The notes under the pieces: generated by a model
Seen by the model: the letters and a program-made list of their open reading frames with translations, nothing else
Databases searched by the model: none
What the model was told of the DNA's origin: nothing
Part shown: positions 1 through 64,000 of the stretch, piece by piece
Layout: each line of letters opens with the position of its first letter
How positions within the stretch are numbered: the stretch's first letter is position 1
From: Deltaproteobacteria bacterium
Lineage (GTDB): Bacteria > Desulfobacterota > Desulfobulbia > Desulfobulbales > Desulfurivibrionaceae
DNA: 64,000 nucleotides
Assembly: GCA_013349285.1 (NCBI GenBank)
Contig: DUZU01000003.1
Location: forward strand, 1 to 64,000
Reading direction: 5' to 3'
Position numbers and translations under genes: made by a program

Positions 1-53
1 ACCTATACGCTGTTACCTTTATGATCTTGTCTCGGGGGGGAGGGGGACTGAAA

Positions 54-893
54 ATGAACACAACGCCACTGCATCTCGTCCTGTCCCTCCTGCTGCTAAC
101 TTTAACGCCTGTCACCAGCGCCGCCGACACCCTTAACCTGTGGGTCCATCCCTTTCTGCCGGCAACGGAACTTGTGAAAAAATTCAAGCCCCTGGCCGAC
201 TACCTCAGCCACGAGTGTGGGCAACACATACAGGTAAAAATCTCAAAAAGCTACAATTCCCATATCACGGGAGCCGGTAAAGATGAAATGGACATCGCCT
301 ACCTCGGCCCGGCCCCCTATGTTAAAGTAACAAGCACCTATGGCAAAAAAAGACTGCTGGCCCGCCTGGAAGTTAACTACAAGCCGTTTTTCCATGGCCT
401 GATCATCACCCGGCAGGACTCCCCGCTCAATAACTTGCAAGATCTGCACGGCAAAAATTTTGCCTTTGGCGACCCGGATTCCACCATGAGCTTTCTGGTG
501 CCCAGCTTCATGTTATCCCAAAACGGGGTTGAGATAAAAGATTTGAACAGCCACGACTTTCTCGGCTCCCACCACAACGTGGTTCTTTCCGTGCTTGGCG
601 GCTACTATGATGCCGGCGCCATCAAGGAAGAAGTTTATATGGAATACCAGGAGCGCGGCATAAAAATCCTGGCCAAGAGTCCAGCCATTGCCGAACATCT
701 CTTTGTGGCGGGCAACAAGCTCCCCGACGCCACGGTTGATAAGTTGCGCCGGGCAATGCTCAACCTTAAAGACCACAACATTCTATCCTCAATCAAAAAA
801 ACAGTGACGGGACTCGCGCCGGTTACCGATGGGGATTATGAGGAGTTACGCCGCATCCTTCACAACTCGAGCAGCGCGGAGGCAAAGCAATAG
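54..893 (+). CDS. PhnD/SsuA-type periplasmic substrate-binding protein
   Basis: A periplasmic solute-binding protein of the phosphate/phosphite/phosphonate (PhnD-like) type 2 binding-fold family, 279 aa. The first 23 or so residues form a Sec signal peptide (hydrophobic LVLSLLLLTLTP followed by SAAD). Family features seen are the MDIAYLGPAPYVKV segment and the DPDSTMSFLVPSFML segment, which in this family shape the oxyanion pocket. The ATG at 54 is preferred over the track start at 21 because an AGGGGG Shine-Dalgarno lies just upstream of it. No ABC permease or ATPase follows; instead the stop codon abuts a hybrid histidine kinase. I therefore infer a sensory role, with the binding protein presenting its ligand to the kinase, rather than uptake. 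The ligand cannot be deduced from sequence. Confidence 0.85.
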   Translation: MNTTPLHLVLSLLLLTLTPVTSAADTLNLWVHPFLPATELVKKFKPLADYLSHECGQHIQVKISKSYNSHITGAGKDEMDIAYLGPAPYVKVTSTYGKKRLLARLEVNYKPFFHGLIITRQDSPLNNLQDLHGKNFAFGDPDSTMSFLVPSFMLSQNGVEIKDLNSHDFLGSHHNVVLSVLGGYYDAGAIKEEVYMEYQERGIKILAKSPAIAEHLFVAGNKLPDATVDKLRRAMLNLKDHNILSSIKKTVTGLAPVTDGDYEELRRILHNSSSAEAKQ

Positions 894-922
894 ACCTGAC
901 GAGCCCAACCAAATACGGCCAG

Positions 923-3088
923 GTGATTTCGGCTTTTCTCCTTGTCCTGATTATATTTCTGGTTTCCCTTGACATCGTCATCGTCTCGAGGGAACGCTCG
1001 TCCCTTTACTTTGAAGCAGACCAGCAGTCCCAAAACGAGCTTTCCCTGATCGGAACCTTTGTCACCGAACCGATGCTGCGTCACGAATTCGCCACGGTTG
1101 AACAATTCATGCTGCAATGGGGCGACAAAAACCCCAATGTCGTCCGCATCCGCGCTTTATCCCCAGCCGGGCTGCTGTTCGCCGAATACCAAAGCCACCC
1201 CCAGCGGGCGGACGAATTTCTTACGGCAAAACGCTCTATTTATTTTGCCGACCAGCACCTGCTCGACCTGGAACTCACCAAAGACCTCTCCCCCTTAACC
1301 ACCCGCCTGGCGGATTTTCGGCAGGCCCTTTTTATCCGCTCGTTGATTGCCACCATGGTTATCGGCACCATTCTATGGTTCATCTTCAAACTCTTGGCCC
1401 TGCGCCCCCTGGAGCAGGAAATCATAAAAAGGACACAAGCCGAAGACGATCTGCAGAAGGCCCATAACCACCTGGAAGCAAGAGTGGAAACAAGAACGGC
1501 GGAACTTTCCCGGGCTCTCAAAAATCTTAATATGGAGATGCATGAACGCAACCTGGCGGAACAAGCCTTGGCCGCCGAGAAAGAGCGCCTCTCCATAACC
1601 CTGCGCAGCATTGGCGACGGGGTCATCACCACCGACACCGACTACAAGGTGCTCACCATCAACAAGGTCGCCGAACGGCTTACCGGGTGGAACCAAGAGG
1701 CGGCGACCGGCAAACCGGTGGATACGGTTTGCCAGATCATCGACCAGCAGAACAACAGCCCCTGCGATAATCCGGTAAAAAAAGCCATCGCCACCGGCAT
1801 GATTATCGACACGGAAAAAGACACCATCCTGATCGCCAATGACGGCAGCCAAAAGAAGATTGCTCAAAGCGCCGCCCCCATCTGCAACGAAAAGAGCCGG
1901 ATTATCGGGGCGGTCCTCGTTTTTCGCGATGTAACGGAAAAAAGCAAACTGGAAGAAGAACTGTTAAAGGCCAAAAAAATCGAATCGATCGGCGTACTCG
2001 CCGGCGGCATCGCCCATGATTTCAACAACATCCTCACCGCCATCATGGGCAACATCAGCCTGGCGACCAGGCTCGCCGACCGGAATAATCAAATCTACGA
2101 TCTACTTACGGCAGCCGGCAAAGCCGGGGTGCGGGCCAAGGATCTCATCCAGCAGCTGCTCACCTTTTCCAAGGGCGGGGATCCAGTCAAAAAAATCGCC
2201 TCCATCACCGAGATCATTAGCGATTCAGCCGATTTCATTCTGCACGGCAGCAATGCCCGATGTGAATATCATTTCCAGGATGATCTCTGGCCCCTTGAAA
2301 TAGACAAAGGCCAGATCAGCCAAGTCATCCAGAATATTATCCTCAATGCCAACCAGGCCATGCCCAAAGGCGGCAACATCAAGATAAGCTGTGAAAATTA
2401 CCACCACACCCAGGGGGACGCCCTGCCCCTGCTCCACGACAAATATGTGCGCATCAAGATCAGCGACCAGGGCGTAGGCATTCCGAAAGAACTGCTTGAT
2501 AAAATTTTCGATCCCTACTTTACCACCAAAGAGAAAGGCGATGGACTGGGGTTGGCCATTACCCATTCGATTGTAAACAAGCATGGGGGGCATATCATGG
2601 TTGATTCGCAGCCCGGCCAGGGGACGACCTTCACCATTTATCTTGCCGCCTCAGGGGAAAAAATCAAAGCTGCGCCGCTGGTTGTCAACCTGCCGCAAAG
2701 CAAGGGTCAAGAAAAAATCCTGGTCATGGATGACGAGGCCATTGTAAGAGATGTCGCCCATGATATTCTCGATTTCCTCGGCTACCAGGTGGAATTCGCC
2801 AACGACGGGCAAGAAGCCTTGGAACTTTACCGGGGCAGTCTGGAGAAAGGGACGCCCTTTGACATCGTTATTATGGATCTGACGATCCCCGGTGGCATGG
2901 GCGGCAAGGAAACGATGGAAAAACTGCTCAAAATCGACCCGCAGGTAAAGGCCATCGTGACCAGCGGCTATTCCAACGACCCCATCATGGCCAACTACAA
3001 AGATTACGGATTCAAGGGGGTGCTCAACAAGCCCTTCCAGGTTAAGGATCTTGGCGATGAAATCCACCAGATCCTTAACAGGCCATAA
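923..3088 (+). CDS. Membrane hybrid sensor histidine kinase (PAS-HisKA-HATPase-REC)
   Basis: A 721-aa hybrid kinase. Transmembrane segments lie at about residues 1-22 and 138-160 and enclose a periplasmic sensor of about 115 residues. A coiled coil at 165-225 leads to a PAS domain (225-340), a HisKA domain with phospho-acceptor His365 in GGIAHDFNN, a HATPase with DQGVGIP and GDGLGLAI boxes, and a C-terminal receiver with acceptor Asp in IVIMDLTIPGG. The coordinates use the GTG at 923, which has no Shine-Dalgarno. A GGAGG at 878-882 is instead 7 nt from an in-frame ATA at 890 that overlaps the upstream TAG, and starting there would add MDLTSPTKYGQ before the first membrane segment. Tight linkage to the binding protein suggests one sensory unit. 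There is no DNA-binding output domain, so the final target is elsewhere. Confidence 0.9.
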   Translation: MISAFLLVLIIFLVSLDIVIVSRERSSLYFEADQQSQNELSLIGTFVTEPMLRHEFATVEQFMLQWGDKNPNVVRIRALSPAGLLFAEYQSHPQRADEFLTAKRSIYFADQHLLDLELTKDLSPLTTRLADFRQALFIRSLIATMVIGTILWFIFKLLALRPLEQEIIKRTQAEDDLQKAHNHLEARVETRTAELSRALKNLNMEMHERNLAEQALAAEKERLSITLRSIGDGVITTDTDYKVLTINKVAERLTGWNQEAATGKPVDTVCQIIDQQNNSPCDNPVKKAIATGMIIDTEKDTILIANDGSQKKIAQSAAPICNEKSRIIGAVLVFRDVTEKSKLEEELLKAKKIESIGVLAGGIAHDFNNILTAIMGNISLATRLADRNNQIYDLLTAAGKAGVRAKDLIQQLLTFSKGGDPVKKIASITEIISDSADFILHGSNARCEYHFQDDLWPLEIDKGQISQVIQNIILNANQAMPKGGNIKISCENYHHTQGDALPLLHDKYVRIKISDQGVGIPKELLDKIFDPYFTTKEKGDGLGLAITHSIVNKHGGHIMVDSQPGQGTTFTIYLAASGEKIKAAPLVVNLPQSKGQEKILVMDDEAIVRDVAHDILDFLGYQVEFANDGQEALELYRGSLEKGTPFDIVIMDLTIPGGMGGKETMEKLLKIDPQVKAIVTSGYSNDPIMANYKDYGFKGVLNKPFQVKDLGDEIHQILNRP

Positions 3089-3208
3089 GTGAAAAACCTC
3101 CGCCGCCCCTCCCAGCCAAACAGAAAATGGGATTAAACCTCCCCCCTCAACTCGGCGCGGATTGCAACCAACCAAGCGGCAGGCTTAACAAAAAATACCC
3201 TTCACCAG

Positions 3209-4750
3209 TTATTGCCTGGGCACCAGCAACACCAACACTTCAAGATTTGCCGAACCGGGAAACATGTCCAGGGGGACAATCCGGCTCACCTTGAAACCGT
3301 TGGCCTGCCATTCCTTCAAAGAAGCTGGAATCTGATCGACTCCGCAAAAGATGTGCAGAATTTTTTTGGGGCGACGCTTGCAGATCGCCTTGATCACGCC
3401 CGGCATCGGCCCCTGTCGGGGTGGATCCAGCAATACGGCTTCCGGACCGGAAGCGGCCGGGATCCCCTTTTCAAAAAGACTTCTGGTTATCCGCCGGGCA
3501 AGAAATTTGGCCGCCCCGCCCCGCTCTTTATTCAACTGAGTATTGGCAACGGCCGACCGGATGGAGGGACCCTCGGCATCAATGGCCAACACCTGTTTGT
3601 AGTCCTGGGCCAAAAAATGACTAAAAAGACCGTAACCGCAATAAAGGTCGAGCAGTTGCTCCTTTTTGTCCGGCGCCAGGAGCAGCCGGGCCTGGGTCAG
3701 CATCTCCTCCACCATTGATTCGTTGACCTGGGAAAAAGAGGTAGGATGAAAAAGATAACGGCAACCGCCGTGGCTCACCGCCAGCTGATCGGGCCCGAAA
3801 AGTTTTTTAAAGCTGGTCCCTTCCGACGGCCGCCGGCTCTCCAGGTAATAATCAGACTTGCTGGGATCAAGATAGGCAGAGGCGGCGACAATGGGCTCCG
3901 CCAATTTCTGCAGATGGACGGCCAGCATCTTCAACTTGCGCACCAGGGGGCCGTTCATCATGTCAACGTTGAAGATGACCGCCATCTCCTCGTAGCTGCC
4001 GCGGATAATGAGATAATTCAGATGGCCGGCTATCAGCCGGTAGGTGCCCTCACTTAATTTCTTCTGCAGAAAACGATAGATCCGCTCATGCTCGACCGGT
4101 TCAAGGGGCGAGGCCAGAAAAGATTTTTTATGCTCGGGCCGCCCCCATTTACTGTGGTCGCCGAAGAGCAGGTAAAGGGTGGAACCTTGCAAAAAACCGC
4201 GCCGCTTCGAGGTGGTCCGATAGCCTCGGGGCCGGGGCGAGGCAACGATAGACTCAGGGCTGCCGGCCAGCCTATGCTTGTTCCAATATGCGGCCAAGCC
4301 CTCGTTTTTTATGGCAAGTTCGGCGCCGTAATCAAGATGAGCAAGGGGCGAACTATGGAGAATATCTTCGGAAATCACCTCGGGTGCAGGCGGCACAAGG
4401 GGCAGCAGCAGCCCGGCAAAAGAGACCCCGGCCGCGGAAGTTCCCCCCTTGGCCGGCAGCCGTTTGTTATTGCCGGCAAGCCTTGGCTCTTTTGACGCCG
4501 CATCCGAAGCCTTGGCAGGCGGCCGCCCGCCATCGGCCTCCGGCCGCTTACCTTTAGCGGCGGGGCGCCGGCCTTTCGGGGCAAAGCGCTGCGCTTTGCC
4601 ATCATCGGTTCGCTCAACTTTGGCAGAGGGCCGCTTGCTTTGCACCTTGGGCCGCTTGCCCTTGCCATGGGGCCGGGCACCTTTAGCCCCCGACTGTTCA
4701 AGGATTGGTTCGGAAAATTTAGTTTTTTGCTGCTTAGTTTTTGCCGCCAA
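3209..4750 (-). CDS. Class I SAM-dependent RNA (uracil-C5) methyltransferase, RlmD/TrmA family, with basic N-terminal extension
   Basis: A 513-aa protein. The C-terminal half carries the TrmA/RumA signature: the SAM-binding LLDLYCGYGLFSHFLA motif, the VLLDPPRQGP motif, and a Cys in HIFCGVDQ at the position of the catalytic nucleophile. This family methylates uracil C5 in rRNA or tRNA; which base is unknown. The first 110 or so residues are low complexity and very rich in Lys, Arg, Pro and Ala, with imperfect repeats of the KGRRPAAKGKRP type. They probably form a disordered RNA-binding tail; no TRAM domain is visible. The start is a TTG at 4750. An in-frame TAA lies only seven codons upstream with no ATG between, so the start is well bounded. 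The gene converges on the upstream kinase. Confidence 0.85.
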   Translation of the reverse strand: MAAKTKQQKTKFSEPILEQSGAKGARPHGKGKRPKVQSKRPSAKVERTDDGKAQRFAPKGRRPAAKGKRPEADGGRPPAKASDAASKEPRLAGNNKRLPAKGGTSAAGVSFAGLLLPLVPPAPEVISEDILHSSPLAHLDYGAELAIKNEGLAAYWNKHRLAGSPESIVASPRPRGYRTTSKRRGFLQGSTLYLLFGDHSKWGRPEHKKSFLASPLEPVEHERIYRFLQKKLSEGTYRLIAGHLNYLIIRGSYEEMAVIFNVDMMNGPLVRKLKMLAVHLQKLAEPIVAASAYLDPSKSDYYLESRRPSEGTSFKKLFGPDQLAVSHGGCRYLFHPTSFSQVNESMVEEMLTQARLLLAPDKKEQLLDLYCGYGLFSHFLAQDYKQVLAIDAEGPSIRSAVANTQLNKERGGAAKFLARRITRSLFEKGIPAASGPEAVLLDPPRQGPMPGVIKAICKRRPKKILHIFCGVDQIPASLKEWQANGFKVSRIVPLDMFPGSANLEVLVLLVPRQ

Positions 4751-5128
4751 GATATCACCAAGAAAGATTTAAACAATTTTCGCCCGAAAACAAATCCGGC
4801 CGGCAAACGCAAGAAGCGTTGCAGACGGACCACCCGCCCTGCCTATTGGGCGCAACGGCGAACAGTTAGCTTAAAATAACAAACTATACACCGCCCGAAT
4901 ACGCTTATATAGAAAAATCATAAAAAAAACCTCGAACTCGAAGGAACAACCGAGATTAAAGGGAGCCGATAAGCCTTTGTCCTTACCAATCGCCGCAAAT
5001 ACTTAGCGAACAGACAGAGACTCTTCGCAACTCGCACCAATCGCCTCCGGGATGCGCCTAATATTGCCGGAAGACAATTAAATCTTGAAGGAAAGAGGCA
5101 GGGGCAGACATAATAGGCCGGGACCTCT

Positions 5129-5332
5129 TTATACATTTCGACATTTTTTTTCGATGATCAACAAAGATGGATAGCCCGGACGCAATAGCGTCTTTGCATA
5201 TAGCATAAAACAAGATTTTGCTCCCGTTAATTCTCCAAAGTCGATTTCCGGTTCATCTTGCCCCTGCTTGCCAATACGGATCACCTGCTTGCGGAACTTG
5301 CTGACAAAATGTGATTTTTGCGTTATATACAC
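5129..5332 (-). CDS. Possible small hypothetical protein in a long intergenic region
   Basis: An open frame of 67 codons starting with GTG, with GGGGA only 3 nt upstream, inside the 683-bp stretch between the methyltransferase and prfC. The product is mixed hydrophilic/hydrophobic (EPEIDFGELTGAKSC, PSLLIIEKK). I recognise no family. A second frame at 4918-5136 follows it and looks like random coding. The region is less GC-rich than its neighbours and I saw no tRNA or terminator in it. It may be a decayed gene or simply non-coding. Confidence 0.22.
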   Translation of the reverse strand: MYITQKSHFVSKFRKQVIRIGKQGQDEPEIDFGELTGAKSCFMLYAKTLLRPGYPSLLIIEKKCRNV

Positions 5333-5433
5333 TGTTCCCCGTTGATCAAACCAGAAGACATCCAGCCGCGGACTAAATTTCCCACGGCAACCGGCGGGGC
5401 ATTTCCCTTATCTATTCATTAAAAGGCAGAAAA

Positions 5434-7020
5434 TTGAGCAGTCAACTTCAAAAAGAAATCGCACGCCGCCGGACCTTCGGCATCATCAGCCATCCCGATG
5501 CGGGCAAGACCACCCTTACCGAAAAACTGCTGCTCTTCGGCGGCGCCATCCAGATGGCCGGCGCGGTCAAATCCCGCAAAACAGCCCAGCACGCAACCAG
5601 TGACTGGATGGCCATCGAGAAGGAACGCGGCATCTCGGTTACCTCCTCGGTAATGAAGTTCAATTATCGGGATTTTGAGATCAACCTGCTGGACACCCCC
5701 GGCCATCAAGATTTTTCCGAGGACACCTACCGGGTGCTGACCGCGGTGGACAGCGCCCTGATGGTAATCGACAACGCCAAGGGCGTCGAATCCCAGACCG
5801 AAAAACTGATGGAGGTCTGCCGGATGCGCAATACCCCGGTTATCACCTTTATCAACAAACTCGACCGAGAGGGCAGAGAGCCGCTGGATATCCTGGCCGA
5901 AATCGAAGAAAAACTGCAGATCGAATGCACCCCGCTCTCCTGGCCCATCGGCATGGGTAAAGGCTTTAAAGGGGTTTATGATATCTACCGCAAACAGCTG
6001 CAGCTTTTTACCCCGGGCAAAGACACCCGTCCCAAGGACGGCATCGTCATCAAGGGCCTGGACGATCCATTGCTGGACAAGCTGCTCGGCACGGACGCCG
6101 ACAAGCTGAGAGAGGATATCGAGCTGCTGGAAGGGGCGGCCAACCCCTTTGACCACCAGGAGTATCTCAAGGCCAGCCAGAGCCCGGTATTTTTCGGCAG
6201 CGCCGTCAACAACTTCGGGGTCAAGGAAATGCTGGACGCCTTTGTCGAGCTGGCCCCGGCCCCCGGCCCCCGGCCGACCATCGACCGGGATATTTTGCCG
6301 GACGAAGAAACCTTTTCCGGCTTCACCTTTAAAATCCAGGCCAACATGAATCCGGCCCACCGGGATCGAATCGCTTTTTTCCGGATCTGCTCCGGCAAAT
6401 TCACCCGGGGGATGAAGGTGCGCCACCACCGCATCGGCAAAGAGGTTTCCCTGGCCAATGCCACTATTTTCATGGCCCAGGACCGCAGCAACGTGGAAGA
6501 GGCGTATCCCGGCGACATCATCGGCATCCACAACCACGGCACGATCAAGATCGGCGATACCTTCAGCGACAAAGAGCCCCTCAAGTTCACCGGCATTCCC
6601 AACTTTGCCCCGGAACATTTCCGCCGGGTTCTGCTTAAAAACCCGCTCAAAACCAAGCAGCTCAACAAGGGGCTGATGCAGCTTGCCGAAGAAGGCGCGG
6701 TGCAGCTGTTCCGGCCGCTGATGGGCAGCGATTATATCCTGGGCGCGGTGGGAGTTTTGCAGTTTGAGGTGACCATGGCCCGCCTCAAGGCGGAATACGG
6801 CGTTGAGGCGATCTACGAAGCGGTCAACTATGCCACGGCCCGCTGGATTTCCTGCAGCGACCGCAAAAAACTGGAAGAGTTCAAGAGCAAGAAACAGTCC
6901 AACCTCGCCCTTGACGGCGAAGGCCACCTCTCTTTTCTGGCGGACAGCGAGTGGCGCCTGGCCCGGACCGTGGAACTGTTCCCGGACATCACCTTCCATA
7001 AAACCAGGGAATACAGTTAA
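5434..7020 (+). CDS. prfC: Peptide chain release factor 3
   Basis: A 528-aa translational GTPase that recycles RF1/RF2 from the ribosome after termination. The G domain is clear: P-loop [15 protein letters not shown] (about residues 18-32), switch [16 protein letters not shown], and [10 protein letters not shown] for guanine specificity. Domains II and III follow with the expected RF3 length and the C-terminal family signature [14 protein letters not shown]. The start is a TTG at 5434 preceded by AAAAGG; the next family-conserved residues ([21 protein letters not shown]) follow directly, so no other start fits. The gene stands alone on the plus strand. A 526-aa antisense frame is a shadow caused by codon bias. 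Confidence 0.97.
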
Positions 7021-7182
7021 TTTTCTTTTCTGCGCAGCCCAAAATTTCAGCCGTAAAAACGGCTAACGTCAAAGGCGACTTGCTTGAGATTGTTTTTGGT
7101 GGCCGGCCCGCCATTATTCGCGGCGCATGCAGCGCCCACGAAACTATCATCAACCCGGCGATAACTCAGGGACAACCGGGTT

Positions 7183-9738
7183 TTATTCCGGCAAATCAAG
7201 GGTTGCCTGCGGGGTAAGCAGTTCGGTTATCACCTCAATCATGGCCTCCAACTCCACCGGCTTAAAAAGCAACCGGCTGACCCCGGCCGCAGTTGCCTTG
7301 TGCTCATCCACCATATCGCTGTAACCGGTAACCATGACCACCGGGATATCCGGCCTGATGGCCAACGCCTTTTGGGCCAGTTCCAAGCCAGTCATCCCGG
7401 GCATGGTCTGATCCGTAATAATAAGATCGAACTTGGCCGGCGCCGCGGCAAAGGCGGCCAAGGCCTGGGTACTGTCAAGAAACCCGGCAACCGAGCAACC
7501 AATCGATTTAAGGATATTTTCCGCCAGGGAAACGTTTAACCCCACATCATCGACGATCAATACCCGTTTGCCGAGATCAGGTAAGACCTTGGTCTCTTCA
7601 TTTTCCGGATCGACAACCACCTCACCGTCAACCACCGGAAAAAACAAGGTGAAGATCGAGCCTTGCCCCGTCCTGCTTTCAACAAACACCGCCCCGCCAT
7701 GACTCCTCATAATCCCATGAACCACGGCCAGACCCAATCCGGTGCCCTCCCCGATTTTCTTGGTGGTGAAATAAGGCTCAAAGATCCGTTCCATCGTCGC
7801 CGGGTCCATACCACACCCGTTGTCGCTTACGGTAAGCCGCGCATAATCGCCAACGGCCAGCTCCGGAACCTGAGCCATCAGGGTCGAATCAACATGCAGC
7901 TCATCGAGTTTTACCGAAAGCACGCCCCCTGACTCCCGCATGGCATGATAGGCGTTGGTGCCCAGATTCATCACAACCTGCGAGATCTGGGTGGCATCCG
8001 ACAACACCGGCCGGCAATGCATATCCAGATCAACCTGCAACTCAATCGTCGTCGGCAAAGTGCTTCGCAACAACTTTAACACTTCCTTGATCATATATTG
8101 TAGACACAGGGGCTTGCGCACCTCCTCCGTCGGTCTGCTGAAGGAGAGAATCTGCTGAATGAGATCGGCGGCGCCCTTGCCGGCTTTTTCAATGGCCAGG
8201 GCAAACTCGTACTGCTTGCTGTCCTGGGTAAAAGATCGCCGCAACAGTCCGCCATAACCTATGATCGCATTAAGCATGTTATTAAAATCATGGGCGATTC
8301 CGCCGGCCAGAGTGCCGATGGCCTCCAGTTTCTGGGCCTGGCGAAGCTGGGCTTCGAGCCTTGCTTTTTCTGCCTCGGCCTCTACCCGCTGCGAGATATC
8401 AAGAAAACTTTCCAACAGACATTTACGGCCATTGAGCACAAACTCGACCACCGACTTGACGATAGGCAAGTTCTTGCCGGCTGAAGTCAACAGGTATCGC
8501 TCTGAATTATCAACCTCTTGGCCGTGATCCAGGACCGGACAATTGTTTTTCTCGGCTGGACAAATAAAGAGATGACAATGCTTATTGATCATTTCCGCAA
8601 CGGAACGCCCGACCAACCGGGAGGCGGCCATATTGGCATCGACGATCCGGCGGCTTTCCTGATCAACGATCACGATGCCGGTCTGCACCGTATCAAAGAT
8701 GGCCTGCAATCGTTTTTCACTGGCCCGCAACGCTTCAACCGCGCTCTTATGCCGGGCCTTGGTGCGCAAAGCCATGATTCCGTATGCCAGATCCTGGGCA
8801 AGCTCGGACAGCAGCTCAACCTCGTCATCGGCAAAGGCGTTGTCAATATTCGCATAGATATTCAACGCGCCGAAAACACCATCCTCCGCACCCAACGGGA
8901 CCGCGATGGATGAACGATAGCCGTATTGTATCGCAGCCTTACGCCACGGCTCATATGAAGGAAGGGACTCGCTGTTATTGTTGATCGCGATCCGCCCGCT
9001 GCGAATGGCAAGGCCGGTCGGCCCTCTGCCGCATTGATCATCCGCCCAACTCACCCTGAGCCCCTTAAGATAATCGGTGTCCTTGCCGGCCTTCGCGGCG
9101 ATCCGGACGGTTTTTCTCTTATTAGGCTGAGCATACCCGACCCAGGCCAACGAATAACCACCGACCTCCACCAGAATTTGGCAGATTTTCTCGATGAGGT
9201 TTTGTTCGGTTTTCAAGCGGACCATGGCCTGATTACACAGACTCAGGGTTTTATAGGCCCGGGTTGCCTTACGTACCTTCTCATCGGCAATCTTTTGGTC
9301 AGTGATATCGGAAACCAGGGCATCATACTCGACAAGATTGCCGGCCTGGTCAAAGCTTGGCACCGAGGTATTCCTGACCCAGCGCACCGAGCCGTTTTTA
9401 TGAATAATCCGGTGCTCGAAAGCTGGAATGGCGACCCCATCCATCAACCGGGCAAGATTCTCCACAACCAACGGCCGATCATCGACATGGATCATCTCAA
9501 ACCAGATAAAGGGATCTGCCATGTATTCGTCAGGGGTATATCCGGTGACGGCAAAACTGTTAACCGAGTGCAGGGTCTCCCTCGGCTTGCCGTTTTCGAT
9601 TTTCACGGTATAGGTGTAATCGGTGACCGCGGCGAGGAGTTTCTTGTAACGCTGATCATCATCTGAAACAGTTACCAGATATTGCCCCTCGGCAAAACTG
9701 TTGGCTGGATGCGGGGATGGAAAAACCGGACCACTCAT
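7183..9738 (-). CDS. Soluble hybrid histidine kinase (PAS-GAF-PAS-HisKA-HATPase-REC)
   Basis: An 851-aa cytoplasmic kinase with no membrane segment. The order is PAS (25-148, with HKNGSVRWVRN typical of the PAS/PAC edge), GAF (165-330), PAS (340-455), HisKA with His483 in GGIAHDFNN, HATPase (580-705, SDNGCGMD and GEGTGLGLAVV), and a receiver at 725-845 with Asp in LIITDQTMPGMTG and the conserved Lys in LLFKPVE. The second PAS contains four Cys/His residues (HCHLFICPAEKNNCPVLDHG), a possible metal or redox site. It is the last gene of a same-strand signalling block: receiver 55 bp upstream, then the degenerate ATPase and the PAS-LuxR gene. Signal unknown; a cytosolic redox or small-molecule cue fits the PAS/GAF set. 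Confidence 0.9.
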   Translation of the reverse strand: MSGPVFPSPHPANSFAEGQYLVTVSDDDQRYKKLLAAVTDYTYTVKIENGKPRETLHSVNSFAVTGYTPDEYMADPFIWFEMIHVDDRPLVVENLARLMDGVAIPAFEHRIIHKNGSVRWVRNTSVPSFDQAGNLVEYDALVSDITDQKIADEKVRKATRAYKTLSLCNQAMVRLKTEQNLIEKICQILVEVGGYSLAWVGYAQPNKRKTVRIAAKAGKDTDYLKGLRVSWADDQCGRGPTGLAIRSGRIAINNNSESLPSYEPWRKAAIQYGYRSSIAVPLGAEDGVFGALNIYANIDNAFADDEVELLSELAQDLAYGIMALRTKARHKSAVEALRASEKRLQAIFDTVQTGIVIVDQESRRIVDANMAASRLVGRSVAEMINKHCHLFICPAEKNNCPVLDHGQEVDNSERYLLTSAGKNLPIVKSVVEFVLNGRKCLLESFLDISQRVEAEAEKARLEAQLRQAQKLEAIGTLAGGIAHDFNNMLNAIIGYGGLLRRSFTQDSKQYEFALAIEKAGKGAADLIQQILSFSRPTEEVRKPLCLQYMIKEVLKLLRSTLPTTIELQVDLDMHCRPVLSDATQISQVVMNLGTNAYHAMRESGGVLSVKLDELHVDSTLMAQVPELAVGDYARLTVSDNGCGMDPATMERIFEPYFTTKKIGEGTGLGLAVVHGIMRSHGGAVFVESRTGQGSIFTLFFPVVDGEVVVDPENEETKVLPDLGKRVLIVDDVGLNVSLAENILKSIGCSVAGFLDSTQALAAFAAAPAKFDLIITDQTMPGMTGLELAQKALAIRPDIPVVMVTGYSDMVDEHKATAAGVSRLLFKPVELEAMIEVITELLTPQATLDLPE

Positions 9739-9793
9739 TTAATAAACCTCATAATCTGGCTGTCTCGCTAACAACACCTTCCCCCCCCAAAAC

Positions 9794-10156
9794 TCAGACC
9801 GTCAGCCACTTATTAATACGGCTGACCAACTTCTGAACATGACAGGTTTTGGAGATGAAGTCGTCGACGCCACGATGAAAGCCGTGTCCGACTATGGAGT
9901 CAAAGGGATGGCCGGAATAGATAATTACCTTAACGCCGGGCCGGATGGCCTTAAAGGCCTGCAAGGCCGTAACGCCGTCAGGATCGGATTCGCTGATATC
10001 ACAAAGGACCAAATCGAAATCATTGCCAAGAAAAGAAGAGATGGCCTTGCAGCCGCTTTCCGCTGCAGTTACCTCATAACCTTGTTTTTCAAAAAAATAA
10101 GCCGTCTTTTTTATGGTCAGGGGATCATCATCAAAAACCATTATTTGTTTGCGCAT
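9794..10156 (-). CDS. Single-domain response regulator (CheY-like receiver)
   Basis: A 120-aa stand-alone receiver. The acidic Mg2+ cluster VFDDDP is at residues 8-12, the phospho-acceptor Asp is in LVLCDISES, the switch Ser in VIIYSGH, and the conserved Lys in FISKTCH. No output domain is present, so it either shuttles phosphate or acts by protein contact. It lies 55 bp upstream of the soluble hybrid kinase on the same strand, and that kinase is the obvious partner. The ATG at 10156 is preceded by a purine-rich GGGGGATAGGTGA stretch. The conserved residues needed for phosphorylation are all present. Confidence 0.88.
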   Translation of the reverse strand: MRKQIMVFDDDPLTIKKTAYFFEKQGYEVTAAESGCKAISSFLGNDFDLVLCDISESDPDGVTALQAFKAIRPGVKVIIYSGHPFDSIVGHGFHRGVDDFISKTCHVQKLVSRINKWLTV

Positions 10157-10291
10157 AATCAGTCACCTATCCCCCTCCAAAAGATAGATAAGAGCAAAAG
10201 CCCCGCCTACTCAGCTCAAGACCTTCGCCCCAAGACTTATCTGTCCCCTCCTTTCTTTGAAAAAAATTCCCATAACCGATGAAACGCTGTT

Positions 10292-10849
10292 TCAATCCCA
10301 ATTACTTACATGCATGGCAGCACCATGCATGGCAACACTCAAGGAGTATCTGGTTCCCCAGCCGAACGCACTGTGTACAGAGAGATTTCCATCCAACAAC
10401 CTGGCCAGCTCCCGCACGTAGAACAGTTCCGACTTTTTTTCTCTCTGGTCGACATAATCACCATGCTGCCTGCTCGGAATAAAAATTTCGTCAAGCTCTT
10501 CCGGCAACATCCCGATGCTGGTGTCGGTAACGGTAATATTAAGCACGCATCCGCCCTCGACATCATGGCCGCCAGGGGCCACCCGAATGGTAACGCCGCC
10601 GACATCCAGAGAACTAAGGCTGTGATTAACAAGGCCCAGCACAATTTTTTTCAGGATGGCCGGATCTCCGCTTAAATGGCGCGGCGTGTCCTGGGAGACG
10701 GAAATATCACCATAAAATTGTCTGGCCTGGACCATGGACCCGACATCAATGGCGATTTCCGCCATCAACCGACGCAGGTCAAAATTGGTGACCTTTACCC
10801 CTTGTGAGACAACTCCCAAAGACGCTTTTTTCTGCTCTGTAAGTCTCAT
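10292..10849 (-). CDS. Isolated, degenerate histidine-kinase ATPase domain
   Basis: A 185-aa protein that is only a GHKL (HATPase_c) domain. The N box survives as LGLVNHSLSSLD and the G1 region as DTSIGMLPEELDEIF, where the usual DxGxG is altered (Ser for the first Gly). The G2 box is lost: where GLGL is expected there is SELFYVREL, before a well conserved LLDGNLSVHSAFGWGT tail. There is no HisKA domain and no acceptor His. It therefore probably binds ATP poorly or not at all and may act as a partner or decoy for kinases. GGAGGG lies 4 nt before the ATG. At its end, CATGCATGGCA occurs twice and gives the C-terminal MHGAAMH. It lies between the PAS-LuxR gene and the receiver, all on the minus strand. 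Confidence 0.72.
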   Translation of the reverse strand: MRLTEQKKASLGVVSQGVKVTNFDLRRLMAEIAIDVGSMVQARQFYGDISVSQDTPRHLSGDPAILKKIVLGLVNHSLSSLDVGGVTIRVAPGGHDVEGGCVLNITVTDTSIGMLPEELDEIFIPSRQHGDYVDQREKKSELFYVRELARLLDGNLSVHSAFGWGTRYSLSVAMHGAAMHVSNWD

Positions 10850-11037
10850 GGGACCCTCCGTTAACTGAACCTGACAGTTTCCCCCTCATGTCAGCACCGC
10901 AAACCGCTCAGCCCATGATTAAAAAATTAATATAACCTGGTTCGTTTTCTTGCCTTAAAGATGGATAACAAAATTATGATGGCAGGATTACCTGCAAAGG
11001 AAAAGCGGTATATTTGGGTATGTTATGGGTATAAAAA

Positions 11038-12066
11038 CTATCCATTATGGCAGGAAAGCAGGTAGGTTCTAAGGTTAACTTTTTTGTTGGCGATACCACA
11101 TTTTTTACGAATATTTTTCCGATGAATTTCGATGGTGCCGGAAGCAAGATTAACCAGTTCGGCGATCTCTTTTGAACTCTTGCCCTCCTTTACCAAATTG
11201 GCCACCTGCAGCTCTGCCGGAGTAAGAGATAGTTCCATGGCAAAGAGAGTGCGGCTGAAAGGAGAAACAATCTCACTGAGGTTAGCGGCCAGAAGCTGCA
11301 GAATAGCGCTCTGACCATCATTAAGGCCGCTTTTCCGCAATTTGTGCAGAGATGGTTCGATAAGCTGTTTTACCTGGGAGACGATCTGATTCTGCACCTC
11401 CCTCTTCTCTTCCTCCTGCTTCCTCAGCAACACCTTCAAAACCACATTGATCTCTTCGAGATTGGCCTTTTCCTTGGCCAACAGAACTTCGCTGGCCCGC
11501 AACGCCTCTTCGGCCTGCCTGCGCTCCTCGATCTGCCAGGTAAGCTTCCGATTGGCTTCGACAAGTTCGGCATGGGTTTTCTCAAGAGCCGCCTCGGCCT
11601 GTTTCCGTTCGGAAATATCCCGATGGATCCCGACAAAGCCGAAAACCGCACCATCGGCGCCCACCACCCTGGTCCCCAAGGTCTCGGCCGAAAAGACGGA
11701 CCCATCCTTGCGGCGGTAACGCATCTCAAAAACCTCGCCCACGTCGTTGGCGGCATCAATCCGGTAACGGCTTAGCCCCTGGGCCTCATAATCTTTCTTA
11801 TCGGCATAGAGTTGACAGGCGTCTTTCCCCAATAACTCATCGGCGGTATATCCCCACAGTTTGGTCACCGCCGGGTTGATCAACACAATCCGGCGATGTT
11901 TATCTACACAGATGACCGCATCGGAGATCGAATTAAAAATAGCTTCAAAATGAGCCTGCGCCACTGAATCGCGGGAGGCAAACGGAGCAAACCAATCCCG
12001 GCCCGACTCTGTCGGACCGGCTGAATCACCCGGAACTTCGCTGGAATAAACCTGGGTCATAACCAA
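11038..12066 (-). CDS. PAS-domain LuxR-type transcriptional regulator
   Basis: A 342-aa regulator. A PAS domain occupies about residues 35-155 (FEAIFNSISDAVICVDKHRRIVLIN, then RYRRKDGSVFSAE and VGIHRDIS at its end). A long coiled coil follows (155-225). The C-terminal 65 residues are a LuxR-type helix-turn-helix (LTPAELQVANLVKEGKSSKEIAELV, then GTIEIHRKNIRKKCGI). It is a cytoplasmic DNA-binding protein whose PAS domain presumably controls oligomerisation or activation. It heads the minus-strand block that also holds the degenerate ATPase domain, the receiver and the soluble hybrid kinase, so it may be that pathway's transcriptional output, although it has no receiver domain itself. It is divergent from the ZIP transporter, with 313 bp between. 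Confidence 0.88.
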   Translation of the reverse strand: MVMTQVYSSEVPGDSAGPTESGRDWFAPFASRDSVAQAHFEAIFNSISDAVICVDKHRRIVLINPAVTKLWGYTADELLGKDACQLYADKKDYEAQGLSRYRIDAANDVGEVFEMRYRRKDGSVFSAETLGTRVVGADGAVFGFVGIHRDISERKQAEAALEKTHAELVEANRKLTWQIEERRQAEEALRASEVLLAKEKANLEEINVVLKVLLRKQEEEKREVQNQIVSQVKQLIEPSLHKLRKSGLNDGQSAILQLLAANLSEIVSPFSRTLFAMELSLTPAELQVANLVKEGKSSKEIAELVNLASGTIEIHRKNIRKKCGIANKKVNLRTYLLSCHNG

Positions 12067-12379
12067 TTATCCACAATCCTCATAACAACATTATCGGGGA
12101 TCAACACGGGATACGGCGCAACTTTCATCGCACATTTTAGATTATCAGAAGAAAGCCGCCATTACAAAGAGATAATAAAAAAACATTCCGACAGCCTCCC
12201 CAACTAGCAGCACCCAGCCGCGCAGAACGACTCCACCATCATTTTATGACCATGAATCGGACAGATTAAAACTATGCCGCAGGCGGCCCCCTGTGATATA
12301 AATAAAATCAATCCGCGACATTAGACTCACATTGTTCAACAGCCAACCCCGTTGCTCGCTTGCTTGCCGGAGGCATTTT
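12067..12379. other. Intergenic region between divergent genes
   Basis: 313 bp separating the minus-strand PAS-LuxR gene from the plus-strand ZIP transporter. It must contain promoters for both, but I could not pick hexamers with confidence. I saw no RNA gene, terminator or strong inverted repeat. Confidence 0.5.
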
Positions 12380-13195
12380 ATGACCGACTTCTTCCTACAA
12401 TCCAGCCCGATCATCCAGGCCTTGATCGCCACCACTTTCACCTGGCTCGTGACTGCGGCCGGCGCCTCGCTTGTTTTCACGACCAAAACCGTCAATCAAA
12501 AATTTATGGATGCCATGCTGGGCTTTGCCGCCGGGGTGATGATCGCGGCAAGCTTCTGGTCCCTGCTCGCCCCAGGCATCGACATGGCGGAACAGATGGG
12601 CCTTACCCCCTGGCTGACCGCGGCGATCGGCTTTATGGGCGGTGGAATCTTCATGCGGGTGATCGACAATTACCTGCCCCATCTGCACCCCGGCCTGGCG
12701 ATCAACAAAAGTGAAGGGGTCAAGACCGGTTGGCAACGCAGCACCTTACTGGTGCTCGCCATCACTCTCCATAATATTCCCGAAGGGTTGGCCGTGGGGG
12801 TAGCCTTCGGCGCGGTGGCGGCGGACTTGCCTTCCGCCACCATGGGCGGCGCCATCGCCCTGGCCCTGGGCATCGGCCTGCAGAATTTCCCGGAAGGAAC
12901 CGCGGTGGCCCTCCCCCTGCGCCGGGAAGGGATGAACCGCCGACAATGCTTTGCCCTGGGTCAGGCCTCGGGCATGGTTGAACCCTTAGCCGGGGTGGCC
13001 GGTGCATATTTCGTCTTATCCATGCAGTCAATCCTGCCCTACGCCCTATGTTTTGCGGCAGGAGCAATGATTTTCGTGGTCATCGAAGAACTGATTCCGG
13101 AATCCCAGCAGAATCAGAAGAATATCGATCTGGTAACCATGGCAACCCTGGCCGGTTTTACGGTAATGATGATTCTGGACGTGGCGTTGGCTTAA
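12380..13195 (+). CDS. ZIP-family divalent metal transporter
   Basis: A 271-aa inner-membrane permease of the ZupT/GufA branch of ZIP transporters, with about eight transmembrane helices. The paired metal-binding motifs of helices 4 and 5 are intact: HNIPEGLAVGVAFG and QNFPEGTAVALP, and EELIPES follows near the end. These proteins move Zn2+ or other divalent cations into the cytoplasm. The ATG at 12380 is chosen because GGAGG lies 6 nt upstream; the track start 48 bp earlier adds a Cys/Arg-rich segment with no support. It ends 3 bp from the stop codon of the convergent hybrid kinase. No regulatory metal box was recognised. Confidence 0.92.
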   Translation: MTDFFLQSSPIIQALIATTFTWLVTAAGASLVFTTKTVNQKFMDAMLGFAAGVMIAASFWSLLAPGIDMAEQMGLTPWLTAAIGFMGGGIFMRVIDNYLPHLHPGLAINKSEGVKTGWQRSTLLVLAITLHNIPEGLAVGVAFGAVAADLPSATMGGAIALALGIGLQNFPEGTAVALPLRREGMNRRQCFALGQASGMVEPLAGVAGAYFVLSMQSILPYALCFAAGAMIFVVIEELIPESQQNQKNIDLVTMATLAGFTVMMILDVALA

Positions 13196-13198
13196 AAT

Positions 13199-16100
13199 TC
13201 AAGTCAACAATGGCTGAAGAGCTTCGCCAAGAGCGTCAACCTTCTTCTTCAGTACCACGGCAACATCCTGGTCACCGGCCCTGACCTGAAGCTTCTCTAA
13301 CCCCTCGGCCATGGTGGCCAACTGATCCAGACCCATAACCCGAAGAGAGCCTTTGATAGTATGCGCCGCGATGCTCACCGCGGTCATATCCCCAACCTCA
13401 AGGGCCTCTCTGCCGACGATCAATTGTTCGGCCAAAGATTGCTTGGCCACTAAAATCAACTTGTCTATTTTCTCATCATCCATCTTATATCGGTTACGGA
13501 TAAAGCCCCGGATACACTCATAATCAACAGTTGCGCAACCTGAAAAATTTTGGTCGGAGTATACGCCCCTGCTTTTTGCTGCGGCCTGATCTTCCGCCCG
13601 GACATATTCCGCCAACAGTTTAAAGACCTGTTCTGGATAAAACGGCTTTGAGATATAGTCATTCATGCCGACCGCAACACATTTATCCCGGTCACCACTC
13701 ATGGCATGTGCCGTCATGGCGATTATCGGAACATGATCATACTTTTTCTCCTGGCGAATCATTCTGGTCGCCTCGAAACCATCCATCTCCGGCATCTGCA
13801 CATCCATGAACACCAGATCAAAACTTTCGTTCATCTTCTCCAAGGCTTCCCGTCCATCATTGGCCACCTCGACGGCAACGCCACCGTCTTCCAGCACCTC
13901 CTTGGCCAACATCTGGTTAAACGGATTATCCTCAACCAAAAGCACCCGACACCCCTTAAATAACACCGGAGGTTTTTCAGCCTCCTCGGCCGCCTCTTTC
14001 GCGCCGCCCGACTCCGGGTTCAACACCGATCTGATATTATCGAACAAAATCGCCTGATTCACCGGCTTATGCAAGAAGGCGCTCACCCCAACCTGTCGAG
14101 CCCGATACTCTTCAAACTCTTTGCCGAAACCGGTCAAAATTATAATCGGGGTATCGGCCAGCGCCAGGTCGGCTTTTATCTTTTGGGTGGTACAGATGCC
14201 GTCATGCTCCGGCATCAACAGATCCAGAATCACCAGATCATAAAAAACAGACTGGGCGGCCCTTTCCTGCAACAACTTCAACGCCTCACTGGGCAGAGTT
14301 ACCGAATCCACCTCGAAACCGCTTAACTCCAACATCTCCTGCAGCAGGTTCACCAGGGCGATATCATCATCCACCACCAGTACTTTTTTCCCTGAAAACT
14401 CCCCGGTTCGAGAGTAATAATTCTCCATGGGCTGAGCCCCGAAGGGAACGATAAATGAAAAAACACTGCCCTTGCCCGGCCTGCTTTCAACTTTAATATC
14501 ATCCCCCCCCATCATCCCGACCAACTTCCGGCAGATGGAAAGGCCGAGCCCTGTCCCGCCATAGGCCCTGGTTATGGAATCATCAGCTTGAATAAAGGGG
14601 CTGAAAATATTTTCTATCTTATCCTGCTTGATCCCGATCCCGGTATCACTCACGGCAAATTGCAGCATAACCCGGCCCGAGGATTTGCCCTGATTGGTTA
14701 TATCCAGAGAAACCTCGCCCTGCTCGGTAAACTTAATCGCATTGCTGAGCAGGTTGGTGAGGATCTGCCCGAGACGGAGCGGATCGCCGGTTAACCGATC
14801 CGGCACGTCGCTCAAGGAATCAACGGCTAAATGCAAACCCTTCTCCTTGGCCTTGACCTTGAACATATCCACAATATTAGAGAGGATGTCATGCAGACTG
14901 AAATCAATCTCTTCGATAATCAGCTTGTTGGATTCGATTTTTGAAAAATCAAGAATATCGTTGATAAGCGCGAGCAACGAATTACTCGAAGCCTTAACAA
15001 CCTCCAGATACTCCTTGACCTTGGGCGAAATCGCCCGCTGCAGCGCCAGGCTGGTCATGCCGATGATCGCATTCATCGGGGTTCTGATCTCGTGACTCAT
15101 GTTGGCCAAAAAGGCGCTCTTTGCCCGATTGGCCGACTCGGCCGCCTCTTTGGCGAACTGAAGGTCCTCGGCGGCCTGCTTTGCCAAGCTCACATCATGA
15201 AAGGTCTGCATGGCCCCGATGATCCTGCCGTCGAGATTAAACAACGGCGCGGCCGAATAAAAAAGCCACCTCCCTTTTTCGCCAAAATCCGGGAAAAATA
15301 ACTCCCCTTCATAAACTCCTTCCTGAATCGTGGATTTAAGCAGATCCCAGCCACAGACCGCACGGATGGCCTCATCATCAAGGCTATCCAGCAGACAATC
15401 AGCCAGGGTAAGCTTGCTTTCGGCGTAAAATGCCTGCCATTGATTTCTGGTGCCGATCATCTCGGCGGCCGCAAGACCTGTCAACTTTTCACAAGCCTTG
15501 TTCCAGAAGATGACGGAATGATTGTTGTCGATCACAAAGGTGGGAATGGAACTTCCCTCGACTATCTGGGACAGTTTTTTCTCATTTTCCCGCAGAGATC
15601 TTTCAAGCAGGGCACGTTCGTTGATCTCGGCAAGAAGCTCGCCATGTTCTCGGGCAAGGGTTAATTCGATCTTTTGCAACAAAAACCACAACAGGACGAA
15701 CAAAACCCCGCCGACCAGGATCGCACTCACCATGTTACGCACAAACAGCGTCCGCATGGTTGCCAGTTTGCCCGTAATATTGTGCAGAACAACGATTTCC
15801 CCCAATTCCTGACCGGCGACATCCTTTAACGGGAGAAAACTTCCCCGATAGAACTGATCCTCCAGGGGCAGGTCAAAGAAAAACAACTTATGGGCATTAA
15901 TGTCGTACTGATGACTATGGCCCATGAGTTGCTTTAATATTTGGCCAGGAACCCCGGCCAGGGAATAATCGAAAACTACATAATCATCAAAAGCATCCCA
16001 ATCCCCGGAACGGCCCAACATGGCCAAACCTTCTTCCCACTTGGCTTGATCCAGAAATTTTTTATTGATGGCAAACAAAACTTCGGCGCCCAGGGCTGTT

Positions 16101-16660
16101 TTAAGTTTCGGACAGAGATAGTCCAACTCCTCGCCCAACTCCAGATAACCTGCCAACCGACCATTTATCAGCCAGGGCACCACCACTCGCAGGGTAAAGG
16201 TGCCGAAGGGCCCGAGCTCCATGCCATAAGAAGTTTTTTGCCCGGCCGCTGCCTCCTGCATCGTATAGCGGTCGATCTCATCGCCAAAGCGGGGGGGATT
16301 ATGGACCCGTAAAAAATTAACGCTGTCCAGGTCATGGAAATAAAAATGGGTGACCCGGAATTTTTCCTTGATTCCATTAAAGATCGGAGTGCTGTGGCGC
16401 AACAGCGCTTGCCGGTCCCGGGCCAGCCAGGCCGCCTGCAACGCTTTATCCTCCTCCAAAAAGTGGATAAGCCCGACCAGCACCCGGCTTTCTTTTTCCA
16501 GCTCCCGCTGAAAGATCTGCTCCACCCCCTTGACCCGGGCCAGAACCTCTTCATCCAATATTTTTCCTAAACCATGCTGGCTAATAACAAGAGAGACGAC
16601 CAGCAACATGGCCAAAGCTATGACCAGTGAGATAAGTATCGGTTTTTTTACTGATTTCAT
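13199..16660 (-). CDS. Large membrane hybrid kinase with two receivers and HPt (BarA-like)
   Basis: An 1153-aa phosphorelay protein. The first membrane segment is at residues 7-27 and the second near 308-330, enclosing a large periplasmic Cache-type sensor containing FYFHDLDSVNFLRVHNPPRFG and SYGMELGPFGTFTLRVVVP; this resembles the double-Cache type 3 group, judged by eye. Then come a PAS domain (about 370-480), HisKA with His in NMSHEIRTPMN, HATPase (DTGIGI, GGTGLGLSI), receiver 1 (Asp in LVILDLLMPEHDG), receiver 2 (Asp in LVFMDVQMPEMDG) and a C-terminal HPt domain with His in AAHTIKGSLRVMG. All relay residues are present, so it can pass phosphate from His to Asp to His and on to an external receiver. 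It is monocistronic. Confidence 0.93.
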   Translation of the reverse strand: MKSVKKPILISLVIALAMLLVVSLVISQHGLGKILDEEVLARVKGVEQIFQRELEKESRVLVGLIHFLEEDKALQAAWLARDRQALLRHSTPIFNGIKEKFRVTHFYFHDLDSVNFLRVHNPPRFGDEIDRYTMQEAAAGQKTSYGMELGPFGTFTLRVVVPWLINGRLAGYLELGEELDYLCPKLKTALGAEVLFAINKKFLDQAKWEEGLAMLGRSGDWDAFDDYVVFDYSLAGVPGQILKQLMGHSHQYDINAHKLFFFDLPLEDQFYRGSFLPLKDVAGQELGEIVVLHNITGKLATMRTLFVRNMVSAILVGGVLFVLLWFLLQKIELTLAREHGELLAEINERALLERSLRENEKKLSQIVEGSSIPTFVIDNNHSVIFWNKACEKLTGLAAAEMIGTRNQWQAFYAESKLTLADCLLDSLDDEAIRAVCGWDLLKSTIQEGVYEGELFFPDFGEKGRWLFYSAAPLFNLDGRIIGAMQTFHDVSLAKQAAEDLQFAKEAAESANRAKSAFLANMSHEIRTPMNAIIGMTSLALQRAISPKVKEYLEVVKASSNSLLALINDILDFSKIESNKLIIEEIDFSLHDILSNIVDMFKVKAKEKGLHLAVDSLSDVPDRLTGDPLRLGQILTNLLSNAIKFTEQGEVSLDITNQGKSSGRVMLQFAVSDTGIGIKQDKIENIFSPFIQADDSITRAYGGTGLGLSICRKLVGMMGGDDIKVESRPGKGSVFSFIVPFGAQPMENYYSRTGEFSGKKVLVVDDDIALVNLLQEMLELSGFEVDSVTLPSEALKLLQERAAQSVFYDLVILDLLMPEHDGICTTQKIKADLALADTPIIILTGFGKEFEEYRARQVGVSAFLHKPVNQAILFDNIRSVLNPESGGAKEAAEEAEKPPVLFKGCRVLLVEDNPFNQMLAKEVLEDGGVAVEVANDGREALEKMNESFDLVFMDVQMPEMDGFEATRMIRQEKKYDHVPIIAMTAHAMSGDRDKCVAVGMNDYISKPFYPEQVFKLLAEYVRAEDQAAAKSRGVYSDQNFSGCATVDYECIRGFIRNRYKMDDEKIDKLILVAKQSLAEQLIVGREALEVGDMTAVSIAAHTIKGSLRVMGLDQLATMAEGLEKLQVRAGDQDVAVVLKKKVDALGEALQPLLT

Positions 16661-16954
16661 ATTGATAACAGCTTAGGCCTTACATATTGTAAAAGGGAGC
16701 GACATTGTCAGCCGTCGATAATTTCAGATAAAGAACATGCTTACAAGAGACATCAATCTCGGCATTATACCTAATCATTACATTGAGAATATCACATCGG
16801 CTCATCTTTCCAAAAGCGAAACTTGACCAATTACTATTAAAAAAAACTCGGCGGCAAATCTAGTTGAGTTCCGCCGGGGCCGCACACTGTACGCAGCCAA
16901 ACTCAAGCTTGATGTTTCATTTTTTTTCCGGTTGACAGTCAATAAAAAAACATA

Positions 16955-16988
16955 CAAAAAAAGCCCCGAAACCAAAAGGTCCCGAGGC
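16955..16988 (-). terminator. Rho-independent terminator downstream of tusA
   Basis: Read on the minus strand: GCCTCGGGACC, a TTTT loop, GGTTTCGGGGC (11 bp including G-U pairs), followed by eight T residues. It lies 34 bp after the stop codon of the TusA-like gene and before the BarA-like kinase, so it separates the two transcripts. The rest of the 362-bp gap (16661-17022) shows nothing else I can identify. Confidence 0.85.
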
Positions 16989-17022
16989 GCCATAGACTTG
17001 TCAGAGCAAAACGGATTAACGA

Positions 17023-17265
17023 CTAGCCCTTTTTTATGTAAAACCTGAAAAAACCTGCATCTTCCTTGTCACCGAGAAAGGTATGCCCGGCTCGCTGACA
17101 CCATCCCGGCAAATCGTTTTTCGAGCCGGGGTCTGTTCCTAAAATTTCCAGAATCTGGCCCGAGTTGATCGACTCTATCGCTTTCTTGGTTCGCAACAGG
17201 GGCATGGGACAACTCAAGCCTTTAGCATCGAGGGTTTGATCCGGTTTTATGTTGTCTAACTCCAT
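17023..17265 (-). CDS. TusA-family sulfurtransferase / sulfur carrier
   Basis: An 80-aa protein with the TusA fold signature: LDAKGLSCPMPLLRTKKAI holds the CPxP motif whose Cys (about residue 18) carries persulfide sulfur. TusA-like proteins deliver sulfur for tRNA thiolation, molybdenum cofactor or dissimilatory sulfur metabolism. The C-terminal half contains a second Cys (LPGWCQRAGHTFLG), a pattern common in stand-alone TusA-like proteins of sulfur-metabolising bacteria. The ATG at 17265 is preferred to the track start at 17298 because GGAGGAG sits just upstream of it. It is a single-gene unit with its own terminator. No tus or dsr partner lies nearby, so the pathway cannot be assigned. Confidence 0.9.
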   Translation of the reverse strand: MELDNIKPDQTLDAKGLSCPMPLLRTKKAIESINSGQILEILGTDPGSKNDLPGWCQRAGHTFLGDKEDAGFFRFYIKKG

Positions 17266-17347
17266 TGGGCTCCTCCTTTTTTTTTGCAGGGTGAACAAGA
17301 GTCGGGCTTAAAATACTACAATGAAAAAAACTCCCACTCCAAAATCA

Positions 17348-17950
17348 TTACTTTAGCGAATCATTATCCTTCAACCCCGGATAAAGCCTGTTAACGCAAT
17401 CGGGACAGATACTGTGGGTAAATTCCGCCTCGGAATGATCGCGAATATATTCTTCAATCTGGCTCCAGTAGCCCTGGTCATCCCTGATTTTTTTACAGGA
17501 AGAGCAGATCGGGAGAAAACCGCTGAGAATTTTCACCTCGGCCTGGGCCTTTTGCAACTCTTGGGTGCGTTCCCGGACCATCGCTTCCAGTTGTTCCCGG
17601 TGCCGTTGAATCTCAATATGCACCTTGCGTGAGCGATTAAAATAGATACTGAAGGCAAAAATCACGATAAAGGTCGCGGTATTTATCGCCCCGCTAAAAG
17701 GGGCCAAGGCCTGCCAGACCGAAGTCATCCCCTCCATCAGCATAGCCTGTTTGACCAGATGCCCCACGGAACGGGAAAAGGCAAACATCACAAAAGACAA
17801 GGTCATGAGAAACAAATAAAAGCGGAAGGTATCATCGGCTTTTTTCCGCATCCACCTGAAGGCATACTGACTGCACTTAAGGGCGAGCAGAACAATAAGA
17901 ACGGAACCCAAGATATCAATCCATACCACCGGCTGCCAGCTGACTATCAT
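17348..17950 (-). CDS. Three-helix membrane protein with coiled coil and C-terminal four-Cys domain
   Basis: A 200-aa protein of unnamed function. Transmembrane helices lie at about 6-25, 42-62 and 84-104. A charged coiled coil of the kind that precedes kinase or PAS modules (HREQLEAMVRERTQELQKA) leads to a C-terminal domain of about 50 residues: LPICSSCKKIRDDQGYW, then EAEFTHSICPDCV. The two CxxC pairs look like a zinc or iron site. I know this tail from the ends of many delta-proteobacterial signalling proteins, but not a function for it. The start is the ATG at 17950, which overlaps the upstream stop as ATGA and has GGGAGG upstream; the track start at 17965 lies inside the neighbour. A protein with the same layout occurs at 25319-25849. 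Confidence 0.75.
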   Translation of the reverse strand: MIVSWQPVVWIDILGSVLIVLLALKCSQYAFRWMRKKADDTFRFYLFLMTLSFVMFAFSRSVGHLVKQAMLMEGMTSVWQALAPFSGAINTATFIVIFAFSIYFNRSRKVHIEIQRHREQLEAMVRERTQELQKAQAEVKILSGFLPICSSCKKIRDDQGYWSQIEEYIRDHSEAEFTHSICPDCVNRLYPGLKDNDSLK

Positions 17951-18414
17951 TTGTTGGCCTCCCATCGACGCAAGGCGAGCAACAAGAACAAAAAGGCCGG
18001 AACAAGGAGAAGATGATCAAGACGGGTCAAATAAAAGAATAGATCAAAAGTGTTGGCAAGATGATAACCCGAGACATTACCATCCACCTTGACGAATTTA
18101 TGGTCGACGACAAACTCACGCAGCAGGTGGCCGACAAAGGTCTGCAAATTCCAGCCCAACAGCAACCAGAGGAAAATCTTGAATTCCTTCCAGCCGGGCT
18201 CGACCAAGTTATGGTGGCGGATCCGGACCAGAATCGTGATCATGGCTACAACAAAAAGAATATGCCCGATCTGATGCGAGACCAACCCCTCGGCGCCGCC
18301 GTGCGACTGAACCGCCCATATCGGGGAAGGGATAACCAATAGCAAGCCGACCAGCCAGACAACCGCAACAAAAACCCTTCTTAACGGCATAACCTGCATT
18401 TTATGTTTCAACAT
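17947..18414 (-). CDS. His-rich small membrane protein, unrecognised
   Basis: A 155-aa membrane protein with about four hydrophobic segments: an N-terminal signal or anchor (VFVAVVWLVGLLLVIP), then GHILFVVAMITILV, FKIFLWLLLGWNLQTFVGHLL, and LDHLLLVPAFLFLLLAL. Many His residues sit near membrane borders (SHQIGHIL, RIRHHN, FVGHLL, RLDHLL), which could bind haem or a metal, although this is only a suggestion. GAGGGG precedes the ATG at 18414. Its stop overlaps the start of the four-Cys-domain protein by ATGA, so the two are translationally coupled and probably work together. I do not recognise a family. Confidence 0.75.
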   Translation of the reverse strand: MLKHKMQVMPLRRVFVAVVWLVGLLLVIPSPIWAVQSHGGAEGLVSHQIGHILFVVAMITILVRIRHHNLVEPGWKEFKIFLWLLLGWNLQTFVGHLLREFVVDHKFVKVDGNVSGYHLANTFDLFFYLTRLDHLLLVPAFLFLLLALRRWEANK

Positions 18415-18485
18415 AAAACCCCTCTAACCATCATAGCCTTTATCATACCAGAAAAACAGTCCGCCTTCCTAGCTAAATCATGATT

Positions 18486-19703
18486 TTAAGACCTGTTCCA
18501 GCCAACCGCCCCCATACGATCCCGACTGAGCACAATAAAAATTATGCTTACGGCGACAAACAGCATGACAAACAGACCGCTCCCCACAAATGACGCCCCA
18601 TAACCCCACTGCCCATTGAGCACCCCGGCAAAGACTGCGGCCATAAAGGTCGCAAGGGTGCGGACCCCATAGACCAACCCGGAGTTTCCCCCCAAACGCT
18701 GGGCAGGGAAAAGCAGCGCCACCAACACGCCCAGCTCCAGCAAAGCCACCGCATCGCCCAAGGTATGCAACAGGCGGATAATAAGCAGGCTCCAAAAATC
18801 AAAGGCCCAGGCGGTCATAACCTGAAAAAAACCGGAAACGCCGAGGCCGACCAGAAAGAAAAGAAACACCGACTGCCGCTTATCGTGGAGCCGCCCGATA
18901 AAGGGTACCGTCAAGGCCATCCACAACCCCAGCCCGGCAAAAACCAGGCCGATCATCCGGGGGGCAAAGCCAAGCTTTTCTTGGAGCAGCAAGGAAAACG
19001 AGGTCTGCTCAACCCCAAAATGGGTGCCCAACACAAAAACACAGGCAATGAGCAACAGCGGCTTAAAACCAGCCACGTCTTCCCCATATTTTTTAAAAGA
19101 AAAAACAATGGGCTCATAATCATCCAAAAAAAAGGCCAGGCCAAAGATCAGCAGCGTTCCAAGCAAAGCCAAACCAAAAAGCAGAGACGGCCGTTGCTCG
19201 ACCACCAGGCCGCCGACCAAGGGCCCCAGCCCGAAACCAAGATAGGTGCTCAGTTGATAAAAAGCCACCCGCCGCCCCCGTTCGATGTTACCGAAATGCT
19301 TGAGATAAAGCGACTCACTAACCACAATGAGCGCGGCGCTGCCCACCCCGCCCAGAAAAAGAACGGGCAACAACAACCCAAAGGTACGCACCTTGAGCAG
19401 GGCCGCAAAATATATCCCGTACAGCAGCGCCCCCGACATCATGGTTCTTTTCGGAGAAAAGAAATCGGAAAAAAGGCCCAGAGGCAACATCAACGCCATG
19501 GAAGAAAGGGCGAAAAAGCCGATCACCGAGCCCACCTGCAGATCGCTGACCCCATAGCCCTTGAGCACCACCGGCAGATAGGCCAACACCATCCAATGGA
19601 CAAAATAGAGTAAAAAACGAATAGCGACGGAAAGCAGAATCTGTCTGTTCAGATACCCGCCGGACGAAAAGGAACCCGCCGTATCTTGATCTTTTAATAT
19701 CAT
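18486..19703 (-). CDS. MFS transporter
   Basis: A 405-aa major facilitator with about 12 transmembrane helices. The loop between helices 2 and 3 contains LGLFSDFFSPKRTMM, the family's conserved GxxxDxxxRR-type motif, and the loop after helix 8 has GRLHDKRQSVF. The substrate is unknown; the general look is of a drug or metabolite exporter. The ATG at 19703 is chosen because AGGA lies 6 nt upstream; the track start at 19790 is a TTG giving an extra hydrophobic segment without ribosome-binding support. It is transcribed divergently from the DUF3617 gene. Confidence 0.85.
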   Translation of the reverse strand: MILKDQDTAGSFSSGGYLNRQILLSVAIRFLLYFVHWMVLAYLPVVLKGYGVSDLQVGSVIGFFALSSMALMLPLGLFSDFFSPKRTMMSGALLYGIYFAALLKVRTFGLLLPVLFLGGVGSAALIVVSESLYLKHFGNIERGRRVAFYQLSTYLGFGLGPLVGGLVVEQRPSLLFGLALLGTLLIFGLAFFLDDYEPIVFSFKKYGEDVAGFKPLLLIACVFVLGTHFGVEQTSFSLLLQEKLGFAPRMIGLVFAGLGLWMALTVPFIGRLHDKRQSVFLFFLVGLGVSGFFQVMTAWAFDFWSLLIIRLLHTLGDAVALLELGVLVALLFPAQRLGGNSGLVYGVRTLATFMAAVFAGVLNGQWGYGASFVGSGLFVMLFVAVSIIFIVLSRDRMGAVGWNRS

Positions 19704-19836
19704 TAAAAATCCTAAAAAGAGAAGGATGACAAAAAACTTTATAAACAGAAAAAATATCCCGCGGCCGCCGGCCTTTTGATACAATAACAAAGAGTTCGCT
19801 GAATAATTCCGTCAACTTGCCGAGGAGGATCCGCTG

Positions 19837-20268
19837 ATGCCCACCGCCGATATTGTTAAAACCTCGATCTGCCTGGCCACCCTCCTGCTCCAGGCCGCCT
19901 GTTCATCATCTCCCCAAGGTCCCAACCTCAAGGCCGGCCAATGGGAAATCAGCAGCAGGGTCGAGATGAGCAATATGCCTTTTCAGATCCCCCCCGTCAC
20001 CTACAGCCAATGCCTGACCGAAGACGACTTCATCCCCAAACCCCAAGAAACCGACTCCGGCACCCCATGCGATATCAGCCAAAGCGAGGTTATCGGCGAT
20101 ACCGTCACCTGGACCCTAACCTGCTCCTCGCCCCAGGGCAAAAGCATCAGCAAGGGCTCCATCACCTACCATGGCGACAGCTTTGCCGGCCGGCTCACGG
20201 TACAGGGGCCGGGCATGCCGAACATGACCCAGATCATGCAGGGCAGGCGCACCGGAGCCTGCAAATGA
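19837..20268 (+). CDS. DUF3617-family lipoprotein
   Basis: A 143-aa envelope protein. The N-terminus has a lipoprotein signal with lipobox LLQAAC, so Cys25 or so would be lipidated. The mature part matches the DUF3617 pattern: KAGQWEISSRVEM, then YSQCLTEDDFIP, then TVTWTLTC and ending MQGRRTGACK, with several Cys pairs expected to form disulfides. The family's function is unknown. GAGGAGG lies upstream of the ATG. The next gene begins 134 bp later on the same strand. Confidence 0.85.
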   Translation: MPTADIVKTSICLATLLLQAACSSSPQGPNLKAGQWEISSRVEMSNMPFQIPPVTYSQCLTEDDFIPKPQETDSGTPCDISQSEVIGDTVTWTLTCSSPQGKSISKGSITYHGDSFAGRLTVQGPGMPNMTQIMQGRRTGACK

Positions 20269-20402
20269 CAACTTGATCCCTATGAAATAATTTGATTATC
20301 AACGGGAAGAAGTTATACACTAATTTTCTACATTGACAAGACTCCATTAACACAACAGGCCGACAGAAACCTATCCGACCATTGTCCAGGGAGAGCAGAG
20401 GC

Positions 20403-21884
20403 ATGAAAAAATTATTTGCATCGTTATTTATTCTCATCATGCTGGCCGGAGCCGGGTATGGCGGCGGCGCATATTGGCTGGGCATGCAAACCGAAGCCCG
20501 TTTCAAAAACATGATCGGAGCGCTCCCCCAGTCCCCCTACTTCAGCATCACCATCCCCACCTACCAACGGGGAATCTTCAAATCACACGCCGTAACCGCG
20601 ATCAAATTCAACCTGCCCCGCCAAAACAACAATAATGATGCCGCGCCGATCCCCGCCGCGCTCCGCCTGAACCTGAGCCACAATATCTGGCACGGGCCGC
20701 TGCCCTATGAACAGATGCCGGACGGCACATTTCACCTGACCCCGATGCTGTCCTTTTTCGAAACAACCGTGACCATCCCCGACAACGCCCTCCCCAATAT
20801 CCCGGAGTTGCTCGAGATCGCCAAACTACTCACCTTCACCGACTATACCACCATCAACCTTGACGGCAGCGGGACCAGCGCCTCGACCATGGCGGCCTGG
20901 CAAAAACAGATCGGCAAGGACGACCACCGGGTCGATATTGATTGGCAGGGACTCGCCAGCCACACAAGCTTTACCGCCGACCTTAAAGGAATCCATGGCG
21001 CCACCTCCATGCCGGGACTGGCCATCACCGGCGGCCAGGGCATGTTGATTTTCGACAAGCTTGCCGTAACAATGGATACCGACCCCGGGCAAACCGGATT
21101 TTCAGTGGGCGACGCCAAGATCAGCCTGGCCAAGCTGGCCTTTGCCGACGAATCAAAGGGCAAGGACACCCAGTTTGAAATGAGCGGCTTGACCGCCACC
21201 AGCAACACCCGAGAAAACGGGGCATTCCTCAACCACAGCCAGACCGCCCGCATCAATCAAGTATTATTCAACCACATGAAACACGGGCCGTTCATCTATG
21301 AATTCGAGCTCCGCAACCTCGACGCCGCAACCCTGCGGAAACTTTTAGAAAAAACAGAAATGATGCAGCTGCAGGTCATGAACAACCCCGGCCAGGGGGC
21401 GGACCCGCAACTACTCGGTGAAATAGTACAGCTGATCCCGGGCCTCATCAAACAGGGGTTGGAACTGGAGCTGAAAAAACTCTCCATCGACACCCGGGAC
21501 GGCAACTTCAGCGCCAGACTTAAATTACGGATCACCGGCGATACCGCGGCCGCCATGGCCAACCCCATCCTGCTGCTCTCCGCCGTTGAGATCGAGGCGG
21601 AAGCTTCCGCCTCCGAATACCTGCTCACCAAGACGATAAAGGGGGTCACCCGCAGCGCCATCCGCAAAAAAAATAAGGCAACCGGCAAGATGATCAACAA
21701 TCTAGAGCTAGATCGGCAGGCGAGCCGGGAATGCCGCGCCCAACTGGAAGCCCTGCAAAATCGAGGCATCATCGCCCGCGATCAGGACCGCTTCAAGGCG
21801 ACCGCCACCTACCACGACGGCATCATCAAAATCAACGAAGTGGATTTCCCGCTGCAGAACCTGCTGCAGCTGGCCACTCAATAA
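20403..21884 (+). CDS. YdgA-like (DUF945) periplasmic protein
   Basis: A 493-aa protein with one N-terminal membrane segment (LFASLFILIMLAGAGYGGGAYWLG) followed by a long periplasmic domain. The layout AYWLGMQTEARF, then SITIPTYQRGIFKSHAVT and a mostly beta-rich body ending in INEVDFPLQNLL, is that of the YdgA/DUF945 family, whose function is unknown; AsmA-like folds are sometimes proposed. The ATG at 20403 is preferred over the track start at 20382, because it gives a normal KK-containing signal-anchor N-terminus and follows GGGAGAGCAGAGG. It is followed by the U32 gene in convergent orientation. Confidence 0.8.
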   Translation: MKKLFASLFILIMLAGAGYGGGAYWLGMQTEARFKNMIGALPQSPYFSITIPTYQRGIFKSHAVTAIKFNLPRQNNNNDAAPIPAALRLNLSHNIWHGPLPYEQMPDGTFHLTPMLSFFETTVTIPDNALPNIPELLEIAKLLTFTDYTTINLDGSGTSASTMAAWQKQIGKDDHRVDIDWQGLASHTSFTADLKGIHGATSMPGLAITGGQGMLIFDKLAVTMDTDPGQTGFSVGDAKISLAKLAFADESKGKDTQFEMSGLTATSNTRENGAFLNHSQTARINQVLFNHMKHGPFIYEFELRNLDAATLRKLLEKTEMMQLQVMNNPGQGADPQLLGEIVQLIPGLIKQGLELELKKLSIDTRDGNFSARLKLRITGDTAAAMANPILLLSAVEIEAEASASEYLLTKTIKGVTRSAIRKKNKATGKMINNLELDRQASRECRAQLEALQNRGIIARDQDRFKATATYHDGIIKINEVDFPLQNLLQLATQ

Positions 21885-21889
21885 TAGGC

Positions 21890-23995
21890 TCAGGCCAGCC
21901 CCCGCTCATAATTAAAGGCGGTGGTCTCCGGCAACGGCTTATCAGTCTCGAGGGCGGTCAACACCTGGCTGCCCTTGGCCGTCAACCCGCCGCAATGGCT
22001 CAGATCAACAACCACTGCCCCGCAGCCGTAAGCCTGTAATTTGCCGAGACGGCCAAGCAGGGAAAAATCATGCTCGGCCCGGACCTCGGTCAGGCCGTTT
22101 ACCGACTGCAACCGATAGCCATCCTGGCGATCCGAACGCAGGATGCTGCCGGGCCGCACCCCCCGCACCGGAATCCGGGAAAGAAACAATAACAGAGAGC
22201 TGTACACCGTGACCGCCAGCGGCAACCTCGGCGCGACCCCCAGCAAATCCCTTATATTTATCCGATCATCCTCAATATTTGCGGTAAGCTCGGCAAGGCC
22301 CAGCTCCTGCCAGGCGAGGGCGGCCTGGCTGTTCATGGCATAACAGCGGAACCCGCCCAGCAGGCTGAGACCGGCCAATCCGTCAAAAAGCGGCAGATGG
22401 CCAAGGTTATTGAGGCGAAAAGAGGTGAAACCCTGGCGGACCAGCATCTGGATAACCCCGCGATAATCAAGCCACTCCCCTCCGAACAGCATAGGGGGCA
22501 GCTCCCAGACACAACGTTGTTTATGGGCGGCAAAGAGGCGGCCGAATTTTTTCATGGCCTCAATATTTTTCGGATTAAGGGGGAGGACCAGACGATCCAC
22601 CCGGCTGTTGTCAAGCAAGGCCAAATCACCCGCATCCCGGCCAATCACGGTGAGCGCCGGCCGCTCCACGGCTTGGCCCGGGCCGATCATTGGCAGGGCC
22701 GCCAGGGCCGGGGCCGCATTTTTTACCCGAGCCTGGCGCCTCTCGGCCATCAAATCCTGGGGGAGATCCACCTCGGCAAGCTTTTCGGCGCAGGCCTCGC
22801 CGCTCAGGGTAAAGGCGATCTTGCCGCCGACCTTGAAGACCTTGTCACCCCGGCGGACGCCGCCCTTGGCCGGCAACCCGACCTTGACAAAATCATCGGG
22901 CCGCACCGCTTTCACCTTTTTTTGCTCAAGAAACAACTCCCGCACCGTAAAACCGATACCGGCCTGATCATTCTGGGGCTGCACCCGCAAACGGTCCCCC
23001 ACATGCAGCCGTTCGCCGGTTTTAAAACCGAAGAGGCCGCCGCCCAGGGAAACCACCTCGCCCAGCAAGTTGCCGATGGTGCCGTGCTGGGCGGAATCTG
23101 CAATATTGGTGGGCACATTGCCGGTCAAAAAACCCCGGGTCGGCTGCCGGCCGAAGGAGAGCGCCAGCTGCTCCCCGGCCGCGGCCAGGGCCTTGCCCCG
23201 CTCCCGCTCCGGCGCGTCAAGGATCAGGCGATAGGCGGCCACCACCCGCGCCACATACTCGGCGCTCTTCATCCTGCCCTCGATCTTGAGGCTGACCACC
23301 CCGGCCTCAACCAGTTTCGGCACAAATTCCAGGGCGGAGAAATCACTGGTGGAAAAATAGTAGCCGGGCTGATTGCCGCTTAGAAACTTCCGGCGGCAGG
23401 GCTGGGCGCAACGGCCGCGATTGCCGCTCTGCCCGGAGAGGGCCGAGGAGAAAAGACATTGGCCGGAGATGGAAAAACACAACGCGCCATGGACAAAATG
23501 TTCAAGCTCGATGGCGGACTGTTTTCTGATCTCCCGGATCTCCGCCAGGGAAAGCTCCCGGGCGAGCACGGCCCGGCTGAACCCCATTTTCTCAAGCATC
23601 TTAACCCCGACCCCGTTGTGCACCGTCATCTGGGTGGAAGCGTGCAGGGGGAGCTGCGGAAAATATTTTTTCGCCAGCCGCCACACCCCGAGATCCTGAA
23701 TAATGATCCCGTCCGCCTTGATGGCGGCAAGTGCGGCCAGGATATCGATCAGCTTCGGCAACTCCTTTTCCTTGATCAAGGTATTAAGGGTGACATAAAG
23801 CTGCCGCTGGTGCCCATGGGCATAGGCAACCATCCGCTCCACCTCGTCCAGGCTGAAATTTTTCGCGCGGGCCCTGGCCGAAAAATCTTTTAAGCCGCAA
23901 TAAACCGCATCGGCCCCGTTTTCCATGGCCGCGAAAAAGACCTCAAGACTGCCCACCGGGGCCAACAGTTCTGTTCGATTAGCTTTATTCTGCAT
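21890..23995 (-). CDS. U32 family peptidase / RlhA-type 23S rRNA hydroxylase homologue
   Basis: A 701-aa protein. The N-terminal half is the U32 barrel (LLAPVGSLEVFFAAMENGADAVYCG, then VHGALCFSISGQCLFSS and SGNRGRCAQPCR, which hold the Cys residues that bind an Fe-S cluster in this family). The C-terminal half is a DUF3656-like extension. Members of this long form include RlhA, which hydroxylates C2501 of 23S rRNA using prephenate as a co-substrate; shorter relatives are called collagenase-like peptidases. Length and the C-terminal extension favour RlhA-like activity, but this is by family only. It is divergent from the cytochrome c gene. Confidence 0.88.
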   Translation of the reverse strand: MQNKANRTELLAPVGSLEVFFAAMENGADAVYCGLKDFSARARAKNFSLDEVERMVAYAHGHQRQLYVTLNTLIKEKELPKLIDILAALAAIKADGIIIQDLGVWRLAKKYFPQLPLHASTQMTVHNGVGVKMLEKMGFSRAVLARELSLAEIREIRKQSAIELEHFVHGALCFSISGQCLFSSALSGQSGNRGRCAQPCRRKFLSGNQPGYYFSTSDFSALEFVPKLVEAGVVSLKIEGRMKSAEYVARVVAAYRLILDAPERERGKALAAAGEQLALSFGRQPTRGFLTGNVPTNIADSAQHGTIGNLLGEVVSLGGGLFGFKTGERLHVGDRLRVQPQNDQAGIGFTVRELFLEQKKVKAVRPDDFVKVGLPAKGGVRRGDKVFKVGGKIAFTLSGEACAEKLAEVDLPQDLMAERRQARVKNAAPALAALPMIGPGQAVERPALTVIGRDAGDLALLDNSRVDRLVLPLNPKNIEAMKKFGRLFAAHKQRCVWELPPMLFGGEWLDYRGVIQMLVRQGFTSFRLNNLGHLPLFDGLAGLSLLGGFRCYAMNSQAALAWQELGLAELTANIEDDRINIRDLLGVAPRLPLAVTVYSSLLLFLSRIPVRGVRPGSILRSDRQDGYRLQSVNGLTEVRAEHDFSLLGRLGKLQAYGCGAVVVDLSHCGGLTAKGSQVLTALETDKPLPETTAFNYERGLA

Positions 23996-24119
23996 AAAAT
24001 TGGTTATCCGAAATCAAAAAAACAACAAGCAGGCCCACAGCGCGGCAACATCAGGCCTGCGATTATTTACTACGCGAAATCAGCCAATTAGCCCAACCAC
24101 ATCTACCGACTCGCCCACC

Positions 24120-24148
24120 GGATGTCCCCCGACATCCCCCGATGTCCA
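24120..24148. repeat. Short alternating repeat GGATGTC / GACATCC / GATGTCC
   Basis: GGATGTCccccGACATCC forms a 7-bp inverted repeat with a 4-nt loop, and a third copy of GATGTCC follows directly. It lies in the 257-bp gap between the divergent U32 and cytochrome genes, about 105 bp before the cytochrome start. It could be an operator; the evidence is only the symmetry. Confidence 0.3.
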
Positions 24149-24252
24149 CTGACAGACGCCCTCTTCACCACTTAATATCATTTACAAGAGCAAAGAGCTG
24201 CAGGCAACAAAACAGCGCAAACTAACATTAAGCAAATGCAAGGAGGAAGATC

Positions 24253-24684
24253 ATGAAAAAAACACTGTTTGCCATCACCATCGGTTGCGCCACCGCCTTA
24301 ACCACCATGCTGACGGCCCCCACCAGCGCCGGGGCCGCGGGCTTGACCGCACCGACCCAACAGATCACGATTCAGGGCAAAAAGCCGGCCCGTTTCAACC
24401 ATGGCACCCATACCGCCTTGGGCCTTGAATGCGGCGCCTGCCATCACGACCAGGAGCATCAGCCCCGCAACGCCGAGGCCATTGGCGCCATGGCCCCGGA
24501 GCAACTCAAATGCGCCGGCTGCCACAATAAAGATTTTAAAAACAGCAAGCTGCAGAAACCGAGCCAGATTTTCCACGCCAAGTGCAAGGAATGCCATAAC
24601 GCAGGCTACAACGACAAAAAAGGGCCGACCAAGTGCGCGGGCTGCCACCTCGCCAAGGGCAAACAGGCCATCGAAGGCTGCTAA
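24253..24684 (+). CDS. Periplasmic tetrahaem cytochrome c3/c7-type protein
   Basis: A 143-aa secreted cytochrome. A Sec signal peptide ends near SAGAAG. Four CxxCH haem-binding motifs are seen: CGACH, CAGCH, CKECH and CAGCH. The sequence FNHGTHTALGLECGACHHDQ gives extra His residues for bis-His ligation, as in class III cytochromes. Such proteins carry electrons between periplasmic hydrogenases or formate dehydrogenases and membrane complexes in sulfate- and sulfur-reducing bacteria. AGGAGG lies upstream of the ATG. It is a single gene; no oxidoreductase partner is adjacent. Four haems in about 115 mature residues is the normal size for a cytochrome c3. Confidence 0.93.
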   Translation: MKKTLFAITIGCATALTTMLTAPTSAGAAGLTAPTQQITIQGKKPARFNHGTHTALGLECGACHHDQEHQPRNAEAIGAMAPEQLKCAGCHNKDFKNSKLQKPSQIFHAKCKECHNAGYNDKKGPTKCAGCHLAKGKQAIEGC

Positions 24685-24701
24685 CCTCCCCTTGCGCCGC
24701 C

Positions 24702-25244
24702 TCAGGTACCAACGGCAACTCTTGCCCGCCGTAAAATGGGCAAGAGTTGCTGTTCCAACAGATACTGCTGGCGCAACAGGGAAGCGCCGCTCTTTTCCAG
24801 CTCGGCCAGCGGCCCGCCAAAACAGGCCTCTCTGATCCGGCGACAGTTGTAATTAAGACAAAACATCGGCTTAAAAAGCAAAATACATCCCCGCGCCCCG
24901 ATAAAACAACACTCAACCCCATCGGCGTGTTGCGGCGCCACCTCAATCCCGGCGGCCAGGTTGAGCACCAGCTGGACCACGTCGTTTTCCCCGGCCATGA
25001 AAGCGCTGCAACAACCGCCGCCATTGTTGCCGGCGCAGGCGGCACAGAGCTTCCCCAGCTGCAGCGCGGCCATTACCTTAACCAGTTGCGCCTGCAACTG
25101 GTTAAGCTTGCTGAATTCAGTGGCGAAGTTAGGGTCCAGGGCCAACTCTTCCCGGATTTGCCCATAGATACGCCCAGCCATGGCGATCTTGTCATGAATT
25201 GTGCCGCCGTAGAGATCATCAAAAAAAGAAGGTAGGGTCATCAT
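24702..25244 (-). CDS. Cysteine-rich cytoplasmic protein, unrecognised
   Basis: A 180-aa protein with no signal or membrane segment and ten Cys residues in two clusters: CAACAGNNGGGCC (about 67-79) and CCFIGARGCILLFKPMFCLNYNC with C141 (112-141). The second cluster recalls the GC-x-KPxxC pattern of YkgJ-type zinc/iron-chelating proteins (compare GACFFLTD and CRVYEARPGIC in the gene at 36779), so a metal or Fe-S site is likely. I do not recognise a named family. The start could be either of two consecutive ATG codons. Its last 15 codons overlap a perfect 13-bp inverted repeat. It converges with the cytochrome gene, 17 bp apart. Confidence 0.7.
   Translation of the reverse strand: MMTLPSFFDDLYGGTIHDKIAMAGRIYGQIREELALDPNFATEFSKLNQLQAQLVKVMAALQLGKLCAACAGNNGGGCCSAFMAGENDVVQLVLNLAAGIEVAPQHADGVECCFIGARGCILLFKPMFCLNYNCRRIREACFGGPLAELEKSGASLLRQQYLLEQQLLPILRRARVAVGT
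24715..24750. terminator. Perfect hairpin between convergent genes
   Basis: GCAACTCTTGCCC, a 10-nt loop and GGGCAAGAGTTGC form a perfect 13-bp stem. It lies inside the 3' end of the Cys-rich gene and 30 bp after the cytochrome stop. There is no clear T run on either side, so it may act as a mixed terminator or transcript-protecting stem rather than a classical intrinsic terminator. Confidence 0.45.
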
Positions 25245-25318
25245 GGCACCTGAGGCGGAGCCAGTGCCGCCACTGCGGCTGTCCCCTGATCATTATCGAG
25301 AATAAAAATTGTGGATGA

Positions 25319-25849
25319 CTATCTTTTGCCGCGCCGTTTAGCCCTGACCTTTTCCAGACAGTCCGGACAGATGCCGTGGGAGAATTTCGCGTCGGTCCGT
25401 TGGGAAATATAGGTTTCAATATCTTTCCAGTCCGCCGGGTCGGCACGATCGGCGCTCTGTTGCCTTACCTTCTTGCACTCCATGCAGATCGGCACCAGTC
25501 CCTGAATGGTCTGCTGGATCTCGTCGATCATCCGGGCGTGGAGGCCGATGCCCAACGAGACGAAAATCGCCCCGAGCAAAAAAATCAGGCTCACCGCAAA
25601 AACGCCGACACTGGCCTGGCCGAGGAGCACATTATAGGCCACGCCGACATAGCCCACCGAAAAGAAAACCATCAATAAGCGATTAACATGCAGCGACCAG
25701 ACCACGTAACGCTTGCTGCGCTCGGCAATAAGCGGGGTAGCCCGAAAAAGCCCCTGCATCTTAAGGATACTGACGCCGATAATAACCGCCCCGGCAAAAA
25801 TCAGCAGCACACCCAGCTGGGCATGCCACTCCAGAGTCTGCCAACCCAT
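25319..25849 (-). CDS. Small membrane protein with C-terminal four-Cys domain (second copy of the type)
   Basis: A 176-aa protein with three or four transmembrane helices (about 10-30, 50-72, 76-100) and a short linker to the same C-terminal domain seen at 17348: LVPICMECKKVRQQ, then DAKFSHGICPDCLEKV. The two CxxC pairs are conserved, but an ADRADPADW insertion lengthens the loop between them. Outside this tail the two proteins share only the general layout. The ATG at 25849 with AGAGG upstream is preferred to the TTG start in the track. It is followed (75 bp) by the Cys-rich gene on the same strand. Function unknown; the tail suggests redox or metal sensing at the membrane. Confidence 0.72.
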   Translation of the reverse strand: MGWQTLEWHAQLGVLLIFAGAVIIGVSILKMQGLFRATPLIAERSKRYVVWSLHVNRLLMVFFSVGYVGVAYNVLLGQASVGVFAVSLIFLLGAIFVSLGIGLHARMIDEIQQTIQGLVPICMECKKVRQQSADRADPADWKDIETYISQRTDAKFSHGICPDCLEKVRAKRRGKR

Positions 25850-25879
25850 AACCAACCTCTTCCCATAAAATATTACCCC

Positions 25880-26428
25880 CTACCAACTAAGGGGCTTGAC
25901 CAGAATATCCTTGACCTGCAGCGCGAAAAGCTTGTTGGACGATTGCGGGGCGATGAGGGCCACGGTATCGGCGCCCCGGCCGGTACCGGCCACGGTCAAC
26001 ACATCGTCCGGGGTAATCAGGCCGCTGTCCGCCGCCATCATCGCGATCTCGACGCAAACCTTGACCCCCTGCCCGAACAGACGCAGGGTATTGGCCACCA
26101 GATCCTGCTGGGAATATTCCTGCTTGGCGCGGATGGCGGTGCCGATGTTGCGAAAGGGCATGGTACCGGTATGCACCTTTGCCCCCAGGGACTCGAGCGC
26201 CGACCTGGTTTCCGGGGACATTTCCACCTGGCCCGGCTCCTTAAAGCCAACGTTATGGGTGACCACCACCAGCCGCACATCTTTGCCCTGCAGCAGCCTG
26301 GCCGCGGCAAGGCCGGTATCGCCATGGGTTGACGCCACTACCACCTGCTTGAGCTGATAACGATCCAAGCCCTCCATCATCACGGCCAGGGCCTGTTCGG
26401 TGTTAATTTTCCCAGGTTTTTCAAACAT
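25880..26428 (-). CDS. Stand-alone pyruvate-kinase C-terminal (alpha/beta) domain protein
   Basis: A 182-aa protein corresponding only to the C-terminal domain of pyruvate kinase (PK_C fold), with no catalytic barrel. Seen: QVVVASTHGDTGLAAARLL, VRLVVVTHNVGF, then a GTGRGADTVALIAPQ loop near the end. Such free PK_C domains are widespread in archaea and anaerobes; their role is unproven, probably ligand binding. The ATG at 26428 is used because a GGGGGGTAGGG tract precedes it; the track start 42 bp earlier has no support. It lies 30 bp upstream of the four-Cys membrane protein, probably one transcript, and is divergent from the rhomboid gene. Confidence 0.8.
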   Translation of the reverse strand: MFEKPGKINTEQALAVMMEGLDRYQLKQVVVASTHGDTGLAAARLLQGKDVRLVVVTHNVGFKEPGQVEMSPETRSALESLGAKVHTGTMPFRNIGTAIRAKQEYSQQDLVANTLRLFGQGVKVCVEIAMMAADSGLITPDDVLTVAGTGRGADTVALIAPQSSNKLFALQVKDILVKPLSW

Positions 26429-26654
26429 ATCCCTACCCCCCAATCGCACCTGACAACCGCATACATTCAAGCTTGGTATTATATCATGTAATAAATAAAC
26501 GCGCCGTAGCCATTAACATAAAAAATACTCCCCCGCCAAAACCGACTAAAGCCTGAGCAATGACGACTTGCGCTTTCCCCGCTCTTTTGGCATCATAAAG
26601 ATCTCAAGCCTACGACCTTTATAAAAAATCATCCATCACGGTGCAGAATATCCC

Positions 26655-27497
26655 ATGGCAACCCTTGACCGAAACTCACAACTTTGCCCCAACTGCCGCA
26701 AACTGATAAGCCGCGACGAACCGCATTGCCCCTACTGCAAGCTCAAGGCCCCTGGTTCCTGGTGGAAAAACAACCTGATGATCGGCAACCTTCATGATCC
26801 CGACCAGGTGATCAAATTGATCATCGGCGTAAACATTGTCATGTTCATCCTCACCCTGCTGCTCAATCCCCGGGGCACCCAAATGGCCATCGACCCCTTC
26901 AGCTTCCTCTCCCCCGACAACCGGAGCCTGCTGCTGATCGGCGCCACCGGCACCATTCCCATCGACAGCCTGGGCCGCTGGTGGTCGCTGATTTCCGCCA
27001 ATTTTCTCCACGGCAGCCTGCTCCATATCATCTTCAACATGATCGCCCTGCGCCAAATCGCGCCCCTGGTGATTGCCGAATACGGCATGCCCAGGATGTT
27101 CACCATCTACCTGGTCGGCGGCATGGGCGGTTTTCTGCTCTCCTATCTGGCCGGGGTTCGATTCACCATCGGCGCCTCCGCCTCGGTCTGCGCCCTGATC
27201 GGCGCCGCCCTCTACTACGGCAAAAGCCGCGGCGGCCACTACGGCGAAATGATCTTTAAACAGATCGGCGGCTGGGCCATCGGCCTGTTTGTCTTTGGAA
27301 TGCTGGTGCCGGGCATCAACAACTGGGGCCATGGCGGCGGCATGGCGGCAGGGGCGCTCATCGGCCTGCTCATGGGCTACAAGGAGCGCAGCCGAGAAAA
27401 ACTCAACCATAAAATCATCGGGGCGATCTGCGTCGCTGCATCCGCCATCACCCTCGTCCTGGCCACCGGCACCGCCTTTTATTATCGTTTTTTTTAA
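26655..27497 (+). CDS. Rhomboid intramembrane serine protease with N-terminal zinc ribbon
   Basis: A 280-aa membrane protease. Residues 11-28 form a zinc ribbon (CPNC, then CPYC). Six or so transmembrane helices follow. Family signatures are seen in HGSLLHIIFNMIAL (helix 2 region), GASASV with the nucleophile Ser near residue 175, and the catalytic His near 226 in NNWGHGGG. The catalytic dyad is intact, so it should cleave membrane-anchored substrates. The zinc ribbon may recruit a partner. It starts at an ATG and is divergent from the PK_C gene. Confidence 0.9.
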   Translation: MATLDRNSQLCPNCRKLISRDEPHCPYCKLKAPGSWWKNNLMIGNLHDPDQVIKLIIGVNIVMFILTLLLNPRGTQMAIDPFSFLSPDNRSLLLIGATGTIPIDSLGRWWSLISANFLHGSLLHIIFNMIALRQIAPLVIAEYGMPRMFTIYLVGGMGGFLLSYLAGVRFTIGASASVCALIGAALYYGKSRGGHYGEMIFKQIGGWAIGLFVFGMLVPGINNWGHGGGMAAGALIGLLMGYKERSREKLNHKIIGAICVAASAITLVLATGTAFYYRFF

Positions 27498-27628
27498 ACA
27501 GCCACCCCGGCCATTTCCCCGGCATCCCAACTACGCTTTCCCACGCCTTTTTTCTATGATTTGACAAAAAATCAGCCTTATGCCTATGATGGTTAAGGGG
27601 ATCGCCTTCATCGTGGGATAAATGACCA

Positions 27629-28309
27629 ATGCAATCTTTTTTGCTCGAAAATATCGAAGCTTTTTTCAACCTGTTGATGGCGGGATTATTCCTCTATTGG
27701 TACTGCAACGATAACTATGAAAAACTGCACAAAAATAAATGGGTGCTGACCGGCTTCATCCTCTGGACCACCTTGGCCGGCAACTCCTTCTACGGCTCCC
27801 AGCTAAAGGCGAAAAATTACCAAATCCCCAACATTGAGGAAACCGAGACAAGTTTTGCCGGCAAAGGGCAGTTCACCTGGGATGACACCATCCATAAATC
27901 CCGCGACGGCTATGCCATCTTGATTCCCAAGGGCTTTACCTATGTGCCGGAGAACCATGGCCCCATCTCCCTGATCGCCAAACGGCAATCCTCCCGCGAC
28001 ACCCAATACTCCATCACTGTCTCCAGAATTCAAGCAACCGGTTATCTGCAAAACACCGTAAAACAAGTCGCCGAGAACCTAAAAACAAAACACCACCAAT
28101 TTACCCATCACATCTCCGGCCGGGATTGCGACCTTAAACTCACCTATACCTTCGAGGACCTCAACGGCCAAAACAATGGGGTGATGCGATTTCTCAAAAA
28201 AGGTGATTTTCTATATAACGTCTCGGCAATTGCCAAAACTTTTAGAAAAGGCGATAATGCCGAACTCATTGAACTCGAACAGATCGCCGACTCCTTGGTC
28301 GTCCTGTAA
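27629..28309 (+). CDS. Membrane-anchored hypothetical protein
   Basis: A 226-aa protein with two N-terminal hydrophobic segments (FFNLLMAGLFLYWYC and WVLTGFILWTTLAG) and a soluble domain of about 150 residues beginning near DGYAILIPKGFTYV. The soluble part has the alternating pattern of a PsbP-like or Mog1-type beta-sandwich (IPKGFTYV ... ISLIAKRQ ... YSITVSRI), but no catalytic motif is seen and I do not recognise a family. It lies 131 bp after the rhomboid gene on the same strand; whether they share a transcript is unclear. Confidence 0.7.
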   Translation: MQSFLLENIEAFFNLLMAGLFLYWYCNDNYEKLHKNKWVLTGFILWTTLAGNSFYGSQLKAKNYQIPNIEETETSFAGKGQFTWDDTIHKSRDGYAILIPKGFTYVPENHGPISLIAKRQSSRDTQYSITVSRIQATGYLQNTVKQVAENLKTKHHQFTHHISGRDCDLKLTYTFEDLNGQNNGVMRFLKKGDFLYNVSAIAKTFRKGDNAELIELEQIADSLVVL

Positions 28310-28606
28310 CAAGCGTGCCCATTTTCAGGTAAGCCCACCAGATGATCATCGCCGCGAGGCTTACCATCTCTCCCCCTCCCACTCGTGACAAGATCGATTA
28401 ACAAGGCGACCTGCCGTGGCCTTGCCCAATCCCGAAAAATGACCCTGTTTTCGATCTCCCCTCAATCAAATCCGCCCCTCCATTTTTTTTCAGCCCCAAC
28501 CGATATCAACCCAAGGCTTTTGTCAGGAAGCTCTTGCCTATAAAAACTTCGGGGTAAATTGCTAACATCCTTCATAGATTTATAGTAAAATAATAAAGAT
28601 AAGGGC

Positions 28607-28658
28607 GGCGCCGGGACCGCATCGGTAGATGACGAACCTCCCCCTGCGGCCCGGAGCC
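28607..28658 (+). promoter_or_regulatory. Stable GC-rich hairpin in the leader of the kinase-CheR-CheB operon
   Basis: GGCGCCGGGACCGCA pairs with TGCGGCCCGGAGCC (13 bp with one bulge and one mismatch) around a 23-nt loop. Eight T residues follow 9 nt after the stem (28667-28674), and the operon's first start codon is about 30 bp further. This could be an attenuator or a structured 5' leader. I compared it with the c-di-GMP (GEMM) pattern by eye and it does not match. The rest of the gap from 28310 shows nothing I can name. Confidence 0.45.
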
Positions 28659-28705
28659 AATCAACATTTTTTTTACGATAATCTTTTCTCTCAAAGGTGT
28701 TGCCC

Positions 28706-31700
28706 GTGCAACCAGCTAAACCCAGACATGATTATCTTTCCGGCCTCCGCAAGAAATTTTTCTTCTGGTTTCTGACCCTTTCCCTGATTCCCCTCAGCCT
28801 GGTCAGCACCATCAGTTATCTATCATCCAAAGACACCCTGATCGTCGACGCGACAAAACATCTTTCCGCCGCCATGGAACTCAAAAAAGAGTTTATCGAG
28901 GCTTTTTTCGCCGAACGAATAAGCGATTTGGAGCTTCAGGCCCAGCTCGCCACCAACACCGACCTGCTTTCCAAATTAATAACGCTTCACAACTCCCTTG
29001 CCCTCACTGGTAAAAATTTTGTTCAGCACCCGCGCTGGCAGGCCTTGACCGACCCCTTTCAGGCCGACATTCAAAAATTCACCTCGCTGTACGGCTATCA
29101 CGATTTTTTATTGCTGGACCCGGCAGGCAATATCCTATACAGCGTCATGGCCGGCGATGATCTGGGCCGTAATATTTTTTCCGGGCAATTTGCCGGCAAC
29201 CTTTTCAGTCATGCCTGTCGCCAAGCCCTGCAATCAGGGGAAATCATCTTCTCGGATCTGGAACATTTCGATAGCTCCGGAGATGAGCTGGACAGTTTTA
29301 TCGTCAAAACCATCAAGGACAAACATGGCAAAACCCTGGGGCTGATCGCTCTACAAATCCCCATGGAACAAATTGATCAACTCATGCAGAATCGGGTCGG
29401 CATGGGCCGGACCGGCGAAACCTTTCTCATCGGCAACGACCTGATCATGCGCTCTGACTCCTGGAAAGAAAACGGCGGCACCGCCCTTAAAACCAGGGTG
29501 GAGACGGATCTGGTCAACAGCTGGCTGCACCAACACGGCTCAGTTGAAAGCGACACAAAAGACCATTCTCACCATGCGGCAATCCAATATCCCAATCACC
29601 GGGGGATCAAGGTCTTCGGCGTAATTGAAGAACTGACAACCCTTGAAAAATTCGATATCCACTGGGCGGTGGTGGCGGAGGTGACGGCGGAGGAAACCCT
29701 GGCTCTGGTTAACCGGCTTCGCTTGATTACGATCCTGCTTTTGGCCGGAACCGCAATCTGTGTCGGGCTGGCCTCGATCTTCATCGCCGGAGGGATAGTG
29801 GCCCCGATCAAAGATCTTACTCAATGGGCCAGGCTTATCGCCGAGGGAAATCTGACCCCCAAGGAAGGCGCCATACTCGACAACGAGATCGGCGAACTCC
29901 AATCAAGTTTTCAACAAATGGTCATCTCGGTTCAGGGCATAACCGAGGTCTGCGAATCCATCGCGATTGGCGATTTCACAAAACCGATCCCGATCAGGGG
30001 CGAAAATGACAGCCTGGGCCAGGCGGTAACCCAGATGCAAAAAAATCTGCGGGAGGTGGTCCGCCAGGCCGAGGCAATCGCCCAAGGCGATTTTTCGGTC
30101 CAGATTACCCCCTGGTCGGCGGATGACCAGTTGGGTGCCGCCCTGTTGCAGATGACCATCCAACTCCGTGACATGGAAAAGACCAATCGCGAGTCCCTGG
30201 CCAATGCCAACCGGTTGACCGAGCATCTCGACAATCTGCCGACCCCGGTTTTGTCGGTTAATAAAAATTTCAGAATAAACTACATCAACAACGCCGGAGC
30301 CGGCCTTGCCGGCATGGCCCAAAACGAATGCATCGGCAAATATTGCTACAACCTTTTCCCCAATGGCCATTGCCGAACCAAAGAATGCAGGGTGGCCATG
30401 GCCATGCGCAACAAAAGCATTGAAACTGCGGAAACCATGATTTACCAAGATGGATACAATTTGCCGATTCGCTATACCGGCTCCCCGGTTTTCAATGAGA
30501 AAGACGAGGTAGTCGGCGCCCTGGAATACCTTATCGACATCAGCGAGACGAAAACCGCTCTGCAGGCCATTGAAACAGAGAGCTGGATCCAGGCCGGGGT
30601 CGCCTTGGTCAATGACCGCTTACGCGGAGAACAGCAACTGGCCAAGCTCTGCCATAACCTGTTGAGCGCTTTGGCCCAGCGGCTGGATATCCCCATGGCG
30701 GCCATCTATGTCGCGGAAGAAGACAGCCTCAACCTTTTGGCGAGCTACTCATCCTCGGCAAACAATACCCACCGCGAACGGTTCGCGGCGGGTGAAGGTA
30801 TAATCGGCCAAGTCGCCCGGGAAAAACAACTACTGGTCATCGACGAAATTCCCAAAGAGAGTATTCGGCTGGTTTCAGGCATGCTGGAGGCTGCCCCCAG
30901 GCAACTGGTGGCATTGCCGCTTATCTTTGAAGAGCAGATCAAAGGGGTAATCGAACTGGGCGCCTTCAACCCCTTAAATGAGAAAAAATTCGCCTTTTTA
31001 GAGCGGATCGCCTCCCACATCGCCATTGCCATCAACTCCTCCCAATCCAGGGCAAAACTGACCACTCTGCTCAAAAAAACCCAACAGCAGGCGATGGAAC
31101 TCCAAAACCAGCAGGAAGAGCTGCGGGTGACCAACGAAGAACTCGAGGCCCAAACCCAGTCGCTTAAAGAGCGGGAGGCCCAGCTCCAGAGTCAGCACGA
31201 AGAACTGATGGTGGTCAATGAAGAGCTTGAGGAAAAAACCAACTCGCTGGAAGAGCAACGCCATGACATTGAGAAAAAAAACCAGGATCTGGAACACGCC
31301 CGCCTCGACCTGGAAAGAAAGGCTGAAGAGCTGACCCTGGCCAGCAAATATAAATCGGAATTTTTGGCCAACATGTCCCATGAGCTACGGACCCCGCTCA
31401 ACAGTCTGCTGCTGTTATCCAACAATCTGGCCCAGAACAAGGATGGCAATCTCAACGAAGATCAGGTTGAGTCCGCCGAAATCATGTACAACAGCGGCAA
31501 TGACCTCCTGGAATTAATCAATGAAATCCTGGACCTTTCCAAAATCGAGGCCGGCCGGGTCGAACTTAATGTCGCCGACCTCGCCCTGACGGAGTTGGCA
31601 GACCACCTGCGGGACAACTTCCAACCCCTCAGCACGGATAAGGGGCTTAAATTTTCGATTAACATTGATCCCCAGGCCCCGGCCACCATCCGCACCGACC

Positions 31701-33370
31701 GGCAACGACTGGAACAGGTTTTACGCAATTTAATATCCAATGCCGTCAAGTTTACCGACCAGGGCAAGGTGACGGTCGCCATCCGCCCCTTGACCGCGGC
31801 CGAGCAATTGCCCCCCGGTAATCCGGCAATCGGCTCGACCCTGGTTGTTGCGATCAGCGATACCGGCATCGGCATCCCGGCGGAAAAACAGAAGATCATT
31901 TTCGAGGCCTTTCATCAGGTGGACGGCTCCACTTCCAGAAAATACGGAGGCACCGGCCTTGGCCTCTCCATCTCAAAAAATCTGATTACCTTGCTGGAAG
32001 GAGAGCTTACGCTTGTCAGCACGCCCAACCAGGGCTCAACCTTTACCCTTTACCTGCCCTATGCGGTCACCGCGGCCAAGAGCTCCGGACCAGCCGCCGC
32101 GGCCTCCCCGGCGAAACCGGCCTCACCCCCTCTCGCCGTCCGCCGCCCGATGCCGCAAGCCGCCATTGCCGATGACCGGGACAACATCGGGGAAGGGGAT
32201 AAAACCCTCCTCATCATTGAAGATGATCCCAACTTTGCCAAAACCTTGGTCAAACAAGGCCATGAAAAGGGCTTCAAGTGCCTGGCCTCGCCCAATGGCC
32301 ACAATGGCCTGATCCTGGCCGAACAATTTAGACCCAGCGCCGTTATCCTCGACATCAACCTGCCGGACCTCACCGGCTGGGAAGTCCTGGACGCCCTGAA
32401 AAAAAATCCGACCCTGCGCCACATTCCGGTCCACATGATGTCGGTGGAAGAAAAAACATTAGACGCCTATAAGAAAGGGGCGGTGGGCTACCTGCATAAA
32501 CCGGTGAGCCAAAAAGATCTGCACGCGGCCTTTGATCGGCTGGAACATGTCATTGCCAAAGAAATCCGGGAGCTGCTGGTGGTGGAGGACGACATGATCC
32601 TCCGCCGGGAAATCGTCAAACTGGTGGGCAACGGCGACGTCAAAACCACCGCCTTAGCCACCGGCGCCGAAGTAATCCAGGCCCTGAAAGCATCCCGCTT
32701 CGACTGTATGATTCTCGATATCGGCCTGCCGGACATGAGCGGTTTTGAACTTCTGGACAGACTCGAACATGAACAGGATGTCGAGATCCCGCCGGTGATC
32801 ATTTACACCGGCCGGGAATTAACCCGCGAGGAGCATGAAAGTCTTTATCACTACACCGACTCGATTATCATCAAGGGGGTCAAGTCGGTGGAACGCCTCC
32901 TCGACGAGACCTCCCTCTTTCTCCATCGGGCCGTTGACCGGCTGCCGGCCGACAGTCGGAAGATGATCGCCAATCTCTATGAACAGGATGCGATGTTTGC
33001 CGACAAGAAGCTGCTGGTGGTTGACGATGATATGCGCAACGCCTTTGCCCTTTCCAAAATTCTTTCCGATAAAAAAATGGAGATCCTGATCGCCAATAAC
33101 GGCGTCAAGGCCCTGGAGATGTTGGCGGAACATCAAGATATCGATCTGGTGCTCATGGATATCATGATGCCGGAGATGGATGGCTACGAAACCATGGCCA
33201 AAATCCGGAGCCAGGAAAAGTTCTGGAATCTGCCGATCATCGCCCTTACCGCCAAGGCCATGCCCGAGGACAAGGCCAAGTGTCTGGCCGCCGGCGCCAA
33301 CGATTATCTGGCCAAACCGGTTGAAGAAGCCCGGCTGCTGTCCATGATGCGGATCTGGTTATACCGTTAA
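28706..33370 (+). CDS. Giant membrane hybrid kinase: Cache-HAMP-PAS-GAF-HisKA-HATPase-REC x3
   Basis: A 1554-aa sensor kinase. Membrane segments at about 15-37 and 345-370 enclose a periplasmic double-Cache-type sensor. HAMP-like repeats follow (GGIVAPIKDLTQWARLIAEGN, then ITEVCESIAIGDFTKPIP and AEAIAQGDFSVQI), then PAS (515-620, with a Cys-rich CYNLFPNGHCRTKEC patch), GAF (640-790), a long Gln/Glu coiled coil (790-900), HisKA with His in NMSHELRTPLN, HATPase (DTGIGIP, GGTGLGLSI), and three receivers with acceptor Asp residues in AVILDINLPD, CMILDIGLPD and LVLMDIMMPEMDG. The GTG at 28706 is preferred over that at 28697 because AAAGG then has correct spacing. First gene of an operon with cheR 17 bp downstream. 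Confidence 0.93.
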   Translation: MQPAKPRHDYLSGLRKKFFFWFLTLSLIPLSLVSTISYLSSKDTLIVDATKHLSAAMELKKEFIEAFFAERISDLELQAQLATNTDLLSKLITLHNSLALTGKNFVQHPRWQALTDPFQADIQKFTSLYGYHDFLLLDPAGNILYSVMAGDDLGRNIFSGQFAGNLFSHACRQALQSGEIIFSDLEHFDSSGDELDSFIVKTIKDKHGKTLGLIALQIPMEQIDQLMQNRVGMGRTGETFLIGNDLIMRSDSWKENGGTALKTRVETDLVNSWLHQHGSVESDTKDHSHHAAIQYPNHRGIKVFGVIEELTTLEKFDIHWAVVAEVTAEETLALVNRLRLITILLLAGTAICVGLASIFIAGGIVAPIKDLTQWARLIAEGNLTPKEGAILDNEIGELQSSFQQMVISVQGITEVCESIAIGDFTKPIPIRGENDSLGQAVTQMQKNLREVVRQAEAIAQGDFSVQITPWSADDQLGAALLQMTIQLRDMEKTNRESLANANRLTEHLDNLPTPVLSVNKNFRINYINNAGAGLAGMAQNECIGKYCYNLFPNGHCRTKECRVAMAMRNKSIETAETMIYQDGYNLPIRYTGSPVFNEKDEVVGALEYLIDISETKTALQAIETESWIQAGVALVNDRLRGEQQLAKLCHNLLSALAQRLDIPMAAIYVAEEDSLNLLASYSSSANNTHRERFAAGEGIIGQVAREKQLLVIDEIPKESIRLVSGMLEAAPRQLVALPLIFEEQIKGVIELGAFNPLNEKKFAFLERIASHIAIAINSSQSRAKLTTLLKKTQQQAMELQNQQEELRVTNEELEAQTQSLKEREAQLQSQHEELMVVNEELEEKTNSLEEQRHDIEKKNQDLEHARLDLERKAEELTLASKYKSEFLANMSHELRTPLNSLLLLSNNLAQNKDGNLNEDQVESAEIMYNSGNDLLELINEILDLSKIEAGRVELNVADLALTELADHLRDNFQPLSTDKGLKFSINIDPQAPATIRTDRQRLEQVLRNLISNAVKFTDQGKVTVAIRPLTAAEQLPPGNPAIGSTLVVAISDTGIGIPAEKQKIIFEAFHQVDGSTSRKYGGTGLGLSISKNLITLLEGELTLVSTPNQGSTFTLYLPYAVTAAKSSGPAAAASPAKPASPPLAVRRPMPQAAIADDRDNIGEGDKTLLIIEDDPNFAKTLVKQGHEKGFKCLASPNGHNGLILAEQFRPSAVILDINLPDLTGWEVLDALKKNPTLRHIPVHMMSVEEKTLDAYKKGAVGYLHKPVSQKDLHAAFDRLEHVIAKEIRELLVVEDDMILRREIVKLVGNGDVKTTALATGAEVIQALKASRFDCMILDIGLPDMSGFELLDRLEHEQDVEIPPVIIYTGRELTREEHESLYHYTDSIIIKGVKSVERLLDETSLFLHRAVDRLPADSRKMIANLYEQDAMFADKKLLVVDDDMRNAFALSKILSDKKMEILIANNGVKALEMLAEHQDIDLVLMDIMMPEMDGYETMAKIRSQEKFWNLPIIALTAKAMPEDKAKCLAAGANDYLAKPVEEARLLSMMRIWLYR

Positions 33371-33387
33371 CCAAAAGGACTCGTCTT

Positions 33388-34239
33388 TTGAGAGATACCA
33401 ATATTGAGGACATCGAGCTCGAACTGCTGCTGGAAGGTATTTTCCAGCGCTACGGCTATGATTTTCGCCACTATTCGCGGGCCTCGATCAAGCGACGGGT
33501 CAAGCACTTCATGGCAAAATCAGGCCAGGGCAAAATTTCAGAGGTGACCACCCTTGCCCTCCACGATTCTAATTTTTTCCAACAGCTGGTCGAGGATTTC
33601 TCGGTGCCGGTCACCGAGATGTTCCGGGATCCCGATGTTTATCAAGCCTTGCGGGAAAAGGTTCTTCCGAGGCTGGCGACCTATCCTTTTATCAAAATCT
33701 GGCATGCCGGTTGCGCCAGCGGCGAGGAGGTTTATTCCCTGGCGATTTTGTTGAAGGAGGAGGGGCTCTATGAGCGGACCACCATCTATGCCACCGATTT
33801 TAACGAGATCGTCCTGGCCAAAGCCAAACAGGGCATCTACCCCCTGGCCGACGTGAAAAGAAATATTGAAAATTACCGGCGGGCGGGGGGCAAAGGCTCC
33901 TTGGCGGAATACTTTGACGCCCTTTACGATTCGATCATCATGAGCAAAACCATTAAAAAAAATATCACCTTTGCCCGGCACAACCTGGCCATCGACCAGG
34001 TGTTCGGCGAGATGAACCTCATCCTCTGCCGAAATGTGCTGATCTATTTCGACAAAATGCTTCAGGAGCGAGTTCTGCACCTGTTTAACGACAGCATTAT
34101 CCGGGGGGGCTTCCTCTGCCTGGGCAAAAAGGAATCTCTCCAATTCTTTGAGATCTACGAGCATTACAAAGATATTGATAGCTCAAGTAAGATTTATCAA
34201 AAAAAGCAGCGCGAACAACCAGGGTCAGCGCCGCTGTAA
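33388..34239 (+). CDS. CheR-type protein-glutamate O-methyltransferase
   Basis: A 283-aa SAM-dependent methyltransferase. The N-terminal helical domain (1-75, with HYSRASIKRRV) is followed by the SAM domain: HAGCASGEEVYSLAILL (motif I), ATDFNEIVLAKAK (acidic loop), and LILCRNVLIYFD (motif near the active site). CheR methylates glutamates on chemoreceptor signalling helices. No methyl-accepting receptor gene is in the window; the gene sits 17 bp after a giant hybrid kinase and is followed by a REC-kinase-REC gene and cheB, so the target may lie within this operon. It starts with TTG preceded by AAAAGGA. No TPR or receiver domain is fused. Confidence 0.93.
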   Translation: MRDTNIEDIELELLLEGIFQRYGYDFRHYSRASIKRRVKHFMAKSGQGKISEVTTLALHDSNFFQQLVEDFSVPVTEMFRDPDVYQALREKVLPRLATYPFIKIWHAGCASGEEVYSLAILLKEEGLYERTTIYATDFNEIVLAKAKQGIYPLADVKRNIENYRRAGGKGSLAEYFDALYDSIIMSKTIKKNITFARHNLAIDQVFGEMNLILCRNVLIYFDKMLQERVLHLFNDSIIRGGFLCLGKKESLQFFEIYEHYKDIDSSSKIYQKKQREQPGSAPL

Positions 34240-34311
34240 CAGATTATGCGGCTGTGATTAATTATAAAACAACTGCCCATAACGGGCCGAGACCGGTACA
34301 GATAACAAATT

Positions 34312-35877
<1,566 letters not shown>

Positions 35878-35896
35878 CACGAGCCCGGCTGAACCG

Positions 35897-36481
35897 ATGA
35901 ACGATTTCGTAAAATATCAAGCAATCGCCATAGGCGCGTCCGCCGGCGGCCTGGCCGCCCTGGCGGAAATCTTTGCGGCCTTGCCCGAAAATTTCCCCCT
36001 GCCCATCCTGGTTGCCCAACATCTGCACTTCAATCAGGATGATGGTTATTTAAAATACTTTGCCAACCGCACGCTGCTGCCGGTAAAGGACGCGGACGAC
36101 AAAGAGCGGATCAAGCGGGGCCATATCTACTTTGCCCCTCCCAACTATCATCTCCTCGTGGAAAAAGATCAAACTCTGTCGTTGTCCGTTGATCCCCGGG
36201 TAAAATATTCCCGGCCGTCCATCGATGTGCTGTTTGAAAGTGCCGCCGATATTTTTTCATCGCTGCTGATCGGCATCGTCCTGACCGGGGCTAACGATGA
36301 CGGGGCCATGGGCCTAAAGGCCATCAAAGAGCGCGGCGGCCTCGCCATTGTCCAGGCGCCGGCCACCGCAGAGGTTGACTGCATGCCCCGGTCCGCCATC
36401 GCCACGGGGGCGGTTGACCATATTCTGCCCCTAACCGAGATCGGCCCCTTTTTATGCGCATTGGTTACCCCCAAGGACTAA
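35897..36481 (+). CDS. CheB-type protein-glutamate methylesterase (catalytic domain only)
   Basis: A 194-aa methylesterase domain. The catalytic triad is visible: Ser in IGASAGGL, His in LVAQHLH, and Asp in LTGANDDGA; PPNYHLLVE and ATAEVDCMPRSAIATG are further CheB signatures. It lacks the N-terminal receiver of classical CheB, so its control must come from elsewhere, presumably from the free receivers of the neighbouring kinases. It removes methyl groups added by CheR. It is the last gene of the four-gene operon. Confidence 0.92.
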   Translation: MNDFVKYQAIAIGASAGGLAALAEIFAALPENFPLPILVAQHLHFNQDDGYLKYFANRTLLPVKDADDKERIKRGHIYFAPPNYHLLVEKDQTLSLSVDPRVKYSRPSIDVLFESAADIFSSLLIGIVLTGANDDGAMGLKAIKERGGLAIVQAPATAEVDCMPRSAIATGAVDHILPLTEIGPFLCALVTPKD

Positions 36482-36778
36482 GACGCCAGCTGCCCCGGCC
36501 GCGGGTCTGACGAGAGGGCATCACTGAGGATAATTTCCCCCTTTTTTTAATCTTATTCCGGCTAAAGCCGCTCCCGCCGGACTTTACATTAGCTGGCCGC
36601 AGATGAGCGGCAGTCAACTTTTAAAAAATATTAGCGCTGGAAAGTTCAATCTGCAGTACCCTGTCTCGGCCAAATCAGCTTCAACCCGCAAAACAGGGGC
36701 GGATAACTTATCGCAGAAAAAATTTTCTGTTGATCCACTCTTAACAAATTCGCAAGTTCGCAGACTAAGGAGAATATT
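36482..36778. other. Intergenic region, AT-rich
   Basis: About 297 bp between cheB and the YkgJ-type gene. An open frame at 36603-36842 overlaps the YkgJ gene out of frame and has no ribosome-binding site, so it is taken as noise. No terminator of good quality was found. Confidence 0.4.
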
Positions 36779-37099
36779 ATATCATCCGAGATATGTAAAA
36801 AATGCGGGGAATGCTGTAAAAATTATCCCTTTATCGAATTAACCGCCGGTGAAATCAAGTTGCTGGAACTGGCAACAGGACTACCTTTTAAGATGTTTAC
36901 AAACTCAAACGGCAAAAAAGTGGCCGGATATTTTTTGCAATTTCAAAAAAACGGCGCATGTTTTTTCTTAACCGATCATAATGACGGCTATTCATGTCGC
37001 GTATATGAAGCAAGGCCGGGAATCTGTAAAAAATATCCATCCCAAGCCAAAGAGAAAAAATCCTGTGATGCCAACCGGGCGCAATTTATTGCGGGCTGA
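36779..37099 (+). CDS. YkgJ-family zinc/iron-chelating protein with apparent ATA start
   Basis: A protein of about 106 aa. The family's Cys pattern is complete only if translation begins upstream of the track start: ICKKCGECCKNYPFIELT, then GACFFLTDHNDGYSCRVYEARPGICKKYP. The in-frame codons between the upstream stop (36731) and this motif contain no ATG, GTG or TTG. AAGGAG at 36767-36772 lies 6 nt before an ATA (36779) and 3 nt before an ATT (36776), so one of these is the likely initiator. YkgJ proteins bind a metal or an Fe-S cluster through these Cys; function is unknown. Moderately AT-rich. The FAD dehydrogenase follows 21 bp later, probably in the same transcript. Confidence 0.75.
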   Translation: MSSEICKKCGECCKNYPFIELTAGEIKLLELATGLPFKMFTNSNGKKVAGYFLQFQKNGACFFLTDHNDGYSCRVYEARPGICKKYPSQAKEKKSCDANRAQFIAG

Positions 37100-37120
37100 T
37101 AACATAGAAAGGACCTCCCC

Positions 37121-38698
37121 TTGGATCTGATAATCAGCAACCTGCAAATCCCCATTGAACAAGACAGGCTGGATCAATACCTCCTTGCCGCCGCCCAAAA
37201 GATGGAGACAGACCCGAGCAAGATCTCCATCGCCAAGATCATCAGCAAAGCACTGGACCTTAAAAACCAGGAACAATTTTACTACAAAATCACCCTGGTG
37301 GTCACCGTGGCCGACAGCTTCCGCAACCGGCAAAAATACCAGGTTTACGAGCAAGCGCCACCCAACAGCCTTACCGCTACGCCGGCCAAGCAAAGGCCGA
37401 TCATTGTCGGCTTCGGCCCGGCCGGCCTGTTTGCCGCCCTTGAACTTATTGATGCCGGGCTTAAGCCCATCATCTTTGAGCGGGGGAAAAAGATTGAAGA
37501 ACGCACGGTTGACGTAGAAAGGTTTATCAAGGAAAGAGATCTGAACCCGGAATCAAATATCCAGTTCGGTGAAGGCGGGGCCGGTTCATACTCGGACGGC
37601 AAGCTTTTTTCCCGGCGCAACAGCAATACCGGCTATGTGAACCGGGTGCTGCAAACCTTTATCAAATTCGGGGCGCCGCCGGAAATCGAATACATCGGCA
37701 AGCCCCACCTGGGCACCGATGTGCTCTGCACCATCGTCCGCAACATGAGGCTCTACATCTTGGCGCGGGGCGGCGAGATAAACTACAACGCCAAGATGAC
37801 CGATCTGCTGATCGCCGACAGCAGGGCCGTCGGCATTGTCATCAATGGCGAGCAGGAATATCTCGCATCGATGATCTATATCGCCCTGGGCCATTCGGCG
37901 CGGGACACCTTTGCGATGCTCCATGCCAAGGGGGTGGCCATCGAGCAGCGGCCGATCTCGGTGGGGGTGCGCATCGAGCATCCGGCCACCACGATCAACC
38001 TGATGCGCTATGGCAAAAAATACGTGGATTATCCAGGGTTGGGCGCAGCCACCTACTCGCTGAACCACACCAACCGCCAGATCAAACGTGGGGTTTACAC
38101 CTTCTGCATGTGCCCGGGCGGCGAGGTGGTCAATGCCTCCTCCGAGCCCGGCCATCTGGTCTTAAACGGGATGAGCTACTCCCAGCGGTCATCCCCCTTT
38201 TCCAATGCGGCGCTAGCGGTAACCTGCCGGGGCGATGACTATGATTCCCTCAGCCCCCTGGCCGGCATCGAGTTCCAGAAAGAGATCGAGCAAAAGGCCT
38301 TTCAGGCGGGGGGCGGCAACTGGCAGGTGCCGGCCCAGAACCTGATGGATTTTTTAGGCGAAAAAAATTGCGCGGCTCTGCCGGAAAACTCCTATCAGAT
38401 GGGGGTGCACCCGGCGGATATCAAGGATATCTTCCCTGAATTTGTGATCGACGAGCTGGTGGCCGCCTTTAATAAATGGAAAGATGAGGTGCCGTTGTTT
38501 ATCTCCAACCAGGCGATCCTGCTCGGCCCGGAAACGAGAACCTCCTCCCCGCTCCGCATCATCCGCAATGAAAGGTATGAATCGATAAACATCAAAGGCT
38601 TGTATCCCATCGGCGAAGGTTCGGGCTATACCGGCGGCATAACCAGTTCGGCCGCGGACGCGCTCAAGGCGGTCGCAACCCACCTGCGGCGAGAATAG
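37121..38698 (+). CDS. FAD-dependent dehydrogenase (COG2509-type)
   Basis: A 525-aa flavoprotein. Residues 1-85 form a small N-terminal domain typical of this family. The Rossmann FAD-binding motif is IIVGFGPAGLFAALELIDAG (about 91-110), followed by FERGKKIEERTVDVE and NIQFGEGGAGSYSDGKL. The C-terminal part has GLYPIGEGSGYTGGITSSAADAL, the second FAD contact. The substrate of this family is not known; it resembles NAD(P)-type reductases but is an orphan group. The start is a TTG with AAAGGA upstream. It lies 21 bp after the YkgJ-type gene, which could supply or repair its redox partner. Confidence 0.88.
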   Translation: MDLIISNLQIPIEQDRLDQYLLAAAQKMETDPSKISIAKIISKALDLKNQEQFYYKITLVVTVADSFRNRQKYQVYEQAPPNSLTATPAKQRPIIVGFGPAGLFAALELIDAGLKPIIFERGKKIEERTVDVERFIKERDLNPESNIQFGEGGAGSYSDGKLFSRRNSNTGYVNRVLQTFIKFGAPPEIEYIGKPHLGTDVLCTIVRNMRLYILARGGEINYNAKMTDLLIADSRAVGIVINGEQEYLASMIYIALGHSARDTFAMLHAKGVAIEQRPISVGVRIEHPATTINLMRYGKKYVDYPGLGAATYSLNHTNRQIKRGVYTFCMCPGGEVVNASSEPGHLVLNGMSYSQRSSPFSNAALAVTCRGDDYDSLSPLAGIEFQKEIEQKAFQAGGGNWQVPAQNLMDFLGEKNCAALPENSYQMGVHPADIKDIFPEFVIDELVAAFNKWKDEVPLFISNQAILLGPETRTSSPLRIIRNERYESINIKGLYPIGEGSGYTGGITSSAADALKAVATHLRRE

Positions 38699-38784
38699 CC
38701 CGGCCCGGCTCCGGCCCGAAATGAGTCGCCAAAACACCTAACCTTCATCAACCTTACCCCGATTCCATCTAACCCAGATTAAGG

Positions 38785-38812
38785 TTGACGATTACCTGTC
38801 GCTAAATATGAT
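38785..38812 (+). promoter_or_regulatory. Sigma-70-type promoter, copy A of a twin element
   Basis: TTGACG, 16 bp, TATGAT. The same arrangement, and about 60 bp of following sequence, recurs at 42735. It would drive the short ORF at 38831 or a leader transcript toward motB. Confidence 0.6.
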
Positions 38813-38830
38813 ATTTTTCAATGCAATATA

Positions 38831-38983
38831 TTGACAGGATTTCTCTCCAGATTTTCCCGGACCAGCCGATATGCAGAAGGAGGCCCATTACTTTTAACGG
38901 TTGCCTCTTTATTGTTATTGCGCCTGGTTTTAGTTTTGGGGGAGGGTCAGCCTGAAGAGCTAACAAAAAAACGCCTTACCTAA
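38831..38983 (+). CDS. Possible 50-aa single-helix membrane peptide
   Basis: A TTG-initiated frame of 50 codons just after promoter copy A. The product begins TGFLSRFSRTSRYAEGG and then has one hydrophobic helix (PLLLTVASLLLLRLVLVLG) and a charged tail. Copy B at 42782 encodes a similar beginning (IGRFSRFAGKYSS), so the first dozen codons may be conserved. No Shine-Dalgarno is seen. It could be a real peptide or the remnant of a longer membrane protein. Confidence 0.3.
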   Translation: MTGFLSRFSRTSRYAEGGPLLLTVASLLLLRLVLVLGEGQPEELTKKRLT

Positions 38984-39026
38984 CCGCCCTCAAAACCACG
39001 TAAATCCAAGACGTTAAGACGAGCCA

Positions 39027-39076
39027 GAAGATATTACAACAATTATTCCGCCCCACGTTATTGTTGAAATATCTTC
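39027..39076. repeat. 17-bp near-perfect inverted repeat upstream of motB
   Basis: GAAGATATTACAACAAT and ATTGTTGAAATATCTTC, one mismatch, 16-nt loop. It lies in the 270-bp non-coding stretch before the stator genes. With no T run it is not a classical terminator; an operator or RNA stem is possible. The remainder of the 38984-39253 gap shows nothing else. Confidence 0.6.
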
Positions 39077-39253
39077 ACCGGCGGAGTATAGGCAATACGC
39101 AAACGCAAATTTTGCATTTGGTAATTATATGGTTCAGAACCGGCCAAGAGTTAACCTTGCCCTCCGGCAAGCATTGACGAAACACCCCTCGGAAAACCAG
39201 GGGCAATCACCCCTGCCCTTTTTCATTGTCTTTTCTTCATTTACGGACCAGGC

Positions 39254-40207
39254 ATGAGCAAAAACGATAACAACCCGAGCAAGGACGAGTTCCCCTGCCA
39301 ACGCCAGGATCAAGCCACCCCTGGCCGTCCGCCGGTTACACCTGAAAATACCACCGCACCAACCCCGGCGGAAGCAGAAGCAAACCGCGAGCCTGAAATT
39401 GACGCCGCCGGTTCTGATTTGCCGTTTACGCCAACCTGCCCCTCGATCTACGATGAACACCTGACCGACAACTTCCAGCGTTCGCGTATGCCACGCGCCC
39501 CCCATTGGACCGTGGCCTGGTCCGACCTGATGATGACGATGTTCATCTTATTCGTTGTTCTCTATGTTTATCAGTCGGCCCAACGAGAGGTGACTTTTCT
39601 GGGGGGCCAGGGGATCGATAGCGAAATGGGATCCTCCCGGGGCAGCGGCGATCTGGGCAGTGGGTTCCTTGGCAAGGGCGGCGGCAGCTTTGCCCAGGAT
39701 GCCGGCGCCAATCCGTCGATTGCCAAGGTTTACGATCTGGGCAAGCTGGCCATGCAGGAAGACTTCGCAGAGGTTGCCTCGATTGATCTCGTTGCGGACA
39801 AAGCGGTACGGATCATACTGACCGGCGACCTGCTTTTCAACCTGGGCAAGGCCGACCTGAAACCAACCGCGAAAAAATCTCTGCAAAAAATCGCCACCCT
39901 GTTACGGCAGAACCCTTATCCGATTACGGTGGTCGGCCACACCGACAACACCCCCATTCACACCGATGAATTCCCCACCAACTGGGAGCTGTCGGTGATC
40001 AGGGCCACGGTGGTGACCCGCTATCTTACCGAGCAAATGCAGTTACCGGCTTCACGGTTCACCATCAGCGGCAGGGCCTTTCTCGAACCGGTGCGCCCCA
40101 ACAATTCAGCGGCCGACAAAGCAGCCAATCGAAGGGTGGAAATCATCATCAGCAAAGAACCCCTGCCGGCTTTGTCCGACGGCATCTTTATAAAACAACA
40201 AGGATAA
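39254..40207 (+). CDS. motB: MotB-like stator protein (OmpA C-terminal domain)
   Basis: A 317-aa inner-membrane protein. A Pro/Asp-rich cytoplasmic N-terminus of about 75 residues precedes the single helix WSDLMMTMFILFVVLYVY, whose Asp matches the ion-carrying Asp of MotB. After a Gly/Ser-rich linker with an FLGKGGGSFAQ stretch comes a peptidoglycan-binding OmpA domain (GDLLFNLGKADLKPTAKKSL, TVVGHTDNTPIHTDEFPTNWELSVIRA, NRRVEIII). With MotA it would form an ion-driven stator anchored to the cell wall. The long N-terminus and reversed gene order (motB then motA, 6 bp apart) are unusual. No flagellar genes are nearby, so it could serve another rotary or ion-driven device. Confidence 0.85.
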   Translation: MSKNDNNPSKDEFPCQRQDQATPGRPPVTPENTTAPTPAEAEANREPEIDAAGSDLPFTPTCPSIYDEHLTDNFQRSRMPRAPHWTVAWSDLMMTMFILFVVLYVYQSAQREVTFLGGQGIDSEMGSSRGSGDLGSGFLGKGGGSFAQDAGANPSIAKVYDLGKLAMQEDFAEVASIDLVADKAVRIILTGDLLFNLGKADLKPTAKKSLQKIATLLRQNPYPITVVGHTDNTPIHTDEFPTNWELSVIRATVVTRYLTEQMQLPASRFTISGRAFLEPVRPNNSAADKAANRRVEIIISKEPLPALSDGIFIKQQG

Positions 40208-40213
40208 TCGCCC

Positions 40214-41122
40214 ATGAAACCAAAAACCTCTGCCGGTCTGCTCATCTGTGTCATCATATTCTTATTGGGATTTTCACTGCACGGCAACATCGGCATGTAC
40301 TTCAACCTCGCCGGCCTGCTGATCGTGGTGGGCGGAACCGCCGGGGCGACCATGATCGGTTATCCCCTTGAACGACTGCTGATTGTCTACAAGGTGCTCA
40401 CCACCACCTACCGCTCCTCGGTCAAATCCCCAGAGGACATTGTCGAAATCCTGGTGGACCTCTCGGTCAAGTCACGCTACAAGGGCATCCTCTCCCTGCA
40501 GGAAGACGGTGAAGAAACATCCATTCTCTTCCTGCGCCGGGCGTTGGGGTTTCTGGTGGACGGGTTACCGGCCGCGCATATCCGCGACATCCTCAATACC
40601 GAGATGTATTTCTTTAAAATGAGGCGCGAGGAGTCGGAACGGGTACTGCGCACCATCGCCCATATGCTGCCTTCTTTCGGCCTAATCGGCAGCGTTGTCG
40701 GCTTGATCGGCATGCTGGCCGGAGTCGGCAACACGACCACCATCCTGGCCACGGTGCCCATCGCCCTCACCTCGACCCTGTACGGGGTGGTTTTCTCCAA
40801 TTTCTTTTTTATGCCCTTTGCCACCCTGATCCGCGAGCGGACCGAACAGGAACTCATCCTTAAAAAGATCATTATGGAAGGGATCCTGGCCATCGAGCAG
40901 GAGGCGGACCCCCGCTATATTGAGAGGCGCCTAAAAGCCTTTCTCACCCCGTCATCCCGCCAGATCCAGCTCATCTCGCTGAAACGGATCCAAGAACGCT
41001 TCAAGATCAAACCGAGCTCGGAAAACTTTGCGCCGAGACCGACCCCGGCTGATTACGACGACAGGGCAATGGTCCCCAACCTGGGGGCCTTGATGACCAA
41101 TCCATCCGAACCCCGGCATTAA
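40214..41122 (+). CDS. motA: MotA-like stator protein
   Basis: A 302-aa membrane protein of the MotA/TolQ/ExbB proton channel superfamily. Four transmembrane helices are visible: two near the N-terminus (GLLICVIIFLLGFSLHG; FNLAGLLIVVGGTAGATMIGYP) and two after the cytoplasmic loop (SFGLIGSVVGLIGMLAGV; ATVPIALTSTLYGVVFSNFFFMP). The order of small residues in helices 3 and 4 (GSVVGLIGML, ALTSTLYG) is typical of MotA. It begins 6 bp after motB with a clear reading frame, so the two are co-translated. The C-terminal 60 residues are charged and cytoplasmic. Confidence 0.87.
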   Translation: MKPKTSAGLLICVIIFLLGFSLHGNIGMYFNLAGLLIVVGGTAGATMIGYPLERLLIVYKVLTTTYRSSVKSPEDIVEILVDLSVKSRYKGILSLQEDGEETSILFLRRALGFLVDGLPAAHIRDILNTEMYFFKMRREESERVLRTIAHMLPSFGLIGSVVGLIGMLAGVGNTTTILATVPIALTSTLYGVVFSNFFFMPFATLIRERTEQELILKKIIMEGILAIEQEADPRYIERRLKAFLTPSSRQIQLISLKRIQERFKIKPSSENFAPRPTPADYDDRAMVPNLGALMTNPSEPRH

Positions 41123-41180
41123 TATCGACCCGGGGCCAACCCACCCCTCAACCCAGAGATAGTTTGCTTGGGGGGCGGGC

Positions 41181-41720
41181 CTAAATTTTCATCATCGGCA
41201 AGGGACTAAAGGGATGTCGCCTCATCCGTTGCAGCGTAAGTTCGCCCAGCCGCTTATGAAATCCATTGTTTGGAAAAAAAGTAAGCACATTGCGCACAAA
41301 GGTCTGTTGCAACTTAAACTTCAATACCCCCATCGAGATATCAACCCAGTCGGCTTTCCGAAAAGGCTCAACCAGCCAATCAGAATTTTTTGGGTATGCT
41401 GTAAGCTTGTGATGGTTATCAATCATGGCTTCAATTTCCGCTACCATTTCCGGACGACCGGAGCGCATTAGATATTCACGGGCAAGATTTTTTGACGGCT
41501 CAAGATAATCGAATGACCTTGCCGTCCAGATACCTAAATCATGGAATGCCGCGGAAATGCCGATTTTTTCTTCATTTATTCGCTTCGCGCCCGACAAGCC
41601 ATAACAAAAATTATATACCCGATAGCAATGATTGCGGTACGCGATGTAGTCAGCTCCCAGGTCAGATCGCCAATCATCGAGAATATGGTCAATAACGGGA
41701 ATGTGCGCTTGTAGTTTCAT
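41181..41720 (-). CDS. HD-domain phosphohydrolase-like protein
   Basis: A 179-aa cytoplasmic protein with HD-superfamily metal-binding residues: RNHCYRVYNFC (first His), SAAFHDLGIW (the HD pair), MIDNHHKLT, and KADWVDIS (final Asp). HD enzymes hydrolyse nucleotides or phosphoesters; the substrate is not evident. GAGGG lies upstream of the ATG. It converges with motA and is divergent from terC. No operon partner. Confidence 0.82.
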   Translation of the reverse strand: MKLQAHIPVIDHILDDWRSDLGADYIAYRNHCYRVYNFCYGLSGAKRINEEKIGISAAFHDLGIWTARSFDYLEPSKNLAREYLMRSGRPEMVAEIEAMIDNHHKLTAYPKNSDWLVEPFRKADWVDISMGVLKFKLQQTFVRNVLTFFPNNGFHKRLGELTLQRMRRHPFSPLPMMKI

Positions 41721-41810
41721 GCCCTTCCCTCGGCCAGAGTTGTTGCTACGCGGAACCGGCTAATATTTTCTATAACCACAATCCGCATAGTACAATTTGG
41801 CTTAGTTTTG

Positions 41811-41816
41811 TATAAT
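41811..41816 (+). promoter_or_regulatory. Candidate -10 box upstream of terC
   Basis: TATAAT in an AT-rich stretch 101 bp before the terC start, preceded by TTTTG. No good -35 hexamer is seen at the right distance. Confidence 0.35.
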
Positions 41817-41916
41817 CGGAAAAAAGATTATTAAGATCTTAACATAAAAGATATCCGGGAAATACCAACCCCAAAGTCAATCAAATTAAAGGTCAGGGCA
41901 AGTAAAGGAGCAAGAA

Positions 41917-42654
41917 ATGTTTGAATGGATTTTCAGCACCGAGGCATGGCTGGCGCTGGCGACCTTAACCGCGCTGGAGATAGTGCTTGGCATCGATAAT
42001 ATTATTTTCATCTCCATCCTGGTCGGTCGCCTGCCTGATCAGCAAAGAAACTTTGCCCGCACCATAGGCCTCCTGCTCGCCATGGCCTCACGCCTTGTCC
42101 TGCTTTTCTCGATCGTCTGGGTGGTCAGCCTGCAAGACCCCTGGTTTTCCGTCCTGGCCATCGCCATTTCCGGCAAAGACCTCATCCTCATCGGCGGCGG
42201 ACTTTTCTTGCTGGCCAAGGCGACCCACGAGATCCACGCCAGCCTGGAAGGCGCTGAAGAAACAACCATCTCCCAGGCCACCATGAACCTGGGCGCGGTG
42301 CTCTTTCAGATCACGGTTCTCGATATAGTCTTCTCCCTGGACTCGGTGATCACCGCAGTCGGCCTGGCCCAGCATATTTCAATAATGGCCATCGCCATTA
42401 TCGTTTCGGTGATGATCATGTTATTTGCCGCCAAATCCATCTCACTCTTTGTCGACGACCACCCCACCATCAAAATGCTGGCCCTCTCCTTCTTGATCAT
42501 GGTTGGCTTCACCCTGATTGCCGAAGGCTTTGATGTGCATGTCCCCAAAGGCTACATCTACTTCTCCATGCTCTTTTCCGTTTCCGTCGAAATGCTCAAT
42601 TTGCGTATGAGGAAGAAAGAAATGGCAAAAGTTGTTTTGCATAAAAAAATGTAA
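41917..42654 (+). CDS. TerC-family membrane protein
   Basis: A 245-aa protein with about seven transmembrane helices. The family signatures are EIVLGIDNIIFISIL in helix 1-2 and LDIVFSLDSVITAVGLA, each with the conserved Asp residues thought to bind a metal ion. This is the TerC/YgdQ/YoaE branch implicated in metal ion export, especially Mn2+. TAAAGGAG precedes the ATG. It appears monocistronic. Confidence 0.92.
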   Translation: MFEWIFSTEAWLALATLTALEIVLGIDNIIFISILVGRLPDQQRNFARTIGLLLAMASRLVLLFSIVWVVSLQDPWFSVLAIAISGKDLILIGGGLFLLAKATHEIHASLEGAEETTISQATMNLGAVLFQITVLDIVFSLDSVITAVGLAQHISIMAIAIIVSVMIMLFAAKSISLFVDDHPTIKMLALSFLIMVGFTLIAEGFDVHVPKGYIYFSMLFSVSVEMLNLRMRKKEMAKVVLHKKM

Positions 42655-42734
42655 AGTCACCCCAGGGATAATGCTAAGAACAACTCTGCCCCGGGCTTTG
42701 CCCTGCCCCAAACCACAGGTCTATTGATTTCAAG

Positions 42735-42763
42735 TTGACGATTATCCTTAAGCCCAATATGAT
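42735..42763 (+). promoter_or_regulatory. Sigma-70-type promoter, copy B of a twin element
   Basis: TTGACG, 17 bp, TATGAT, followed by GCAATA-N2-TTGATAGGA as in copy A at 38785. It is placed to transcribe the AT-rich response-regulator kinase, leaving a leader of about 130 nt. Confidence 0.65.
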
Positions 42764-42898
42764 GGTTACTTAAGCAATAAGTTGATAGGAAGATTCTCCC
42801 GATTTGCAGGGAAATATTCCTCACGTTCAATATTTCACAATAAATTGAGTGTTGAGCTTTATCGACTAATTAAAAGTCAAGCCCGGGTTGGTATTTCC

Positions 42899-44107
42899 AT
42901 GCATAGTACAACTAATCCAAATAAAATAATATTACTTGTCGATGATGATCAATATCAACTTAACTCAATAGAAAGAATTTTCCTGGATAATGATATCGAA
43001 ATTATTAAGGCAACCAATGCAAAAGAAGCTTTTTCGTTAGTTAAACTTAATCAAGTTGATTTGATACTGCTTGATATTATGATGCCTGAAATTGATGGAT
43101 TCCAGGTCTGTCAGGCGCTGAAAATTGACCCCGAGACCGAAGATATACCTATTATATTCCTTACGGCCAAAGATGATGAAGATATAATTGTGAAGGGATT
43201 TGAGCTTGGCGCACAGGATTATGTGATCAAGCCCTTTAATTCACATGAATTGTTGGCTCGGGCAAAAACTCATATTGAACTAAAAGAAAAAAGTGAGGAG
43301 TTGGGAAAAATAACCCAGGTCCTTGAGGAAAGAGTTGCCGAAAGAACAGCACAGCTGGTTGAGGCAAATAACAGGTTGTTGCATTTAGGAAAAGCAAAAA
43401 GCGACTTTATTTCCCTGATTAGCCATGAATTGCGCACTCCACTAAACGCAATGACAATGCTTATTAATTCTTTAAACGATACTGTCCACACAGAAAAGCA
43501 GGCACAGTACGTTAAATATTTACAGAATTCCCTGGATAGACTTGTTCATTTTTCTGATTCGGCAATTTTGATAACATCCCTTACTGCTGATATAGACAGT
43601 GCAATAACTTATGCGCCGATATTAACCAAGAAACTTATTATCGAATGTTTTGAAAAAATAAAAAAAAGATCAGAAAGTAAAGGCATTCAGCTGGTTAGTG
43701 AACTTCAGTCAGATGAGTTACAGATCGTAGGCGATGCATCACTAATCAAAAGATGTCTATTGATTATACTTGAAAATGCAATAACATATTCTCCCCAAAA
43801 TGGTCGTGTCGTTGTCCAAGCCAAATCTGAAGATAACAATTTACTATTGCAGGTTAATGATAGCGGCCCCGGATTTTCACAAGAATCGCTTGACATGTTG
43901 TTTGATTTTTTCACAATAGACGACATTATGCATCATTCCGAAGGACTGGGCTTAGGCCTTGCCGCAGCGAAGTTAATCATGGATGCTCATTTCGGTACAA
44001 TTGAAGTTGAAAATATAAATAATAAAGGCGCTTCCGTGAAACTTTTTTTCCCAAACAAGGTAGGCTCCCAAGAACTGCTTAATTGTATTAATTCAGATCC
44101 GACCTGA
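42899..44107 (+). CDS. REC-HisKA-HATPase kinase, AT-rich
   Basis: A 402-aa soluble protein: an N-terminal receiver (IILLVDDDQ; Asp in LILLDIMMPEIDG; Lys in YVIKPFN), a coiled coil, a HisKA domain with His in LISHELRTPLN, and a HATPase (VNDSGPGFS, GLGLGLAAA). The receiver-first order suggests it responds to another kinase. The coordinates use the ATG at 42899; the track start (TTG at 42782) adds 39 residues of the conserved leader. Its base composition is visibly poorer in G+C than all neighbours, with many ATA, TTA and AAA codons, suggesting acquisition from another genome. It has no signal peptide or membrane helix. Confidence 0.85.
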   Translation: MHSTTNPNKIILLVDDDQYQLNSIERIFLDNDIEIIKATNAKEAFSLVKLNQVDLILLDIMMPEIDGFQVCQALKIDPETEDIPIIFLTAKDDEDIIVKGFELGAQDYVIKPFNSHELLARAKTHIELKEKSEELGKITQVLEERVAERTAQLVEANNRLLHLGKAKSDFISLISHELRTPLNAMTMLINSLNDTVHTEKQAQYVKYLQNSLDRLVHFSDSAILITSLTADIDSAITYAPILTKKLIIECFEKIKKRSESKGIQLVSELQSDELQIVGDASLIKRCLLIILENAITYSPQNGRVVVQAKSEDNNLLLQVNDSGPGFSQESLDMLFDFFTIDDIMHHSEGLGLGLAAAKLIMDAHFGTIEVENINNKGASVKLFFPNKVGSQELLNCINSDPT

Positions 44108-44287
44108 CCTTTTGAACTTTGACGGCAAGGACGGTTTTAACCATAGGCGGCCAAACCAGCTCGACCGCCGCTGCGATCAGGGCCGTGAAAATTCTCCGGG
44201 GACAACCATGGGGGGGTAATGAAGCGCCAATGAAGAATCACCAGCAAGCTGATCCCCCATTGGCACACTTACCATTATCTTCCCGGA

Positions 44288-44446
44288 TTAATCAGCCTTC
44301 CAGAAATCATCTTTCTCTGCCCCGCATTTGGGACAGGCCCAGTCCGCGGCGACATCTTCCCACTTGGTTCCCGGCGCTACGCCGTGCTCATAATCTCCCT
44401 CTTCCGGATCATAGACATAGCCACAGGGGCATTCCCATTTTTCCAT
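44288..44446 (-). CDS. Rubredoxin with a C-P-C first iron motif
   Basis: A 52-aa protein too short for the ORF track. It begins [20 protein letters not shown], contains [15 protein letters not shown] and ends with [12 protein letters not shown], a textbook rubredoxin layout. The second iron motif is normal CxxC, but the first reads CPCG, one residue shorter than the usual CxxCG. GGAGAG lies just before the ATG at 44446. Rubredoxins pass single electrons to oxygen- or peroxide-reducing enzymes in anaerobes. It lies 39 bp downstream of the desulforedoxin-like gene on the same strand, so both are under the regulated promoter at 44852-44879. Confidence 0.9.
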
Positions 44447-44485
44447 TGCTCTCTCCTGGTCTGCGGTAAAAATTAAACTTATTGG

Positions 44486-44812
44486 TTAATCCATGTTTTC
44501 CATGACCTTGCCGCAACAGGTGGGCAGCCCCTCACCCTTGGCCACTTTCATGTATTTATTGCAGGTCGCGCAGTAATAGGTGGCATCCGCCGCCGCGGTT
44601 TGTTCAACCCGCTGGGTCACCCCGCCGGCCACCCCTTCGATCACAAAGCGGGCCAGCTTGTTTTTGCCGGGAATAAACTCGCCGATCGGCGACAACCGCT
44701 TGTTATCGTTGAGGCAATCCACCATGATCCGCCACAGGGTTTCAAGATCATGGGTTTCGCCCGGATTTTCAGGCATAACTTCTACAACATTCTTATCGAT
44801 TGTAATTTTCAT
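44486..44812 (-). CDS. Protein with C-terminal desulforedoxin-type iron site
   Basis: A 108-aa protein. Residues 79-108 hold CATCNKYMKVAKGEGLPTCCGKVM, matching the CxxC...CC iron site of desulforedoxin and of the N-terminal domain of superoxide reductase. The first 78 residues are an acidic alpha/beta region (LETLWRIMVDCLNDNKRL) that I do not recognise. There is no second superoxide-reductase iron centre, so it is an electron carrier or sensor rather than a complete reductase. GAGGG precedes the ATG. It is the first gene of an operon with rubredoxin. Confidence 0.85.
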   Translation of the reverse strand: MKITIDKNVVEVMPENPGETHDLETLWRIMVDCLNDNKRLSPIGEFIPGKNKLARFVIEGVAGGVTQRVEQTAAADATYYCATCNKYMKVAKGEGLPTCCGKVMENMD

Positions 44813-44839
44813 GGTTTCCCTCGCTGTAAAGTTAAAGAA

Positions 44840-44868
44840 TTGTTAGTAATGATACTAATTACTAACAA
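44840..44868. promoter_or_regulatory. Perfect inverted-repeat operator overlapping the promoter
   Basis: TTGTTAGTAAT, 7 nt, ATTACTAACAA: an 11-bp perfect inverted repeat. A shorter nested one (TTAGTA-ATGA-TACTAA) gives three half-sites. It covers the -10 box and the spacer of the desulforedoxin/rubredoxin promoter, so a bound protein should repress. The regulator (a Fur/PerR- or MarR-type protein would fit) is not in the window. Confidence 0.8.
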
Positions 44869-44879
44869 TAAAATGTCAA
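44852..44879 (-). promoter_or_regulatory. Sigma-70 promoter of the desulforedoxin/rubredoxin operon
   Basis: On the minus strand: TTGACA (44879-44874), 16 bp, TAGTAT (44857-44852), 40 bp before the start codon. The operator overlaps it. Confidence 0.75.
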
Positions 44880-45063
44880 CTTATTTTGTAACACAAAAAC
44901 ATATCTGACCACCAAAATTCATATGGAGTTAGTTGGCACTTCCCAAAAAATCTACCTACAAAAATCCAACAACAATTACAGCTAATTTTTCCATCGAAAT
45001 CAAATCATAAGCCAGGTGATAAAACTCATGACGCCCATTCTTGAGTGGCCATTTCACAACCTT

Positions 45064-45103
45064 AAAAAAAAATCCGGCAACTGAAAGTTTCTCAGCTGCC
45101 GGA
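45064..45103 (-). terminator. Rho-independent terminator after the twin peptide genes
   Basis: On the minus strand TCCGGCAGCTGAG ... CAGTTGCCGGA, a stem with a short loop, followed by nine T residues. It lies 82 bp after the stop codon of the second small peptide gene and ends that transcript. A 62-codon frame across it (44956-45144) is not a gene. The interval 44880-45063 holds nothing else. Confidence 0.88.
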
Positions 45104-45184
45104 TAGTTGTAAAAATCACTGCTTAACGTGGGGGCCGAACCCACTGACCTTAAGGTCCTTGCTGGCGGGGCGGATGGAGCTGGA

Positions 45185-45400
45185 TTACATGCCGCTCATA
45201 GCTTGGAACCAACTGGTGACCAGGCCTAAGGGTCCACCGGCGGCAATAATCCCGGAAACAAGGCAGCTTACCGACCAGGCGCCAACCAGGCCGGCGGTCA
45301 TTGCGGCGACCCCAACTACTGTTCCCTGCATGATATCGGTTCCGATTCCGTCTGTTACGATTGCATTTGCGAGTTGTTTTGTTTTAGCGGTATTTTTCAT
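45185..45400 (-). CDS. Small hydrophobic peptide 1 of a tandem pair
   Basis: A 71-aa protein of no family known to me. A polar N-terminus (MKNTAKTKQLANAIV) leads to a Gly/Ala-rich helix (about 27-56) and a conserved block: AWSVSCLVSGIIAAGGPLGL followed by VTSWFQAMSG. The block aligns, residue for residue, with that of the gene 56 bp upstream (WAISCL, AGPLGLV, AVTG). AAGGGG lies upstream of the ATG. No signal-peptide cleavage site, no double-Gly leader and no charged C-terminus is seen; one Cys sits in the helix. It is followed by a strong terminator. Possible roles include a small inner-membrane subunit or a bacteriocin-like peptide; neither is shown. Confidence 0.72.
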   Translation of the reverse strand: MKNTAKTKQLANAIVTDGIGTDIMQGTVVGVAAMTAGLVGAWSVSCLVSGIIAAGGPLGLVTSWFQAMSGM

Positions 45401-45456
45401 GTTCGGCCCCTTCTTGTTATAAATGTGTGGTTATAAAGTTAGTTGATAAAAATTTG

Positions 45457-45666
45457 TTATACACCGGTAACCGCGGAGATAAAGCCCTTAACCAAGCCCA
45501 GCGGGCCGGCAACGGCGGCGGCGGAAGCAAGACAGGAAATAGCCCAGATACCGATAACCGCGGAAGCTGCACCCATGATTGCTACGCTACCTTTGGTGAG
45601 GGCGTCGATGCCGGCTACGGAGTTAACGGTTTCGTTGGTGGTGGTTTTGGTGGCGGTAGTATTCAT
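45457..45666 (-). CDS. Small hydrophobic peptide 2 of a tandem pair
   Basis: A 69-aa paralogue of the downstream peptide. The N-terminus is Thr/Asn-rich (MNTTATKTTTNETVNSV), followed by a Gly/Ala-rich hydrophobic helix and the shared block: GIWAISCLASAAAVAGPLG, then LVKGFISAVTG. The ATG at 45666 is preferred over the track start because the sequence ATGAGGCCAACCATG places GAGG 7 nt before it. It is the first gene of the pair. A 13-bp palindrome and a TATAAT box lie upstream. No transporter, immunity or maturation gene is adjacent; the next gene upstream is tamA. Confidence 0.72.
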   Translation of the reverse strand: MNTTATKTTTNETVNSVAGIDALTKGSVAIMGAASAVIGIWAISCLASAAAVAGPLGLVKGFISAVTGV

Positions 45667-45769
45667 GGTTGGCCTCATTATTTTTTTTAAGATATTTTTA
45701 TTTAACGATTGTTGTGCTGCTTTGATCTTATGCTATTGCCAAAACCGTGCCAACATAAAATTATACAAT

Positions 45770-45775
45770 AAAATC
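45770..45775 (-). promoter_or_regulatory. -10 box of the twin-peptide operon
   Basis: TATAAT on the minus strand, 103 bp before the first start codon. The -35 region (GGTCAA 16 bp upstream) is weak, which together with the palindrome about 35 bp upstream suggests an activator-dependent promoter. Confidence 0.5.
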
Positions 45776-45807
45776 AGACAGTTGACCATTTAGATGGTGA
45801 TTGAATT

Positions 45808-45820
45808 TGTCACAGTGACA
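45808..45820. promoter_or_regulatory. Palindrome TGTCACAGTGACA, candidate activator site
   Basis: A 13-bp palindrome (TGTCAC-A-GTGACA), about 32 bp upstream of the -10 box of the twin-peptide operon, centred near -46 to -50. Position and symmetry fit an activator of the CRP/FNR or GntR type, but no consensus was matched exactly. Confidence 0.45.
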
Positions 45821-45948
45821 CGTTTTTTTGTCATTTTGGCAAAAGGTTATCGGGCCTTTGGGCCCAATCGAGTAATGCAAAGGGGTAAGCCCCTTGCCCG
45901 ATACGCCGCCGTTTTTACCAAGGGGTGGATACGAGGATCTTTACCTGC

Positions 45949-48123
45949 TCAAAATGCCATGCCGATACTGAAATGCACGGCATAGCTTCTTTCGTCCCGC
46001 TCCTCATCCGGCCGGGGATTTAGGGCAAAATCCAGTCTGGCCGGACCAATGGGCAACAGATATTGCAGGCCGAATCCTACTCCGAACCGCATATCCCGGA
46101 AGAAATTCTGGAGGGTTTTATCCACAAGCTCCTGGCGGCCATCAAGCAACAGGGCCGGGATCTCCTCCCGCTCCCGGTTCGGACTGACGTTGCCCATATC
46201 GCAGAAGAGCGATCCGGCAAAATTGCGCCAGATTTTCATCCGCAGCTCCAGGTTGACGGTATTGAAGCCCGTCCCCCCGAGAGGTTCACCGTCTGCATCC
46301 ATAGGGCCCAGCTTGGCCTCGCGAAAACTTCGAATTGAACTCTCGCCGCCGTTGAAAAACCGTTCGCTGATGGGGATGCCGTTCTGCTCCAACACCGGCA
46401 GCAGCAGGCCACAGTTATAGCGGCCGGCCAACACCAGCCGTTCGCTGAGGGCGTGGAAATATCTCACCCCAAAGTTAAGCCGCAAAAAATCAAGGTTTCC
46501 CCCCAGCTTTCGGCCGGCAAACTCCGCAGTCACAAAACTCCGATACCCCTTAGTGGCGAAGAACAGGTCATTTCTGGTATCCCGGGCCACCTGCAGATTG
46601 ATGGACGCCTTATTGTATGACGCTTCCTGCAGGTGCTGGTTTTGTTCGGGATCAATATCGGTGATATCGTTTTGGGAGAACTCATAGCCCCCTTTAAGGG
46701 AGACATTTTTCGGCAGCGGCAGCGAGAGATAAAAAGCGGCCCCGGTATTTTCGATCGTATAAACCGGCTGTTCCCGGTAACGATGATGAAGCGGCATATC
46801 GGCAGTCAGCCGGCGGTTGAGAAACCAGGGATCGGTATAGCCGGTTTCCAGAGAATAGCCCTTGGTGGAAACCGCCCCGTCGACCCGGGCAATTCGGCCC
46901 ATCCCGAAAAGGTTTTGGTTCTTGAAACCGGCCTGCATCCGGAAAAATTCGTAGGAGCCCCAGCCCGGCTCAAGGTAATATTCGCGAGACGGCGCTTCCG
47001 CGACCTCCACCGCAAAGGCCCTGTTTTCTTCGGGCTGATCCGGCAAAAAGTCCATTGCGACTTTAGTAAAAAGCCCGGTCGCATACAGGTCGGAGAAACT
47101 TTCCTCCACCAGATCACTTTGATAAATATCCCCTTGGGCGAAATGCAATCGCCGGTGGATGAACTCATCCCTGGTGCGCTCATTGCCGTAAAAGACAATC
47201 TCCCCGAACCGTACCAGCGGGCCGCGCAAGACGACAACAACCAGGGCCACGGTCGAAGAGGACTCCTCTTTCCTGGTCTCCACCGCAATCCTCACATCCG
47301 GATAACCACGGCTGGTAAAAAATTCGCGGACCTCACTGCTGATAAACAGCTTGCGCCGGGGACCGAAGGATGAGCCGATAAAAGGTCGGGTCGCATCCTG
47401 CAGTTGGGGCAGAACGTCCTCCCCCACCTCCCCGGCAAAGGTTATGGTCCCGATCGAGTAACGGGTTCCTTCACTGACAGTGATCCGCAGTTCCTTGGTC
47501 GCAGGGCTATAGGCATGGGGCGACACCTCCACATCCAGATAGCCCTCTGCCCGATAAAAATTTCTGATCCCCTTTTCCAATGCCTGAAAATCAGAGACCA
47601 CATAGGAAAATTCGCCACCTTTCCGGATAGCCTGCCCGATGCCTTTTTCCAGGCTAAAGAGCTGGTCCGCGGCAAAAGAGCTGTTGCCCTTAAGAAGAAC
47701 CGCCTGCACCAACGACTGTTGCCCCTCGATAATGATAAAGCGAACGATCCCCCCGGCGGCCGGCGGGTCGATGCGATAGCCGACCTGGACCTGGGTAAAC
47801 CCGGCCTGCCGGTATCTGAGCTCCATCTGAAAGGCGGCGTCATCCACCGCGATCCCCTGAAAGCCTTCCTGGCCCAACTCATCCCACTCGATACATGCCC
47901 GCAGCTCTTCCTCGCTGAGAAAGGCATTGCCCTCAAAGACGATCTGATATGGGGCGCCGCCGGTCTTTTCCCGGGCAGGTCCCCGCCAGAAAGGAAGGCC
48001 GGGCAATTCCAGGGCCAGGCCCGCTTGCGCCCCCATCCCGAAAAAAAAGACGCCCAGCAGCAGAAGAACCGCCCCCTCCCTGAATGAAACTCTATTAAAA
48101 TACTTCCAGCCGGATCTTATCAT
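45949..48123 (-). CDS. tamA: TamA/BamA-type outer-membrane protein
   Basis: A 724-aa Omp85-family protein. A signal peptide (LLLLGVFFFGMGAQAGLA) precedes several POTRA repeats (YQIVFEGNAFLSEEELRA; VQAVLLKGNSSFAADQLF; IGTITFAGEVGEDVL; FGEIVFYGNERTRDEFI), and a C-terminal beta-barrel of about 350 residues with the typical GGESSIRSFREAKLGP segment of the barrel and terminal Phe (GMAF). With the adjacent TamB-like protein it is assigned to the translocation and assembly module rather than to BamA, because no skp, lpx or fabZ genes flank it. It begins 15 bp after the stop of tamB. Confidence 0.9.
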   Translation of the reverse strand: MIRSGWKYFNRVSFREGAVLLLLGVFFFGMGAQAGLALELPGLPFWRGPAREKTGGAPYQIVFEGNAFLSEEELRACIEWDELGQEGFQGIAVDDAAFQMELRYRQAGFTQVQVGYRIDPPAAGGIVRFIIIEGQQSLVQAVLLKGNSSFAADQLFSLEKGIGQAIRKGGEFSYVVSDFQALEKGIRNFYRAEGYLDVEVSPHAYSPATKELRITVSEGTRYSIGTITFAGEVGEDVLPQLQDATRPFIGSSFGPRRKLFISSEVREFFTSRGYPDVRIAVETRKEESSSTVALVVVVLRGPLVRFGEIVFYGNERTRDEFIHRRLHFAQGDIYQSDLVEESFSDLYATGLFTKVAMDFLPDQPEENRAFAVEVAEAPSREYYLEPGWGSYEFFRMQAGFKNQNLFGMGRIARVDGAVSTKGYSLETGYTDPWFLNRRLTADMPLHHRYREQPVYTIENTGAAFYLSLPLPKNVSLKGGYEFSQNDITDIDPEQNQHLQEASYNKASINLQVARDTRNDLFFATKGYRSFVTAEFAGRKLGGNLDFLRLNFGVRYFHALSERLVLAGRYNCGLLLPVLEQNGIPISERFFNGGESSIRSFREAKLGPMDADGEPLGGTGFNTVNLELRMKIWRNFAGSLFCDMGNVSPNREREEIPALLLDGRQELVDKTLQNFFRDMRFGVGFGLQYLLPIGPARLDFALNPRPDEERDERSYAVHFSIGMAF

Positions 48124-48138
48124 TGTGGCTACAGCCCC

Positions 48139-51100
48139 TTATTGAAAACGAAAAACCAGCCTTATCCCGGCATTATAATTATCCCAGACATCCCTTTCCG
48201 CGGTCAAAAAAACCTCATCCTGCAAACGCAAAATGTTTTCACCCAGGGTAAACTTTGCCTCAATGGTTTCATCGCCTTTTTTGGTGATGTTTTTGCCGAT
48301 ATCAAGCTGCAGCCTGTCCAAAAAATAATCCTGGGCAGCAAGGTCGTCACTGCCGAACCATTCCCGGAAAACTTCCTTGCCGACATAGACGACCAGGGCT
48401 GACATGTTTGCCGTCCTGTCCTGCCGGCCTGCCCCTCCGCTGGGCGGGCGACCGGTCAGCAGCAGATAAAGCAAATCCTCCCGGGGCAGGGGGGGCATGG
48501 ATGACAGGTTGATGATCGGTTCATCATAGGGCCCCTGCACCATCACCGAAATATCATAGCCGCCGATCCGGGCGCTACCGGTCAGTTCAAGGCGCGGCCG
48601 ATCGGGATAAAGTTCAAGAAAATGGATTATGCCGGAGTTAACAACCAGCTTGCCGGCCGGCAAAAAAATCGTGACCTCATTGACATAAATTTTACCGGTG
48701 ACAATCGGCAGCTCCCCGGTGCCGCCGATTTTTAGTTCTGGCCGGAACCGGCCCTTGAAGAGATTGGAGGTTACCACGATCTCCTCCTTGGCGGTAACGG
48801 CAACATCAAACCCGGTACTGTGCAGCGGTTCGTCCTGAAAGGAAATCATCTCCGGCCGGCCGTCGGCACCCAGCCCCTGCAAACCGGCAAAAAGCGAGGA
48901 CAACAAGCCGATATTCTTTGAAATCTTGGTGTCGGTCAATTCGATTTTGCCGACAATCCGACCCTGACCCGCCGCATAGGAGAGATCCAGGCCGGCATCG
49001 GCCCGAACCTTGATCCCTTCGGCCCGATACAAAAGCAAATCCGATCCGGCCAGAGTCAGGTTGCCGCTGATGGCCCCATCCGGAGTGCGGGCGGCCATGC
49101 CTTGCCCATGCACGGGCGCCCCCCCGACCAGGCCGCGGAACGAATTAAGCTTGAAGGTCTGATTATCAAGCGAGGCGGCAGCTTCTATATTCTTGATGGC
49201 AGGGATATTCATGCTGTGCCGCAAGCCGCCTTCTTTCATGATGAACTCCGCCCGGATCACCGGTTTTTGCGGGGTCCCTCTCACCAAAAATTCTCCGGCC
49301 AGGATCCCGGAGGCCCCCCTGACCTCCGGATATTGCTTGGCAAACCAACCGAGGTCATGCAGGGTAAAGGTGCCGGCCAGATCAAGCTTGCCATCAAGGT
49401 TACGAAGATCCTGCCAGGCCTTGCGGCTAAAAATTTCGCCGGGCAGCGCCCCGTGCGCATCCAGTGACAACAATTCGGAATGAAGAAAAAGCCGTTCCGC
49501 CAGCACCAGATCCTTGGCCAACTGAAAATCCGCATCAATTGACAAGGGCCGCGACGGCAGCCAGGCGGAAAACCCGGCCGGCACCAGATGTTGCGCCTTT
49601 ACTGTTATATGCCCGGCGGGCGCCCGCCACGAACCGTCAAGACTGATCTCCGCCCGGATCGGGCCACTCTCTTGAATGACTCCCGGCACAAGCTGCGCCA
49701 ACACCCAGGGCTCTTCGAGATTTATAGCGGCCCGGAGATTGAGCCCCTCTGCCTCCGGCAAAGAGATGGCGCCATCCTTAAAGGCAACCGGGATATTGCC
49801 CTGCAGGCGAACAAGATCCCTCCCCTTTTGCGAAAAGCTAACCCCGGCAATCTTCAATCGATTTTCGGCATAGGAGAAATCATAGGTGCAGTCCAGGGCA
49901 ATGGCCGCATCCTCCCCGGCCAACCCCCTCACCGCACCGGCGGCCGTAAACGACGGCGAGGTCAGGGGGCCCAAAAAATCGATCCTGGCCTTGGCCTGCT
50001 GAAAATTTACCCTGCGCGGCAAATACTCCGCAATAAGAGCGGCGCCTCCGGGACCGCTGTCCACCTTTATTTTCAGGTCGGCTGCGCCGGTAGACAGCTT
50101 GCCCTGGATGGCAATGGTCAGATCCTTGCCGGCCAAGACCAAATCGTGGTCGACCGCAACTTCATTACCCTGCACCAAAAAACGGGCCGGGCTTTGCAGC
50201 GCCAATAGATGTTTTTTATAGCCAACGGTCAGCTCCTTGACCAAGATAGTGCTTGCCGCGCGCCCCCCCTTCTCGCGCCAGGCCATCCCCCCGGACCCGG
50301 CCAGAGAGTACCCTTGGTCGTGCTTTGCCTGAAAGCTGGTCACCTCCAGGTTGTGCTTGTCGATCTTGGCCTCGACGGCAAACCGTGAAAACCGTTGTCC
50401 ACCCACAAGCAGGTCTTGGCCGGTGGCCCTGAAGGCGGCCCGCACCTCGGCAAGAGGCCCGGCCAGCTCCCCCTCGGCCGCAACCCGGCCCTTAACCGCC
50501 ATTGCCCCGCCCTGGTCCGCCGGCGGCAGATAGCGGGAGATATCCTGCACCGATGCCGTAAAATGGCCCTTCAGCAATTCTTCTTTATTAAGATGATAGA
50601 CCCCCGTTAGATGCAAGTTGTCCGGCCCCTGTTCAGCGGTAAAGCTCTCCAGGTGAATAAGTTGCTCCCGATAGGTTCCCCGAGCCTGATAATGCTGGAC
50701 CGCAACCCCCTGAATCACGCCCTTCTTGCCGACCATCTTGAAATCAACCACCGGAGCCAGCAGGGTGCCGCCATACCGCCCCGAGGCCTCCAGCGGTCCG
50801 GACAAGGAAGGACTGCCTTCAAAAAAGGTCAACCGACTTGCATCCGCAAGAGCAACCGCCCAAAGGCCCTGCAGAGCAGACTGATAATACGCCTCGGCAT
50901 CCAACAAATCGGCGGGCAGCTGATAGGCGACATCGCGCAAAGAGATGGAATTCCCTGCCCCGGCCAGCCGGGCTTTTGTTAAAGCCAGCCGCCCCCCCTG
51001 CTTGAATTCGCCCTGCACCTCAAGCTGATCCAAGGCAAAATGATCGAGAAATCCGGTGACCGCCATCGGCAGAACGTTGAAATAGGGACGCAAGGATGAA

Positions 51101-52269
51101 GCATGGAGAGATAGCTCTCCCCGGCTGTGCCGAAGCTGGTCGGCAGGGGTGCCCTCCATTATTTTTTGCAAAGAGATGGCGCAATTAGAGAGTTGCAGGT
51201 TCAGATCCTTATTGACCAGGGCCAACTGTTTGATCATAAGCGTAGTGCCGTCGGCCCTTGCTGCAAAACGCGCCGAGTCAAGGGGCAGATCAAAGATGAC
51301 GCCATGATCAATGGCCAGCTCGAGATTACCGGCAATAGCCAACCCCTGTTCAGCAAAAGAGAGTTTCAGGTTGCCCTGAGCCCGGAGATTGCCCTTGGGG
51401 GAGCCGACCGGTTGCCCGACGCCCAAGGGCATTAACTCCGGCGCAAACTTTTCGCTGTTAAAGGCCAATTCAAGCTCTGAATCCGCCATGGCGCCCGAGA
51501 TCTGCAGCTTCTGCTCGAACCAGGTAATCAGCGCCTCGCCTTTAAGCCGGCCCGGCTCTACCTCGGCAAGGGTGACGCGCCGCGCCACCTCCCGATTGCC
51601 GCAACGAAGAGAGGTCAACTCCAGCCGCTGCCGGCCATATAAAAATTCGCCGGCCAACTGCCGGAATTTTTGTTGTTGGCCGCCAACACCAACCTGTACT
51701 TCTTCGAGTTGAACCGCTGCCCGCAGCTTATTTTCAGCATGAGGAGCAAAAGATGCCGTCTGGATCGCCAACCCCTTAAGCAGGGCCGTGGCCTTACCCT
51801 GCCGGATCTGGAGCAGACCATCACTGAGGATAACCTCCGGCAAGGGCACCGAGATGACCGGCAAAGCCGGCACCTTCCCCGGCCCGGCAGCTTGCCGGGC
51901 AGCAACGAGGAAGATTGCACAGGAGGGATGATCGAGCTCGAGCTTGACTTGCTCAACAAAGGGACGCCAGCCCTTTGTCAAAAGAGCGGGCTGCAAAGAG
52001 GATCTGACCGTCGGCAGCGTGGCCTGCAGGCGGCCGCCATCGTCAAATCGGTAGTCAGCAGTCAGGTTGGTCAGGGTTATTGAGGTCAGCGAAACGAGGG
52101 CGACCGACTGAACGTTTAGAACAAGCCCGGGCAGGGCTTCATGCAATTTCGGGAAAAGATACCTTTGGCAGGCAAAGGTCAGCAATGGCCCCCGAAAGAA
52201 GCCGGCAAGCAGCAGTACACCCAAAAAACAGGTTGCGACCGATGTAAATATGACCTTCTTTTTTTTCAT
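48139..52269 (-). CDS. tamB: TamB-like translocation/assembly module protein
   Basis: A 1376-aa protein with one N-terminal membrane anchor (VIFTSVATCFLGVLLLAGFF) and a very long periplasmic AsmA-like beta-helical body. The C-terminal 250 residues are the conserved TamB (DUF490) domain, including PIVTGKIYVNEVTIFLPAG, SGSARIGG-like blocks, PPLPREDLLYLLLTGRPPSG and the terminal phenylalanine-containing strand LVFRFQ. TamB bridges inner and outer membranes and is linked to lipid transport and outer-membrane protein assembly. It is the first gene of the tamB-tamA operon. Confidence 0.9.
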   Translation of the reverse strand: MKKKKVIFTSVATCFLGVLLLAGFFRGPLLTFACQRYLFPKLHEALPGLVLNVQSVALVSLTSITLTNLTADYRFDDGGRLQATLPTVRSSLQPALLTKGWRPFVEQVKLELDHPSCAIFLVAARQAAGPGKVPALPVISVPLPEVILSDGLLQIRQGKATALLKGLAIQTASFAPHAENKLRAAVQLEEVQVGVGGQQQKFRQLAGEFLYGRQRLELTSLRCGNREVARRVTLAEVEPGRLKGEALITWFEQKLQISGAMADSELELAFNSEKFAPELMPLGVGQPVGSPKGNLRAQGNLKLSFAEQGLAIAGNLELAIDHGVIFDLPLDSARFAARADGTTLMIKQLALVNKDLNLQLSNCAISLQKIMEGTPADQLRHSRGELSLHASSLRPYFNVLPMAVTGFLDHFALDQLEVQGEFKQGGRLALTKARLAGAGNSISLRDVAYQLPADLLDAEAYYQSALQGLWAVALADASRLTFFEGSPSLSGPLEASGRYGGTLLAPVVDFKMVGKKGVIQGVAVQHYQARGTYREQLIHLESFTAEQGPDNLHLTGVYHLNKEELLKGHFTASVQDISRYLPPADQGGAMAVKGRVAAEGELAGPLAEVRAAFRATGQDLLVGGQRFSRFAVEAKIDKHNLEVTSFQAKHDQGYSLAGSGGMAWREKGGRAASTILVKELTVGYKKHLLALQSPARFLVQGNEVAVDHDLVLAGKDLTIAIQGKLSTGAADLKIKVDSGPGGAALIAEYLPRRVNFQQAKARIDFLGPLTSPSFTAAGAVRGLAGEDAAIALDCTYDFSYAENRLKIAGVSFSQKGRDLVRLQGNIPVAFKDGAISLPEAEGLNLRAAINLEEPWVLAQLVPGVIQESGPIRAEISLDGSWRAPAGHITVKAQHLVPAGFSAWLPSRPLSIDADFQLAKDLVLAERLFLHSELLSLDAHGALPGEIFSRKAWQDLRNLDGKLDLAGTFTLHDLGWFAKQYPEVRGASGILAGEFLVRGTPQKPVIRAEFIMKEGGLRHSMNIPAIKNIEAAASLDNQTFKLNSFRGLVGGAPVHGQGMAARTPDGAISGNLTLAGSDLLLYRAEGIKVRADAGLDLSYAAGQGRIVGKIELTDTKISKNIGLLSSLFAGLQGLGADGRPEMISFQDEPLHSTGFDVAVTAKEEIVVTSNLFKGRFRPELKIGGTGELPIVTGKIYVNEVTIFLPAGKLVVNSGIIHFLELYPDRPRLELTGSARIGGYDISVMVQGPYDEPIINLSSMPPLPREDLLYLLLTGRPPSGGAGRQDRTANMSALVVYVGKEVFREWFGSDDLAAQDYFLDRLQLDIGKNITKKGDETIEAKFTLGENILRLQDEVFLTAERDVWDNYNAGIRLVFRFQ

Positions 52270-52605
52270 AACGCATCAGATATAATTATACCATTTGCCG
52301 ATCAACAACGCTTTGGACAAATTAAGCCCGGAATTTTTTCTAACCAAGGCGCTGATAACTCATTGAATTACTAATTAGTGATCAAACCAAGCACCACCCC
52401 TTTCGTCCCTCCCGCCTTTATTCATTATCACTCATTCCACCCGCCAGGCCGCAATAATAAAAACGAAATTCTCAAGAAACAATTTGATATAATAAACTTA
52501 TCCCCACTATTATTAACGAATAGGACTCGTACCCGATAACCGTCTCCATTTCTTTCGGAAAAAAGATTTTCCCAGCACCTTGCAATCCCCGACAGGAGAA
52601 ATTTT
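52270..52605. other. Intergenic region between tamB and the OFA transporter
   Basis: 336 bp between divergently transcribed genes; it must hold both promoters. TATAAT occurs at about 52490 on the plus strand without a clear -35. No gene, terminator or strong repeat was seen. Confidence 0.4.
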
Positions 52606-54198
52606 ATGGCAACCGAGGCATCTGCTTTAACCCAATTCAGCCGCGGTAAACGCTTTCAGGTTTTGGCCGGCGCGCTGCTGGTACAGCTTATTCTGGGCAC
52701 GGTTTACGGCTACAGCATTTTCTGGGAACCCCTGACCGCCAACATCTTCCCCCCCGTGATCACCGAGGCCCAGAAAATTACCCAGCTTGCGGCGGGCACC
52801 TTTGATGAGACGGCCATGGTGGTGGTCGATAATGGGGCGGCCAAGGTGGAGATTGCCAAACAGCAGGGCATCCTCAAGTATGCCTTTTCGATTTGCATCT
52901 TAAGCTTTGCCGCGGTCATGGTCATTGCCGGGCGAGTGCAGGACGTCAAGGGCCCCCGGCTGCCGGCGATCATCGGCGGGCTGATGATCGGCATCGGCTT
53001 CATCTACGCGGGGCTGATGACCAATGCCATTGTCTTTTATCTGGCCCACGCCCTGTTCGCCGGGGTGGTGACCGTTATTATCCTCATGGTGTTCCACGCC
53101 TTTTTCGGTCATCTGGAGAAGGAATCAACCATTATCCAGTATGCCCCCATGGGCATCATGACCACCTGCATGGTGGCCGGGGTGATGATGGGCAACCAGT
53201 ATGTCGGCAAGCTTGCGGAGATGGACCGCCTCCTCCTGCTCTGGGGCACCATCGGGTTCATGGCCGGGGCCGGTACCGGCTTTGCCTATGTCTGCCCGAT
53301 TGCCGCCTTGGTGAAATGGTTTCCCGACCATAAGGGCCTGGTCAGCGGCATTGCCGTGGCCGGTTTCGGCATGGGCGCCTATCTCTTCAGCCAAAAATGG
53401 GGGGCCCTGGGCTTTATCAGCAAACAGGGCATTTTTCCTTTTTTTATCATGCATGGAATTATCTGCATCATTGTCATCACCGCCGGCGCCCTCATGCTGA
53501 GCAACCCGCCTTCCGTCGCCCCGGTAAAAGGCAAAGCAATCCTGGCCGATTCCACCTGGCAGCAGACCCTGAAAGACCCGGCCTTCTATCTGCTCTGGCT
53601 GATGTTTTTCAGCGGGGCAATGGCCGGGCTGATGGTCATCGGCATTATTAAGGTCTTTGCCGGCGAACAGTTGCTGGCCGCGGCCCGAGAGGCGGGCCGG
53701 ACCTTAACCGCCGAGCAGTCCAGCGCCCTGATACTGAAAGGAGCTGCCGCCGTCGGGCTGCTCGCCATCTTCAACGCCATCGGCCGGATCGTCTGGGGCT
53801 TTGTCTCGGACAAGATCGGCCGCACCTCGACCTTTGTCGCCATGTTTATACTCCAGGCCGGGGTCATGTTCTTTTTGGCCGGGATGAAAACGGAAGCGGC
53901 GCTGAGTATCGGCGCCTCCATGGTCGGCTTTAACTTCGGGGGCAACTTCGCCCTCTTTCCCTCGGCCACCGCCGATCTTTTCGGGGCCAAAAACCTGGGC
54001 GCCAACTATGGCTGGGTCTTCACCTCCTACGGGATCGCCGGAGTGGTGGGGATTGCGGCCGGCAACTTTGCCAAGGTCGCCACCGGCAGTTACGCGGCGG
54101 CATTCTCCATGGCGGCGGCCCTCTGCCTGCTCTCGGCGGGTCTGGCCATTGTCTTACAGATTTTGCGTAAAAACAAAGCACGGCTCAGTGCCCCATAA
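52606..54198 (+). CDS. OFA-family MFS anion antiporter (oxalate/formate type)
   Basis: A 530-aa membrane transporter with about 12 to 14 helices. The start QVLAGALLVQLILGTVYGYSIFWEPL and the later GRIVWGFVSDKIGRTSTF are typical of the oxalate:formate antiporter (OFA) branch. A loop insertion of about 40 residues after helix 1 (ITEAQKITQLAAGTFDETAM...) is longer than in OxlT. Substrates are probably carboxylates or other small anions. GACAGGAG precedes the ATG. A terminator follows at 54208. Confidence 0.87.
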   Translation: MATEASALTQFSRGKRFQVLAGALLVQLILGTVYGYSIFWEPLTANIFPPVITEAQKITQLAAGTFDETAMVVVDNGAAKVEIAKQQGILKYAFSICILSFAAVMVIAGRVQDVKGPRLPAIIGGLMIGIGFIYAGLMTNAIVFYLAHALFAGVVTVIILMVFHAFFGHLEKESTIIQYAPMGIMTTCMVAGVMMGNQYVGKLAEMDRLLLLWGTIGFMAGAGTGFAYVCPIAALVKWFPDHKGLVSGIAVAGFGMGAYLFSQKWGALGFISKQGIFPFFIMHGIICIIVITAGALMLSNPPSVAPVKGKAILADSTWQQTLKDPAFYLLWLMFFSGAMAGLMVIGIIKVFAGEQLLAAAREAGRTLTAEQSSALILKGAAAVGLLAIFNAIGRIVWGFVSDKIGRTSTFVAMFILQAGVMFFLAGMKTEAALSIGASMVGFNFGGNFALFPSATADLFGAKNLGANYGWVFTSYGIAGVVGIAAGNFAKVATGSYAAAFSMAAALCLLSAGLAIVLQILRKNKARLSAP

Positions 54199-54207
54199 TT
54201 ACCCATG

Positions 54208-54234
54208 GCCGGCCTGTTAATCAGCGGCTTTTTT
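54208..54234 (+). terminator. Probable terminator after the OFA transporter
   Basis: GCCGGCCTG and CAGCGGC pair with a two-base bulge around a 5-nt loop; six T residues follow at once. Confidence 0.6.
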
Positions 54235-54443
54235 AACGGCGCAAAAACATCCTTGTAAATAAATGCAGCGCCGAGATACAATGAACAATCCTCCCGGATT
54301 CAGGCCGCACAACAAGATTATACCCGCGCCAACAGGCGCACTCGGGCCATAAGGTTTTTTTGCAATTTCATTATGACGTTGACCGGAACTTAACCAGGTT
54401 GCCAAATTGGCGGCATGCCCGCCGCAGACAATGGAGAGCCCCG

Positions 54444-55508
54444 ATGCCTATCCCCACCGAACCAATCGGCAGTGTGCCCCGGTCGCCTGAACTACAAAAA
54501 GCGATGCAAGATTTTGCCGAAGGATCGATTTCCGCAGGCGAGATGGATTTCTACCTTGACGAGGCGGTCCGGGAAACCATTGAGCAATTCGAGGCCACCG
54601 GCTCCCCGGTAATCACGGACGGCGAACAGGCCAAGCCCAGCTTTGCCACCTACCCGCTGGCCAACCTGGACAATCTGGCCCCCAACGGGGTGATCATCCC
54701 CTTTAAGGACGGGCACATCCGCCAGCTGCCGCAGCTGACTTCCGGCCCCTTCCGCTACGGCGTTTACGCCGGCTCCTATCTTGAGCGGGCGAAAAAATAC
54801 GCTTCCAAGCCGCTTAAACAGGCGGTTATTTCCGCATCGGCCATCTCCCTGCTTTATCCAACTACGCCGATTGCGGGTTATTCCCAGGCCCAGTTTATCG
54901 ACGACCTGATCCGGCAGGCGGTAAGCGACATCCGCAGTTGTTTCGACAACGGCGCCCATTGCGTGCAGATTGATTTCACCGAAGGGCGGCTGGCGGTCAA
55001 GCTCGACCCGTCCAAGGGCCTGTTGCAGCAGTTCATCGACCTCAACAACCAGGTGCTCTCCCACTTTACTCCGGCTCAGCGGCAACGGATCGGAGTGCAT
55101 ACCTGCCCCGGCGGCGACCAGGACTCAACCCACAGCGCGGATGTGGCCTATGACGAACTGATCCCCCTGCTGCTGACCCTGGACGTGGGCAATTTTTATA
55201 TGCAGATGGCCAGTGAAGCCGACCCGGAGAAGGCCTTGCGGGTGATCGGCGAACATCTCAAACCGCAGCAACGGGTCTATATCGGAGTAATTGATGTGAT
55301 CAACGAGGACGTGGAATCGGCCGAAACGGTCCGCAACCGGATCATGACCGCCGCCGAGTTCATCCCGGTCGCCCAGCTGGGCACCACCGATGATTGCGGC
55401 TTTTCGCCTTTCAGCGACGACACCGCCACCGCCCGCAATATCGCCTTTGCCAAGATCTCGGCCCGGATTCGCGGCACCGAGATGGCCGCGGCCCAGCTTG
55501 GCGTTTGA
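54444..55508 (+). CDS. MetE-like (cobalamin-independent methionine synthase C-terminal domain) protein
   Basis: A 354-aa protein of the UROD/MetE barrel superfamily. It begins PTEPIGSVPRSPEL, contains VITDGEQAKPSFATYP, CVQIDFTEGRLAVKL, GVHTCPGGDQDSTHS and ends with AQLGTTDDCGFSPFSDD, where Cys and His are at the positions of zinc ligands in MetE. It lacks the N-terminal MetE half, so it may be a methyltransferase using a corrinoid or another methyl donor. The ATG at 54444 is chosen for its GGAGAG; the track start at 54360 has none. It appears monocistronic. Confidence 0.85.
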   Translation: MPIPTEPIGSVPRSPELQKAMQDFAEGSISAGEMDFYLDEAVRETIEQFEATGSPVITDGEQAKPSFATYPLANLDNLAPNGVIIPFKDGHIRQLPQLTSGPFRYGVYAGSYLERAKKYASKPLKQAVISASAISLLYPTTPIAGYSQAQFIDDLIRQAVSDIRSCFDNGAHCVQIDFTEGRLAVKLDPSKGLLQQFIDLNNQVLSHFTPAQRQRIGVHTCPGGDQDSTHSADVAYDELIPLLLTLDVGNFYMQMASEADPEKALRVIGEHLKPQQRVYIGVIDVINEDVESAETVRNRIMTAAEFIPVAQLGTTDDCGFSPFSDDTATARNIAFAKISARIRGTEMAAAQLGV

Positions 55509-55745
55509 GGCCGCTAGCCGCCTCGGCCTCGCACGCCTCGACAACCGGCACCTCACGCTGCGGGGTGGCTCGTTACGCCCCCACTGCAGCAAGGGGTCTC
55601 TGCCGACCTCCTGATTAGTCACCCCGCCTGATCCATCATTTTTTTTGGCATTTATTAATAACAATGATAAGTAAACAATTTGAACAAAAATAAGAGATCC
55701 GCTAGGATTTCAAAAGAATATTAAATTATAGAGACCAAGATAATC

Positions 55746-56630
55746 ATGAACGACTTCTTAAGCCATTTTGCCAATCTCTACACCAAACCTCTGTTCAGAA
55801 TCTCCGGAACAGAGGTAACCATGTTATCGCTGCTTGTTTTTGTTTTAATCATCATCTTCTCGATCACGGCCTCCTTTATTTTACAACGGGGGCTGAAAAA
55901 GGCTCTGACCCATAGATTCGTCAAAAGAGAAGGAACCCTGGCCGCCCTACTCCGCCTTTTGCACTACTTTATTCTGATCATTGGTTTCAGTATCGCCCTG
56001 CAGACCATCGGCATCAACATCAGTGCTTTTTTTGCCGCCGGCGCGGTCTTTGCCATTGCCATCGGCTTTGCGATGCAGAATGTGGTCCAGAACTTTGTCT
56101 CCGGCGTCCTTTTGCTCCTGGAAAGAAGCATAAAGCCCGGCGATATTCTGGAGGTTGAAGGCACGGTGGTAAAGGTTATCGACATGGGGATCAGAACCAC
56201 GGTGGTGAGAACCTGGAAAGAGGAAGAGCTGATCATGCCCAACTCTATTTTTTCCCAAGCCACGGTAAAGAACTATACCCTGCGCGACAATGAGTTTCGC
56301 CTGGGGGTGGAGGTTGGCGTTTCCTATGATTCCGATCTGAAAAAAGTAATGGACGTGCTCATGCAAACCGCGGAAAAGGTGCCGTGGCGCCTACCCGAGC
56401 CGCCGCCCAGAGTCATGCTCCAGGGCTTCGGCAGCTCCTCGGTTGATTTCGGGGTATATGTAAACATCGATGACCCCTGGAAACAACGGGTGTACATGTC
56501 GGAGTTACGCAAGGATATCTGGTTTGCCTTTAAGGAGGCCAAGATCACGATTGCCTTTCCCCAATTGGATATCCATCTCGACCAGCCGGTGACTGAAGCA
56601 CTTACCAATAACTTGCGAAAAGTTATATAG
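55746..56630 (+). CDS. MscS-family mechanosensitive channel
   Basis: A 294-aa inner-membrane channel. Three hydrophobic segments are visible (LLVFVLIIIFSITASFIL; FILIIGFSIALQTIGI; AFFAAGAVFAIAIGFAMQNVVQNFVSG), the last being the pore helix TM3 with the Gly/Ala pattern of MscS. The cytosolic vestibule follows with PGDILEVEGTVVKVIDMGIRTT and PNSIF. It releases solutes on osmotic down-shock. The next gene (ZntB-like) starts 33 bp later, so they probably form one transcript. Confidence 0.92.
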   Translation: MNDFLSHFANLYTKPLFRISGTEVTMLSLLVFVLIIIFSITASFILQRGLKKALTHRFVKREGTLAALLRLLHYFILIIGFSIALQTIGINISAFFAAGAVFAIAIGFAMQNVVQNFVSGVLLLLERSIKPGDILEVEGTVVKVIDMGIRTTVVRTWKEEELIMPNSIFSQATVKNYTLRDNEFRLGVEVGVSYDSDLKKVMDVLMQTAEKVPWRLPEPPPRVMLQGFGSSSVDFGVYVNIDDPWKQRVYMSELRKDIWFAFKEAKITIAFPQLDIHLDQPVTEALTNNLRKVI

Positions 56631-56663
56631 TAAAAAATAACTCTTATTTACGGAGATGGATTG

Positions 56664-57635
56664 ATGGATGGCAGGGCTCTGCTCCACGCATATTTAATAG
56701 ATGGTTCCGGCGGCGCCAAATCACTTAACCGCGAAGAAGTCTTCCGCTGGCAGCAGGAAGACGGGCTGCTCTGGCTCCATTTTGACTACACAGCCCCGGA
56801 AACCGCGCAATGGATCATCAATGACGAACAGATCGACGAGATATCCCGGGAATCTCTGCTCTCGGAGGAAACCCGGCCCCGGACCACGACCATCAACAAC
56901 ACCCTGCTTCTTGCCCTGCGCGGCGTAAACCTCAACCCCGGCGCCGACCCGGAGGACATGATCGCCATCCGGCTCTGGGCGGATCAGCACCGAATTGTCA
57001 CCACCGTCAAACGCAACCTGCTCTCCATCGCCGACCTCATCGATTTTTTCAAACAAGGGGTGGGGCCGACCAACAGCGCCGAATTTATCTGTGGACTTGC
57101 CGACCGGCTGACCCACCGCATGAACCAAACCATCGAAAACATTGAAGACCGGCTGGCCGACATGGAAGAAAAGGTCCTGGCCGTCGGCACCGCGCAACTG
57201 CGCCAGGAACTTTCCAGCATCAGGCGGGACTCCATCGTGCTGCGCCGATACCTCGCGCCCCAACGGGAAGCAATGATTCGCCTCTCTGCCGAAAAAATTT
57301 CCTGGCTGGGGGAAACCGAACGATTCAGACTAAAGGAAACCACCGATCAGCTGATAAGGTACATAGAAGACCTTGACTCGATAAAAGATCGGGCCACCAT
57401 CCTGCATGAAGAGCTGGTCAGCAATCTTTCCGAACAGATGAACAACCGCATGTATGTCCTGTCCCTGGCCGCGGCGGTGTTTTTACCCCTGGGCTTTTTG
57501 ACCGGGCTGTTCGGCATCAATGTCGGCGGCATTCCCGGCTCCGAAAGCAAAATGGCCTTTCCCCTCTTTGTCGCCCTGCTCTTTGGGCTGGCCATCGTTT
57601 TGATCATTTTATTCAAAAATAAGAAATGGCTGTAG
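56664..57635 (+). CDS. ZntB/CorA-family divalent cation transporter
   Basis: A 323-aa protein. The long cytoplasmic domain includes RLTHRMNQTIENIEDRLADMEEKVL. Two C-terminal helices contain VFLPLGFLTGLFGINVGGIPG, where the GMN signature of CorA reads GIN, as is common in the ZntB branch. It moves Zn2+ or other divalent cations. The ATG at 56664 is preferred over TTG at 56661 because GGAG lies at the correct distance. Linked to the MscS gene. Confidence 0.9.
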   Translation: MDGRALLHAYLIDGSGGAKSLNREEVFRWQQEDGLLWLHFDYTAPETAQWIINDEQIDEISRESLLSEETRPRTTTINNTLLLALRGVNLNPGADPEDMIAIRLWADQHRIVTTVKRNLLSIADLIDFFKQGVGPTNSAEFICGLADRLTHRMNQTIENIEDRLADMEEKVLAVGTAQLRQELSSIRRDSIVLRRYLAPQREAMIRLSAEKISWLGETERFRLKETTDQLIRYIEDLDSIKDRATILHEELVSNLSEQMNNRMYVLSLAAAVFLPLGFLTGLFGINVGGIPGSESKMAFPLFVALLFGLAIVLIILFKNKKWL

Positions 57636-57957
57636 CCCTGAACATGTTATGCAAAACATGGTAATCTGCGTTCTGAATCAAATTGAACAAAAAACTAAAA
57701 AAAAACAAGAAATCGGCCGGCTGGTCATATAAACTGTTTTCACAACAGAACACGATTGCATTCGAGCCTCGGCTTTTTTCAGCCCAGGGCAAGTTGAACT
57801 TATGACAGCCGACAATAAAGACTGTCCATTTTATCTGGGGAAGATCACTGCATGTTATGGTCATGCGGCCCAGAGGCGTATAAAACGCCCAGATCAAAAC
57901 AGAGGTTGTTAATAACAACGCTACCATCATGATATTTTACAACAGTTAGGGCAAGCA
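57636..57957. other. Intergenic region with palindrome GTTGTTAATAACAAC
   Basis: 322 bp before the DUF1538 operon. A perfect 15-bp palindrome lies at 57905-57919, 38 bp before the first start, a candidate operator. A minus-strand frame in this region (57613-57930) is not supported. Confidence 0.45.
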
Positions 57958-58692
57958 ATGATAACCTCTATCATCCTGAAAAAACTCAAAGATGCTTTTA
58001 CTGATCTGCTCCCCATTATTCTGGTTATCGCTTTCTTTCAGATTATTGTGCTGAAACAGCCTTTGCCGCAAATGGGCGAAGTTCTTTTTGGGGCTCTTCT
58101 AGTGGTGGCCGGTCTCGTTCTGTTTGTGCAGGGGCTGGAAATGGGCCTGTTTCCCATAGGTGAGGCAATGGCCCATGCGCTGGCCAGGAAGGGCAGTCTC
58201 TTCTGGCTTCTCTGTTTTGCCTTTGCCCTGGGCTTCTCAACCACGGTGGCGGAGCCTGCCCTCATAGCCGTATCATCCGAAGCCGCAGAGATAGCAAGCC
58301 TGGGGGGACTTATTGACTCCAGCCAGGAATCGCTCCGGCAATACGCCTTTGGCCTTCGCATGTCTGTCGCCTTTTCCGTGGGGCTCGCCATCCTTATCGG
58401 GGTCATGCGTATCATCCGAGGTTGGCCTATTCATTATCTGATCATCGGCGGTTATATTGTTGTCATGTTGATGACTATCATTGCCCCGGAAGAGATCATT
58501 GGCATAGCCTATGACGCCGGCGGCGTCACCACCTCCACCATAACCGTGCCACTGGTGGCAGCCTTGGGAGTGGGGCTGGCCTCAAGCATTCGTGGCCGAA
58601 GTCCTCTTTTGGATGGCTTTGGCCTTATCGCCTTTGCCTCTCTGCTCCCCATGATCTTTGTCATGGGTTACGGGCTAATAATCTTCGGTTAA
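57958..58692 (+). CDS. DUF1538 membrane protein, copy 1
   Basis: A 244-aa membrane protein with about seven helices. The DUF1538 signatures are [17 protein letters not shown] and [22 protein letters not shown], each in a helix-loop. It shares these with the following gene (58695), a tandem paralogue. Function unknown; the adjacent PII-like and CBS proteins suggest a regulated transporter. It is the first gene of the operon. Confidence 0.88.
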
Positions 58693-58694
58693 CA

Positions 58695-59504
58695 GTGGGG
58701 TCTTCTTCCGTGGAATTCATAAAGGATTTCAGCAAAATATTGCTTGCCACCTGCAGAGATGTGTTGCCCATTATTATTCTCATCACCGGCTTCCAGGTCC
58801 TGGTTTTGCGTCAGCCTATTCCTCATCTTCGTCGTCTTATTGTCGGCGGAATCTATGTAGTGCTAGGCCTTGCCCTGTTTCTGGCAGGACTTGATAAAGC
58901 GCTTTTCCCCCTGGGAAAAATCATGGCGGCCCAGCTGTCTGATCCCGCCTTTATTTATGGTGTGGGTGAAGTTGTTATGGAGGCCGACTGGCAGGCTTAT
59001 GGGTGGGTGTATCTGTTTGCGGCCATGATCGGCTTTTCCACCACCATCGCCGAACCGTCTCTCATTGCGGTGGCCTATAAGGCCCATGAGGTATCAGCCG
59101 GAACGATCAGCCAATGGGGGTTAAGAATCACTGTTGCCCTAGGAGTCGCTTTCGGCATAAGTCTTGGGACATTCCGCATTGTCACCGGCACACCACTTTA
59201 TCTCTATATTCTTGTTGGTTACCTGATCGTTATTGTTCAAACCATATTTGCACCCAAAGGTATCATTCCCTTGGCGTATGATTCCGGAGGAGTCACTACG
59301 TCAACAGTAACAGTACCGCTGGTGGCAGCGCTTGGCCTAGGGTTGTCCGCCACCGTTCCGGGAAGAAATCCCGCCCTTGACGGTTTTGGCCTGATTGCTT
59401 TTGCCAGTCTTTTTCCAATTATAACCGTTATGGGCTATGCTCAAATTATACACTGGCTTAATATACGCAAAATAAAATTCATGGAGAAAAATAATGCGCT
59501 TTAA
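58695..59504 (+). CDS. DUF1538 membrane protein, copy 2
   Basis: A 269-aa paralogue of the previous gene with the same motifs ([38 protein letters not shown]). It starts at a GTG only 2 bp after the previous stop, so the two are translated together and probably form a heterodimeric membrane unit. The last 11 bp overlap the PII-like gene. Confidence 0.88.
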   Translation: MGSSSVEFIKDFSKILLATCRDVLPIIILITGFQVLVLRQPIPHLRRLIVGGIYVVLGLALFLAGLDKALFPLGKIMAAQLSDPAFIYGVGEVVMEADWQAYGWVYLFAAMIGFSTTIAEPSLIAVAYKAHEVSAGTISQWGLRITVALGVAFGISLGTFRIVTGTPLYLYILVGYLIVIVQTIFAPKGIIPLAYDSGGVTTSTVTVPLVAALGLGLSATVPGRNPALDGFGLIAFASLFPIITVMGYAQIIHWLNIRKIKFMEKNNAL

Positions 59505-59841
59505 ACTCATTTTATCCTCGGTTAAAGCTGATATCACAGACCATATTGTTGATACGGCTAAAAAGGCAGGAGCCACCGGGGCAACAATCATCCCGGCCAG
59601 GGGTACAGGCATCCATGAAGCGAAAACATTTTTTGGCCTTTCGCTGGAAGCACAGACCGACATCATCATGCTCCTTGTCGAAGAACATCTTGTTTCCAAA
59701 ATCCTGGATACGATAAAAGAGGCGGGAGAATTCCATAAGCCCGGCACGGGCATCGCCTTTGTGGTCCCGGTAGAGCATGTTGTGGGCCTGGAAAGCCAGA
59801 TAGAAATATTTAAAGAAGAAGTTCGGGAAAGTTATTTTTAA
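59494..59841 (+). CDS. PII-like regulatory protein
   Basis: A 115-aa protein with the PII fold pattern (MRFKLILSSVKADITDHIVDTAKKAGATGATI; HKPGTGIAFVVPVEHVVGL). The T-loop region (ARGTGIHEAKTFFGLSLEAQ) is shorter than in GlnB and lacks the uridylylated Tyr. PII-like proteins sense nucleotides and often bind a neighbouring membrane transporter. GGAG lies 7 nt before the ATG, which overlaps the preceding gene. Confidence 0.85.
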   Translation: MRFKLILSSVKADITDHIVDTAKKAGATGATIIPARGTGIHEAKTFFGLSLEAQTDIIMLLVEEHLVSKILDTIKEAGEFHKPGTGIAFVVPVEHVVGLESQIEIFKEEVRESYF

Positions 59842-59931
59842 GCAGTCAAATATAATAAAAGCAATTACACCCCATCCAGGGGTTCTGAACTTAGTCCCGA
59901 ATCGGGGTTATTTTTATACAGGGAGAAAATC

Positions 59932-60336
59932 ATGGAACCTGACAACAAAAGAATAATACGGGCAAGAGACGTAATGCGTAAAGGAATTGTCTCTATCGAC
60001 GGCATGGCCACCGCCAGGGAGGCTGCCGCCCAAATGCGGTCTGAAAAAAACTCATATCTTCTGGTCAAAAAACGACATGCTGACGATGCTTGGGGTATAC
60101 TGGTCGTTCAGGACTTAATTAAAGGGGTGATCATAGCAGGTCGCTCTCCATCTGAGGTTAATGTCTATGAAATCATGACGAAACCTGTTATCACCGTGCC
60201 GGCTGACATGGACATCCGCTATGTTGCCCGCCTTCTCTACCGAGCCGGCATACGAAGAGCTCCGGTCGAGGATGGAGGCGAACTTATCGGGATGATTTCT
60301 CTCTCCTCCTTGATTCTTGATAGTGAGATATTTTAG
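59932..60336 (+). CDS. CBS-domain protein
   Basis: A 134-aa protein with a pair of CBS motifs (RARDVMRKGIVSIDGMATAREAAAQM and VYEIMTKPVITVPADMDIRYVARLL), which usually bind adenine nucleotides. It is the fourth gene of the DUF1538-PII operon (90 bp after the PII gene; GGGAGA precedes the ATG). It probably reports cellular energy state to the membrane proteins. Confidence 0.87.
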   Translation: MEPDNKRIIRARDVMRKGIVSIDGMATAREAAAQMRSEKNSYLLVKKRHADDAWGILVVQDLIKGVIIAGRSPSEVNVYEIMTKPVITVPADMDIRYVARLLYRAGIRRAPVEDGGELIGMISLSSLILDSEIF

Positions 60337-60549
60337 TACCTAAGCAGGGAGGTATGGAAAAAAATTCCAGCTCAACCGGGGGAGTCTCTGTTGGATAACA
60401 TAGTTACCCATTAACGAATAAATGGTGCCTCGACAATATGGCCATAAATTTTAGTTGAAATGCAGATGCTCCTCAACTCTCAAGGGGTACTGAAAACAAC
60501 CTAGCTCTGTTTGGTTAGGAACTTATCCTTTGTCAAAAGGAGGTTGTCA

Positions 60550-60705
60550 ATGTTACCTTTTTACTCAGCGATCAAGACGATATTGCGCCTGAAAAGAAAA
60601 TGCCCCAAATGCGGTAAGGAACAACTGGTTATACCTAGTAAAAAAAATAGCACCGTACCCTGCAAATTTTGCAAAGCAAGTATTCCTCCGCCCAAAGAGG
60701 TATAG
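60550..60705 (+). CDS. Small zinc-ribbon protein
   Basis: A 51-aa protein with CPKC and CKFC pairs (zinc ribbon) and a hydrophobic/basic N-terminus (MLPFYSAIKTILRLKRK). GGAGG 6 nt before ATG 60550 supports this start over the track start at 60511. Function unknown. Confidence 0.65.
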   Translation: MLPFYSAIKTILRLKRKCPKCGKEQLVIPSKKNSTVPCKFCKASIPPPKEV

Positions 60706-60911
60706 CAAAAGTTTGCGTTTCATTGAATATTCTGGTTTACATATAATGTCTAACCTCTATACTTATTTTTTTACAAATAATCGCCGGCATCTCCCCAACA
60801 AATGCATCTGATTAACCATGTTAACTTACGCACTTAAGGCCAGGACAAGACCGGCGCCCCGAACACATAACCCGGCGTAAGATAATTAAAACGCGACAAC
60901 AACAAAAACCC

Positions 60912-62096
60912 ATGACTAATAGCCAAGAATCATCCATATCAAGTTTTTTTAAAATGGAGTCAGCAGGCGGTATCACCCTCATGCTTGCGGCCGCTCTTGC
61001 ACTTGTGTGTGCAAATACGCCATTACAAGTTTATTACACCTTGCTTCTTGACACCCCTGTGGAAATCAGAATCGGCAGTCTGGAGATCGCTAAACCATTA
61101 CTGCTCTGGATCAACGATGGTTTAATGGCGGTATTCTTTTTTCTGGTCGGCCTCGAACTGAAACGGGAACTTATTGAAGGTGAGCTTTCGGATAAACGCA
61201 ATATTATTCTTCCCGGCGTTGGGGCGATTGGCGGCATGGCTATTCCGGCCTTGATTTATACCTTTTTTAACAGCAGCGACGCCACGGCCATGGACGGCTG
61301 GGCAATCCCCGCGGCCACCGACATTGCCTTTGCCTTGGGAGTGTTATCCCTGCTAGGCCCTAGGGTCCCAACCAGCCTGAAAATCTTCCTTACCTCGTTG
61401 GCAATCTTTGATGACATCGGGGCTATATTAATCATAGCTGTTTTCTATACCGAAAAACTTTCTCTGGCTGCGCTGATAATTGTTGCATGTTGCATCCCCA
61501 TTCTTGCCTTTTTAAACAAGCAGAATAACGGATCGAGAAGCTTATATATCATGCTCGGCGTTATAATGTGGATGGCGATGTTGAAGTCCGGCGTCCATGC
61601 GACCCTGGCCGGGGTGGTGATGGCCATGTTCATCCCGATGCAGTCAAAAACCGATGAAAATTACTCCCCGCTCAAGGATTTGGAACATGATCTCCATCCG
61701 GTGGTGGCATTTTTTATCCTGCCGATCTTCGCCTTTGCCAATGCCGGCATAAGTTTTACCGGGGTAGGCATCGACCAGATTCTTCACCACGTACCGGTCG
61801 GCATCGCCCTGGGCTTATTTTTGGGCAAGCAGGTTGGGGTTTTCGGGCTATGTTGGCTGGCCGTTAAGCTGAACCTGACCAGCCTGCCGAAAACAATGTC
61901 CTGGGGTTCGCTGTACGGCACGGCGGCGCTGTGCGGCATCGGCTTTACCATGAGTCTGTTTATCGGCTCCCTGGCCTTTGAGCAAACCCAGGTCAACCTG
62001 TTATTTGACGAACGGCTCGGAATTATTTTGGGGTCATTGGCCTCGGGGGTGGTCGGTTATCTGGTCTTACGACTCTTACCCCAACATGATGGCTGA
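60912..62096 (+). CDS. nhaA: Na+/H+ antiporter NhaA
   Basis: A 394-aa transporter with 12 helices. The ion-binding pair of Asp residues is in FDDIGAILIIAVFY, and PAATDIAFALGVL and GIGFTMSLFIGSLAF are further NhaA signatures. The N-terminus (FFKMESAGGITLMLAAALALVCANTPL) matches the family, so the ATG at 60912 is accepted. It exports Na+ in exchange for protons, consistent with a saline habitat and an Rnf sodium or proton pump nearby. Convergent with apbE. Confidence 0.95.
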   Translation: MTNSQESSISSFFKMESAGGITLMLAAALALVCANTPLQVYYTLLLDTPVEIRIGSLEIAKPLLLWINDGLMAVFFFLVGLELKRELIEGELSDKRNIILPGVGAIGGMAIPALIYTFFNSSDATAMDGWAIPAATDIAFALGVLSLLGPRVPTSLKIFLTSLAIFDDIGAILIIAVFYTEKLSLAALIIVACCIPILAFLNKQNNGSRSLYIMLGVIMWMAMLKSGVHATLAGVVMAMFIPMQSKTDENYSPLKDLEHDLHPVVAFFILPIFAFANAGISFTGVGIDQILHHVPVGIALGLFLGKQVGVFGLCWLAVKLNLTSLPKTMSWGSLYGTAALCGIGFTMSLFIGSLAFEQTQVNLLFDERLGIILGSLASGVVGYLVLRLLPQHDG

Positions 62097-62154
62097 GCAA
62101 AGCAAGGTTCCGACCATCCCCGCCCCGGCAACGGCACGTTGTGCACTCCACCTC

Positions 62155-62188
62155 AAAAAAAAGGGCCGTCCCAACGGGACAGCCCTTT
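62155..62188 (-). terminator. Intrinsic terminator between nhaA and apbE
   Basis: AAAGGGCCGTCCC-AAC-GGGACAGCCCTTT forms a stem with one mismatch. On the minus strand it is followed by about eight T residues, so it ends apbE; on the plus strand the T run is only three, a weaker signal for nhaA. Confidence 0.85.
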
Positions 62189-62216
62189 GCACCAACAAAA
62201 ATCAGCGAGATATTGC

Positions 62217-63266
62217 TCAGCCGAATGCCTTCCAGCCCTTGGATTGCATCGTTACCCCGTTCTGTCTGACAACAAAACACTCACAATAGGGCTGGCGGTT
62301 GATGAAGCTGACCCCCTCGCTAGGCTCCATCACGAAAACGCTGGTGGCCAGGGCATCGGCATCCATGACCGAAGCGGCCTTGACCGTGACGCTGGTGGCG
62401 AGCAGCGGCGAATGCCCGGTGTGGCTATCGACGATATGGTGGAACATCCTTTCCTTATCGTAAAAGATCTCATAGTTGCCCGAAGTGGCGATGGCGCCAT
62501 TGGTCATCTTGATGACGGCCGGATACTGTTTCTGCTTGGCCGGATCCTGAATGGCCACGGTCCAGGGCTTGTTGCCGGCCGCGGCGCCATTGGTGCGGAT
62601 ATCGCCGCCCGCATTGATCAGGTGATTGGTAATCCCCTGCTGGGCCAGCAGTGAAGAGATGCGGTCAACAATAAAGCCCTTGGCAATGCCGTCGAGGGTG
62701 ATCCCCATTTCCGGCCGGGTAAAGCTGATCCGGCCGTTCTCGATCCGGATGTATTCGGAGCCGATTTTGGCCAACTCGGCCGTAATCTCGGCCTCGCTGG
62801 GTTTCAGGCCGGCGGCAAAACGTTGCTTGTAAAGATCAACCAGGGGCTTGACCGTGATGTCAAAGGCGCCGTTGGTCTGCTTATGATAATAAAGGGAGCG
62901 GGAAACCAGCTCGACAACCTCTGAGGAGTCAAACTCCAACGCCCCGTTATCGTTAAGCAGCGAGACCATGGAGGCTGCATCGTAACGGCTCAACAGGGCG
63001 GTCAGCCGGTCAATCTCGTCAAAGGCCAAGCCGATAGCCTGTTCCGCCTGATCCCGAGAAGAGTGGATGGCGGTAATCGACACATAGGTGCCCATGGCCG
63101 TTCTGGTGCGGGAAACCTTATACTCGTTCCTGCCAAAGAGAACCGCTTCGGCCTTATCAACGGAGAACAGAGCGGTAGAGGCTGCTCCAAGCCCGAGCAG
63201 GCCAGAGAGCTTCAGGAATGATCTTTTTTTCTGATCACAGGCTTCCGCCGTTTTAATCATTTTCAT
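62217..63266 (-). CDS. apbE: FAD:protein FMN transferase (ApbE)
   Basis: A 349-aa exported flavinyl transferase. The N-terminus (KKRSFLKLSGLLGLGAASTALF) looks like a signal or lipid-less anchor. The catalytic domain shows RTAMGTYVSITA, GAFDITVKPLVDLY, GITLDGIAKGFIVDRI and INAGGDIRTNG, and DADALATSVFVM near the end. ApbE attaches FMN by phosphoester to Thr of RnfG/RnfD and NqrB/C. The ATG at 63266 is chosen because GAGGAAAG lies upstream. Its position next to rnfB (80 bp) fits this role. Confidence 0.93.
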   Translation of the reverse strand: MKMIKTAEACDQKKRSFLKLSGLLGLGAASTALFSVDKAEAVLFGRNEYKVSRTRTAMGTYVSITAIHSSRDQAEQAIGLAFDEIDRLTALLSRYDAASMVSLLNDNGALEFDSSEVVELVSRSLYYHKQTNGAFDITVKPLVDLYKQRFAAGLKPSEAEITAELAKIGSEYIRIENGRISFTRPEMGITLDGIAKGFIVDRISSLLAQQGITNHLINAGGDIRTNGAAAGNKPWTVAIQDPAKQKQYPAVIKMTNGAIATSGNYEIFYDKERMFHHIVDSHTGHSPLLATSVTVKAASVMDADALATSVFVMEPSEGVSFINRQPYCECFVVRQNGVTMQSKGWKAFG

Positions 63267-63346
63267 GGCTTTCCTCTTTTTTACTATCAATAACCACCCC
63301 GTCAACCAGGGGTCCGGTCTTCAAATTTACGGCAAATATTTGCAAA

Positions 63347-64000
63347 TCAACCCGCCATCCTCAAGCCGGCCGCCTGGCGGGCGACAAAATTTCGGCCATC
63401 ATATTTACGCATGATCTTACGGGGACATTTCTCAACACAGACCTCCTCGCAGGCGGATCCATAGGCGATACATTTCTCATGGTCGACCTTGATCAGGCCG
63501 CCCTCGTAGGCCACCGCCTCGGCCGGACATTTTTTGACGCACATCTTACACGAGATACAGCCGACCTCGCAGACCTTGGTCACATTCTTGCCGAGATCCT
63601 TGGTGCTGCAGGGCACATAGACCCGGGCCTTGAGGGTCTGCAACTCGATGACCCTCTTGGGGCAGGTCTTGACACAGGTGCCGCAACTCACGCATTTATC
63701 CGGATCGACCACTGGAAAATTCTCGACCATGGTAATCGCGTCAAAGGGACAGGCCTGGGCACACTCGCCAAGCCCGATACAGGCATACTGACAGGCGGAA
63801 GGACCGCCGAAGCCGAGATTGGCCGCGGTACAAGAGGCAAAACCGATATATTCGTGCTTGTGGCTAACCCTGCCCTCCTGGCGCGAACAGCGAACCAGGG
63901 CGATCATGTCTTCCATCGCCGCCATCTTCTTGCCGGTCAACACCGCCACTTTTTCGGCCACCGCTTCCTTGCCGGGAAAACACAGGTTCGGCGGCACATC
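63347..64000 (-). CDS. rnfB: RnfB-type ferredoxin subunit, 5' end cut by the window
   Basis: The C-terminal 217 residues of an electron-transport subunit. Two ferredoxin-type 4Fe-4S units are clear (CIGLGECAQACPF with CVSCGTCVKTCP; CISCKMCVKKCP with CEEVCVEKCP). SACQYACIGLGECAQACPFDAI is a signature of RnfB. It transfers electrons from ferredoxin into the Rnf complex at the membrane. The frame runs past the window edge, so the N-terminal membrane helix and first cluster are missing. Other rnf genes should lie beyond the right edge. Confidence 0.9.
   Translation of the reverse strand, partial: DVPPNLCFPGKEAVAEKVAVLTGKKMAAMEDMIALVRCSRQEGRVSHKHEYIGFASCTAANLGFGGPSACQYACIGLGECAQACPFDAITMVENFPVVDPDKCVSCGTCVKTCPKRVIELQTLKARVYVPCSTKDLGKNVTKVCEVGCISCKMCVKKCPAEAVAYEGGLIKVDHEKCIAYGSACEEVCVEKCPRKIMRKYDGRNFVARQAAGLRMAG

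Follow-up and report, generated by a model that had tools for sequence, protein, structure and literature searches.

A conserved four-cysteine tail at the C terminus of bacterial sensor proteins: a putative output module

How does a membrane sensor pass on its signal when its coiled coil leads to no catalytic domain? The question is raised by P0001, encoded in the window (the whole 64,000-nucleotide stretch of DNA analysed here; features in Table 1). As the preliminary description had proposed, the open reading frame reads as a three-helix membrane protein with a kinase-like coiled coil. Computation on the protein sequence gave three hydrophobic segments, the coiled coil contains the kinase-type motif VRERTQEL, and searches of Pfam and NCBIfam with P0001 and with a second protein of the window, P0002, gave no match to HisKA/DHp with a phosphoacceptor His or to HATPase_c. 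The only NCBIfam matches of the coiled-coil region were weak ones to the linkers of TorS, SiaA and NarQ. The protein ends in a module of about 50 residues with four cysteines in the pattern CxxC-x29-CxxC; from the first to the last of them it reads C149SSC152KKIRDDQGYWSQIEEYIRDHSEAEFTHSIC182PDC185. Since only 4 of 20,000 shuffles of P0001 produced CxxC-x25-35-CxxC, this motif is not a product of chance.

Table 1. Positions of P0001, its parts, its neighbours and P0002 in the window
Feature	Position	Strand	Remarks
TusA-family sulfur-carrier gene	17023..17298	-	Directly downstream of P0001
P0001, 3-TM membrane sensor domain, coiled coil and four-Cys tail	17348..17950	-	200 aa
Putative four-Cys output tail of P0001	17372..17548	-	AQAEVKILSGFLPICSSCKKIRDD...THSICPDCVNRLYPGL; C149/C152/C182/C185
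Signalling coiled coil of P0001	17525..17635	-	Residues 106-142
Membrane sensor domain of P0001	17639..17929	-	Residues 8-104
P0003, His-rich membrane partner	17947..18414	-	Probable signal peptide; ATGA overlap with P0001
P0002, second 3-TM protein with divergent tail	25319..25855	-

Beyond the TusA-family gene, on the same strand as P0001, lies the gene for a 1153-residue kinase with receiver-like domains (13199-16660, minus strand), which could be a partner of the tail. Elsewhere in the window, a small secreted protein with several CxxCH motifs (24253-24684, plus strand) resembles class III cytochrome c.

P0002 had been described as sharing the design of P0001. The resemblance is real in its three transmembrane segments and its tail, but it goes no further: the membrane part is unlike that of P0001, there is no long coiled coil, the tail follows a transmembrane helix, and six residues are inserted between the CxxC pairs. 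A paralogue of P0002 (G000:C43) and a relative in genome G129 both carry the tail. The genome of the window holds 11 copies of the tail, which come after MASE3, PAS, REC and small membrane domains. A degenerate copy also occurs as a free-standing protein of 76 residues (L016; G000:C42, about 19021-19179, plus strand).

The cysteines, on whose conservation the preliminary description had staked its proposal, are conserved. All four are kept, as CxxC-x(28-35)-CxxC, in 193 of 195 distinct tails (spacing 29 in 184), a count that is mildly circular in that the search profile itself contains the cysteines; among 45 representatives below 75% identity they are invariant by selection, and 193/195 is the fair figure. 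In these representatives a W is also invariant; 97% have an H three residues ahead of the third Cys, and an R and an E are each kept in 93%. The two tails that have lost cysteines (L230 and L233) lack the second Cys in one case and the first and fourth in the other; they are possibly degenerate members that could be used as natural controls.

We also asked whether the tail belongs to a described family. Sequence profile searches returned nothing above threshold in Pfam or NCBIfam, no PDB relative was found by sequence or by Foldseek fold search of two models, and the isolated tail gave weak, sub-threshold matches to several zinc ribbons. Neither the tail nor its motif is described in the titles and abstracts searched, subscription journals and other domain databases lying outside that scope. 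The earlier statement that the tail has no assigned role agrees with the absence of matches in Pfam, NCBIfam and PDB, and on its sequence the tail is most aptly treated as a new, so far unnamed family of C-terminal signalling output module. Resemblances to HNH nucleases and to DksA/TraR were considered and dropped, as in each case the motif layout differs and there is no Pfam match. AlphaFold models of the tail reached a pLDDT of only 69-70; at that confidence the chain is predicted to run strand, knuckle, helix, strand, knuckle, helix, the second CxxC standing where a helix begins. A zinc ribbon or treble clef would agree with the spacing of the Cys and with the helix predicted after CPDC, a comparison made at this pLDDT and with no PDB match, so the models give only a hint of a fold of treble-clef or ribbon type. 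The zinc ribbon of FlgZ / DUF164 likewise has two CxxC motifs, is thought to contact proteins or nucleic acids, and is needed for RpoN stability (PMC3372290); unlike the module studied here, it is not the tail of a sensor, and there is no sequence match.

The preliminary description had placed the tail in one lineage, a restriction that the survey removes. It was found in 187 of the 395 genomes sampled from the source phylum and in 55 of 149 from Acidobacteriota; the Acidobacteriota scan counted as many as 19 copies in one genome. The first genome scan confirmed at least 478 relatives, of which the best 80 were kept; among the matches listed, record titles named Deltaproteobacteria, Chloroflexi, Bacteroidales, KSB1, Marinimicrobia, Nitrospirae, Acidobacteria, Hydrogenedentota, WOR-3, Planctomycetes-type and other genomes, and one archaeal bin. 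These records are metagenome-assembled genomes, and single cases may be misbinned. All 13 genomes picked from such records hold the tail, several in more than one copy. Beyond the source phylum and Acidobacteriota, the tail is present in about ten other phyla. Plasmids almost lack it, and none was found in the phages searched; it therefore does not look like part of a mobile element.

That the tail recurs at the end of signalling proteins, as first noticed in this lineage, is borne out by the domains that precede it. It is C-terminal, at most 62 residues from the stop, in 194 of 195 distinct tails. In the best 80 of at least 478 tail proteins, the input domains are PAS (at least 23), REC (18), Cache, HAMP, MASE3, CHASE4, a phosphonate-binding domain, propeller and TPR, many of them unrelated to one another. 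Acidobacteriota examples, read from sequence without a family scan, are propeller-, Cache- and TPR-TM-type proteins and one REC protein. A pattern scan found no kinase, GGDEF or HD-GYP motif in 189 of the 195 tail ORFs and, in each of the other six, one isolated HATPase-like motif and nothing else. Genes for HATPase (13 of 114) and REC (15 of 114) are frequent near tail genes; beyond two-component genes, no dedicated partner gene recurs among these neighbours. The sole N-terminal tail found (L282; 3310-4509, minus strand) is followed by two GAF-like domains, named from sequence by eye, and by no enzymatic output. This arrangement is not what an output model with a strictly C-terminal tail would lead one to expect.

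The His-rich neighbour of P0001 bears on what the tail replaces. The ATGA coupling noted at the outset is exact, with the P0001 start codon overlapping the P0003 stop codon. The P0001 membrane domain was found in 29 of 198 genomes and P0003 in 32, including all 29. A P0003 homologue stands directly upstream of a P0001-type membrane domain in all 30 loci examined, which makes it the genuine partner it had been taken for. Within P0003, H47, H51 and H96 are invariant, while H38 is kept in 29 and H134 in 28 of the 30 loci; in the relatives of the membrane domain that were compared, S59, H64 (its one invariant His) and G87 are invariant and R60 and N90 nearly so. By this sequence conservation, P0003 and the P0001 membrane domain are a conserved two-gene sensor, and a haem or metal site common to both may reasonably be inferred. 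This unnamed two-gene, His-rich sensor of histidine kinases (relatives L129-L157) occurs in roughly 15% of the genomes of the phylum.

Of 29 scanned proteins with the P0001 membrane domain, 26 carry HisKA and HATPase_c, two carry the tail (in the window and in G129), and one has a degenerate end. Since the same membrane domain bears either a kinase or the tail, the two are alternative outputs, an exchange that rests on two tail-bearing loci. Several kinase versions have an NtrC-type regulator directly downstream, identified by motif and clear at L270, L276, L279 and L280; unlike these, neither tail locus has one. P0003 is thus a partner of the membrane sensor domain and not of the tail, and the pair usually serves a histidine kinase. 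For P0003 and the membrane part of P0001, with their five His and H64, the earlier idea of a metal or redox sensor pair is still plausible. It does not extend to the tail, which looks like an output because it sits where the kinase would be and is held in heptad phase with the sensor.

This phasing was seen in two sets of linkers. Between the PAS 'DIT' motif and the first Cys, 38 of 42 linkers have a distance of 35 residues and 41 of 42 a multiple of 7, one of the 41 (distance 14) being a chance match within the tail itself; after clustering of the linkers at 60% identity, 14 of 15 remain in phase. As the PAS-tail linkers share ancestry, the 38 cases at 35 are not independent, and the varied RTxEL linkers weigh more: in 36 of 39, the distance from RTxEL to the first Cys is 21, 28, 42 or 49. 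P0001 itself has 21 residues, or three heptads, between R128 and C149. Because linkers of different length keep the same phase, these distances indicate that the tail must hold a fixed angle on a parallel coiled coil. The outputs of PAS kinases are likewise held at a set angle by their parallel coiled coil, and a passive appendage would not need such phasing. Tail proteins resemble sensor histidine kinases (HisKA/HATPase_c) in their inputs, in ERTxEL or DIT linkers with heptad periodicity and, at the P0001 locus, in the membrane sensor and its small partner gene. They differ in having neither HisKA nor HATPase and in ending in the four-Cys module.

Could the tail have a structural role, as a cap by which the coiled coil is stabilised or dimerised, with signalling by hetero-association with other kinases? 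A coiled coil does precede the tail in the phased cases, kinase genes are often near tail genes, and REC-PAS proteins with no classical output are already known. We consider this unlikely, as a cap would need neither the roughly 53% identity of tails across phyla nor the invariant W and strongly conserved H, R and E, and tails of the P0002 type come after a transmembrane helix with no long coiled coil.

The many unrelated inputs, the C-terminal position, the exchange with a kinase and the fixed heptad register together lead us to favour, with some confidence, the explanation that the tail acts as a small output (transmitter) module at the C terminus, in the place of a catalytic domain such as a histidine kinase or diguanylate cyclase. 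It is most likely a metal-stabilised docking finger. In the mechanism we envisage, a sensor dimer would place its two tails next to each other where the parallel coiled coil ends. An input, which might be REC phosphorylation, a ligand of a PAS or Cache domain, or some change in the His sites of P0003 and P0001, would shift the coiled coil and so reposition two putative Zn-stabilised Cys4 fingers, a movement that would expose or hide a conserved face (R, W, E and H) docking on a partner protein. For the window, P0003 and the P0001 membrane domain would be the sensor, of metal, haem or redox state, and the tail the output.

Tail identities were compared within and between genomes. Identity averages 56.5% within genomes versus 53.5% between them, and the within-genome excess, larger than in all 2000 label shuffles, is largely due to one genome, G412. 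Genome-specific co-tuning of tails was not found in this comparison, except in G412, which has near-duplicate tails. These values argue against a lineage-specific partner and speak for a partner highly conserved across phyla or for an intrinsic activity. A more ambitious version of the docking model, which we put forward tentatively and regard as somewhat doubtful, is that the tail defines an unnamed output class, spread over about ten or more phyla, in which a putative Cys4 finger pair contacts one highly conserved partner; as part of the same tentative reading, signalling by such contact might run parallel to kinases and second-messenger enzymes.

A finger could also bind nucleic acid, the carriers then being minimal transcription (or RNA) regulators. 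The Cys4 motif invites this comparison, REC-tail proteins look like response regulators with an output, and HalOD2 (PF18547), an archaeal REC output domain with two CxxC motifs that, like the tail, is a Cys4 output domain at a response-regulator C terminus, is predicted to bind DNA or RNA (PMC5847659). Unlike HalOD2, the tail has no Pfam match, a spacing of 29, many inputs and many phyla. TackOD1 (PF18551) is another Cys-rich, REC-associated output of unknown function, but it is 200 residues long, has 11 Cys, occurs in TACK archaea and does not match the tail; at E<=10, both families were absent from the Pfam matches of P0001 and of the isolated tail. No DNA-binding family was matched by the tail, its core is slightly acidic (mean net charge -1.25 over 183 tails), and many carriers are integral membrane proteins. 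For the last two reasons we prefer protein docking to DNA binding, and nucleic-acid binding seems to us improbable, about as much so as the structural cap. Slightly less likely still is a thiol switch, in which the tail would sense redox state or metal and so modulate the attached protein. Its four Cys are conserved, it is frequent in anaerobic lineages, and one N-terminal copy lies beside GAF domains, but it stands behind a phased coiled coil, in 194 of 195 cases nothing that it could regulate comes after it, it replaces a kinase and is not added to one, and it conserves W, H, R and E beyond the needs of such a switch.

An output module of this kind is probably an overlooked route by which sensors relay signals. 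The groups that carry the tail hold many 'sensors without an output', the PAS-only, REC-only and Cache-only proteins; should the tail serve as their output, it would reveal a sizeable part of bacterial signalling that has so far been hidden. About half of the genomes of the source phylum carry the tail, some in 10-19 copies. As the same membrane sensor occurs with either a kinase or the tail, outputs would be exchangeable at a known coiled-coil register.
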